Positions 1-39,282 of a stretch of 39,282 bases of DNA are shown here, piece after piece. A program made the position numbers and the translations under genes. This stretch comes from Streptomyces phytophilus (GTDB lineage Bacteria > Actinomycetota > Actinomycetes > Streptomycetales > Streptomycetaceae), in the NCBI RefSeq assembly GCF_013870535.1, contig NZ_JACBXC010000004.1:1-39282 (forward strand), written 5' to 3'. The notes beneath the pieces are model-generated. The model was not told the DNA's origin, ran no database searches, and saw only the letters and a program-made list of their open reading frames with translations. The first letter of the stretch is position 1. The number at the start of each line of letters is the position of its first letter.

Positions 1-49
1 CCTCACCGGCCCGTAACCCCCCGAACGCCTCGGCTCGGAAAGGACGCTC

Positions 50-1447
50 ATGACCTCAACCCTGGCTCCCCCGGTCCCCATCGGAAAGGCCGCCGTCGGA
101 GCACTCGGCATGCTGGCCGTCGCCACCGGCGCCCTGGAGTCGGTGGTGACGCCGACGCTCCCGCTCCTCCAACGCGAGCTGCATCTGAGCCCGGCGGAAG
201 GCGCGCTGCTCAGCGTCGCGCTCCTCATCACCGGCGCGCTCACCACCCCGATCGCCGGCAAGTTCGGCGACCGCTACGGCGGGAAGCGGGTCCTGATCCG
301 GCTGATGGCGGTGGTCTCGGTGGGCGGCCTGGTGTCCGCCGTGGCGCCGAACCTGCCGGTGCTGCTGCTCGGCCAGGTGCTCCAGGGCGCGATGGTGGGC
401 GCGCTGCCGCTGTCGTTCATCGTCGTACGCGCCCACTTGCCCGCCGGCGAGTCGAAGGTGGCCATCGGGGTCGTCAGCGGACTGTTCGTCGGGGGCGGGA
501 TGGCGGGCACGCTGGCGGCCGGGCCGGTGGCTGAAGAGCTGTCCCGGCACTGGATGTTCGCGCTGCCGACCTTCGCGGTCATCGGGTCGACGCTGCTGGT
601 GCACAGGCTGATGCCGTCCGACGGGCCCGGCCGGTCCGACGACCGCGGGTTCGACTGGCCGGGCCTGCTGCTGCTGAGCGGCGCGCTGGGCACGCTCATG
701 GCCATCCTCGCCAAGGTGCCCGAACTCCGCTCGCGGCCCGTGGTGCTCGCGGCCCTCGTCGCGGCACTGGCCGCCTTCACGATCGGCTGGACGGCCGTCG
801 AGCGCCGCGCGTCCGCGCCGATGATCGACCTGCGCATGCTGGCACGCCCGGAGATATGGAAGGCGTGCGTGCTGACGTTCCTGATCTGCGTCGGGACCTC
901 GGTGTCGGTCTTCCTCGTACCGCAGTTGCTCGCGCTGCCCAAGGAGGCGTACGGGTTCGGGGCCGGCGCCACCGCGATCGGTTTCCTCCTGCTGCCGGGC
1001 GCCGTGGCCGCGTCGCTGGCCGGGCCGCTCGGCGGGCTCGGGACGCGGCGGTTCGGCTCGCGCGCGGTCGTCAGCACCGGTGCCGTCATGCTCGCCGTCC
1101 CGCTGTTCGCCCTGGCGGCCGTGCACGGCGAGGTCTGGCACGTCGTCGCCGGCAAGGCGCTGATCGCGCTCGCCAACGGCCTGTGCGTCACGGCGATGAT
1201 GACGAGCACCGCCACGTCCGTCGAGCAGCGCGACACCGGCATCGCCAGCAGCCTGATCCTCGTCACCCGGGTGGTCGGCTTCGCCGTGGGCGCGCAGCTC
1301 GCCGGCGCCCTCCTCACCGCCGGGACGCCCGCGGGCGGGCAGATCCCGGCCGAGTCCTCCTTCGTCACCGGCTTCGTCATAGCCGGCGCCGTCACGGCGC
1401 TGTCCCTGCTGGTCACGCGCACCATGAGCAAAGGAGCCAAGGAATGA
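50..1447 (+). CDS. MFS transporter (DHA2-like drug efflux)
   Basis: This encodes a 465-residue integral membrane protein, probably a proton-driven exporter of small molecules. The sequence alternates long hydrophobic stretches with short charged loops. The loop GKFGDRYGGKRVL (about residues 70-82) is the classical MFS motif A between helices 2 and 3. Length and hydrophobic pattern fit the large drug:H+ antiporter families with 12-14 helices; the substrate cannot be read from sequence. The ATG at 50 follows a good ribosome site, GGAAAGGA, at 37-44. The stop overlaps the start of the next gene (ATGA), so it is translationally coupled to a FAD monooxygenase. The pair may export and modify the same compound, but that is inference from the operon. 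Confidence 0.9.
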   Translation: MTSTLAPPVPIGKAAVGALGMLAVATGALESVVTPTLPLLQRELHLSPAEGALLSVALLITGALTTPIAGKFGDRYGGKRVLIRLMAVVSVGGLVSAVAPNLPVLLLGQVLQGAMVGALPLSFIVVRAHLPAGESKVAIGVVSGLFVGGGMAGTLAAGPVAEELSRHWMFALPTFAVIGSTLLVHRLMPSDGPGRSDDRGFDWPGLLLLSGALGTLMAILAKVPELRSRPVVLAALVAALAAFTIGWTAVERRASAPMIDLRMLARPEIWKACVLTFLICVGTSVSVFLVPQLLALPKEAYGFGAGATAIGFLLLPGAVAASLAGPLGGLGTRRFGSRAVVSTGAVMLAVPLFALAAVHGEVWHVVAGKALIALANGLCVTAMMTSTATSVEQRDTGIASSLILVTRVVGFAVGAQLAGALLTAGTPAGGQIPAESSFVTGFVIAGAVTALSLLVTRTMSKGAKE

Positions 1448-2616
1448 GCCCGACCCCCACCCGCGTCCTGATCTCCGGGGCCAGCATCGCGGGCCCCGCC
1501 CTCGCGTACTGGCTCAACCGCCGCGGCTACGCGGTCACCGTGGTGGAGAAGGCCGGCACCCTCCGCGCCGGCGGCTACCCCATCGACGTACGCGGCACCG
1601 CTTTGGAGGTCGTCCGCAGGATCGGCATACTCCCCCGCCTGCGCGACGCCCACATCGACCTGCGCCGGCTGACGTTCCTCGCCGGCGACGGCAGCGAGGT
1701 GGCCGCGGTCCACCCGCACGCGGTCACCGGCGGCGTCGCGGGCCACGACCTGGAGGTACGGCGCGGGGACCTGACCGACGCCCTGTACGCGGCGGTCCGC
1801 GACGACGTGGAGTTCGTCTTCGACGACTCGGTCGACACCCTGGAGCAGACCGGCCACGGGGTCGACGTCGCCTTCCGCGGGGGCGGGCGGCGTACGTACG
1901 ACATGGTGTTCGGCGCCGACGGGATGCACTCCCGCACCCGGGAACTGCTCTTCGGCCCCGAGGAGCAGTTCCACCGCTACCTCGGCTACTGCTTCGCCGT
2001 CTTCACCGTGCCCAACACCTTCGGGCTCGCCCACGAGACCGTCATGTGGAACACCCCCGGCAGAGCCGCGGCACTCTACGCCACCGGCCCCGACGACGAC
2101 GTCCACGCCTTCCTGAACTTCGCCCGCCCCACCCCGCCGTTCGCCGCCTTCCCGGACCCGCGGGCCCAACGGCACCTGGTCGCCGAGGTCTTCGCCGACG
2201 CGGGCTGGGAGGTCCCGGGCATGCTGACCGCGATGCACGAGGCGGACGACGTGTTCTTCGACGCGGTCGCCCAGATCCGCATGCCCCGCTGGACCAGCGG
2301 CAGAGCCGCCGTACTCGGCGACGCCGCGTACGCCCCCTCGTTCCTCACCGGCCAGGGCACCAGCCTCGCCCTCGTCGGCGCGTACATGCTCGCCGCCTCG
2401 CTGGCCGGCCGGGACCGCACCGGGGGCTTCGCCGCGTACGAACACGACACCCGCGACTTCGTCACCCAGAACCAGAACCTGGTCGGCAAGGGCGGCGCCA
2501 CCCTCTTCCCGACCACCCCGGAGGCCCTGCACGCCCGCAACACCAGACTCCGCACCCTCACCACCCTCCCCGCCCCCCACCCCCGCCCGGCCCACACGGC
2601 CCTCACCCTGCCCTGA
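1444..2616 (+). CDS. FAD-dependent monooxygenase (group A, PHBH fold)
   Basis: A 390-residue flavoprotein hydroxylase expected to use NAD(P)H and O2 on an aromatic or polyketide-like substrate. The N-terminus has the Rossmann dinucleotide motif GASIAGPALAYWL with the acidic end of the second strand (VVEKAG). The second FAD motif, GDAAYAPSFLTGQG, lies about 70% along and is characteristic of the TetX-like and actinobacterial group A family. Length is normal for the family. The ATG at 1444 overlaps the upstream MFS stop by four bases, so the two are one transcription unit ending at the hairpin at 2656-2685. Tetracycline-type inactivation is possible for this family, but nothing in the sequence fixes the substrate. 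Confidence 0.88.
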   Translation: MSPTPTRVLISGASIAGPALAYWLNRRGYAVTVVEKAGTLRAGGYPIDVRGTALEVVRRIGILPRLRDAHIDLRRLTFLAGDGSEVAAVHPHAVTGGVAGHDLEVRRGDLTDALYAAVRDDVEFVFDDSVDTLEQTGHGVDVAFRGGGRRTYDMVFGADGMHSRTRELLFGPEEQFHRYLGYCFAVFTVPNTFGLAHETVMWNTPGRAAALYATGPDDDVHAFLNFARPTPPFAAFPDPRAQRHLVAEVFADAGWEVPGMLTAMHEADDVFFDAVAQIRMPRWTSGRAAVLGDAAYAPSFLTGQGTSLALVGAYMLAASLAGRDRTGGFAAYEHDTRDFVTQNQNLVGKGGATLFPTTPEALHARNTRLRTLTTLPAPHPRPAHTALTLP

Positions 2617-2655
2617 CTCCGCTCGGTTCACGCGCCGTTGCCCGAGCGGAAGAAG

Positions 2656-2685
2656 CCCCGGTCGCCCCCAGGGGGGCGACCGGGG
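2656..2685 (+). terminator. Strong intrinsic terminator hairpin
   Basis: A near-perfect GC-rich inverted repeat starts 40 bases after the monooxygenase stop. The left arm is CCCCGGTCGCCCC and the right arm GGGGCGACCGGGG, separated by a few bases. No U-tract follows, as is usual in Streptomyces. It separates the MFS/monooxygenase operon from the nuclease gene. Confidence 0.8.
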
Positions 2686-2848
2686 CCCACCGGAGACCAG
2701 GTCTACGCGCGGCCACCTGCGGGTGCGTACTTGAAGCCAACTGCCCGTGCTGTCACGCTCGTTGGAGGTCCGGCACCCGGCCGGCCCATGTGCCGTGCCC
2801 CCCACACCCGGCAGCGGCAGGTGTCAACTCCCGGAGAGAGGTACTCCC

Positions 2849-3664
2849 GTGGACACGTCCCGAATACCGCGCGCCACGCTGATCTCCGCCGTGGCTCTGG
2901 CCGCGGCGGCCACCGGTACGCTGCCCTCCCTCGCGGCAACGCCCGCCGGACCCGCAACGTCCTCCGTCGTCGCGTACGACGACACGTACTACAAGGACGC
3001 GCTCGGCAAGGAGGGCGACGAGCTCAAGAGCGCCCTGCACACCATCATCAGCGACCAGACCAAGATCTCGTACAGCCAGGTCTGGGACGCACTCATGGCG
3101 ACGGACGAGGACCCGGAGAACCCGGCCAACGTCATCCTCCTCTACAGCGGTGACTCGCAGAGCAAGGACTCCAACGGCGGCAACGCCGACGACTGGAACC
3201 GCGAGCACGTCTGGGCCAAGAGCCACGGCGACTTCGGTACGTCGACCGGTCCGGGCACCGATGTGCACCACCTGCGCCCCACCGACGTGACGGTCAACAG
3301 CACCCGCGGGAACAAGGACTTCGACTACGGCGGCAGCCCGGTCGACCAGGCCCCGGGGAGCTTCAGCGACGACGACTCCTTCGAGCCCCGCGACGAGGTC
3401 AAGGGCGACGTCGCCCGCATGATCCTCTACATGGCCGTTCGCTACGACGGCGGCGACGGCTTCGCCGACCTGGAGCCCAACGACCAGGTCGACAACGGCT
3501 CGTCGCCGGCCATCGGCAAGCTCTCGGTCCTCAAGGAGTGGAACGCCGAGGACCCGCCGAGCGACTTCGAGCGGAACCGCAACCAGGTGATCTTCGACCA
3601 GATCCAGCACAACCGGAACCCGTTCATCGACCACCCGGAGTGGGTCGACTCGATCTGGCCCTAA
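2849..3664 (+). CDS. Secreted endonuclease I family protein (EndA/NucM-like)
   Basis: This encodes a 271-residue extracellular nuclease predicted to degrade DNA and possibly RNA outside the cell. The first ~30 residues form a Sec signal peptide: a short charged start, a hydrophobic alanine/leucine core, and an Ala-rich cleavage region before AATPAGPA. The middle holds the endonuclease I signature: NREHVWAKSHGDFG with the catalytic His, then DVHHLRPTD, then RGNKDFDYGG with the metal-binding Asn. The C-terminal HNRNPFIDHPEWV is typical of the family. I chose the GTG at 2849 because GGAGAGAGG sits just upstream and the signal peptide begins there; a longer frame from 2747 has no such support. 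It is monocistronic, bounded by hairpins on both sides. Confidence 0.9.
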   Translation: MDTSRIPRATLISAVALAAAATGTLPSLAATPAGPATSSVVAYDDTYYKDALGKEGDELKSALHTIISDQTKISYSQVWDALMATDEDPENPANVILLYSGDSQSKDSNGGNADDWNREHVWAKSHGDFGTSTGPGTDVHHLRPTDVTVNSTRGNKDFDYGGSPVDQAPGSFSDDDSFEPRDEVKGDVARMILYMAVRYDGGDGFADLEPNDQVDNGSSPAIGKLSVLKEWNAEDPPSDFERNRNQVIFDQIQHNRNPFIDHPEWVDSIWP

Positions 3665-3732
3665 CGCAGGAGGCCGCGGACGCGGGCGGCCAGGGCCCCG
3701 GACTCAGGGGCGGACACGACCTTTCCGCAGTC

Positions 3733-3786
3733 GCGCGCGCCGGCAGGATCACCTGCATCGTCCCGATGATCCTGCCGGCCGCGCGC
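3733..3786. terminator. Bidirectional terminator between convergent genes
   Basis: A long inverted repeat with arms around GCCGGCAGGATCA (3739-3751) and TGATCCTGCCGGC (3767-3779) and a 15-base loop. It extends outward with GC-rich pairing. It lies between the stops of the endonuclease (+) and the phosphatase (-) and can end both transcripts. Confidence 0.75.
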
Positions 3787-3872
3787 GTGGCCGTAGATAC
3801 GCCGCCAAGGCTCACACCACGGCCTGACGCCCAGAGCCTCGGTGCCCGCCGCGGGACGGTTGCGCTCGTGCA

Positions 3873-5123
3873 CTACAGGCGGACGATGATCAGGGCGATG
3901 TCGTCGCGGGCTCCGCCGGCTACGCCGAGGCGGGCGAGCAGGGAGTCGGCGAGGCGTTCGGTGGCGGCGGTGCTGTAGCGGGCGAGTGTGTCTGTCAGCC
4001 GGTGCAGGCCGGCGTCGATGTCTTCGCCGCGTCGCTCGATGAGCCCGTCCGTGTACAGGACGAGCGTGTCGCCGGTGCGGTAGGGCAGGCTGGCGTGGGG
4101 GCGCGGGATGTGCCGGGGGCGTGTGCCCAGCGGGGGGTCGGTGGACTTGTCCAGCAGATCGCAGGTGCCGTCGGGGTGCAGCAGGACCGGCGGGAGGTGG
4201 CCGGCGCTGCTGTAGGTGATCCGGCGGCGTTCGGGGTCGATGACGGCCTTGACGGCGGTGGTGGCCAGCGCCCCTTCGACGGCGTAGGAGTAGAGGTCCA
4301 GGAGATCCAGCGCCTTTCCGGGCTCGCGCAGTGCCCGGACCCCGGCGGACAGTGCGCTGCGCAGCATGCCCATGGTGGCCGCGGCTTGAAGGCCGTGCCC
4401 CACGACGTCGCCGACGGCGACGGCGAAGCCGTTGTCCGGGAGGTCGATCACGTCGTACCAGTCGCCGCACACGTTCAGGGAGCCGGAGGCGGGCAGGTAG
4501 CGCACCGTGATGTGCTGGTGGTGCGCCAGGTCCGGCGAGCGGAGCATGGTCTCCTGCAGGGTCACGGCGACCTGCCGTTCCCTGGCGTGGGCACGGCGCA
4601 GTTCCTCGTTGAGCCGCTGCAGCTCTCGCGCCCGCACGTACAGCTCGGCGTCCATCGCCTCCCGTTCGCCGAGGGCGCGGTCCCGGTCGTCGTTGTCGTC
4701 CGGCTGAGCTGCGCGGGCCAGGATGAACGGGGTCACGTCCTCGACCCGGTGGATGATCCACGCGACCTGTCCGTCCGGCCCGAGGACGGGGGTGTTGATC
4801 GGAGACCACCACCGCTCCTCGAACGTTCCCGGCCGGCCCGGGCGGGGGATGTCGTACTTCGTCAGCGCCATGGTGTCCGGCGTCTTCGTGCGCAGGATCC
4901 GGTGCAGCGAGGCGTCCAGGTCCTGCATCCCGGTGGCGTGCGGGTCCGCCGGATTGCTGGGGAAGGCGTCGAACATGTACTGGCCGATCAGGTCTGCCCG
5001 GGTCCGGCCCGTCGCCTGCAGGTACGCCTCGTTGACATCGACGATCACCAGATCCGGGCCCAGTACCAGGTTCGGATTGGGCGCGGCCATGAACAGCGCT
5101 TTGTAGTCGATCTGCGAGGTCAC
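3873..5123 (-). CDS. PAS domain SpoIIE-type PP2C protein phosphatase (internal start)
   Basis: Taken from the GTG at 5123, this is a 416-residue cytoplasmic serine/threonine phosphatase, the usual size for stand-alone Streptomyces PAS-PP2C proteins. The order is a PAS domain (about residues 5-135, starting YKALFMAAPNPNLVL), a short coiled-coil-like helix rich in Glu/Arg (RARELQRLNEELRRAHARE), then the SpoIIE catalytic domain. Metal-binding aspartates are visible in GDWYDVIDL, AVGDVVGHG, LYTDGLIE and GGARDDIALI. Such proteins typically dephosphorylate anti-anti-sigma factors and so tune stress sigma factors. A GGAAAGG-like site lies about 15 bases before the GTG. The same frame continues upstream into the hydrolase; the internal start is my inference from family length and domain boundary. 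Confidence 0.75.
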   Translation of the reverse strand: MTSQIDYKALFMAAPNPNLVLGPDLVIVDVNEAYLQATGRTRADLIGQYMFDAFPSNPADPHATGMQDLDASLHRILRTKTPDTMALTKYDIPRPGRPGTFEERWWSPINTPVLGPDGQVAWIIHRVEDVTPFILARAAQPDDNDDRDRALGEREAMDAELYVRARELQRLNEELRRAHARERQVAVTLQETMLRSPDLAHHQHITVRYLPASGSLNVCGDWYDVIDLPDNGFAVAVGDVVGHGLQAAATMGMLRSALSAGVRALREPGKALDLLDLYSYAVEGALATTAVKAVIDPERRRITYSSAGHLPPVLLHPDGTCDLLDKSTDPPLGTRPRHIPRPHASLPYRTGDTLVLYTDGLIERRGEDIDAGLHRLTDTLARYSTAATERLADSLLARLGVAGGARDDIALIIVRL

Positions 5124-6959
5124 AGGCCCGTACCAGCCCTTTCCACCCGTAGAGTGCCCGCCAGCCACCTGCCGCCAATCTAGACGGGGCGCGCTGATCG
5201 CTCCCGCCGTGATCCGCCAACCGGACGTGACCGGCGACGCGGCCACCGGCTCCCCGGCACCGGCCGCGACCTGCTGGTGGGAGCCGAGTGGGTCGAGGAT
5301 GGAGCTCCTGGACATCAGAGACCCGGCCGTCGACAACGGCTGTCGGTTCCGGCCCTGGGGGCACACGGCTGCGTCAGCGGGGGGCGTGCCGTCGAGCAGG
5401 TAGGTGTCGACGGCCTTGGTGACGCAGCGGTTGTAGAGGTAGGACCCGTGGCCCTCCTCCTGCGCGGTCAGCAGGACACCGACGTTCTCGCCCAGCTCCC
5501 TGGCCATGCGCTCGGCGCCCACGTACGGCGTCGTCGGGTCACCGGTGCCGGCCACGACGAGGATGGGGGCGGCGCCGTCCGCGCTGACGTCGAGCGTGGC
5601 GCGTTCCCCTTCGAAGGGCCAGTCGTAGCAGAGGTAGACGCCCCCGGACGAGGCCCTGCCGAAGACGGGGGAGGCTGCCTCGATCCGGTCGTTCATTTCC
5701 TCGGTCCGGCCGGATCCGGGACGCACGTTGGAGTCGGCGCAGGTGATTGCGACGTAGGCGGACGTGCCGTTGCCGCCGGAGGCTGTGCCGCCGGCGGCGG
5801 CGCCGGCCCCGGCCCGGGTTCGGGAGCCCGGTGCGTGGTCGTACGCCTCCTCCATCAGTTTGCGGCCGGTGCCCCGCTCCATGACCTCGGTGAGCGCCTT
5901 CGCCAGCGGTCGGCGGCCGTCTTCGCCCCGGTCCAGGTAGTTCGCGATGGCGCGAGCGGCGAGGTCTCCGTCGAGCTTCTCCCCGCCGCCGGTGGGCGCG
6001 GGCGCCCTGTCAAGCCGGTCCAGCAGCGCGACGACCCGCCGACCGGCCTGGGCGGGGACACTCCCGGTGGGGCAGTCGTCGTAGGCGTCCGCACAGTGTT
6101 CGGCGAAGCGGTCGAAGGCACGCTGGACGGCCCTGACCTGGCTGAGTTCCTCTTGCTGGCGGTCCAGGGTCGGGTCGACTGGGGCTTCGAGCACAAGGCG
6201 GCCCACGTTCTCGGGGAAGAGATGGGCGTAGACACCGCCCAGCGCGGTGCCGTAGGAGACACCGAAGAAGTGCAGCTTCTCGTCGCCGAGGAGGTAGCGC
6301 ATCAGGTCCAGGTCGCGGGCCGTGTGCGAGGTGCCGACGTACGGCAGTAGCCGGCCGGAGTGCTTCTCGCAGGCTTCGCTTCCCTCGAACGACTCCTTCC
6401 CGCAGCTGACGGGAGCGGTCCCGCCCACGCCGCGTGGATCGAAGCTGACCAGGTCGTAGCGCTCGCGCAGCGGGGCGTAATCATCGGCGTACCGGGGAAG
6501 TCCCACGACCCCGGACCGGCCGGGACCGCCGAAGTTGAACAGGAGGGATCCGATCCGCTGCTTCTCCGGTCCGGTGGCCCTTTGCCGGATCATCGCGACG
6601 TCGATCGTGTCGCGACCGGGCCGACGGTAGTCCAGCGGGGCCTTCATCGTGGCGCACTCCCAGCCCTCGCCCGGTGCGTCACCGCTTCCCTGCGCCTCGG
6701 ACGGCGGCGGGCAGGCCGACCAGTCGAGCCGCTGGCCGGCGGTGAAGGCCGCGGGAAGCCCGGGCGGCGGGTTCGCAGCCTTGCGCTCGACCCGGCGGCT
6801 CGCTTCACCCCCCTTCGACGACCCGGACGAGTCCGAGCCCTCGACGAGGTCGCACCCGGCCCCCGCGACCACGAAGACGGCGGCGAGCAGAACCGCCGCG
6901 GCCCGCCTCGCTCCGGCGAATCGGGCCGGCCGCCCCGAGATCCAGCCCCGCGTACGCAT
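3873..6959 (-). CDS. Read-through ORF: secreted TAP-like alpha/beta hydrolase joined to PAS-PP2C phosphatase
   Basis: One uninterrupted 1028-codon frame contains two normally separate proteins. Residues 1-36 are a lipoprotein signal with lipobox VAGAGC. Residues ~60-535 are an alpha/beta hydrolase of the Streptomyces tripeptidyl-aminopeptidase type, with nucleophile Ser235 in GVSYGT, Asp474 in GTGDPTTPY and His504 in EEGHGSY. The usual TAP-like C-terminus (CVTKAVDTYLLDG...VCPQ) ends near residue 535, but no stop follows. About 77 low-complexity linker residues lead into a PAS domain and a SpoIIE-type phosphatase (residues 613-1028). A lipoprotein exported with a cytoplasmic signalling phosphatase makes no topological sense. 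I think the hydrolase gene lost its stop codon, by a small deletion or a sequencing error, and the phosphatase is also made from its own start at 5123. Confidence 0.7.
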   Translation of the reverse strand: MRTRGWISGRPARFAGARRAAAVLLAAVFVVAGAGCDLVEGSDSSGSSKGGEASRRVERKAANPPPGLPAAFTAGQRLDWSACPPPSEAQGSGDAPGEGWECATMKAPLDYRRPGRDTIDVAMIRQRATGPEKQRIGSLLFNFGGPGRSGVVGLPRYADDYAPLRERYDLVSFDPRGVGGTAPVSCGKESFEGSEACEKHSGRLLPYVGTSHTARDLDLMRYLLGDEKLHFFGVSYGTALGGVYAHLFPENVGRLVLEAPVDPTLDRQQEELSQVRAVQRAFDRFAEHCADAYDDCPTGSVPAQAGRRVVALLDRLDRAPAPTGGGEKLDGDLAARAIANYLDRGEDGRRPLAKALTEVMERGTGRKLMEEAYDHAPGSRTRAGAGAAAGGTASGGNGTSAYVAITCADSNVRPGSGRTEEMNDRIEAASPVFGRASSGGVYLCYDWPFEGERATLDVSADGAAPILVVAGTGDPTTPYVGAERMARELGENVGVLLTAQEEGHGSYLYNRCVTKAVDTYLLDGTPPADAAVCPQGRNRQPLSTAGSLMSRSSILDPLGSHQQVAAGAGEPVAASPVTSGWRITAGAISAPRLDWRQVAGGHSTGGKGWYGPVTSQIDYKALFMAAPNPNLVLGPDLVIVDVNEAYLQATGRTRADLIGQYMFDAFPSNPADPHATGMQDLDASLHRILRTKTPDTMALTKYDIPRPGRPGTFEERWWSPINTPVLGPDGQVAWIIHRVEDVTPFILARAAQPDDNDDRDRALGEREAMDAELYVRARELQRLNEELRRAHARERQVAVTLQETMLRSPDLAHHQHITVRYLPASGSLNVCGDWYDVIDLPDNGFAVAVGDVVGHGLQAAATMGMLRSALSAGVRALREPGKALDLLDLYSYAVEGALATTAVKAVIDPERRRITYSSAGHLPPVLLHPDGTCDLLDKSTDPPLGTRPRHIPRPHASLPYRTGDTLVLYTDGLIERRGEDIDAGLHRLTDTLARYSTAATERLADSLLARLGVAGGARDDIALIIVRL

Positions 6960-7124
6960 CCGCGACCCCCTGCCCCCGCAACACCATGCCGCACAGGCAG
7001 CAGGATCGGCCCGTCGCCTAGCGGGACCCGGCCACCTCCGCGCTACACTTCCGAGCAGATTGGGCTGATTTGTCCATATCTGCCCTCAAGTCCATCACCG
7101 ACATTACATCCCATAGGGTGCTGA

Positions 7125-8666
7125 ATGACCCTACGTCCTGTAGGGGATAGCTGGATGACCGCCGTGACGCCGAGCATTATCCGGGCAACCCTAGTCCGCC
7201 GAGGAGCAGCGCCGAGTAGCAGGCTCCTCCCGGCGACGGTGGCGGTGACGTTCGCGCTGGCACAGCTGGCCCTCGTACGCCCGGGGATGGGGCTCGGCTG
7301 GGACGAGTCGGTGTACGTCAGCCAGATCAGCGGGCACGCCCCGGCGGCGTTCTTCAGCGCCCCGCGCGCTCGCGGCATCTCGCTGTTGGTGGCGCCGATC
7401 GCGGCCTGGTCGTCGTCGACTCCGCTGCTGCGCGTCTACCTCGCCGTCCTGTCCGGCATCGGGCTGTGGCTGGCCCTGCGCGCCTGGCGGGGTCTGCTCC
7501 CCGCGAAGGTGGTCGCGCTGGGCGGTGCCCTCTTCGCCTCCCTGTGGGTGACGCTCTTCTACGGCCCGCAGGCCATGCCCAACTACTGGGTGGCGATCGG
7601 GGCGCTGGCCGGTGTCGGCTGCTTCCTGCGCGCCCAGGCGGACCGGGCCCGGCGCGCTCCGGTGTGGGGGCTCGCGGCGGCCGGGGCGCTGATGGCGTTG
7701 ATGAGGCCGATGGACGCGGCGTGGGTGGGTCTGCCGCTGCTCTTGGCACCGCTCGTCGTCCGCCAATGGCGGTACGGCCGGCTGCCGGTCGCCCTCGCGG
7801 CGGGGCTCGCGGCCGGTGCGGCCGCATGGGTGATCGAGGCGTACACCGGTTACGGCGGCCTGGGCCGGCGGCTCCACGACGCCTCGCTCATCCAGGGCAG
7901 GCTGAGCTGGAACGTCGCCGTCGACGACCAGATGCGCAGTCAGAACGGGCGCACTCTGTGCCGGCCGTGCACGGGTGGGATGCCGAATCCGGTGGTGTTC
8001 GCCTGGTGGTTCGTCTTTTCCGTGCTGGCCGCGGTCGGGCTCGCGGTGGCGGTCCGGGCACGGCGCGCGGCCGGGGCCGCCGCGTTGCCGCTTGCCTGCG
8101 CGGCGGCGGCCGCGTTCCCGTACCTGTTCCTCATCGGCTATGCCGCTCCCCGGTTCCTGCTGCCGGCGTACGCTCTGCTGGCGATTCCGGCCGCCTACGG
8201 CCTCGTCCTCCTGGTACAGGCAACCCCGAGCCATGCCTGGCGGGCGACTGCGGTGACGCTGGCCGCCGTCGTTCTCGCCGGGCACCTGGTGGTGCAGCTG
8301 ACCGTGCTGCACCAACTCGTCGATCGCACCACCGAAAGCCACCGCGACTGGGCCCGGACCGCCGGCGCGCTGAACCGCGCGGGAGTCCGGCCGCCGTGCG
8401 TGCTCACCGGAGACGAGGCGATCGCACCGCACATCCCGATCGCCTTCAGCGCCGCTTGCTCATCGGCCGACACCGACGGCCACAACGGCAACACCACTGC
8501 GGCGGCGCTGGCTCGTGAGGCGGGCCGGATCCCGGTAGCGGTGCTCACGACCCGTACGGCGCCGCCGGCCTTCGCCCGGGACTGGCGGCTGATCCACGTC
8601 CACCGGCAGATCTACGCGTACGTCGGCCCGGCGGTCCAGAGGTTGAGCAGGGCCGGGAGCGCTTGA
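7125..8666 (+). CDS. GT-C-like polytopic membrane protein (putative glycosyltransferase)
   Basis: A 513-residue protein with about ten hydrophobic helices and a soluble C-terminal tail of ~130 residues. In the first extracytoplasmic loop, just after helix 1, it has GLGWDESVYVSQ. An acidic pair at this position is the hallmark of GT-C fold enzymes (GT39/GT83-like), which take sugars from polyprenyl phosphates. A long loop with LCRPCTGGMPNP lies mid-protein. Acceptor and sugar are unknown, and it may be an uncharacterised relative rather than an active mannosyltransferase. Two starts are plausible: ATG 7125 (AGGG six bases before) and ATG 7155 (AGGGG eight bases before); the second would shorten the N-terminus by ten residues. 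It is divergent from the hydrolase gene across 165 bases and is transcribed alone. Confidence 0.65.
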   Translation: MTLRPVGDSWMTAVTPSIIRATLVRRGAAPSSRLLPATVAVTFALAQLALVRPGMGLGWDESVYVSQISGHAPAAFFSAPRARGISLLVAPIAAWSSSTPLLRVYLAVLSGIGLWLALRAWRGLLPAKVVALGGALFASLWVTLFYGPQAMPNYWVAIGALAGVGCFLRAQADRARRAPVWGLAAAGALMALMRPMDAAWVGLPLLLAPLVVRQWRYGRLPVALAAGLAAGAAAWVIEAYTGYGGLGRRLHDASLIQGRLSWNVAVDDQMRSQNGRTLCRPCTGGMPNPVVFAWWFVFSVLAAVGLAVAVRARRAAGAAALPLACAAAAAFPYLFLIGYAAPRFLLPAYALLAIPAAYGLVLLVQATPSHAWRATAVTLAAVVLAGHLVVQLTVLHQLVDRTTESHRDWARTAGALNRAGVRPPCVLTGDEAIAPHIPIAFSAACSSADTDGHNGNTTAAALAREAGRIPVAVLTTRTAPPAFARDWRLIHVHRQIYAYVGPAVQRLSRAGSA

Positions 8667-8838
8667 TCGAGCGGACGGGCAGGGGGCGATGAGCACCATG
8701 CTGATGCCGCCGGGGGTGCCGGCCTCCGGTGGCGGCCTGCGCAGTCGCGCTCCGTTCCGCGACGTCTGATGCGCCGCAGCGGGAGCCGTGTCCGGCCGCC
8801 GCCGGGCAGGCGGCCCAAATGGTCTTTGACCGGGCACG

Positions 8839-8868
8839 CTGGCCCCTCCGCGGGGCCGGAGGGGCCAG
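8839..8868. terminator. Intrinsic terminator between convergent genes
   Basis: A perfect 12-bp stem, CTGGCCCCTCCG with CGGAGGGGCCAG, and a six-base loop. It lies 30 bases beyond the stop of the minus-strand beta-propeller gene and about 170 bases after the membrane protein, so it can serve both. Confidence 0.75.
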
Positions 8869-8897
8869 GTGGCGGTGTTTGCTCGGGCGGCGGCGGT

Positions 8898-11333
8898 CTA
8901 CCGGGTGTGCTTGTTCGTGGTTGGGGCGTTGGTGAGTTCCATCGTGCCCGTGGTCTTCAGCGGCGCGCCGCTGCCGTCCGCTGGGGCGGCGGTCAGTTCC
9001 CAGGTGTAAGTGCCGTCGTTGGCGTAGCGGCCGTTGCCGGTTCGGCCGTCCCAGGAGAAGGCGACGGCGGCGGCGTGTTCGTCGGCGGGGGCGGTGAATA
9101 CCGTACGGCCGGATTCGTTGCGGATCGTCACCTGGCTGTCGGTGGCCGGCTTGGAGAGTTGCCAGTCGGCGTCCCACCTGGGGTCGGCCGGCGACGCCAG
9201 GTTCACCGACTGCTCGACGCGCGCCTCGATCTCCGTCACCGGGGCAGTGGCGACACCCGGGTCGACGACGGTGATCCGGGCGTCGTCCTCCTTGGCGTAG
9301 GCGAGGGTGCCGCCGAAGCGGTCGGTCTCCACGAGGGGGCCGCTGTACCGGGACGCGAAGCTCTCGACGACGTACGGGTTCCCCCCGATCGGGGTGAGGA
9401 GGAGGCGGAGGCGTTCGCGTTGGTACGCGAGCACGTAGCCGTCGCCGAGGATGCCCCGCGGGGTGTACGTCGTCCGCCGGGTCTGCGTGTCGTAGACGCC
9501 GTGGCCGGAGTCGGTGATCCCCCGGGGGTCGCAGTCCCAGTACACCCAGTGCCCCACGGCCTGCATCTCCCTGGGCGCACAGCCGTTGTGGGTGAACGGC
9601 TCCGTCTCCGCCACCTCGCCGGTCTTCAGGTCGACCGCCTGGAGCGTGCCCTCCGTGACCCCGGGCATCCACAGCTCGGTGCCCCACACCGCGAGCCCGC
9701 CCAGGCCCCGGTGGACGCGGATCACCTCCGGTCCGCCGGAGGCGTCCAGGTCGACGACGTACTGCCGGTCGTCCGTGCCGCTCCCGCTCCCGCCGAACAC
9801 CACGTAGCGGCCGGAGGCCGAGCGGACCACCGAGTAGTGATCGGAGCCGGTCGGCATCTTCTCGCCGGTCTCCGGGTCCACGGCCGGTACGACCGTCCGT
9901 GTGCCGTCCGGCGCCAGCACGACCAATACCTGGTCGCCGTTCGCGTCGAGGGTGGCGACGGCGGTACGGCCGTCGCCGGTGCCGACCGGGCGCCGGTTCT
10001 GGTAGACGCGCTGCTCCGTGTAGCCGGTGGCCTGCGCGTCCGGGCGGGCGAGCAGAGACCGCTCGCCCACCGACGGGATCGCGCCGATGTCCCGCTGGTA
10101 GAGAGCAGGCAGGTACGTGGCGTCGTTCTCGGCCGTGACGAGCTGTCCGGCCGTGAGCGACAGGTTGGTGAGATCGGCCTGCTTGGGCGCCACCGCACGC
10201 ACCGCCCGCGGCGCGGGCGCCCCGTCGTCGCCGATGTGGACGCGGTGTACGGCCCAGTCCCGGGACGAGGTGCCGCCGGTGACGGCAACGCCGCCGCCCG
10301 GGACCTGCGCCATCCGCCAGCGGGCGTGCTCCAGCAGCCTCTCCGGCTCACCGCCGCCGATCGGCCGGGCCGTGAGGGGCGCGCCCTCGCGGACGCGGAG
10401 GTCGTCCGCGTGCTGCTTGAACTCACGCGTGGTCAGCAGCCAGTCGCCGACGAGCCCGAGGTGCGGGGTGCCCTCGTCGTCCGGGCCGAGTTCGATCTCG
10501 GTGGCGGCCGCTTGCGGGGTGGCGCGGGGCAGTACGCGGGCCGCGGTGTTGCCGCCTTCGGGCGCGTACCAGGCGATGTGCGTGTCCGAGAACACGAGTT
10601 CGGCGTTCGCGCCGGTCGCGCCCGGCAGCACCGGGACGACCTCGGCGGTCGCCAGGTCCAGCAGCCCGACGCCGCGGGTGCCGTCGGGGTGCGCGTACCA
10701 GATCGCGACCGTGCGGTCGTCGCCGCCGAGCGTCATGCCGTCTTCCGCGACCCAGCCGTTGAGGCCGGTGACCGGGGTGTCGACGAGCTGCCCGTCCGCC
10801 ATGCGCAGGACGTGCAGGACGCTGCGCCTGCCATCCGCGTCCTTGGTGGCGGTGAGCACCGTGGAGCCGAAGACGCCCCGGTAGAAGTGGCCTGCCGGCA
10901 GCGTGTACGTGGTGGTGGTGCCGGACTCCATGTCCTTCACCTGCACCTTGCTCGGGAAGCTGTAGATCGCGACGGCGTTCCCGCTGGTGACGGAGATGTG
11001 GTCGCTTCCGTCGATCGGGTTGGAGTCATCGCTCGGGCGCGAGGCGGGCAGGTCGACCGGCGTACCGTCGTCCGGGACCCACCGGTAGTAGCTGAGCGCG
11101 CTCGCGTCCGCGACCTCCGTGCGCTCCACGACGCCGCCGGGCCCGGCCCCGTACAGCGGATTGGCGACCGGCGCGAAGCGGTCGGGCGCCGGGATCGTCA
11201 CCGGGACGGGTTCGGCATGGGCGGCGGTCATGAGCGACGGCAGGGTTCCGCCGGCGGCCGCCAGGGCCACCGCGGTGGCGAGTCCAGCTCGCACGATCGA
11301 TCGTCTTCTGTTCGGCTTGCGGCGTGCGGCCAC
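8898..11333 (-). CDS. Secreted beta-propeller protein with FlgD-like Ig domain
   Basis: An 811-residue exported protein. It begins with an Arg-rich n-region (RRKPNRRRS), a hydrophobic core and a cleavage region near AAHAEP, typical of a Sec or Tat signal peptide. The body is a long run of repeated short beta-strand segments with GD/DG turns (VVFGGSGSG, LHVLRMADGQLV, VYDTQTRRTTYTPRG) that looks like a WD/PQQ-type propeller. The last ~80 residues contain FSWDGRTGNGRYANDGTYTWEL, the signature of the FlgD Ig-like domain also found at the end of many Streptomyces secreted proteins. No catalytic motif is evident; a surface-binding or scaffold role is a guess. GTG 11333 is preferred because GGAGGTG sits five bases before it and the signal peptide starts there. 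Confidence 0.75.
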   Translation of the reverse strand: MAARRKPNRRRSIVRAGLATAVALAAAGGTLPSLMTAAHAEPVPVTIPAPDRFAPVANPLYGAGPGGVVERTEVADASALSYYRWVPDDGTPVDLPASRPSDDSNPIDGSDHISVTSGNAVAIYSFPSKVQVKDMESGTTTTYTLPAGHFYRGVFGSTVLTATKDADGRRSVLHVLRMADGQLVDTPVTGLNGWVAEDGMTLGGDDRTVAIWYAHPDGTRGVGLLDLATAEVVPVLPGATGANAELVFSDTHIAWYAPEGGNTAARVLPRATPQAAATEIELGPDDEGTPHLGLVGDWLLTTREFKQHADDLRVREGAPLTARPIGGGEPERLLEHARWRMAQVPGGGVAVTGGTSSRDWAVHRVHIGDDGAPAPRAVRAVAPKQADLTNLSLTAGQLVTAENDATYLPALYQRDIGAIPSVGERSLLARPDAQATGYTEQRVYQNRRPVGTGDGRTAVATLDANGDQVLVVLAPDGTRTVVPAVDPETGEKMPTGSDHYSVVRSASGRYVVFGGSGSGTDDRQYVVDLDASGGPEVIRVHRGLGGLAVWGTELWMPGVTEGTLQAVDLKTGEVAETEPFTHNGCAPREMQAVGHWVYWDCDPRGITDSGHGVYDTQTRRTTYTPRGILGDGYVLAYQRERLRLLLTPIGGNPYVVESFASRYSGPLVETDRFGGTLAYAKEDDARITVVDPGVATAPVTEIEARVEQSVNLASPADPRWDADWQLSKPATDSQVTIRNESGRTVFTAPADEHAAAVAFSWDGRTGNGRYANDGTYTWELTAAPADGSGAPLKTTGTMELTNAPTTNKHTR

Positions 11334-11592
11334 GCAGCACCTCCAAAAGGCGTCGGAAAGGCGGCTGTTCAGCGCGAATCCACAAGGAAGGACGCGGCAC
11401 AGCCCCCGAGGAGGCGGCAACGTAACACCGCGGACCGCAGAATTCGAACGAACATGCATATGGGTCGTAGGCGGCTATTCCGGACATCCGTCCGGGGCGG
11501 CGCACTCACCTCGATGCGGGACCCCTCCCCGACGCGGGCCGCTATAACCCCGGAGAAGACCCTTCAGCCCTTCCGTGGAACGGAGTTCCCCC

Positions 11593-12141
11593 ATGAGGCC
11601 GCGCGTACGCTCCAGCCGTGCCGGGTTGTCCACCCTCGCCGCCGTGATCGCGGTGGCGACGGCGGCCACCCTGGCCGGCTGCGGCTCGGACACCGACGAC
11701 GCAGCGCAGTCCGACGGCGCCGACACCACGACAGTGTCGCCGTCACCCACGGACGAGGAGTCGGATTCGAAACCGGCCTCCCCCTCCCCCACCACCAAAC
11801 CCGACCCCACGACCTCCGAGTTCACTCCCCTCGCCCCGAAGGACGCAGCGGACGGGACAGACGTCGACGCCTGCGCCGACAGCAAGTGTGAGGTCGCGGT
11901 GACCGCGGGCACCACCATTCCCTTCGATCCGGACATCGGCGGGGTGACCATCGCCGACGTCGGCAAGAGCCAGGTGACGCTCGCGATGACCTACCCCAGC
12001 GGCGGCAGCGGCTCCATCCAGACGGGAGTCGGACCGCAGGGCGGCAGCTTCGGCAACGTCAACACGACGATCATCGAGTTCGGAGTGCTCGGCATCAAGG
12101 ACGGCACGGCGGTCGTGAGCTTCGCCCCCGAGGAGCCGTGA
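11593..12141 (+). CDS. Small secreted lipoprotein of unknown function
   Basis: A 182-residue predicted lipoprotein. A basic n-region (RPRVRSSR), a hydrophobic core and the lipobox ATLAGC mark lipidation at about Cys30. A ~45-residue Ser/Thr/Pro/Asp-rich linker follows, as is common for proteins that must reach through the cell wall. The C-terminal ~90 residues form a compact beta-rich domain with two cysteines (DACADSKCEV) and a Gly-rich segment (YPSGGSGSIQTG). I do not recognise the domain. It is divergent from the beta-propeller gene across a 259-base gap that must carry both promoters. The ATG at 11593 has CGGAG upstream; an in-frame ATG at 11575 lacks one. Confidence 0.75.
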   Translation: MRPRVRSSRAGLSTLAAVIAVATAATLAGCGSDTDDAAQSDGADTTTVSPSPTDEESDSKPASPSPTTKPDPTTSEFTPLAPKDAADGTDVDACADSKCEVAVTAGTTIPFDPDIGGVTIADVGKSQVTLAMTYPSGGSGSIQTGVGPQGGSFGNVNTTIIEFGVLGIKDGTAVVSFAPEEP

Positions 12142-12208
12142 CGCGCTGCTCCGGAGAAGCCCACACACCCACGGCTTGGTTGCGGACATCTCAATCTTCC
12201 GGCCGGGT

Positions 12209-12619
12209 CTACGCGGGCTCGATTCCCGCCACGGGGTCCTGTTCCGGATGCGTCCGGCGGGGGGCGAAGATCCGGAAGGTGTTGCCCTCCGGGTCACGGA
12301 AGACCACCCAGCGGATGCCCGTCTCCTCGTTGTCGCCGACGCGCTCCGCGCCCAGGGCCTCGACACGGTCGGCGTGCTGGGCCCAGTCCCGGCCGCCGTC
12401 GAAGTCGAGCATCAGGCGGTTGCCGCCCACGGGGAGTTCCCCGGGCGGCTGGTGGAACAGCCACGTCAGGGTGTTGTCGGCGAAGCCGATCGTCGCGAAC
12501 GCGGCCGCCGCGCCCTCGTCGACCTCCCGCTCCAGCACGGCGGCCCAGAACCCCGCCAGCGCCGCGGCGTCCGCACAGTCGAAGGAGTACATGCCGACCC
12601 TCATGCTTGCGGGGCTCAT
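12209..12619 (-). CDS. VOC family (glyoxalase/bleomycin-resistance fold) protein
   Basis: A 136-residue protein with the paired beta-alpha-beta-beta-beta modules of the vicinal oxygen chelate superfamily. The first module begins VGMYSFDCADAAALAGFW. The second ends with the very typical WVVFRDPEGNTFRIF, whose Glu is a common metal ligand. The position usually held by the first His ligand carries a different residue, so metal-dependent catalysis is uncertain. Members act as lyases, dioxygenases or drug-binding resistance proteins; the substrate is not predictable. It converges with the lipoprotein gene and is followed upstream by a small gene remnant. An alternative start five residues later (MRVGMYS) would also fit. 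Confidence 0.85.
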   Translation of the reverse strand: MSPASMRVGMYSFDCADAAALAGFWAAVLEREVDEGAAAAFATIGFADNTLTWLFHQPPGELPVGGNRLMLDFDGGRDWAQHADRVEALGAERVGDNEETGIRWVVFRDPEGNTFRIFAPRRTHPEQDPVAGIEPA

Positions 12620-12710
12620 ATCCGGTACCTCTCCCGTCAGGTGATGATCTCCACCCGGTACCGACCAGCGCCCCCGGCAAAACTCATCGCTGACCGCAAG
12701 AGACCCGGCC

Positions 12711-12840
12711 TCAGCCGAGGTCCGCGTCGAGACGGTCGATGTCGGTGACCGTCACCTCCAGGCCCGCCGCACGGCGACCGTGATCCTGGAAGCGGACGTG
12801 GCCCGGTCCGGCGCCGAGGAGGGTGCGCAGCTCAAGTCCC
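12711..12840 (-). pseudogene. Remnant of a minus-strand gene after marR
   Basis: Directly after the MarR stop, another minus-strand frame stays open to the stop at 12711. It reads plausibly as the C-terminal end of a soluble protein (LELRTLLGAGPGHVRFQDHG, then LEVTVTDIDRLDADLG). It has no start of its own and overlaps the last codons of marR in a different frame. I read it as the tail of a deleted gene; I cannot name the family. Confidence 0.35.
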
Positions 12841-13362
12841 GTCCAGCTGCTCCAGGCGGGCCAGCCACGTGGCCAGGAGGGTCTGCAGCTGGGCGGCCTC
12901 CTCGGGGGAGACTGCGTCGAGGAGGCCGCGCTCGTTGCGCATGTGGTCCGTGAAGGCCCGGTCGATCAGCTCGCGACCGGCCGAGGTGAGGGCAACCACG
13001 CGGCCGCGACCGTCGCTCGCCGAGCGGCGCCGGGTGACCAGCCCGTTGCGTTCCAGACGGTCGATCCGCTTGGTCATCGCGCCCGTTGTCACCATGGTGT
13101 GCGCAGCCAGTTCGCCGGGCGCCCGCTCGTACGGGTCCCCCGCCCGCCGCAAGGCCGCCAGCACGTCGAACTCGCCCTCGCTCAGCCCGTACTGGTCGTA
13201 GACGAGGCACAGCCGCCGGGTCAGCAGGGCACCCAGCCGGTGCAGCCGGCCGATCACCGCCTGCGGGGTGACGTCCAGGTCCGGGCGCTCCTGAGCCCAC
13301 TCGGCCTGGATCCGGGCGACATGGTCCAGCGGCGCTGCGCTGTTCTCCTCCACAAGGGCCAC
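12832..13362 (-). CDS. MarR family transcriptional regulator
   Basis: A 176-residue winged-helix regulator. An N-terminal helix (LHRLGALLTRRLCLVYDQYGLSE) forms the dimer interface. Then come the DNA-binding helices, GELAAHTMVTTGAMTKRIDRLERNGLVTR, and the wing RRRSASDGRGRVVALTSAGREL with the canonical D-x-R. It is divergent from an EamA transporter gene with only 39 bases between the two start codons. That arrangement is typical of a MarR repressor that controls itself and an exporter in response to a small-molecule ligand. A 37-bp nested palindrome lying across the EamA start is the likely operator. The ligand is unknown. Confidence 0.9.
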   Translation of the reverse strand: MALVEENSAAPLDHVARIQAEWAQERPDLDVTPQAVIGRLHRLGALLTRRLCLVYDQYGLSEGEFDVLAALRRAGDPYERAPGELAAHTMVTTGAMTKRIDRLERNGLVTRRRSASDGRGRVVALTSAGRELIDRAFTDHMRNERGLLDAVSPEEAAQLQTLLATWLARLEQLDGT

Positions 13363-13373
13363 GCTAGCGCACT

Positions 13374-13410
13374 AGCTTCGCAGGAAGATATATTTGCTTC
13401 CGTGGAAGCT
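13374..13410. promoter_or_regulatory. Nested palindromic operator over the EamA start codon
   Basis: A 37-bp doubly nested inverted repeat. The outer arms are AGCTTC (13374) and GAAGCT (13405); the inner arms are GGAAG (13383) and CTTCC (13397). Each outer arm is three bases from its inner arm, around a nine-base A/T-rich centre. The EamA GTG start (13402-13404) is one of the three-base spacers. A second short palindrome, GCTAG-N4-CTAGC, lies at 13363-13376. The likely reader is the adjacent MarR protein. Confidence 0.7.
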
Positions 13411-14373
13411 ACATTGCGCTGGTCGGTGATCACGGCGCTCGCACCGGTGGCGTGGGGCACCACGTACTACGTCACCGGGGAGTTCTTGCCGCCCGAACGA
13501 CCGCTGTACGGCGCGGCGATACGGGCCCTGCCGGCCGGGCTGCTGCTGCTCGCCGTGCGCCGGGCACTGCCGCGCGGCTCCTGGTGGTGGCGGTCCCTGG
13601 TGCTCGGCGTGCTGAACATGGGAGGGTTCTTCGCCCTCGTCTACGTGGCCGCGCAGCGCCTGCCGACCAGCATGGCCTCGACCGTCATGGCCACCGCCCC
13701 ACTGGTGATGACGGTGCTGGCCTGGCCCCTGGTCCGCGAGCCGCCGCGGGCACGACATCTGGCAGCGGCGGTGGCGGGCGCGGCCGGCGTGTGCATCATG
13801 CTGCTGACCGCGAGCGCGTCGATCGATCCCGTCGGCCTCCTCGCATCGGCGAGCGCCATGGCGATGTCCTCGTGCGGCTACCTCCTCGCCAAACGCTGGA
13901 GCGACGGCACCGACACCCTGGCCACGACGGCATGGCAACTCGTGGCAGGCGGCCTGATCCTGCTCCCGGCGGCCGCGGCCGTCGAGGGCCGGCCACCGGC
14001 GCTCGACGCTCCGGCACTGCTCGGTTTCGGCTACGTCGCCCTCGTCGCCACAGCGCTGGCCTTCGCCGCCTGGTTCGCCGGCCTGCGCCGGCTGCCGGCG
14101 GCGACCGTCGGCCTGGTCGGCCTGCTCAACCCGGTCACCGGCGTGCTACTGGGCACCGCAGTCGCGGGCGAGACGCTGACCGGACGCCAACTAGCGGGAC
14201 TGGCACTGACCTTGGCGAGTGTGACCCTCGCCCGTCCCGCCACACGCCGAGCCGAGCGAGAGCGGCCGGCCGACGCACCGCGGGTCACCTCTGCATGCCC
14301 TCCGGGATCAAGGACAGCAGGCGGTCGGCGCGTGGCAGTTCGCCGTTGCCTGCGCGGGCGACCGCGGTGGTGA
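13402..14373 (+). CDS. EamA/DMT family permease
   Basis: A membrane protein of 323 residues with ten predicted helices in two homologous halves, as in the drug/metabolite transporter superfamily. The first half starts WSVITALAPVAWGTTYYVTGEFLPP, a typical EamA opening. The second half has SASAMAMSSCGYLLAKRW and the terminal hairpin LLNPVTGVLLGTAVAGE. The likely role is efflux of a small amphipathic compound. Canonical EamA homology ends near residue 290; the last ~30 residues are Arg-rich and overlap a decayed minus-strand gene, so the native C-terminus has probably been replaced at a deletion junction. GTG 13402 is the only sensible start before helix 1 and lies inside the MarR palindrome. 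The leader is too short for a normal upstream site, so leaderless translation is possible. Confidence 0.82.
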   Translation: MEATLRWSVITALAPVAWGTTYYVTGEFLPPERPLYGAAIRALPAGLLLLAVRRALPRGSWWWRSLVLGVLNMGGFFALVYVAAQRLPTSMASTVMATAPLVMTVLAWPLVREPPRARHLAAAVAGAAGVCIMLLTASASIDPVGLLASASAMAMSSCGYLLAKRWSDGTDTLATTAWQLVAGGLILLPAAAAVEGRPPALDAPALLGFGYVALVATALAFAAWFAGLRRLPAATVGLVGLLNPVTGVLLGTAVAGETLTGRQLAGLALTLASVTLARPATRRAERERPADAPRVTSACPPGSRTAGGRRVAVRRCLRGRPRW

Positions 14374-14690
14374 GCGCGAGCAGTTCGTCTGCCCGCAGGC
14401 CGGCGACGCATTACGGCCGACGGCTTGGACGTCGCTGAGCAGCGGTTGGGCCGCCGCGTGGATCGTGTTCGAGCGTCTGCTCGTCGGCGCCGGTCCGGTG
14501 TGCGGCGATGAACGCGTCCGCCGTTGCCCGTGAGGTGGTCGACGACCAGGCGCAGTCAGGGTTGTCCGCGCGTCGAACACCGGCTGGTTGGTGCAGGTTT
14601 CCCCGGCGGCCGCACGCAGTCGGCGCAACCAGCAGGTGGGCGGTCTCGTGGGTGCGGGAGCGCGACTTGGGGTTACCGATGAACTGGGTG
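14285..14690 (-). pseudogene. Decayed minus-strand gene between eamA and the MFS gene
   Basis: There is no intact gene between 14374 and 14778. On the minus strand, short stretches look coding but sit in different frames. One ends at a stop at 14285 (LLALTTAVARAGNGELPRAD, then LIPEGMQR). Another further upstream reads SRTHETAHLLV and CTNQPVFDA. Frame changes and lack of a start indicate a dead gene. I do not recognise the family. Its 3' end overlaps the last codons of eamA. Confidence 0.4.
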
Positions 14691-14701
14691 CTTTGGTTCC
14701 G

Positions 14702-14751
14702 TATAGGTGAATTCCCATTCACCTGATACGGTGAATGGGAATTCACCGTAT
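14702..14751. promoter_or_regulatory. Twin inverted operators upstream of MFS-TetR operon
   Basis: Two 18-mers are exact inverted copies of each other: GGTGAATTCCCATTCACC (14706-14723) and GGTGAATGGGAATTCACC (14730-14747), six bases apart. Each is itself an imperfect palindrome with half-site GGTGAAT. The second is extended by ATAC and GTAT on its flanks. The array ends 27 bases before the MFS start and is the probable binding site of the TetR protein encoded at 16253. Confidence 0.78.
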
Positions 14752-14778
14752 CGTGCCGAGTCGCCGGAGAGCGCGTAA

Positions 14779-16248
14779 ATGACGGAACCCGCCCCGATAC
14801 CCGGCCTGCGGGGTCGGTTCACCATCCCGTCACTGGCCTTCGGCGGGATCCTGATGGCGGTCATGCAGACCGTCGTCGTACCGCTCCTTCCGGACCTGCC
14901 AAGGCTTACCGGCGCCTCGGCGGGAACGGTGTCCTGGACGGTGACCGCGACACTGCTCGCCGGCGCCGTACTCACTCCGGTGCTCGGCCGGGCCGGCGAC
15001 ATGTACGGCAAGAAGCGGGTGCTCATCTCGGCGCTGGCGCTGATGACGGTCGGGTCGGTGATGTGCGCGGTCTCCTCCGATATCACCGTGATCATCACGG
15101 CCCGTGCGCTACAGGGTGCGGCGGCGGCCGTGGTACCGCTGTCGATCAGTATCCTGCGTGACGAACTGGCGCCGGAACGCCGCGGATCGGCCGTCGCGAT
15201 GATGAGCTCCACCGTCGGGATCGGTGCCGCCCTCGGCCTGCCGCTGGCTGCCCTGGTGATCCAGTACGCCGACTGGCATGTGATGTTCTGGCTGACCAGC
15301 GCCCTGGGCGCGCTGGGGGTCGCAGCCGTCGCCTGGGCGGTACGGGAGTCGCCGGTCCGCGAGCCGGGCCGCTTCGACGTCGTCGGCACCCTGGGGCTCG
15401 CCGCTGGTCTGGTGTGCCTGCTGCTGGGCGTCTCCCAGGGCGGGCAGTGGGGCTGGACCAGCGGCCGCGTCCTCGTCCTCTTCCTCGGCGCCGTGGTGGT
15501 CCTGGCCCTGTGGTCGTGGCATCAGCTGCGCGCGAAGGCACCACTGGTGGATCTGCGACTCGCAGCACGGCCGCGGGTCGGCCTGCCGCATGTGACCGCC
15601 CTGCTCACCGGCTTCGCGTTCTACGCCAACACCCTGGTGACGGCCCAGTTGGTGCAGGCGCCGAAGGCCACCGGCTACGGGCTCGAACTGTCCATCGTCG
15701 CCACCGGCCTGTGCCTGCTGCCCGGCGGGATCACCATGCTCCTGTTCTCGCCTGTCTCCGCCCGGATCTCCGAGGCCCGCGGGCCGCGCGTCACCCTGGC
15801 GCTGGGCGCTGCCGTCATCGCCTGCGGCTATGCGGTGCGCATCGCCGACAGCCGCGATCTGTGGATGATCATTGCGGGTGCGACGGTGGTCTCGACCGGC
15901 ACCACCCTGGCCTACTCGGCGCTCCCCACCCTGATCCTGCGCGCCGTCCCGGCGGAGCAGACGGCCTCCGCCAATGGCGTCAACGTTCTGATGCGCACGA
16001 TCGGCCAGGCCACGTCCAGCGCCGCCGTCGCAGCCATCCTGGTACACCACACCAGTGAAGTGGGCGGTGCCCAGGTCGCCACGCTGCACGGTTACCTGCT
16101 GACATTCACCATGGCCGGCGCCATCGCCCTCGTGGCATGCGCCGCAGCCCTGGTCATCCCGCGCGACGCGGCGGTGGCCGAACCGCAGCGCCAGGCACGC
16201 CGCAGGGCCCCCGCCGTCGCCCCGGAGAGGACCGAGAAGGGAGCGTAA
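14779..16248 (+). CDS. MFS transporter (DHA2, 14-TMS drug efflux type)
   Basis: A 489-residue polytopic membrane protein of the EmrB/QacA group. The first-helix region contains LMAVMQTVVVPLLPDLPRL, the family's early motif for substrate-coupled transport. The loop GRAGDMYGKKRVL is motif A, and the region RALQGAAAAVVPLSISI is motif C-like for antiporters. The tail is Arg-rich and cytoplasmic. The ATG at 14779 is preceded by GGAGA at 14766. The gene forms an operon with a TetR regulator that starts five bases after its stop, and both lie downstream of the twin palindromic operators. This is the standard layout of a ligand-inducible drug efflux system. Confidence 0.9.
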   Translation: MTEPAPIPGLRGRFTIPSLAFGGILMAVMQTVVVPLLPDLPRLTGASAGTVSWTVTATLLAGAVLTPVLGRAGDMYGKKRVLISALALMTVGSVMCAVSSDITVIITARALQGAAAAVVPLSISILRDELAPERRGSAVAMMSSTVGIGAALGLPLAALVIQYADWHVMFWLTSALGALGVAAVAWAVRESPVREPGRFDVVGTLGLAAGLVCLLLGVSQGGQWGWTSGRVLVLFLGAVVVLALWSWHQLRAKAPLVDLRLAARPRVGLPHVTALLTGFAFYANTLVTAQLVQAPKATGYGLELSIVATGLCLLPGGITMLLFSPVSARISEARGPRVTLALGAAVIACGYAVRIADSRDLWMIIAGATVVSTGTTLAYSALPTLILRAVPAEQTASANGVNVLMRTIGQATSSAAVAAILVHHTSEVGGAQVATLHGYLLTFTMAGAIALVACAAALVIPRDAAVAEPQRQARRRAPAVAPERTEKGA

Positions 16249-16252
16249 GGGC

Positions 16253-16819
16253 ATGAGCACCCCCGCACCCGCCCCCCGGCGGGACGCCGAGACGAGCAAG
16301 CTCGCCATCCTCCGCGCGGCCCGGTACCTGCTGGCCCGGCGCCCGCACGCCGACATCACCCTGAAGGACGTTGCCGAACGCGCCGGGGTGAGCCCACCGC
16401 TGATCGTGAAGTACTTCGGCAACAAGAACGCCCTGTTCGCCGGAGTCATGTCCTTCGAAACCGACGCCAGTGCTCTGCTGGATGCCCCCCTCGGCGAGCT
16501 GGGTGCCCACATGGTCCGGCACATCCTCGAAGGCCAGCGCGAACGGGGTGTCGACCCGCTCCTGCGGATCGCTTTCGCTCCGCTGCACGGCCAGGACGGC
16601 GATGTCCTGCGGGTGAACTTCCGTACCCAGGTGGTGGATCATCTCGCCCTCCGCCTGGCCGGCCCCGACGCCGGGTTGCGTGCCGAACTGGCGGTGGCCC
16701 AGCTGGTGGGCCTGGGCGTGATGTACGGGATCGCGCGCGGCCCCGAGCTGCGCGCGAGGGCGATCGAGGACGTGGTGCGGCGCTTCGCCCCGACGGTACA
16801 GGTGCTGCTGACTCCATGA
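16253..16819 (+). CDS. TetR family transcriptional regulator
   Basis: A 188-residue TetR protein. The N-terminal helix-turn-helix region, LAILRAARYLLARRPHADIT then LKDVAERAGVSPPLIVKYFG, matches the family, with the recognition helix ending in the usual KYFGNK. The C-terminal ligand-binding half (residues ~65-188) is helical and carries the late LAVAQLVGLGVMYGIAR segment common in actinobacterial members. It follows the MFS gene by four bases and is co-transcribed with it, so repressor and pump are induced together. The twin inverted operators upstream of the MFS gene are its presumed target, and a partial copy exists near 17493. Confidence 0.88.
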   Translation: MSTPAPAPRRDAETSKLAILRAARYLLARRPHADITLKDVAERAGVSPPLIVKYFGNKNALFAGVMSFETDASALLDAPLGELGAHMVRHILEGQRERGVDPLLRIAFAPLHGQDGDVLRVNFRTQVVDHLALRLAGPDAGLRAELAVAQLVGLGVMYGIARGPELRARAIEDVVRRFAPTVQVLLTP

Positions 16820-17492
16820 CGCTGTCAGACAGGCAGCATTCCAGCCGCGCCAGCACAGCCCTGCCTCGCGCCCGTCGCCGGTCCTCCGCAAAACGCACGC
16901 GAGGTCCGGGCGTCGGGCAAGGATCTCCAGGCCGGGCCGCCGTTCGCCAAGACCGGCGGCGTCCGGCAGGTCGACCGCACCACGGTCACCTTGCGCAGTA
17001 CTGTCACCGACCCTGACGGGGACCGGTCCACCACGTCCATGAGCCCGGCCCGCTCGGTGCACCACGCCTGACAGCCCGGCAGTTGGACGAGCTCCACACG
17101 CTGTTCGGCCGCCGGCTCCGTTGTCCGGGTCGGCACGACGACCACGCGTGATCACGTGTCCTTCGGATGAACAGTCTGCATCTCCGCGCGGGGCCTCCCA
17201 ACGCCGGCTGCCTGCGCGCCTCGTCTCCGGCCCAGTGTGGACGACCGTGGGCGCCCCCGTCGCCGCCGGGGTCGGTCGAGGTGACGGGCTGGCCGACGTT
17301 CTGGGGCGGCTGGTGTCCCGGGCGACCAGGCCAGCGCCCTCCAGCCGTCGCAGTTCGGCGTAGGGGATGCGGGCACCGGAGGCCGCCGTCACTGATACCC
17401 GCCCGCTGAGCAGAGATTACCTTCATGCCCCCTCGCACCCGCCTTCATTGAACTCCCTGCGCCATAGCCTCACTTCCTGTCGCGCGGGTTGC
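16820..17492. other. Decayed intergenic DNA without an intact gene
   Basis: No intact gene is supported here. On the minus strand, 17309-17392 reads ASGARIPYAELRRLEGAGLV, which resembles the end of a small winged-helix or plasmid-type regulatory protein, but the frame degrades at once. A second minus-strand stretch around 16840-17110 (VELVQLPGCQAWC) is open without recognisable homology. I read this as remnants left by deletions. Confidence 0.35.
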
Positions 17493-17521
17493 TCCGTATA
17501 GGTGAAATCTGCGGACTCACC
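17493..17521. promoter_or_regulatory. Partial copy of the TetR operator upstream of the MIP channel gene
   Basis: Bases 17493-17506 (TCCGTATAGGTGAA) are identical to 14698-14711 at the left edge of the twin operators. A TCACC follows at 17517-17521, giving GGTGA and TCACC half-sites 11 bases apart instead of 8. It may be a weak second target of the same TetR protein or a shared promoter element. Confidence 0.4.
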
Positions 17522-17598
17522 GGCGCGTCCACCCCGAATTACCCTGCGTTTCGGGTGAGGAATTGAAAGCTCCGCTGCTTTCTGACCGAGGAGGGTAC

Positions 17599-18486
17599 AT
17601 GGCTGAACGCATCGTTCGTCGACGCGGATATCGAGAAGGACTCGGCGGCGAGATGGCTGCCGAGTTCCTGGGCACGTTCGTCCTGATTCTGCTGGGTGTC
17701 GGGTCGGTGGCTGTCGCAGTCGCCGGTCTGCCGGGATCAGGCCGGCAAACCGGCGACTTCGGGCCCGCCAACTGGCTCATCATCTCGTGGGGATGGGGCC
17801 TCGCCGTGGTATTCGGCGTGTATGTGGCAGGAGGTATCAGTGGAGCCCACATCAATCCCGCAGTGACCCTCGGGTTCGCGGCTCGACGGGATTTCCCCTG
17901 GAGGAAGGTCCTGCCCTACTGGTTGGCGCAGGTCGTGGGCGCCTTCGTCGCCGCCGCGCTCGTCTACGCGACCTACAGGTGGGCCATCGACGCGGCCATC
18001 ACAAAGGCGGGTGTCACGCGGGACAAATCGCTGCCCACATACTCGATCTTCGCCACGTTCCCCGCCGAATACTTCGGAGACTCCTGGTGGGGTCCCTTGC
18101 TCGACCAGATCGTGGGGACCGGCATCCTGCTTCTGCTGATCTGCGCACTCATCGACAAGCGCAATACTGCCCCGATGTCCAATCTCCATCCGTTCCTCAT
18201 CGGTTTGGTGGTCGTCGCGATCGGGTTGACCTTCGGCACAAACGCAGGGTACGCAATCAATCCCGCACGTGACTTCGGCCCCCGATTGTTTACGTATTTC
18301 GAAGGCTGGGGCTCTATTGCCTTCCCCGGTACGTTCGAGTGGTTCAGCGGCTATTGGTGGATCCCCATTGTCGGCCCGCTCATCGGCGGACTCGCCGGTG
18401 TCGCGGTGTACGACCTTCTCATCTCTCCGCTGATCAAGGCCAGGAGCGTAGAGCCCGAAGAAGGTCCCGCCACCGAGGAGCCGTAG
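17599..18486 (+). CDS. MIP family channel (aquaporin/glycerol facilitator)
   Basis: A 295-residue membrane channel. Both NPA boxes of the major intrinsic protein family are present: SGAHINPAVTLGF in the first half and AINPARDFGP in the second. The Asp after the second NPAR (NPARDFGPR) is the hallmark of glycerol facilitators, so glycerol uptake is more likely than pure water transport. Six helices can be traced, starting EFLGTFVLILLGVGSVAV. GAGGAGGG lies four bases before ATG 17599, making this start preferable to the in-frame ATG at 17563. In Streptomyces such a gene usually precedes glpK; here the kinase survives only as a fragment. Third-position GC is lower than in neighbours (ttc/ttt, att codons), hinting at a different history. 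Confidence 0.92.
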   Translation: MAERIVRRRGYREGLGGEMAAEFLGTFVLILLGVGSVAVAVAGLPGSGRQTGDFGPANWLIISWGWGLAVVFGVYVAGGISGAHINPAVTLGFAARRDFPWRKVLPYWLAQVVGAFVAAALVYATYRWAIDAAITKAGVTRDKSLPTYSIFATFPAEYFGDSWWGPLLDQIVGTGILLLLICALIDKRNTAPMSNLHPFLIGLVVVAIGLTFGTNAGYAINPARDFGPRLFTYFEGWGSIAFPGTFEWFSGYWWIPIVGPLIGGLAGVAVYDLLISPLIKARSVEPEEGPATEEP

Positions 18487-18540
18487 AACACGAAGCAGGC
18501 TCCGTGCGGCAGTGGCAGCACCCGGATGACCGTACTCCAC

Positions 18541-18584
18541 GGGCGCGCGCACCGGACTCATTCGATGGTTCGGTGCGGGCGCCC
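18541..18584 (+). terminator. Intrinsic terminator after the MIP gene
   Basis: GGGCGCGCGCACCG pairs with CGGTGCGGGCGCCC, 14 bp with one mismatch, around a 16-base loop, 55 bases after the channel stop. In a functional glpF-glpK operon a terminator here would be unexpected, so it may reflect separate transcription of the kinase. Confidence 0.55.
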
Positions 18585-18647
18585 TGCCTGACCCGAAACG
18601 TCCCCCAGAGCGTGATGACACCAGGGCCAGGAGAGGAGGCGACAACC

Positions 18648-18835
18648 ATGCCCGAATTCGTCGGCACTGGACCGGGGGACCACCAGCACGCGCTTCATGA
18701 TCTTCGATCACGCAGGCATGAGGTGGCCGTGCAGCCACTCGTCGAGCGCCATCAGATCCCGCCGCAGTCCGGTTGGGTCGAGCACGACCCGGTGGAGATC
18801 TGGGAGCACACCAACACGGCGATCCAAAAACGCCC
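18648..18835 (+). pseudogene. glpK: Glycerol kinase N-terminal fragment (glpK remnant)
   Basis: The start ATG and its ribosome site GGAGAGGAGG are intact, and the first codons give MPEFVGT. The diagnostic glycerol kinase motif TTSTRFMIFDHAG is present but in a different frame (about 18680-18715). The sequence then returns to the first frame for SGWVEHDPVEIWEHTNTAIQ. Two compensating indels therefore break the gene, and homology ends after ~60 of the usual ~505 residues. The ATP-binding and glycerol-binding domains are gone. Its place directly after the glycerol facilitator confirms the identity; the operon has lost its kinase here. Confidence 0.75.
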
Positions 18836-19918
18836 TCCGAAGCGGAGGACGGTCCGCGTTCCCGGGCAGCTGCTGGCCGAGCCGCCCGGCCTGGACCGCG
18901 AGACTGGGCGGCGGCCGACCCGGACCGCTTCACCGTCCCGGACCAGCGCCTCACCCGGTTCAGGGCCGCGGGCCTGACCATCAACGAACGGCCCGCCGAG
19001 CCCGCCAGCCAGGATGTGCGTGCTCAGCACTCCCGCGGCCTCGCAGGAGTGCTGAGCGCCTACAGGGCCAGGCCGTAGCCCGGTCACTCCCACGGACCAT
19101 GGGAACGTTCGGGAACCCTGCCGGCCACCACCCCGGAAGGGGGCACTTGCCATCGTAGAACGCTCAGCCCGCGCCGAGCCGCTCCGCGAGACCGCAGCGT
19201 GTCCCCACCGCCTGCGCAGCACCAGGACTCCGTCCGGGCGGGACAATCTGCCCCGGACACTGGCGAGTACCGCGAAGGCCCTGGAGGACGCAGCAGGAGT
19301 TTCGCCGGACCGACGCGGCTTCGTCATCGCCTCACTGGGCACGCTCACCGCCGCCCACTGGCCGCCACCACCGAAGCCGCCGCCATGCAGTGCCCATCGA
19401 GGGGTTGCTGGACCGCGCCATGGAGCACCTCCTCACGCTGATCGCCGACACGATCGAAGGCGTGTCAGCCTGGGAGTAGCGCCTTTGCCGCCGCCCTTGA
19501 TATCGGCGACGCCGAGGGCGGCCGGCCCGGGACAGCAAATGGAGGGATCCGGCCTGGGCGCTGGCACGCCCGCGAGACATGTCGCCAAGCACTACACCAT
19601 CTGGGCATCGCATCTGTCGGCCGCCGGAAAGCACGCCGCGTTCTGCGGCGGCGAGGGGCGTGGGTGAGCACCGGCCACGCCTGGATCGTGGGATGCGGGG
19701 CGGCCCCTGCGGGCAGGGCGAGCAACTCAACGGCGCGCCATGGCGGTACGGAGCCCGAGGCGGAGGGCAGGCGCAATGGCAAGGCCCGGCGCTCCTTGGC
19801 GAGGATGAAGAGGTCCCAGACGGCGAGCGGATCGAAGCGGGCGGAGGAGTCGGCCCAACTGCCGTGTTCGCCGGATGCCGGAACGCCTCGTGTGAGCGGA
19901 GGAGCGACGGGGCACCTG
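18836..19918. other. Gene graveyard between glpK and epimerase remnants
   Basis: No intact gene. Plus-strand scraps include DWAAADPDRFTVPDQRLTRF running to a stop at 19076-19078, and VPIEGLLDRAMEHLLTLIAD ending in a stop at 19477. Around 19690-19890 the minus strand reads FDPLAVWDLFILAKERRALP and continues open for about 50 codons. These have coding-like composition but no start, no consistent frame and no family I can name. Serial deletions in a once gene-rich stretch explain this best. Confidence 0.4.
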
Positions 19919-20568
19919 ATGTGCATGCGTGTCGCGATTACCGGGGCGAGCCGGACCATCGGTTCCGTCGTCGTGCAAGGTCTGCGTGTCAAGGACGCCT
20001 ACGGCCTCGCGGCTCGGGGCCTTCAGCTGCCCCACGACCCCGCCTGCCTCACCGAACTCGGAATCGGCGGTATCAGCCGGGTGATCGCCGGGCAGGGTGG
20101 CGCCGGCCTGCTCCCCGCTCCGGTACGCAGTGCCCGCCCTCGTACTCAGCGGGGCGCTCGGCCCGCTGCCGGCCCTGCTGAGGAACCGAGGGCTGACTAC
20201 CGCCACGGTTCACCCGACGATGTCGCCGTGGCGCTCCGCCGGCGCGTGGCGGATCCCTTCCATCTCACCGCCGATACGCCTGTGAGCGCGGCGGTCATCG
20301 CGGACGCGCTCGGTGCCAGGCCGGTGCACGTGCCCTTTGCGGCGGTACGCGCCGTCATGCCGGCTGCCTGGCATGCGCGCCTGCAGCAGCTCGGCACCGG
20401 GTGGCCGGGCATGGCCTTCGGGACGGCCCGGACGCGCCTGCCGGGGTGGTCGGGGGCATGAGGGAGGCCGCGTCCGGCGGGGCGCCCGTGTGGCAGCCGC
20501 GCACCGGGCTTGGCGCGCTTGGCGACGCCACCCACCGTGGTCCGGTGGCGGTGCGGCGGCTCCCGTGA
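19919..20568 (+). pseudogene. NAD(P)-dependent epimerase/SDR pseudogene
   Basis: The 5' end encodes a Rossmann start, MRVAITGASRTIGSVVVQGL, as in extended SDR sugar epimerases. The next ~75 codons do not resemble the family. C-terminal epimerase sequence then resumes with VADPFHLTADTPVSAAVIAD and AAWHARLQQLGTGWPGMAF. The last part, MREAASGGAPVW, is typical of the extreme C-terminus of Streptomyces epimerases but lies in another frame (20459-20568). An internal deletion plus at least one frameshift make it non-functional. Its final stop overlaps the GTG of the UbiA gene (GTGA), so the UbiA gene may once have been translationally coupled to it. Confidence 0.65.
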
Positions 20569-21398
20569 CCACCGATTCCGCTCAGGCGCGCCCCGGACCG
20601 TCGCCCGTGCTTGCGCTGCTCGCCGCAGCCCACGGCGGGCCCGCCCTGGCGGTCACCGCCGTCACGGCCCTGCTCGCGGTCCGCGCGGACCTGCAGCCGC
20701 TCGACGCCGTCGTCGTCACCGGGGCGGTGTTCACCGGTCAGTTGACGATCGGCTGGGGCAACGACCTGCGCGATCTCTCTCGCGACCGTGTCGTCGGCCG
20801 CACCGACAAGCCGCTGGCCACCGGCGCCCTCCCGGTCGGCTGGGCGGTGCGTGCCGTGGCCACCGCCGCGCTCGCGTGTCTCGTACTGTCCGTGCTCTGC
20901 GGCTGGCGCAGTGCGCTGGTCAACGTCGTCCTCGGCACCGGTGCGGGCCACGTCTACAACCTCGGGCTCAAGGCCACCTCGTGGTCCTGGGTACCGTACG
21001 TCAGTGGCTTCGGGACGCTCCCGTCGATCGTCGCCCTCGCCGGCCCCACCCCGGTCTGGGCACCGCTGTGGATGACCGGTGCCGGGGCCGCGCTCGGCGT
21101 CGGGGCGCATCTGCTCAACGCCCTGCCCGACCTCGCCGACGACGCACGCACCGGCGTCCGCAGCCTGCCCCACCGGCTCGGCGGACGGCGCTCGCGCGTC
21201 CTGGCCGCGGTGCTGCTGCCGGCAGCCTCGCTGCTCGCCGTGCTCGGTCCCGCCGGTACCCCCTCGTGGTGGGCAGGGGCGTCCCTCGCACCGGTGGTCG
21301 TCCTCGCGGTGTTCACGCTGGCCGCCCGGGGGCGCACCCCCTTCCGGGCCGCGTTGGCCATCGCCCTGCTCGACGTCGTGCTGCTCGTGGCCGGCTGA
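20565..21398 (+). CDS. UbiA family prenyltransferase
   Basis: A 277-residue integral membrane prenyltransferase expected to attach an isoprenoid chain to an aromatic acceptor using Mg2+ and a prenyl diphosphate. The first Asp-rich motif is NDLRDLSRDRVVGRTDKPLA, matching NxxxDxxxD. The second is LPDLADDARTG (DxxxD). About eight hydrophobic helices surround these loops. GTG 20565 starts right before the helix-bearing region and overlaps the stop of the epimerase remnant. The gene is the first of four consecutive plus-strand genes with a type III PKS, an ICMT-like methyltransferase and a FAD oxidoreductase. The PKS product is the obvious candidate acceptor, which is inference. Menaquinone-type roles are less likely in this context. 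Confidence 0.88.
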   Translation: MTTDSAQARPGPSPVLALLAAAHGGPALAVTAVTALLAVRADLQPLDAVVVTGAVFTGQLTIGWGNDLRDLSRDRVVGRTDKPLATGALPVGWAVRAVATAALACLVLSVLCGWRSALVNVVLGTGAGHVYNLGLKATSWSWVPYVSGFGTLPSIVALAGPTPVWAPLWMTGAGAALGVGAHLLNALPDLADDARTGVRSLPHRLGGRRSRVLAAVLLPAASLLAVLGPAGTPSWWAGASLAPVVVLAVFTLAARGRTPFRAALAIALLDVVLLVAG

Positions 21399-21493
21399 TG
21401 GCGTCAGCACCCGCTCACCCGCACCGTCGCGCTCGGCCTCGGCCGGGCGCTTGTCGTACCCACTCGTCCGATCGGCCCGACCCGGGAGCCAGC

Positions 21494-22582
21494 ATGACCA
21501 TACGCGTCCTCAGCGTGCACGGCGTCCTGCCCGAGCACCGCTACCGGCAGGAGGAGATCACCGAGTCATTCGCCACCGCGCTGGCCGAGGGCACGCTCGA
21601 TCGCCGCGTCGTCGAGCGGCTGCACCGCAACGCGTGCGTCGAGAGCCGGCACACCGTGCTCCCGCTGGAGGAGTACGCCCGGCTCGGGGACTTCGGCCGG
21701 TCGAACGACGTCTTCATCCGGGCCGGCGTCGAACTCGGCAGTCGCGCGGTGGTCGAAGCGCTCAAGGACGTCGGCCTCACGTCGGCCGACGTCGACTACA
21801 TCGTGTCGTGCACGGTGACCGGCCTGGCCGTTCCCTCGCTCGAAGCCCGCGTCGCGGCGGAGATCGGGCTGCGCCCCGACGTGGTGCGCCTGCCCCTCGT
21901 CGGCCTTGGCTGCGTCGCCGGCGCGGCCGGCATCGCCCGCCTGCGCGACCTGCTGCGCAGCGACCCGGACGGGGTCGCGGTGCTGATGTCGGTCGAACTG
22001 TGTTCGCTCACCCTTCAGCGTGACGACACCTCGTTCGCCAACCTCGTGGCAAGCGGTCTGTTCGGGGACGGTGCCGCGGCGGTGGTCGCCGTCGGCCCCG
22101 AACACCCGCTTGCGCAGTCCGACGACCCCGCCCGCCCCGAGGTGCTCGCCTCGCGCAGCCGTCTCTACCCCGAATCGGAGCGCGCGATGGGCTGGGACAT
22201 CGGTGCCGGCGGCTTCCGGATCGTGCTCGACTCCTCGGTCCCCGACCTGGTGCGCCGGTACGTCGGCGAAGACGTCCGCGGCTTCCTCGCCGACCACGGA
22301 CTGACCGGCGAGGACCTCGGCTGGTACGTCGCACACCCCGGCGGCCCCAAGGTCCTGGAGGCCCTGCAGGAAGCCCTCGGCGTCGAGCGGGACGCCCTGA
22401 GGCTGACCTGGGACTCGCTGCGCCGGATCGGCAACCTGTCCTCCGCCTCGGTGCTGCACGTCCTGGCGGACACGCTCGCCCACCGCCCGCCCCCGCCCGG
22501 ATCCCACGGGCTCATGCTTGCCATGGGCCCCGGCTTCTGCTCTGAACTCGTCCTCCTGCGCGCCCCCGGGGGTGAGAGGTGA
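21494..22582 (+). CDS. Type III polyketide synthase (srsA-like)
   Basis: A 362-residue chalcone synthase-superfamily enzyme that would extend an acyl-CoA with malonyl-type units to a resorcinol, pyrone or related product. The catalytic triad is complete: Cys140 in LGLGCVAGAAG context, His281 in WYVAHPGGPK and Asn314 in RRIGNLSSAS. Length is normal. ATG 21494 has GGGAG eight bases upstream and matches the usual N-terminus; an in-frame ATG at 21398 overlaps the UbiA stop (TGATG) and would add 32 disordered residues. The downstream methyltransferase overlaps by four bases. The PKS, ICMT-like and flavoprotein order is that of S. griseus srsABC, which makes alkylresorcinol-derived methoxyquinone lipids. 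Starter unit and chain length cannot be read from sequence. Confidence 0.92.
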   Translation: MTIRVLSVHGVLPEHRYRQEEITESFATALAEGTLDRRVVERLHRNACVESRHTVLPLEEYARLGDFGRSNDVFIRAGVELGSRAVVEALKDVGLTSADVDYIVSCTVTGLAVPSLEARVAAEIGLRPDVVRLPLVGLGCVAGAAGIARLRDLLRSDPDGVAVLMSVELCSLTLQRDDTSFANLVASGLFGDGAAAVVAVGPEHPLAQSDDPARPEVLASRSRLYPESERAMGWDIGAGGFRIVLDSSVPDLVRRYVGEDVRGFLADHGLTGEDLGWYVAHPGGPKVLEALQEALGVERDALRLTWDSLRRIGNLSSASVLHVLADTLAHRPPPPGSHGLMLAMGPGFCSELVLLRAPGGER

Positions 22583-23097
22583 GCGGCGAGGTCCTGTTCA
22601 CCGCCCTGGTCCTGGCCGTCGGCCTGGAGCGGGTCGCCGAACTTGTCGTCTCCCAGCGCAACGCCGCTTGGAGCATCGCGCGGGGCGGCGTGGAGTCCGG
22701 GCGAGGCCACTACCCGTTCATGGTGGTGCTGCACACGGGCCTGCTTGCCGGCGCGCTCGTGGAGGTGTGGGTGCGGCGGCCGGACACCGCACCGGTCCTC
22801 GCCTGGGCCATGCTCCTGCTCGTCGCGGCCTCACAGGCGCTGCGCTGGTGGTGCATTGCCACCCTGGGCCGGCAGTGGAACACCCGGGTGATCGTTGTGC
22901 CCGGCAGTCCGCGCGTGACCGGCGGCCCCTACCGCTGGTTCTCGCACCCGAATTACGTCGCCGTCGTCGTCGAGGGCCTCGCGCTGCCGCTGGTGCACTC
23001 GGCCTGGATCACGGCAGTCGTCTTCACCATGCTGAACGGGTTCCTGCTCACCACCCGCATGCGCGTCGAGGACGCCGCCCTGGCACGGCTGGCCTGA
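22579..23097 (+). CDS. Isoprenylcysteine carboxyl methyltransferase-like enzyme (srsB-like)
   Basis: A 172-residue membrane methyltransferase of the ICMT/PEMT type. Four or five hydrophobic helices precede the SAM-binding signature VTGGPYRWFSHPNYVAVVVE, and a Glu near the C-terminus (RVEDAAL) matches the family. Bacteria with this operon do not prenylate cysteine; in the srs pathway the equivalent enzyme O-methylates an alkylresorcinol in the membrane. I infer the same here. The GTG start overlaps the PKS stop (GTGA), which implies tight coupling of synthesis and methylation. The next gene begins 10 bases after the stop. Confidence 0.88.
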   Translation: MSGEVLFTALVLAVGLERVAELVVSQRNAAWSIARGGVESGRGHYPFMVVLHTGLLAGALVEVWVRRPDTAPVLAWAMLLLVAASQALRWWCIATLGRQWNTRVIVVPGSPRVTGGPYRWFSHPNYVAVVVEGLALPLVHSAWITAVVFTMLNGFLLTTRMRVEDAALARLA

Positions 23098-23107
23098 GGA
23101 GGCGCGC

Positions 23108-24136
23108 ATGGACCTGCTCATCGCCGGCGCCGGACCCGCGGGTCTCGCCACGGCCGTGCACGCGGCCCGGGCGGGGCTCGACGTCGCCGTCTGGGAGCAG
23201 CGCGCCGGCACCGTCGACAAGGCGTGCGGCGAAGGGCTGATGCCGGGTGCCGTCGCCGCCCTGGCGGCGCTCGGCGTACACCCGCCGGGGCACGACCTGC
23301 GGGGCATCCGGTACGTCGCCGGACCGCACCGGGTCGACGCAGACTTCCGGGCGGGCCCGGGCCGCGGGGTGCGCCGCACCGCGCTGCACACGGCGCTGCG
23401 CGAGGCGGCGCTGGACGCGGGCGTGCGGGTCGAGCAGCGCACGGTGCGCCGTGTCGAGCAGGACGACGACGGTGTCGTGGTCGACGGGACCCGCACCGGC
23501 CACCTCGCCGCTGCCGACGGCCTGCACTCTCCGATCCGCCGAGCCCTGGGCCTGCACCGGCCTCACCGGGCCCGCCTGAGGCACGGGCTGCGGCGTCACT
23601 ACAGGCTCGCCCCCTGGAGCGACTACGTCGAGGTGCACTGGGCCCGTGACGCGGAGGTCTATGTGACGCCGGTGGCCGACGACCTCGTAAGCGTCGCGGT
23701 GCTCACCACCGCCCGCAGACCGTACGACGACCACCTTGCCGCCTTCCCCGCGTTGCTGGAGCGGCTGGCCGGAGTCGGCACCGCCGGGCCGGTGCGCGGG
23801 GCGGGCCCGCTCCGCCAGGATGCGAGCGCGCGCACGGCCGGCCGGGTGCTGCTCGTCGGCGATGCGGCCGGCTACGTGGACGCGCTGACCGGCGAGGGCA
23901 TCGCGCTGGCGCTCGCCCAGGCGTCGGCGGCGGTGCGAGCAGTCGTGAGCGGCGACCTGATGGCCTACGAACGGGAGTGGTGGCGAATCACCCGGCGATA
24001 TCGCTGGCTGACCCGGGCGCTGCTCGGCGCGACGAGGATGCCCCCGGTCCGGGCAGCACTGGTGCCCGCGGCGCGGCGGCTGCCGTGGTTGTTCGCCGCG
24101 ACCGTCGACGCGCTCGCGCATCCGGCACGGACGTGA
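23108..24136 (+). CDS. FAD-dependent oxidoreductase/hydroxylase (srsC-like, GGR family fold)
   Basis: A 342-residue flavoprotein. The N-terminal GAGPAGLATAVHAARAGLDV and Glu in WEQRAG bind FAD. KACGEGLMPGAVAAL and the late GDAAGYVDALTGEGIALAL are typical of the geranylgeranyl reductase-like branch of the PHBH fold. In the srs operon the corresponding protein hydroxylates the methylated alkylresorcinol, giving a hydroquinone that oxidises to a quinone. With a UbiA enzyme in this operon, reduction of a prenyl chain is an alternative. The C-terminus (RRYRWLTRALLG) is amphipathic and may associate with the membrane. AGGAGGC precedes ATG 23108. It is the last gene of the operon; hairpins follow. 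Confidence 0.85.
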   Translation: MDLLIAGAGPAGLATAVHAARAGLDVAVWEQRAGTVDKACGEGLMPGAVAALAALGVHPPGHDLRGIRYVAGPHRVDADFRAGPGRGVRRTALHTALREAALDAGVRVEQRTVRRVEQDDDGVVVDGTRTGHLAAADGLHSPIRRALGLHRPHRARLRHGLRRHYRLAPWSDYVEVHWARDAEVYVTPVADDLVSVAVLTTARRPYDDHLAAFPALLERLAGVGTAGPVRGAGPLRQDASARTAGRVLLVGDAAGYVDALTGEGIALALAQASAAVRAVVSGDLMAYEREWWRITRRYRWLTRALLGATRMPPVRAALVPAARRLPWLFAATVDALAHPART

Positions 24137-24525
24137 CCCGGCCCCCGGCCACTGTCCCCGTCCCTTCGGACTGCCTCTCCATCGCTCCTGATCCCGGGCG
24201 GCCACCACCGGCTGCCGCGTGTTGTGCCGTCGCGGACATGGCGTGTGGGACCTGCCGGCCGGTGGCACCCGCACGCGGGTGCGGCACCTGCGACCGGATC
24301 GAGCGTTCGATCGGCCCGGAGCGGGAGTCCAACCACGTGTGAGACACGGCGGCAGCCGCACGATGGAGCGCTGCGAGACCGTACACCCACTGCCCGACCG
24401 GCCCCTGCCGGGCCACCCCGCCACCGGGCCGCCCCCCGCCGGGCCGTCACCATCGGCGCCGGGCATCTCATCCGCCGCTCGCATCATTGACGTGAGCACG
24501 GCACAAGAGGAGCATGGAAGCGGAT
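24137..24525. other. Intergenic region between PKS operon and cellulase
   Basis: I see no gene here. It holds two hairpins just after the PKS operon and the leader of the cellulase gene. TTGACG at 24487-24492 resembles a -35 element, but no convincing -10 lies at the correct distance. Short plus-strand frames in this stretch are not supported by homology. Confidence 0.4.
24261..24312 (+). terminator. Probable terminator of the PKS operon
   Basis: Two adjacent hairpins: GCACCCG with CGGGTGC (24265-24282, loop of four), flanked by GGTG and CACC, followed by GATCGA with TCGATC (24297-24312, loop of four). They begin about 125 bases after the oxidoreductase stop. Confidence 0.45.
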
Positions 24526-24539
24526 TGGGAGCGCTCCCA
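24526..24539. promoter_or_regulatory. CebR-type operator (cellulose utilisation box)
   Basis: TGGGAGCGCTCCCA is a perfect 14-bp palindrome, 46 bases before the GH9 start. It is identical to the established binding consensus of CebR, the LacI-type cellobiose-responsive repressor of Streptomyces. The cebR gene is not in this window. Confidence 0.9.
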
Positions 24540-24561
24540 TTTCATGCCGGGATCCCGCTGA

Positions 24562-26580
<2,019 letters not shown>

Positions 26581-27027
26581 ACCGTCCGTGCTGGTCGTAA
26601 CGGCGACGGCGGTGTGGCAGCCGCCCCGCGGACACCCGGTGGCCATGCCGTCGCGCCGGCTCGCGAGAGCAGCGGATCGAGCACCACCGGGCGGCGGTTC
26701 CGACCGGGCAGGTGCGGGCTTGGCGGGAGGCCGCCGGGATCCGCACCTTCTGCCGGGCCCGCGTCCGAGCCGGCGACGCACCGGTTGCCACGGATGGGGC
26801 GGACTGGCCGCAGTGGGCCGAGTCGCATGCGGAGCAACCGACCCGCTCCAGGACTCCTTGCACACTCCACCGAATCCACCAGCAGGTCGGGAGGTGCCGT
26901 GTGAATGGGCGAATGTCGATCTCTACGCCTGCCCGTGGCCGTTCGTCACCGAAGGCCACCGGACTCGCCTCGATGACGACCCGGCCGATCCGCACACGTA
27001 ATCCGGCCCTGTCCGGCCCGTAGACGA
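26581..27027. other. Decayed intergenic DNA after the cellulase
   Basis: No intact gene. A plus-strand stretch (26712 onwards) reads VRAWREAAGIRTFCRARV and ATDGADWPQWAESHAEQ. This looks like part of a small soluble protein, with a change of frame afterwards (TPPNPPAGREV). No CBM2 or FnIII sequence is visible in any frame. The minus strand is open here but shows no recognisable domain. Confidence 0.35.
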
Positions 27028-27058
27028 CTTCGCCCTGTCCGGGAAGGACGGGGCGAAG
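27028..27058 (-). terminator. Intrinsic terminator of murE
   Basis: CTTCGCCCTGTCC pairs with GGACGGGGCGAAG around a five-base loop, 13 bp with one G-U-type position. It lies about 85 bases past the murE stop in the direction of its transcription. Confidence 0.65.
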
Positions 27059-27143
27059 GGTTTCTGCGGCGATGGTGAACGGGGTTTCCCTACGTTCCCC
27101 GGCTCCGAGGACAGCCTTGTGGGCGTCCGGTAGCAGCGCGCTC

Positions 27144-28634
27144 CTACCGCGTAGGCGCCGCAAGCTCGCGAACCGTCGCCATGTCGCTGAACGGGAGCAA
27201 CCGCTCGCCGACGATCTGGTACGGCTCGCTGCCCTTCCCCGCGATCAGGACGATGTCGTGCCGGTCGGCGACGGCCAGAGCGCGGGAGATCGCCCGGCGG
27301 CGGTCAGCGACGCGTTCGAACGGTGTGCCGGTCGCCGTGAGGCCCGGAGTGATCTCGTCCATGATCATCTCGGGGTCCTCGCCGCGGGGGTTGTCCGAGG
27401 TGAGGACGCACAGGTCGGAGAGGCGTCCTGCGATCTCCCCCATCCGGGCGCGCTTGGTGTTGTCCCGGTCCCCGCCGCAGCCGAAGACGGTGATGACCTG
27501 GGCGGGGGCGAAACCCCTGATGGTGGTCAGGACCTTGTCCAGGGAGTCGGGGGAGTGGGCGTAGTCCACGATCACGGATGTGCCGCTCGGGGTCTCGAAG
27601 CGTTCGAAGCGCCCGGGGATGGGGGGCATCTGTTCGAGGGCCGCGACCAGCCCTTCGAGGTCATGCCCGAGCAGGTGGCAGGTCGCGAGGGTGGCCAGGG
27701 CGTTGGCGACCGAGAACCGGCCGGGCAGGGGGATCATCGCGGGATACTTCTGATCGGCGTGGTGGAGGGTGAAATGCGTGCCGAGGGCGTCCATGGTGAG
27801 GTCGGTCGCCCAGTAGTCCGCCTCCGCGTCAAGAGCGTACGTGGACACCGCACCGGGCATCATCGCGGGGATTCGCGTACCCACCGGGTCGTCGGCATTG
27901 ACCACCGCGCGTCGGCACAGGCCCTGGAACAGCCGCAGTTTGGCGTCCCGGTAGTTCTCCATCGTGCCGTGGTCGTCCAGGTGATCCTGCGTCAGGTTGG
28001 TGAAGACGCCAACATCGATGAACGAGTGGTCCACCCGGTTGGTCAGCAGGCCCATCGACGTGGCCTCCAGAACCACGCTGCCGACTCCGCGGTCGCGCAT
28101 GCATCCCAGCAGATACTGGAAGTCCGGGGACTCCGGCGTGGTCAGCGCCGACCTCGGCATGGGGATCAACTCGTCGCCGATCCGGCTGCCGGCCGTCCCG
28201 ATCACTCCGACCCTGGCGCCCTCGGCGATTCGCAGCATGGACTCGACCATGTACGACACCGATGTCTTTCCGTTGGTGCCGGTGACGGCCACCATGTCCA
28301 TCTGCCGCCCGGGCTCGCCGTAGTAGCGAGAGGAGGTGATGGCGGCGGCCATGCGTGTGTCCGGCACGCGGACGAGGCAGACTCCCCCGGCCGGCACCCG
28401 GACCGATCGGGGCAGGTCCGATGTCCCGCCATCGACGAGCATCGCCACCGCACCACGAGCGAGCGCCGGTCCGACGGACTCGGGGCCGCCCCCGCGGTGG
28501 CCGGGCACGGCGATGAACAACGACCCCGGAGACACCCGGTGGGCGTCGATGGACGTGCCCGCGGTGATCTCTGTCTCCGGATCGCCCTGAAGTACCTCGT
28601 AGTCGTGCCCGGCCAGCAACTCACTCAACTTCAC
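27144..28634 (-). CDS. murE: UDP-N-acetylmuramoyl-tripeptide synthetase (MurE), orphan copy
   Basis: A 496-residue cytoplasmic Mur ligase that should add diaminopimelate to UDP-MurNAc-L-Ala-D-Glu with ATP. The N-terminal domain starts KLSELLAGHDYEVLQGDPET. The P-loop GTNGKTS is at residues 119-125. The mid-domain ATSMGLLTNRVDH contains the usual Glu/His metal region. The C-terminal specificity motif DNPRGEDPE starts at residue 414; DNPR marks diaminopimelate rather than lysine as substrate. All domains are complete. It is not next to murF, mraY or other cell-wall genes, so it is a second, accessory copy or a repurposed amide ligase. GTG 28634 is preferred since GAAAGGG lies five bases upstream and the fold starts there. 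Confidence 0.85.
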   Translation of the reverse strand: MKLSELLAGHDYEVLQGDPETEITAGTSIDAHRVSPGSLFIAVPGHRGGGPESVGPALARGAVAMLVDGGTSDLPRSVRVPAGGVCLVRVPDTRMAAAITSSRYYGEPGRQMDMVAVTGTNGKTSVSYMVESMLRIAEGARVGVIGTAGSRIGDELIPMPRSALTTPESPDFQYLLGCMRDRGVGSVVLEATSMGLLTNRVDHSFIDVGVFTNLTQDHLDDHGTMENYRDAKLRLFQGLCRRAVVNADDPVGTRIPAMMPGAVSTYALDAEADYWATDLTMDALGTHFTLHHADQKYPAMIPLPGRFSVANALATLATCHLLGHDLEGLVAALEQMPPIPGRFERFETPSGTSVIVDYAHSPDSLDKVLTTIRGFAPAQVITVFGCGGDRDNTKRARMGEIAGRLSDLCVLTSDNPRGEDPEMIMDEITPGLTATGTPFERVADRRRAISRALAVADRHDIVLIAGKGSEPYQIVGERLLPFSDMATVRELAAPTR

Positions 28635-29323
28635 AGGGGCCCTTTCAGGGGTGTGGCTAGGCCGTTCGTCCGGCTGTTGCCGAGAGATGGGCGTCGACGG
28701 TGGCACGCCGAAGCCCGGGGGGGTGTGGAACGGGTGGTGCGGCAGGCGCGGCAGGTGCGGCGGACCCAAGCGGTCAGGAATGTGCGCGTCGAGCCGGACG
28801 CCACAGGTCAGCTCGGGAGGATGGTCCTACGGTGCTCTCGGTGCGGGAGCAGGGCAGTCCGCGCGGAAAGAAGGTCCACGGAGCGGAGAACAGTGGGGGA
28901 AGCCCGGTGGGCGTCGCTAGCCGTGGCCGTACAACGCCCGGCAGACGGCGTTCGGCTCCTCGGTGTGGGCCACGGTCGCGGGACAAAGGGCGCACATACG
29001 GGGAGTCTGCCGAAGGCACTCCCTCACGACACGTGTACAACCCATGCGCCAAGTGTACGTGCAAGCGGATGCTCCGAGGATCCCCCGGGCCGATCGTTCA
29101 TCCCCGCACACCAGCGAAGAAGCCTCGGCTCGCCGTTCGTGCACGTCGGAGTTCAGGGCCGGGATCGTCGCGCTGTGCCGGCGTGGCGACCGCTCGGTTG
29201 GCCAGGTTCGCCGGGGACTTCGATCCGATACTGCGCCCGCCGCACCGGCGAACCCGGTCCGTGGCTGCCCGAATCGCCACCCGCTCACGAAGACCAGGGC
29301 CCCCACCACCGGCCACGCGTCGC
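28635..29323. other. Intergenic region between murE and iclR
   Basis: About 690 bases with no gene I can support. Minus-strand frames from 29309 and 29064 have Arg/Pro-rich translations with no family resemblance. It must contain the murE promoter. A short palindrome ACACGTGT lies near 29030, with a GTGTACGTG echo 25 bases later, of unknown meaning. Confidence 0.4.
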
Positions 29324-29344
29324 CCGGCGCCTTCCCGGCGCCGG
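29324..29344 (-). terminator. Probable terminator of iclR
   Basis: CCGGCGCC and GGCGCCGG form an 8-bp stem with a five-base loop, nine bases after the IclR stop in the minus direction. Confidence 0.45.
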
Positions 29345-29352
29345 TCTCCCCG

Positions 29353-30159
29353 CTACCTGATGCCCTTGCGGCGCAGCGTCTGGGCCAGTTCGTTGGCGTG
29401 CTGAAGCATCGTCTCGGCGACGTGGGCGACCTCGCGGTCGGACGCGCGGGACGCCGGCATCGAGCAGCTGATCGCGTCCGTGGCCGGGATGCGGTAGCCG
29501 ACCGAGGTCGCGACGCAGCAGAGCCCCGGGGTGTTCTGCTCCCGCTCCAGCGCCCAGCCGCGGGCCTGGCTCGTCTCCAGCTCCACGTGCAGCGCGGAGC
29601 GGGTGGCGACCGTGTGCTCCGTCAGCGGGGTCAGCAGCTCGTCGGGGAGGATCGCGTTCACCTCCTCCGGGGTGCGTTCGGCCAGCAGCGACTTGCCCAG
29701 CGCGGTGGCGTGTGCGGGCAGTTGCCGCCCGACCCGGGAGACCAGACGCTTGGGCTCGGTGACGTCCCTGGTGGCCAGGTAGATGATGTGGGGTGCGTCC
29801 AGGCGCGCGTAGTGCGCGGTGTAGCCGGTGGCGGCGCGCAGGCTTTCGAGCTGCTGGACGGCGAAGGGAAGCGCGGGGTCGTGGTCGAGATAGGCGGTGC
29901 CGGCGAGCAGGGCGCGCGGGCCGACGCCGTAGGTCTGCTCGCCGTCCGCGGTCTCGATCCACTTCAGGGACGTCAGCGTGCGCAGCAACGCGTAGAGGCT
30001 GGAGCGCGGATAGCCGGTGCGCTCCTGGAGCTGGCTCAGGCTCAACGCGTCCGCGGACTCGGCCAGCGCCTCCATGATCCGGGCCGTGCGCTCGGCCGAC
30101 TTGACGGGGCCGCGGCCGGACTTCGGCTCGGGCACCCCCGTCGTGGTGTCGCTTTCCAC
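29353..30159 (-). CDS. IclR family transcriptional regulator
   Basis: A 268-residue regulator. The N-terminal winged helix-turn-helix is SAERTARIMEALAESADALS then LSQLQERTGYPRSSLYALLRTLTSLKW. The C-terminal ligand-binding domain includes LPAHATALGKSLLAERTPEE and RGWALEREQNTPGLCCVATSV, both standard for IclR. GTG 30159 has AAGGGGTGA eight bases upstream; in-frame ATGs at 30192 and 30195 would add a short tail. It is divergent from the damaged glucarate dehydratase gene. IclR proteins next to sugar-acid genes usually respond to a pathway intermediate. The conserved 22-base motif at 30276 recurs before kdgD and is the likely operator. Confidence 0.9.
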   Translation of the reverse strand: MESDTTTGVPEPKSGRGPVKSAERTARIMEALAESADALSLSQLQERTGYPRSSLYALLRTLTSLKWIETADGEQTYGVGPRALLAGTAYLDHDPALPFAVQQLESLRAATGYTAHYARLDAPHIIYLATRDVTEPKRLVSRVGRQLPAHATALGKSLLAERTPEEVNAILPDELLTPLTEHTVATRSALHVELETSQARGWALEREQNTPGLCCVATSVGYRIPATDAISCSMPASRASDREVAHVAETMLQHANELAQTLRRKGIR

Positions 30160-30275
30160 CAATCCGTCACCCCTTGAGAAAGTGCGCTCCATCATACGGG
30201 ACGGACATCGGATGGTGACCGCCCTCCATGGATACAGCTTGCATCCGCATACGAAACCAAACAAAAGGGGATCCT

Positions 30276-30297
30276 CATACGCAGGCATTGTCTTCAT
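30276..30297. promoter_or_regulatory. Candidate IclR operator, copy A
   Basis: Between the divergent iclR and dehydratase starts. Its 22 bases match those at 38166-38187 at 18 positions; all four differences are transitions. The conserved core is GCAGRCAYTG followed by TYTTCAT. It lies 26 bases before the dehydratase ATG. Confidence 0.6.
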
Positions 30298-30323
30298 TCG
30301 TAGACTCATGGCAGGATGCCGCC

Positions 30324-30638
30324 ATGCCCCCTTCTGCTCCAGGTGACCCGGGCGCCCCGCCGGTGCCTGCCGGGAAGCACCGGATCGCCGACGTACGGGT
30401 GACCCCGGTGGCCTTCCGCGACCTCCCTCTGCTCAACACCGTCGGGGTGCACGAGCCCTTCGCCCTGCGCACGGTCGTCGAGGTGGTGACCGACAGCGGG
30501 GCGTACGGACTCGGTGACCGGGACGCGCTCGCCCGGCTGCACCGCCGGTACGTCGACTGCGGCATCCGGGAGCGCGACGACACCGGCTGCATGCGCCGGT
30601 TCGAGCCCGGCTTCGAGCCGTCGAGCCCGCGGTGGTGA
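30324..30638 (+). pseudogene. Internally deleted glucarate dehydratase (enolase superfamily)
   Basis: A 104-codon intact frame made of the two ends of a ~430-residue enzyme. Residues 19-64 (ADVRVTPVAFRDLPLLNTVG then VHEPFALRTVVEVV...YGLG) match the N-terminal capping domain of actinobacterial glucarate dehydratases. Residues 65-104 (DRDALARLHRRYVDCGIRER, ending SSPRW) match the extreme C-terminus. Everything between, the whole catalytic barrel, is missing in frame. In relatives a GLG-type triplet occurs at both breakpoints, which suits deletion between short repeats, here near 30513. The product cannot be catalytic. The stop overlaps the GTG of the next gene. Its position beside kdgD-type genes supports the assignment. 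Confidence 0.75.
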
Positions 30639-31645
30639 GCACGCCGCTGCACGTCCTGGTCACCGAGCCCGTGATGGGCCGGTTCCGGGACGTGCTCACC
30701 GCGAAGGGCGCGGGGCCGGCGCACCGCTGGACCTTCGCGTACGGCAGGTCACCCGCCTCCGGCGACGAATCCGCGGTGCGCGCCGCGGCGGCGACGGCGG
30801 ACGTCCTGGTGTGCTCGGCGGCGCCCGTCGAGCTGCTGGCGGGGATGCCGCAGCTCAGGCTGCTGCACGTCACCGGCGCCGGCTACGACAGGATCCCCCT
30901 CGCCGCGCTCGGCCCCGGCGTCCAGGTCGCCAACACCTTCCACCACGGCCGCTCGATCGCCGAGCACGTGATGATGGTGTCGATGATGCTCCTGCGCGAC
31001 GTCGCGCGGGCGGAGCGCAACATGCGCGCCGGCGTCTGGCGCAACGCGGTCGTCGACGACTCCTATCCGTTCGGCGGCGTCCTCGCCGGCCGGGCCCTCG
31101 GCGTCCTCGGCCTCGGCGAGATCGGCGCCGCGGTGGCGCGTACCGCCACTGCGCTCGGGATGCGGGTACGTACGGTACGGCGCGACCCGGCCGCGCCGCT
31201 GCCCGCCGGGGTGGACGTCGACTGGGTCGGCGGCCGGGACCGGCTGCACGAGCTGCTCGGCGGCTGCGACGTGGTCGTGGTGACCGTGCCGCTGAGCGAG
31301 GAGACCCGCGGCCTGGTGGACGCGGCGGCACTGGCCGCGATGAAGCCGTCCGCCGTCCTTGTCAACGTCGCCCGCGGGCCGGTGGTGGACGAGAAGGCGC
31401 TGCACGCCGCGCTGTCCGAGCGGACCATCGCCGGCGCCGCCGTCGACGTGTGGTGGCGCAACCCGCGCGAGCCCGGGGCGCCGCCGCCGTCGCGCCTGGA
31501 CTTCACCGGGTTCGACAACGTGGTGCTCACCCCGCACCAGTCGGGCCATACCGAGGAGACGTTCCGCGGCCGGGCCCGCGACATCCGGGACAACGTCGAC
31601 GCGCTCGCCGAGGGGCGGCCGCTGCGCAACGTCGTCGCACCCTGA
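30635..31645 (+). CDS. D-isomer-specific 2-hydroxyacid dehydrogenase
   Basis: A 336-residue NAD(P)-dependent dehydrogenase that would interconvert a 2-hydroxy acid and a 2-keto acid. The Rossmann motif GVLGLGEIGAAVARTATALG lies mid-protein. The catalytic Arg is in VNVARGPVVDE, the Glu position lies around RTIAGAAVDVWW (here replaced by neighbouring acidic residues), and the His is in LTPHQSGHTEE. Length is normal. GTG 30635 overlaps the stop of the deleted dehydratase; GTG 30632 is an equally possible start. In this sugar-acid island it may reduce glyoxylate, hydroxypyruvate or a keto-sugar acid. It converges with the TSUP permease gene. Confidence 0.88.
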   Translation: MSTPLHVLVTEPVMGRFRDVLTAKGAGPAHRWTFAYGRSPASGDESAVRAAAATADVLVCSAAPVELLAGMPQLRLLHVTGAGYDRIPLAALGPGVQVANTFHHGRSIAEHVMMVSMMLLRDVARAERNMRAGVWRNAVVDDSYPFGGVLAGRALGVLGLGEIGAAVARTATALGMRVRTVRRDPAAPLPAGVDVDWVGGRDRLHELLGGCDVVVVTVPLSEETRGLVDAAALAAMKPSAVLVNVARGPVVDEKALHAALSERTIAGAAVDVWWRNPREPGAPPPSRLDFTGFDNVVLTPHQSGHTEETFRGRARDIRDNVDALAEGRPLRNVVAP

Positions 31646-31649
31646 ACCG

Positions 31650-31698
31650 CCCGGTGGTACCGGCCTCCCGGGGCCGCCCGGGGGCAGCGGGGTACCGG
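31650..31698. terminator. Probable bidirectional terminator
   Basis: A GC-rich region between convergent stops with imperfect inverted repeats, CCCGGTGGTACC near 31650 and GGGGTACCGGG near 31690, and an inner CCCGGG-rich stem. The pairing contains a bulge. Confidence 0.4.
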
Positions 31699-31703
31699 GC
31701 CCC

Positions 31704-32420
31704 TCAGATCACCTGGCTGCCGATCAGCAGCACGGCTCCCAGCGCCGACATCACGATGGCGGACCAACGCAGCCGCCGTTTGTCGAGGAGCCGGTTGACA
31801 TGGCGTGACAGCGCGTACCCCAGCAGCGGCCCGGGTGTCAGCAGGGCGGCCATCACCAGCGTGTCCGTGCCGATGGAGCCGGTGAGCGCGAGCATCCCCA
31901 CCGACAGCACGGAGCCGATGAGGAAGAAGCCGCTCATCGTGCCGCGCAGCATCGGGCCGTCCTTGCCCTGCCACACCAGCGCCATCGGCGGTCCGCCGAT
32001 CGACGTGGCCGTGCCCAGCAACCCGGACGCGGAGCCGGCCAGCACGAGGTTCTGTCGGCGCGGGCTCGGCGCCCAGCCGAACGCGGCGAGTGCGACGCCC
32101 AACAGCACCACGCCCGCGAGCAGCAGGGTGAGGCCGCGTGCCGGCAGCACCGCCACCAGCAGTGCCCCCGCCACGGTGCCCGGCACCCGGCCGACGAGCG
32201 CCCAGCCGGTGCCGCGCAGATCGATGTGCTCCCGCTCGGCCATGGTCACCAGCAGCGTGACCATGACCGCCAGCATGATGAGCGTGCCGGGGATGAGGGC
32301 GGGGTCGACCAGCGCCACCACCGGCGCCGCGAACATCCCCATGCCGAAGCCGATGGACGCCTGCAAGCAGGACGCGAGCACCACCGCGACCGCGATCACG
32401 AGATAGCCGGTGAGCGTCAC
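31704..32420 (-). CDS. TauE/SafE (TSUP) family permease
   Basis: A 238-residue membrane protein with seven or eight helices. The start TLTGYLVIAVAVVLASCLQA followed by SIGFGMGMFAAP is the typical first half motif of sulfite-exporter/TSUP proteins. The second repeat has SGLLGTATSIGGPPMALVWQ. Members move small anions such as sulfite, sulfoacetate or other organic acids. Here it is translationally coupled (GTGA overlap) to an oligopeptide-type ABC transporter ATPase, an unusual partnership. I infer an organic-anion substrate related to the surrounding acid catabolism. GTG 32420 is preceded by GGGGAG. Confidence 0.88.
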   Translation of the reverse strand: MTLTGYLVIAVAVVLASCLQASIGFGMGMFAAPVVALVDPALIPGTLIMLAVMVTLLVTMAEREHIDLRGTGWALVGRVPGTVAGALLVAVLPARGLTLLLAGVVLLGVALAAFGWAPSPRRQNLVLAGSASGLLGTATSIGGPPMALVWQGKDGPMLRGTMSGFFLIGSVLSVGMLALTGSIGTDTLVMAALLTPGPLLGYALSRHVNRLLDKRRLRWSAIVMSALGAVLLIGSQVI

Positions 32421-33475
32421 CGCGCTCCCCGGCCCGCCGGCACCGGCTCGGCCCCCTCCCCCATCGGGTGGAAGCACGCGGCGGTGTGCCCGTCGTCGTC
32501 GGGGTCGGGGGTCAGCTCCGGCGACGCCGCGGCGCACTCGTCGGTCGCCTTCCAGCACCGGGTGCGGAAGCGGCAGCCGGACAGTGGGGAGAGCGGGGAG
32601 GGAAGCTCGCCCTTGAGGATGATCTGCTCGCTGCGTCCGTCGCTGTCGAGCGAGGGGGCGGCGGACATGAGTGCGGCGCTGTACGGGTGCAGGGCGCGGC
32701 CGAAGACGGCCTCGGTGCCGCCCTGTTCCACGATCCCGCCGAGGTACATCACCATCACCCGGTCCGCGACGTGCCGCACCACGGACAGGTCGTGCGAGAT
32801 GAAGAGGTAGGAGACGCCGAGCTGCCGTTGCAGGTCGTTCAGGAGGTTGAGCACCTGGGCCTGTACGGACAGATCGAGCGCGGAGACGGGCTCGTCGCAG
32901 ACGATCACGTCCGGGTCGAGCGCGAGCGCGCGGGCGATCCCGATCCGCTGCCGCTGGCCGCCGGAGAACTCCTGCGGATAGCGGTTCTCGTCGCCGGCAC
33001 GCAGCCCGACCAGGCCGAGCAACTGCCGCACCCGTGCGCTGCGCTCCTTGGCGGATCGGAACAGGTCCTTGTGGGTGCGCCACGGCTCGCTCACGATGTC
33101 GCCCGCGGTCATCCGGGCGTTGAGAGAGGCGAACGGGTCCTGGAAGACCATCTGTACCCTGCGCCGCCACTGGAGCAGTCGGGCTCCCCTGAGTGTGAAG
33201 GGGTCCACCCCGTCGAAGCGGACCGTGCCGCTGTCGGGCCGCTCCAGCATGAGCAGCGTGCGGGCCAGGGTGGACTTGCCGCAGCCCGACTCTCCGACGA
33301 GGCCGAGGGTCTCGCCGCGTCGCAGGTCGAAGGAGATGCCGCCCAGCGCGCGCAGTCGCCGCGTCCGGCCGCCGCTGCGGATGGGGAACGTCTTGGTCAG
33401 GTCGCGCACCTGGAGCAGGGGCTCGCCGGCCGGGCCGGCCGGATCGACTGTGCCGGTGTCGGCTGTGTGAGTCAT
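32417..33475 (-). CDS. Dpp/Opp-type ABC transporter ATPase (DppF/OppF)
   Basis: A 352-residue ATP-binding subunit. Walker A is GESGCGKST, the Q-loop is in VFQDPFASLN, the signature is SGGQRQR, Walker B is VIVCDEPVSALD and the switch His is in FISHDLSVV. The C-terminal oligopeptide-type extension has the paired cysteines of this family (SGCRFRTRCWKATDECA). It partners with the next-upstream ATPase to drive import through the two permeases encoded upstream. ATG 33475 overlaps the stop of its partner (ATGA); an upstream frame to 33556 is not needed. Its stop overlaps the TSUP start. Confidence 0.93.
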   Translation of the reverse strand: MTHTADTGTVDPAGPAGEPLLQVRDLTKTFPIRSGGRTRRLRALGGISFDLRRGETLGLVGESGCGKSTLARTLLMLERPDSGTVRFDGVDPFTLRGARLLQWRRRVQMVFQDPFASLNARMTAGDIVSEPWRTHKDLFRSAKERSARVRQLLGLVGLRAGDENRYPQEFSGGQRQRIGIARALALDPDVIVCDEPVSALDLSVQAQVLNLLNDLQRQLGVSYLFISHDLSVVRHVADRVMVMYLGGIVEQGGTEAVFGRALHPYSAALMSAAPSLDSDGRSEQIILKGELPSPLSPLSGCRFRTRCWKATDECAAASPELTPDPDDDGHTAACFHPMGEGAEPVPAGRGAR

Positions 33476-34449
33476 CACTTCACCTCGGCAGAGAAATGGC
33501 AGGCGGCCGTCCGCCCGGGCGCGACCTCGGCGGGCTCGGGCCGGCAGGTCCGGCACAGGTCCCGCGCCAGCGGGCAGCGGTCCTGGTAGACGCAGCCGGA
33601 CGGGATGGAGTGCAGGTCCGGCGGGGCGCCGCCGATGGACTTCAGGTCATCGCCGCGGGCGGCGTGCACCGGCACCGAGTCCAGCAGGCCCTTGGTGTAC
33701 GGGTGCCGGGGCCGGTCGAAGACCTCCCGTACGGGCCCGGACTCGACCACGTTTCCCGCATACATCACCACGACCTCGTCCGCCTGTTCCGCGACGAGTG
33801 CGAGGTCGTGGGTGATGAGCACGACGCTCATGTCCCGCTCGGTGCGCAACTCCCGCAGCAGATGCATGATCTGGGCCTGCACGGTCACGTCGAGCGCGGT
33901 GGTCGGCTCGTCGGCCAGCAGCACGGACGGCGAGAGCGCGACGGCGATGGCGATCAGGAGCCGCTGGCGCATGCCGCCCGAGAACTGGTGCGGGTAGGTG
34001 TCGACGCGCGTCTCCGGTTCGGGGATGCCGACCCTGGCCATCAGGTCGACGGCCTCCCGGCGGGCCTGCTTGCGGGAGAGCCCGCGGTGGATCCGGAACG
34101 GCTCGGCGAGCTGGGTGCCCACCGTATAGACGGGATTGAGCGCGGTCAGCGCGTCCTGGAAGACGATCGCCAGTTCGGGCCCCGCCATGGCGCGGCGGGT
34201 CTGCTCGTCGGCCGCGACCAGGTCGGTGCCGTCCAGTACGACCCGGCCCCCGGCGACCTCGGCGGTGGGGTCCAGCAGCGAGACGATGGCCTGGGCGGTC
34301 ATCGACTTCCCGCAGCCGGACTCGCCGAGGAGCGCGAGGGTCCGGCCGCGCCGGGCGCTGAAGCTCACCTTGTCGACGGCGCGTACGGTGCCGTGCGGGG
34401 TGCGGATGTCGACGCTCAGGCCGTCGACCTCAAGGACGGTGCCGGTCAC
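33475..34449 (-). CDS. Dpp/Opp-type ABC transporter ATPase (DppD/OppD)
   Basis: A 324-residue ATP-binding subunit. Walker A is GESGCGKSM, the signature is SGGMRQR, Walker B is [12 protein letters not shown] and the switch region is LITHDLALV. The Cys-rich end ([16 protein letters not shown]) may bind an iron-sulfur cluster as in related ATPases. GTG 34449 overlaps the stop of the upstream permease by four bases. The Ser-to-Met change after the Walker A Lys (GKSM) is common in DppD-type proteins and not a defect. Confidence 0.93.
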
Positions 34450-35459
34450 GACTGTGCCTCCTGGGGTGCCGGTGCGGTACGGGTGCGGTGGCGGGCCCGG
34501 CGCGGCAGCGTCAGCCGCCAGCGCTGGGCGGGGTCCGTGGCCAGCCGCGCCCAGGCGGCCAGCACGGTCGCCGACACCGTCGTGACGATGATGGCCAGGC
34601 CGGGGAAGAACGTCAGCCACCACGCGGTCTGAAGGTAGCTGCGTCCCTGGGAGACCATCAGGCCCCAACTGACGTCGGGCGGCTGGATGCCGATGCCGAG
34701 GAAGCTCAGCGAGGACTCCGCGAGCATGACGTAGCAGAACTCCAGGGTGGCCAGGGTCAGCAGGGTCGGCAGCACGATGGGGAACACGTGCCGCCGGATG
34801 ATGGCGCTGCTGGAGGTCCCGAAGGTCCTGGCCGCGTCGACGAAGAGGCGGCTCTGTAGTTCGGTGGACTCCGCCCGGGCGGTGCGCAGGTAGACCGGGA
34901 TGCGGGTGATGGCCAGCACCACGACGAGGTTGGCCACGCTGGGCGAGAAGACGTAGAGCACGACGACCGCCATCAGCAGCGACGGGAAGCTCATGATGAT
35001 GTCGGCGACGCGCATCGCGAGCGTCTCCCGCAGGCCGCGGTGGTAGCCGGCCCACATACCGATCAGCGCGCCGATCGCCAGCGCGAGTGCCACCGCGGGG
35101 GCCGCCACGCTGAAGGTGGTGCGGGCGGCGACGACGAGCCGCGCCAGCACGCTCTGGCCGAGCGGGTCGGTGCCCAGGACGCCCAGCCACCCGTCGTCGA
35201 AGGTGAACGGGGGCTGGTTGGTGTTGTCGAGATGCTGCTCGGTGGCGGCGGATCCGACCAGCAGTGGGCCGAACACCGCGGTGAGCACGATCAGCGACAG
35301 CACCGCGGCCGCGGCGGTCGCGACCCGGTCGCGCAGGAGCATGCGCCACAGGCCGACCCGGCTGTCGCGGGCCGGGGCGGAGGGCTCGGCACCACCGGCG
35401 GGAGCATCGGAGCCGGTGGCGGGGCGGCCGTCCGCGGCCTTGTCGGACAGGGTACTCAC
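34446..35459 (-). CDS. Dpp/Opp-type ABC transporter permease (DppC)
   Basis: A 337-residue inner-membrane permease with a ~35-residue Ala/Pro-rich cytoplasmic N-terminus and six helices. LGTDPLGQSVLARLV after helix 1 is the DppC signature. The EAA loop that contacts the ATPases is in the region FVDAARTFGTSSSAIIRRHV. It starts 10 bases after the stop of the DppB-type gene. Confidence 0.92.
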   Translation of the reverse strand: MSTLSDKAADGRPATGSDAPAGGAEPSAPARDSRVGLWRMLLRDRVATAAAAVLSLIVLTAVFGPLLVGSAATEQHLDNTNQPPFTFDDGWLGVLGTDPLGQSVLARLVVAARTTFSVAAPAVALALAIGALIGMWAGYHRGLRETLAMRVADIIMSFPSLLMAVVVLYVFSPSVANLVVVLAITRIPVYLRTARAESTELQSRLFVDAARTFGTSSSAIIRRHVFPIVLPTLLTLATLEFCYVMLAESSLSFLGIGIQPPDVSWGLMVSQGRSYLQTAWWLTFFPGLAIIVTTVSATVLAAWARLATDPAQRWRLTLPRRARHRTRTAPAPQEAQS

Positions 35460-35469
35460 GGCATCCTCC

Positions 35470-36399
35470 TCAGACCCTCGCCGTCTCGCGGACGCGCGCG
35501 TCGAGCAGCGCGTAGCAGACGTCGATGACGATGTTGAGCACGAAGATGGTCACCGCGGTGAGCAGCACCGTGGCCTGTAGCACCGCGAAGTCCCGGCCGG
35601 TGATCGAGTCGATCATCAGCTTCCCGATGCCCGGCCAGCCGAAGATTGTCTCCACCACCACTGCCCCGTTGACGAGCGAGACGGTGAGATCGCCGGCGAC
35701 GGTCAGCGCGGGCGCCGCGGCGTTGCGCAGGGCGTGGTGGCTGACCACCCGAACGCCGCCCGCGCCCTTGCTGCGGGCCAGCCGCACGTACGGTGCGGAC
35801 AGCGCGGAGACCATGGCACCACGCACGACCTGCGTGAGGACGCCAAGCGGGCGGATCGCCAGGGTGGCGACCGGCAGCACCCAGGACGACATGCCGTCGC
35901 TGACGCCCGAGGTGGGCAGCGCCCCGAGGCCGACGGCGAAGATCCACACGCCGGTGATCGCGAACCAGAAGTCCGGCACGCTGGCGGCGGTCATGGACAG
36001 GAACGAGGCGATGCGGTCGGCCAGGGAGTTGGGGCGGAAGGCCGCCCAACTGCCGATGACCACGGCGCCGGCCACGGCGATCAGCATGGTGGCGCCGGCG
36101 AGCTGGAGGGTGGCGGGAAAAGCCCGCAACGCCATGGTCGCCGCCGACTCGCCGGTGCGCAGCGACTCGCCGAAGTCGAGCCGGAACACGCCGCCGAAGT
36201 AGTCGGCGATCTGCTGCCAGATCGAGTCGTCGAAGCCGTTGCGCTCGGTGAAGGCCGCGCGCTGGTCGGGGGTGGCGGATTCGGGCAGGTACAAGGACGC
36301 GGGATCGCCGGTGAGCCTCGCGAGCACGAAGACACCGAGGAGCACGGCGACCAGCGGCAGGATGCTGGTCAGCACGCGGCGGCGGAGGAAATGGAACAT
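35470..36399 (-). CDS. Dpp/Opp-type ABC transporter permease (DppB)
   Basis: A 309-residue permease with six helices. It opens FHFLRRRVLTSILPLVAVLL and has a large periplasmic loop (ARLTGDPASLYLPESATPD) as in DppB. The EAA loop is YVRLARSKGAGGVRVVSHHA. The start MFHFL at 36399 has GGGGACAGGA just upstream and is the natural N-terminus; the longer frame to 36507 would add an Arg/Pro-rich tail and overlap nothing useful. Confidence 0.92.
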   Translation of the reverse strand: MFHFLRRRVLTSILPLVAVLLGVFVLARLTGDPASLYLPESATPDQRAAFTERNGFDDSIWQQIADYFGGVFRLDFGESLRTGESAATMALRAFPATLQLAGATMLIAVAGAVVIGSWAAFRPNSLADRIASFLSMTAASVPDFWFAITGVWIFAVGLGALPTSGVSDGMSSWVLPVATLAIRPLGVLTQVVRGAMVSALSAPYVRLARSKGAGGVRVVSHHALRNAAAPALTVAGDLTVSLVNGAVVVETIFGWPGIGKLMIDSITGRDFAVLQATVLLTAVTIFVLNIVIDVCYALLDARVRETARV

Positions 36400-36466
36400 T
36401 CCTGTCCCCAGGTTGGAGTCGGTCGCCTGCGGCCGGCGCCGGCGGGGCACCGGCCGTAGGGCGTGG

Positions 36467-38038
36467 TCAGTCGGCGGGTGTGAACTCGGCGATCCGCATC
36501 TCGTCACCGGTTGCCGAGTTCGGTCGGTAACGCACGTCCGGGGCGAGGGCGATGACGCCGTACATGTGGGCGATGTAGGCGTACTGGGAGATCTCGTTCG
36601 GCTCCTCGGTGAAGACCTCGGCGAGCGCGTCCTGGCGCTCGGCTCCGGTCTTCGCCTCGGCGGCCCCGATCTTCCGGTCGAACGCGGCGGTGCCGCCGGA
36701 ACTCTGGAAGCCCTTGCTGAGCAGGTACTGGTCCATGCTGAAGGCGGCGTCGCCCGCCTGGTTGCCGTGCTGGATCAGCATCAGATAGGGGCCCGCGTCC
36801 TCGGGGAAGGGGCGTTCCTGGAACTCGGTGCTGCCCGCGGTGTCCTTCATCTCGATCTCGACGTCGAGGCCGAGGTCGTCCAACTGGTTCTGGATGACCT
36901 GCACGGTCTCGTCGACCTTCGGGAACAGCGCGGTCCGGCTGATCAACCGGATCGGCTCGTCCACGTCGACCCCGTCGGCCTTCGCCTCGGCCAGCAGCTT
37001 CCTGGCTTTCGCGAGGTCGGTCGGCCAGGGCCGCAGGCTCTCGTTGTATCCGACGACTCCCTGGGGCACGAGCTGGGCGGCGGCCTTCGCCTTCCCCTGG
37101 AACAGCGAGCCGACGATGCCCTTGCGGTCGATCGCGTAGTTGATCGCCTGGCGCACCCGCTTGTCGTCCAGCGGCGGCTCGGTGACCTGCATCCGCAGGG
37201 CGGTGGTCTCGTTGTTGGGGTACTGCTCGGCGGCGTCCCCGGCGCCGTCCTCGGGGCTGAGCGCGGTGGCGACGTCGACCTCGTCGTTGGCGATCATGGC
37301 GGCTCGGACGCTGCCCTCGGTGCGCCACTGGTAGTCCACGTTGCCGTAGGCGGGAGCCCGGCCCCAGTACTGCTTGTTCGTGGCCAGGGCGAGCCGCAGC
37401 CCCGGCTCCCAGTTGGCGATCCGGTAGGGACCGGTGCCGATCGGCTCGCGGACCTTCTTCTCGGAGTCGGTGGACGTGGGCACCATCTCGATGAAGGAGA
37501 GCCGTAGCGGAAGGATGGGATCCGCCTCCGGGGTGGCCACCGTGAGCGTCTGCGCGTCCCGCGCCGCCACCTTCAGGTCCACGTCTCCGAAGACGTACCC
37601 TTCCACGTTGCAGCCAAGCTCGGAGTTGACGGCCCGGTCGATGGAGTAGGCGGCGTCCTCGGCGTCGAAGCGCGAGCCGTCGCTGAACTTCACCCCCTTG
37701 CGTATGCGGTACGTCCACTCCGTGCCGGAGGTGCGTTTCCAGGAGGTCGCGAGCTTAGGCTCCAGCTCGCCGGTGCCGGGGTCGCGCTCGGTCAGCGGCT
37801 CGGTGATGTTGGACCGCACCACCACCCCGGTCGAGGTCAGGGATGCCTCGCACGGCTCCAGCGTGGGCGGCTCCTCCGGCAGCACGACGCGCAGCGCGTC
37901 GCCGTCCGCCGTCACCGAATCGCTGTTGGCCACGGTGCAGGCACTGGCTGCCAGCGCCGTGGACAGCACCAGCGATACGGCCGCACGCCGACGGCGCCCA
38001 CCGGCACGGGCCGGGCGGGGGTCGGGAACAGGGGACAT
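36467..38038 (-). CDS. ABC transporter substrate-binding lipoprotein (family 5)
   Basis: A 523-residue extracellular solute-binding protein. An Arg-rich n-region (RAGGRRRRAAVS), a hydrophobic core and a lipobox-like AASAC predict lipidation at about Cys34. The mature part has the family 5 pattern: PTLEPCEASLTSTGVVV near the start, FSDGSRFDAEDAAYSIDRA and the closing IGTGPYRI. These proteins bind peptides, nickel, oligosaccharides or other polar ligands; the acid-catabolic context suggests an organic or sugar acid derivative, which is inference. GGAGGAA precedes ATG 38038. It is the first gene of a six-gene minus-strand operon that ends with the TSUP permease. Confidence 0.92.
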   Translation of the reverse strand: MSPVPDPRPARAGGRRRRAAVSLVLSTALAASACTVANSDSVTADGDALRVVLPEEPPTLEPCEASLTSTGVVVRSNITEPLTERDPGTGELEPKLATSWKRTSGTEWTYRIRKGVKFSDGSRFDAEDAAYSIDRAVNSELGCNVEGYVFGDVDLKVAARDAQTLTVATPEADPILPLRLSFIEMVPTSTDSEKKVREPIGTGPYRIANWEPGLRLALATNKQYWGRAPAYGNVDYQWRTEGSVRAAMIANDEVDVATALSPEDGAGDAAEQYPNNETTALRMQVTEPPLDDKRVRQAINYAIDRKGIVGSLFQGKAKAAAQLVPQGVVGYNESLRPWPTDLAKARKLLAEAKADGVDVDEPIRLISRTALFPKVDETVQVIQNQLDDLGLDVEIEMKDTAGSTEFQERPFPEDAGPYLMLIQHGNQAGDAAFSMDQYLLSKGFQSSGGTAAFDRKIGAAEAKTGAERQDALAEVFTEEPNEISQYAYIAHMYGVIALAPDVRYRPNSATGDEMRIAEFTPAD

Positions 38039-38165
38039 GGGATTCCTCCACCGTGGCATCCACATCTGCGTCCACGGATGTAGATGCTGTCTCGATTGGT
38101 GAACGCACGGTAGAGGGGTGCCCTGAGAGGCGTCAAGAGAGTGCGCACGCCTTGCATGTCGTACG

Positions 38166-38187
38166 CATATGCAGACACTGTTTTCAT
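38166..38187. promoter_or_regulatory. Candidate IclR operator, copy B
   Basis: Lies between the divergent transporter operon and kdgD. It matches 18 of 22 bases with copy A at 30276. The right end overlaps a possible -35 (TTTTCA, 38181), with TAGCTT as a possible -10 at 38205, 18 bases on, so binding could block kdgD transcription. Confidence 0.6.
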
Positions 38188-38252
38188 GTATGTGCCTGAT
38201 CTGTTAGCTTGACGATCTGCTGCGCCTCACCATCCGATCCTGGAGTACCCCC

Positions 38253-39167
38253 ATGGCCCGTTTCTCGCCTGACGACCTACGCCGCGTCCTGGGCTCCGGC
38301 CTGCTGTCCTTCCCGGTCACCCACACCACCGCGGACTACGCCTTCGACGAGCCGGCCTACCGCGCCCACCTACAGCGGCTCACCGGCTACGACGTGGCGG
38401 GCCTCTTCGCCGCCGGCGGCACCGGCGAGTTCTTCTCCCTCACCCACACCGAGGTGGAGACGGTGCTGCGGGCAACGGTCGCCGAGGCCCCGGACGGCCT
38501 GCCCGTCGTCGGCGCCGCCGGCTACGGCACGGCGACGGCCACCGCGATGGCCCGGCAGGCCGAGGAGAGCGGAGCCGACGGGATCCTGCTGCTGCCGCCG
38601 TACCTGACCGAGGTCGGACAGGAGGGCCTCCACGCCCACGTCGCGCGGGTGTGCGCGGCCACCTCCCTCGGCGTGGTCGTCTACCACCGCGCCAACGCCC
38701 GCTTCACCGCCGGGACCGTCGCCCGCCTGGTGGCGGAGTTCCCGAACTTCGTCGGGTTCAAGGACGGCGTCTGCGACATCGATCTGATGGCCACGCTGCA
38801 CGCCGAGCACGGCGACCGCCTCGTCCTCATCGGCGGCCTCCCCACCGCCGAGACCTACGCCCTGCCCTACCTCGAACTCGGCGCCACCACGTACTCCTCG
38901 GCGATCTTCAACTTCGCTCCCCGGTGGGCCGTCGACTTCTACGCCGCGGTACGCGCCCACGACAAGGACCAGGTCTACGCCCGGCTGCGCGAGTTCGTCC
39001 TGCCGTACCTGGCGATCCGCGACCGCGCCCCCGGCTACGCCGTCTCGATCGTCAAGGCCGGCCTCACCACCTCCGGCCACCCGGCCGGCCCGGTGCGTCC
39101 CCCGTTGACCGATCTCACCGAGGACGAGCACGCCGAGCTCGCCGAGCTCGTGAAGAAGGTGGTCTGA
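38253..39167 (+). CDS. kdgD: 5-dehydro-4-deoxyglucarate dehydratase (DHDPS superfamily)
   Basis: A 304-residue aldolase-fold enzyme that converts 5-dehydro-4-deoxy-D-glucarate to 2-oxoglutarate semialdehyde with loss of CO2 and water. The opening [20 protein letters not shown] and [18 protein letters not shown] are characteristic of this clade within the DHDPS superfamily. The catalytic Tyr is in [11 protein letters not shown] and the Schiff-base Lys in [10 protein letters not shown]. Length is normal. TGGAG precedes ATG 38253. The next gene, apparently a semialdehyde dehydrogenase, follows after one base, which gives the two last steps of glucarate/galactarate degradation. Copy B of the candidate IclR site lies in its promoter region. 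Confidence 0.9.
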
Positions 39168-39168
39168 C

Positions 39169-39282
39169 ATGACCCACGACGACACCGGTGACACCGGCGG
39201 CGGCACCGGCGGCAGCGGTGCGCTGACCGGCGCCATGGTGATCGGCGCCGAGCGCGTGCACGGGACCCACGGCGCCGTGCAC
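39169..39282 (+). CDS. Probable 2-oxoglutarate semialdehyde dehydrogenase (5' end only)
   Basis: Only the first 38 codons are in the window. After a Gly/Thr/Asp-rich start (THDDTGDTGGGTGG), the sequence LTGAMVIGAERVHGTHGAVH resembles the N-terminal strand of aldehyde dehydrogenases of the 2,5-dioxovalerate type. The start ATG is one base after the kdgD stop. The assignment rests mostly on operon context, since no catalytic residue is visible. Confidence 0.6.
   Translation, partial: MTHDDTGDTGGGTGGSGALTGAMVIGAERVHGTHGAVH

Follow-up and report, generated by a model that had tools for sequence, protein, structure and literature searches.

A UbiA-family prenyltransferase gene heads a putative srs/pkq-type phenolic lipid operon in Streptomyces phytophilus

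We found that a stretch of Streptomyces phytophilus DNA (contig NZ_JACBXC010000004.1; 39,282 nucleotides, hereafter called the window) carries genes for a UbiA-family prenyltransferase, a type III polyketide synthase (PKS), an ICMT-type methyltransferase, and a flavoprotein as a single tight block (20565-24136), all on the plus strand. We consider it probable that this operon directs the synthesis of an srs/pkq-type phenolic lipid with a long chain and that it then presumably prenylates that lipid. The product of the four genes is most likely a membrane quinone or hydroquinone lipid, to which an isoprenoid may be attached. What is established here is which genes are present and in what order, together with their motifs, family placement, distribution, and ancestry; all of the chemical steps are inferred.

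A first-pass annotation of the window had proposed an srs-like trio with a UbiA gene at its head, and this arrangement was borne out by the open reading frames, the Pfam matches, and the common strand (Table 1). The Pfam scores of all four proteins exceed the cutoff. The UbiA and PKS genes are separated by 95 bp, the PKS and methyltransferase genes overlap by 4 bp (GTGA), and a gap of 10 bp precedes the flavoprotein gene; judged from this spacing, the quartet is probably cotranscribed. Besides, the seven flanking proteins of the window were compared with 80 named loci, which were those kept among at least 585 UbiA relatives. The MFS transporter had distant matches in five of these loci and the aquaporin in one, and the remaining five proteins had no match in any of the 80.

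Table 1. Genes of the quartet in the window
Predicted product	Position	Strand	Pfam score
UbiA-family membrane prenyltransferase, 277 aa, GTG start	20565..21398	+	UbiA, 73.2 bits
Type III polyketide synthase, SrsA/Pks11 type, 362 aa	21494..22582	+	Chal_sti_synt_N/C, 75.3 and 56.8
ICMT-family methyltransferase, SrsB-like, 172 aa	22579..23097	+	ICMT, 93.5 bits
FAD monooxygenase-like flavoprotein, SrsC-like, 342 aa	23108..24136	+	FAD_binding_3, 53.3

The PKS contains Cys140, His281, and Asn314, a triad identical in all 96 aligned PKSs, and its best solved relative is Pks11 (390 bits). It also contains Trp234, which was equated, through alignment to the Trp of Pks11, with the Trp (230/281 in other enzymes) reported as a requirement for resorcinol products (PMC5916927). 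With the Cys-His-Asn triad and the resorcinol-linked Trp, the enzyme is of the SrsA/Pks11 type, and it shares 59% identity with the PKS of a strain bearing the name S. griseus subsp. griseus. The methyltransferase is 53 to 79% identical to its counterpart in 66 named quartets. By gene order, strand, and PKS type, the PKS, methyltransferase, and flavoprotein genes match an srs/pkq-type operon. The PKS would extend a fatty acyl-CoA with malonyl-CoA or methylmalonyl-CoA and fold the product to an alkylresorcinol or alkylresorcylic acid, and the ICMT-type enzyme would O-methylate the ring.

In the third step, the flavoprotein would hydroxylate the ring to give a methoxyhydroquinone, which would oxidize to the quinone. 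The protein carries the motifs GAGPAG (at 7), DGLHS (at 137), and GDAAG (at 251), as well as CGEG. The first-pass annotation had likened it to geranylgeranyl reductases, and if it were a prenyl reductase, the operon product would be a chain-reduced prenylated quinone. Indeed, the flavoprotein belongs to one superfamily with these reductases, judging from its match to GG-red-SF (TIGR02032; 115 bits), its CGEG and GDAAG motifs, and its fold match to the solved reductase 3oz2 (Z 32.3). However, that score is under the family cutoff of 158.8, and the YxWxF..NVG motif, which we take to be typical of geranylgeranyl reductases, was absent in a motif search of the protein. This motif is common to 3oz2 and an extra gene of locus L044, which scores 178.4 against the same cutoff. 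An extra gene with the motif coexists with the flavoprotein gene in 15 of the 80 named loci, and a separate reductase-like gene likewise occurs in the nearest relative of the window. Furthermore, the flavoprotein is the counterpart of the last srsABC gene product, which the literature names as a monooxygenase or a hydroxylase (PMC6669644; PMC8086630). The fold comparison by itself leaves the choice between hydroxylase and reductase undecided: the top matches are flavin halogenases (Z 38.1 to 33.2), yet the reductases lie only 6 Z units below, in a series that includes the unassigned flavoprotein 3nix (35.7), squalene epoxidase (32.6), 3oz2, p-nitrophenol monooxygenase (32.0), p-hydroxybenzoate hydroxylase (about 31), and the reductase 4opi (30.6). 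On the cutoff, the missing motif, and the presence of a separate reductase-like gene alongside it in relatives, the assignment as a prenyl-chain reductase was rejected, and a chain-reduced product of this flavoprotein is very unlikely.

Both Asp-rich motifs of the UbiA protein, NDLRDLSRD (NDxxDxxxD; residues 66 to 74) and DLADD (DxxxD; residues 189 to 193), are intact, as is the PKS triad; motif searches and alignments agree on this with the first-pass annotation. Alignments of 14 and 19 rows show no substitution at the Asp and Asn positions of either motif. The structures closest to the AlphaFold2 model (pLDDT 92.3) are solved UbiA homologues (Z 20.7 to 22.4 in the first eight rows), and the two motifs and the all-helical fold place the protein in the UbiA superfamily. 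Grouping with menaquinone or heme enzymes, the outcome set beforehand as refuting a role in the operon product, was not seen, because the protein lies outside both families by NCBIfam score: it passed no NCBIfam cutoff, its top score being 40.6 bits against a cutoff of 269. The genome's own CtaB (383.7; cutoff, 246) and MqnP (448.9; cutoff, 420) are both encoded away from the quartet. Given these two genes and the missed MqnP, MenA, and CtaB cutoffs, we rejected a role of the quartet UbiA as this genome's enzyme for menaquinone or heme O. In the UbiA tree, the own CtaB and MqnP form very long branches, and the tree therefore cannot place them exactly. A plasmid collection searched with the UbiA protein gave one Streptomyces record, which is without annotation.

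Of all the steps, the fourth is the most conjectural: the membrane UbiA enzyme would move a short prenyl group from a diphosphate onto the phenolic lipid, most likely onto a hydroxyl group, by analogy with AgqD. Alternatively, the enzyme might C-prenylate the ring to yield a redox-active quinone with alkyl and isoprenoid tails, which would serve as an alternative respiratory electron carrier. Menaquinone-pathway UbiA enzymes act as C-prenyltransferases. Besides, an electron carrier role in mycobacteria and in the spores of Streptomyces has been proposed for polyketide quinones of the srs/pkq operon type (PMC9927152). However, the UbiA-like AgqD of the agq cluster in Actinoplanes missouriensis, the sole described relative of this pathway type that we found, is reported to O-prenylate an alkyl-methoxyhydroquinone (cited in PMC3227686), and the ring position is not readable from sequence. 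We consider C-prenylation unlikely; it shares the first three steps and a prenylation with the preferred explanation, and the odds of the two overlap.

The complete quartet was found in 66 of the 80 named loci, a set that includes neither A. missouriensis nor S. griseus NBRC 13350; the methyltransferase and flavoprotein pair likewise adjoins the PKS in 66 of the 80. The order and direction of the window occur in 24 of these quartets (14 of them with an inserted reductase gene), a divergent UbiA occurs in 39, and UbiA comes last in 3. Of the 30 best srsA-like loci within the genus of the window, 29 have a UbiA gene next to the PKS; it is divergent in these 29, whereas in the window it is codirectional and leading. 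When 37 same-genus genomes were queried with both proteins, UbiA was found in all 16 that have an srsA-type PKS (E value of 1e-115 or better) and in none of the 21 others. In one genome (G035), the PKS is intermediate (E value of 5.8e-87) and a quartet-type UbiA is lacking. The four-gene set is common in actinobacteria, UbiA is the usual neighbor in the loci examined, and the locus in the window is an ordinary one among many. The first-pass annotation was right that UbiA is present in the operon beyond srs alone, but to regard it as an unusual extension was overstated, because UbiA is usual in these loci and the AgqD precedent has been published (PMC3227686). Overall, the trio, the leading UbiA, the motifs, and the UbiA family placement stood, and the chain reductase and the unusual extension did not. 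The value of the locus lies in the pattern: the trio is reported to make quinones, yet a UbiA gene adjoins it in nearly all of the best same-genus loci and in 66 of the 80 named ones.

It might be that UbiA is a mere neighbor that serves another pathway, so that the operon product would be an unprenylated methoxyquinone exactly like those of srs/pkq. In line with this, the trio alone has been described as making quinones (PMC9927152), and the PKS, methyltransferase, and flavoprotein genes are all absent from the stretch covered in 12 of the 80 UbiA loci, 8 of which were covered over the full 7 kb in each direction. On the other hand, the linkage spans orders and three arrangements, the co-occurrence with the srsA-type PKS is full in the 37 same-genus genomes, and the genes are packed codirectionally in the window; we regard a mere neighbor as improbable. 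Counting for prenylation are the linkage of UbiA to the trio, the AgqD precedent, and the location of CtaB and MqnP elsewhere in the genome; counting against it are the S. griseus pathway, printed without a prenyl step, genome G035, and the 12 UbiA loci without the trio. We found no assay in the literature for a UbiA protein adjoining an srs/pkq-type trio. If UbiA does prenylate the quinone, the end product and physiology ascribed to srs/pkq operons would need revising.

Based on the trees, the copy in the window groups with a Nocardioidaceae-like set, apart from other Streptomyces; this position points to an arrival of the quartet by horizontal transfer. Its nearest relative is a five-gene locus (L183) with a separate reductase. 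Such a gene accompanies the quartet in 15 Nocardioides loci and in L183, and it splits chain reduction from ring hydroxylation, two functions merged in the earlier reading. Because the window has no separate geranylgeranyl-reductase-family gene beside the quartet, the prenyl chain should keep its double bonds unless it is reduced by an enzyme from another locus. A wider reading, which we offer tentatively and think rather doubtful, is that the published srs/pkq pathways end one step early. In every locus that retains the conserved UbiA gene, its product would prenylate the polyketide quinone, and the fifth gene would reduce the chain in Nocardioides and the nearest kin of the window. The outcome would be either a membrane quinone with two tails or a hydroquinone ether masked so as to store or switch off the respiratory carrier, and the window would hold the four-gene form from a Nocardioidaceae-like donor.

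Several known systems resemble the quartet. Gephyromycinifex aptenodytis NJES-13 has the same four annotated genes (UbiA, stilbene synthase, ICMT, and FAD oxygenase), numbered consecutively, in a region whose similarity to the alkylresorcinol cluster of S. griseus is given as 100%; the authors place these genes in an angucycline pathway, and the relevant passages describe no prenylated lipid (PMC8779670). The agq cluster, whose products are alkyl-O-dihydrogeranyl-methoxyhydroquinones, likewise combines a type III PKS with further genes, among them one for a UbiA-type prenyltransferase, for one lipid (PMC3227686; PMC10896814; PMC7692728). The los-type loci served as its proxy, and the differences given here hold for agq if that proxy is a fair one. 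Their UbiAs, 45 to 49% identical to that of the window, form one group among the quartet UbiAs in the tree. In contrast, their PKSs are distant (31 to 37% identical), a class I methyltransferase (Methyltransf_11; L034 and L289) stands where the window has ICMT, and an acyl-CoA-dehydrogenase-like protein (L034) stands where it has the FAD monooxygenase. Because the PKS, methyltransferase, and oxidase of these nearest proxies belong to other families, an assignment of the quartet to agq was dropped. The five-gene Nocardioides version (UbiA, geranylgeranyl reductase, PKS, ICMT, and FAD) has the order and direction of the window but includes the separate reductase-family gene that the window lacks. 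Finally, srsABC of S. griseus, published as PKS, ICMT, and monooxygenase (PMC6669644), and pkqABC-type operons, another of which is sco7669-7671 (PMC4573997), share the gene order of the trio, and their reported products are alkyl methoxy-quinones. Streptomyces sp. MNU77 has a pkqABC-type operon, and the quinones detected in its spores by LC-MS are described as alkyl quinones in a text that contains no word starting with "prenyl" and describes the S. griseus pathway with PKS, methyltransferase, and hydroxylase only (PMC9927152). The published pathways name three genes, whereas the operon in the window has a UbiA gene in front.

The operon consists of four open reading frames encoding a UbiA-family protein, a type III polyketide synthase (PKS), an ICMT methyltransferase, and a flavoprotein, of which the last three are hereafter called the trio. 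The PKS and ICMT frames share 4 bp, and gaps of 95 bp and 10 bp separate UbiA from the PKS and ICMT from the flavoprotein, respectively. Cys140, His281, and Asn314 of the PKS and both aspartate motifs of UbiA are all present, and the Cys/His/Asn residues were identical in all 96 aligned PKSs, including that of the window. Since the frames, Pfam families, PKS residues, and UbiA motifs check out, the first-pass annotation described this four-gene block correctly.

Positions of the operon genes and other features in the window
Feature	Position	Strand	Observation
Hydrolase/PAS/SpoIIE frame	3873-6959	-	1028 aa
Upstream frame	19664-20461	+	No match in Pfam search
UbiA	20565-21398	+	Open frame; Pfam UbiA above cut-off
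Type III PKS	21494-22582	+	Open frame; Pfam chalcone/stilbene-synthase-type above cut-off
ICMT	22579-23097	+	Open frame; Pfam ICMT above cut-off
Flavoprotein	23108-24136	+	Open frame; Pfam FAD_binding_3 above cut-off
Cellulase	24586-26580	+	Family 9, with CBM_3 domain
Mur ligase	27144-28769	-	About 3 kb downstream of operon

The operon UbiA fell below all NCBIfam cut-offs (best score, 40.6 versus 269), and its AlphaFold2 model (mean pLDDT, 92.3) best matched solved UbiA homologues, with Z scores of 20.7-22.4 in the first eight rows. The genome carries two further UbiA-family genes, whose matched stretches exceed the heme O synthase and MqnP cut-offs; thus, judged by its sequence, the operon UbiA, the third in the genome, is not the primary heme O or menaquinone-pathway enzyme. 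An affiliation with menaquinone or heme enzymes, which had been raised as a point against the original proposal, was not found.

Searching named genomes with an alignment of UbiA sequences gave at least 585 relatives, the best 80 of which were kept as named loci. The complete quartet occurred in 66 of these best 80, with the order and direction of the window in 24, UbiA divergent in 39, and UbiA last in 3. One locus, at a contig end (L062), held UbiA, ICMT, and the FAD protein, another (L097) held UbiA and the FAD protein, and UbiA stood alone in 12 of the 80, of which 8 had complete 7-kb flanks. Besides, we searched 392 same-genus genomes, a subset of a larger group, with the PKS of a locus named Streptomyces griseus subsp. 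griseus (L116), and UbiA adjoined the PKS, always divergently, in 29 of the 30 best loci. The exception, L261, is located where a contig begins, and its genome (G018) has UbiA at the start of another contig. When 37 same-genus genomes were tried with both queries, UbiA was present in all 16 with an srsA-type PKS (E value of 1e-115 or better) and in none of the 21 without one, including a genome (G035) with an intermediate PKS (E value, 5.8e-87). From this linkage and co-occurrence, UbiA is therefore a standing companion of the srs-type operon in the loci examined, and not the unusual addition that it had been taken for. Indeed, a quartet of UbiA, stilbene synthase, ICMT, and FAD genes is already in print in a passage of PMC8779670, whose authors assigned it to an angucycline pathway.

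As to the surroundings, a short stretch of the frame immediately 5' of the operon resembles, by eye, the N-terminus of an NAD(P)-binding protein, and this frame may be a decayed gene. The cellulase gene directly 3' of the operon had no match in the best 80 of the at least 585 UbiA loci. Elsewhere in the window, a lipoprotein-like TAP-type hydrolase (Abhydrolase_1/Abhydrolase_4) shares the 1028-aa frame with PAS and SpoIIE phosphatase domains. Such a combination of an exported and a cytoplasmic part is odd and could reflect either a genuine fusion or the loss of a stop.

The flavoprotein had been proposed to resemble geranylgeranyl reductases. It shares their superfamily, and its fold, closest to halogenases, is compatible with a reductase as well. 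However, its score of 115 is below the cut-off of 158.8, and a motif search did not find YxWxF..NVG in it. Moreover, relatives carry a separate reductase-family gene, so that a role as prenyl-chain reductase is unlikely, and the flavoprotein more probably serves as the hydroxylase of the trio. This extra gene accompanies the quartet in 15 of the best 80 of at least 585 loci, all from Nocardioides, lying between UbiA and the PKS in 14 and just upstream of the PKS in L064, and the motif was present in all 15. The only copy scored, that of the Nocardioides locus L044 (7816-9021, 401 aa), reached 178.4, above the reductase cut-off, and aligned with the solved reductase 3oz2 across the motif. The nearest relative of the window (L183) also has a reductase-family gene between UbiA and the PKS (about 6259-7347), and in four loci (L176, L177, L184, and L185) such a gene flanks UbiA on the opposite side, that of L176 without a match to the motif pattern; no such gene was seen at L178, in the same group as L183. 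Between UbiA and the PKS, the window has only the 95-bp gap, and no match to the extra reductase above 60 bits was found anywhere in the window. The extra gene in Nocardioides and L183 likely provides a chain-reduction step that is absent from the window.

A quick method was used to build a tree from concatenated PKS, ICMT, and FAD proteins, with 47 rows (46 of the 84 loci with all three, plus the window). Here, the window paired with L183 (98) beside Nocardioides, and the Streptomyces rows fell in another part. The two also paired (96) in a UbiA tree of 58 rows, comprising the window, the two primary enzymes of the genome, and 55 of 109 extracted UbiAs. Forcing the window together with 18 Streptomycetaceae/Streptosporangiaceae rows, a group named after the tree had been seen, was rejected (p-AU, 1.8e-140). 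A chimeric contig may alternatively account for this placement, the draft assembly (6.9 Mb, 82% complete) being in 1772 contigs. The contig is Streptomyces-like, since its Mur ligase gene has 81% DNA identity to genes on four Streptomyces plasmids annotated as UDP-N-acetylmuramoyl-L-alanyl-D-glutamate--2,6-diaminopimelate ligase; this gene is perhaps a mobile accessory copy. Acquisition of the operon by horizontal transfer appears likely from these phylogenies.

The best solved relative of the window PKS was Pks11 (390 bits), and its identity to the L116 PKS, which is 100% identical to that of the same-genus genome G1045, was 59%. According to a passage of PMC6669644, srsA, srsB, and srsC encode a PKS, an ICMT methyltransferase, and a monooxygenase, the same set as the trio, which upholds the match to srsABC made in the first-pass annotation. 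An equal three-gene arrangement in Streptomyces sp. MNU77 is termed a polyketide-quinone operon in passages of PMC9927152, where LC-MS of spores is reported to have detected alkyl quinones whose chains range from C14 to C19, and the PKS to have rescued a mycobacterial mutant. A Trp linked to resorcinol formation (passages of PMC5916927 and PMC9927152) corresponds to Trp234 of the window PKS, aligned with the Trp of Pks11. At this position, 74 of the 96 aligned PKSs have Trp and 22 have Phe; as 20 of these 22 are from Nocardioides, that clade may fold the chain differently.

Most likely, the trio would form an alkyl methoxyhydroquinone or quinone, which UbiA would, by analogy, most probably prenylate. 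O-prenylation has a precedent in a UbiA-like enzyme of Actinoplanes missouriensis (printed AqgD), which acts on an alkyl-methoxyhydroquinone according to a passage of PMC3227686, and no precedent for C-prenylation in this pathway type was found in the open-licence PMC literature. Against prenylation, quinones are described as the products of the trio by itself, and the MNU77 spore passages of PMC9927152 mention alkyl quinones only. The same open-licence literature yielded no report of an assay of UbiA from any srs-type locus.

The agq genes of A. missouriensis are briefly described in passages of PMC10896814 and PMC7692728. As the nearest proxy, we used the los locus, which a table of PMC7587189 lists as UbiA, methyltransferase, acyl-CoA dehydrogenase, and PKS, near RadA and DisA. 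Similar loci from several genomes (L034 and L289-L291), containing UbiA, a class I methyltransferase, and a distant type III PKS, lie beside a gene that by eye is RadA-like. In contrast to the ICMT and FAD_binding_3 proteins of the window, these los-type loci have Methyltransf_11 proteins (L034 and L289) and an acyl-CoA dehydrogenase (L034), and their PKSs are 31-37% identical to that of the window; these differences argue against membership of the window in the los/agq type, as represented by these proxy loci. Their UbiAs formed one group (8 rows; SH-aLRT, 94) within the quartet UbiAs. By sequence comparison, the window thus combines lipid enzymes of the srs type with a UbiA like those that los-type loci carry.
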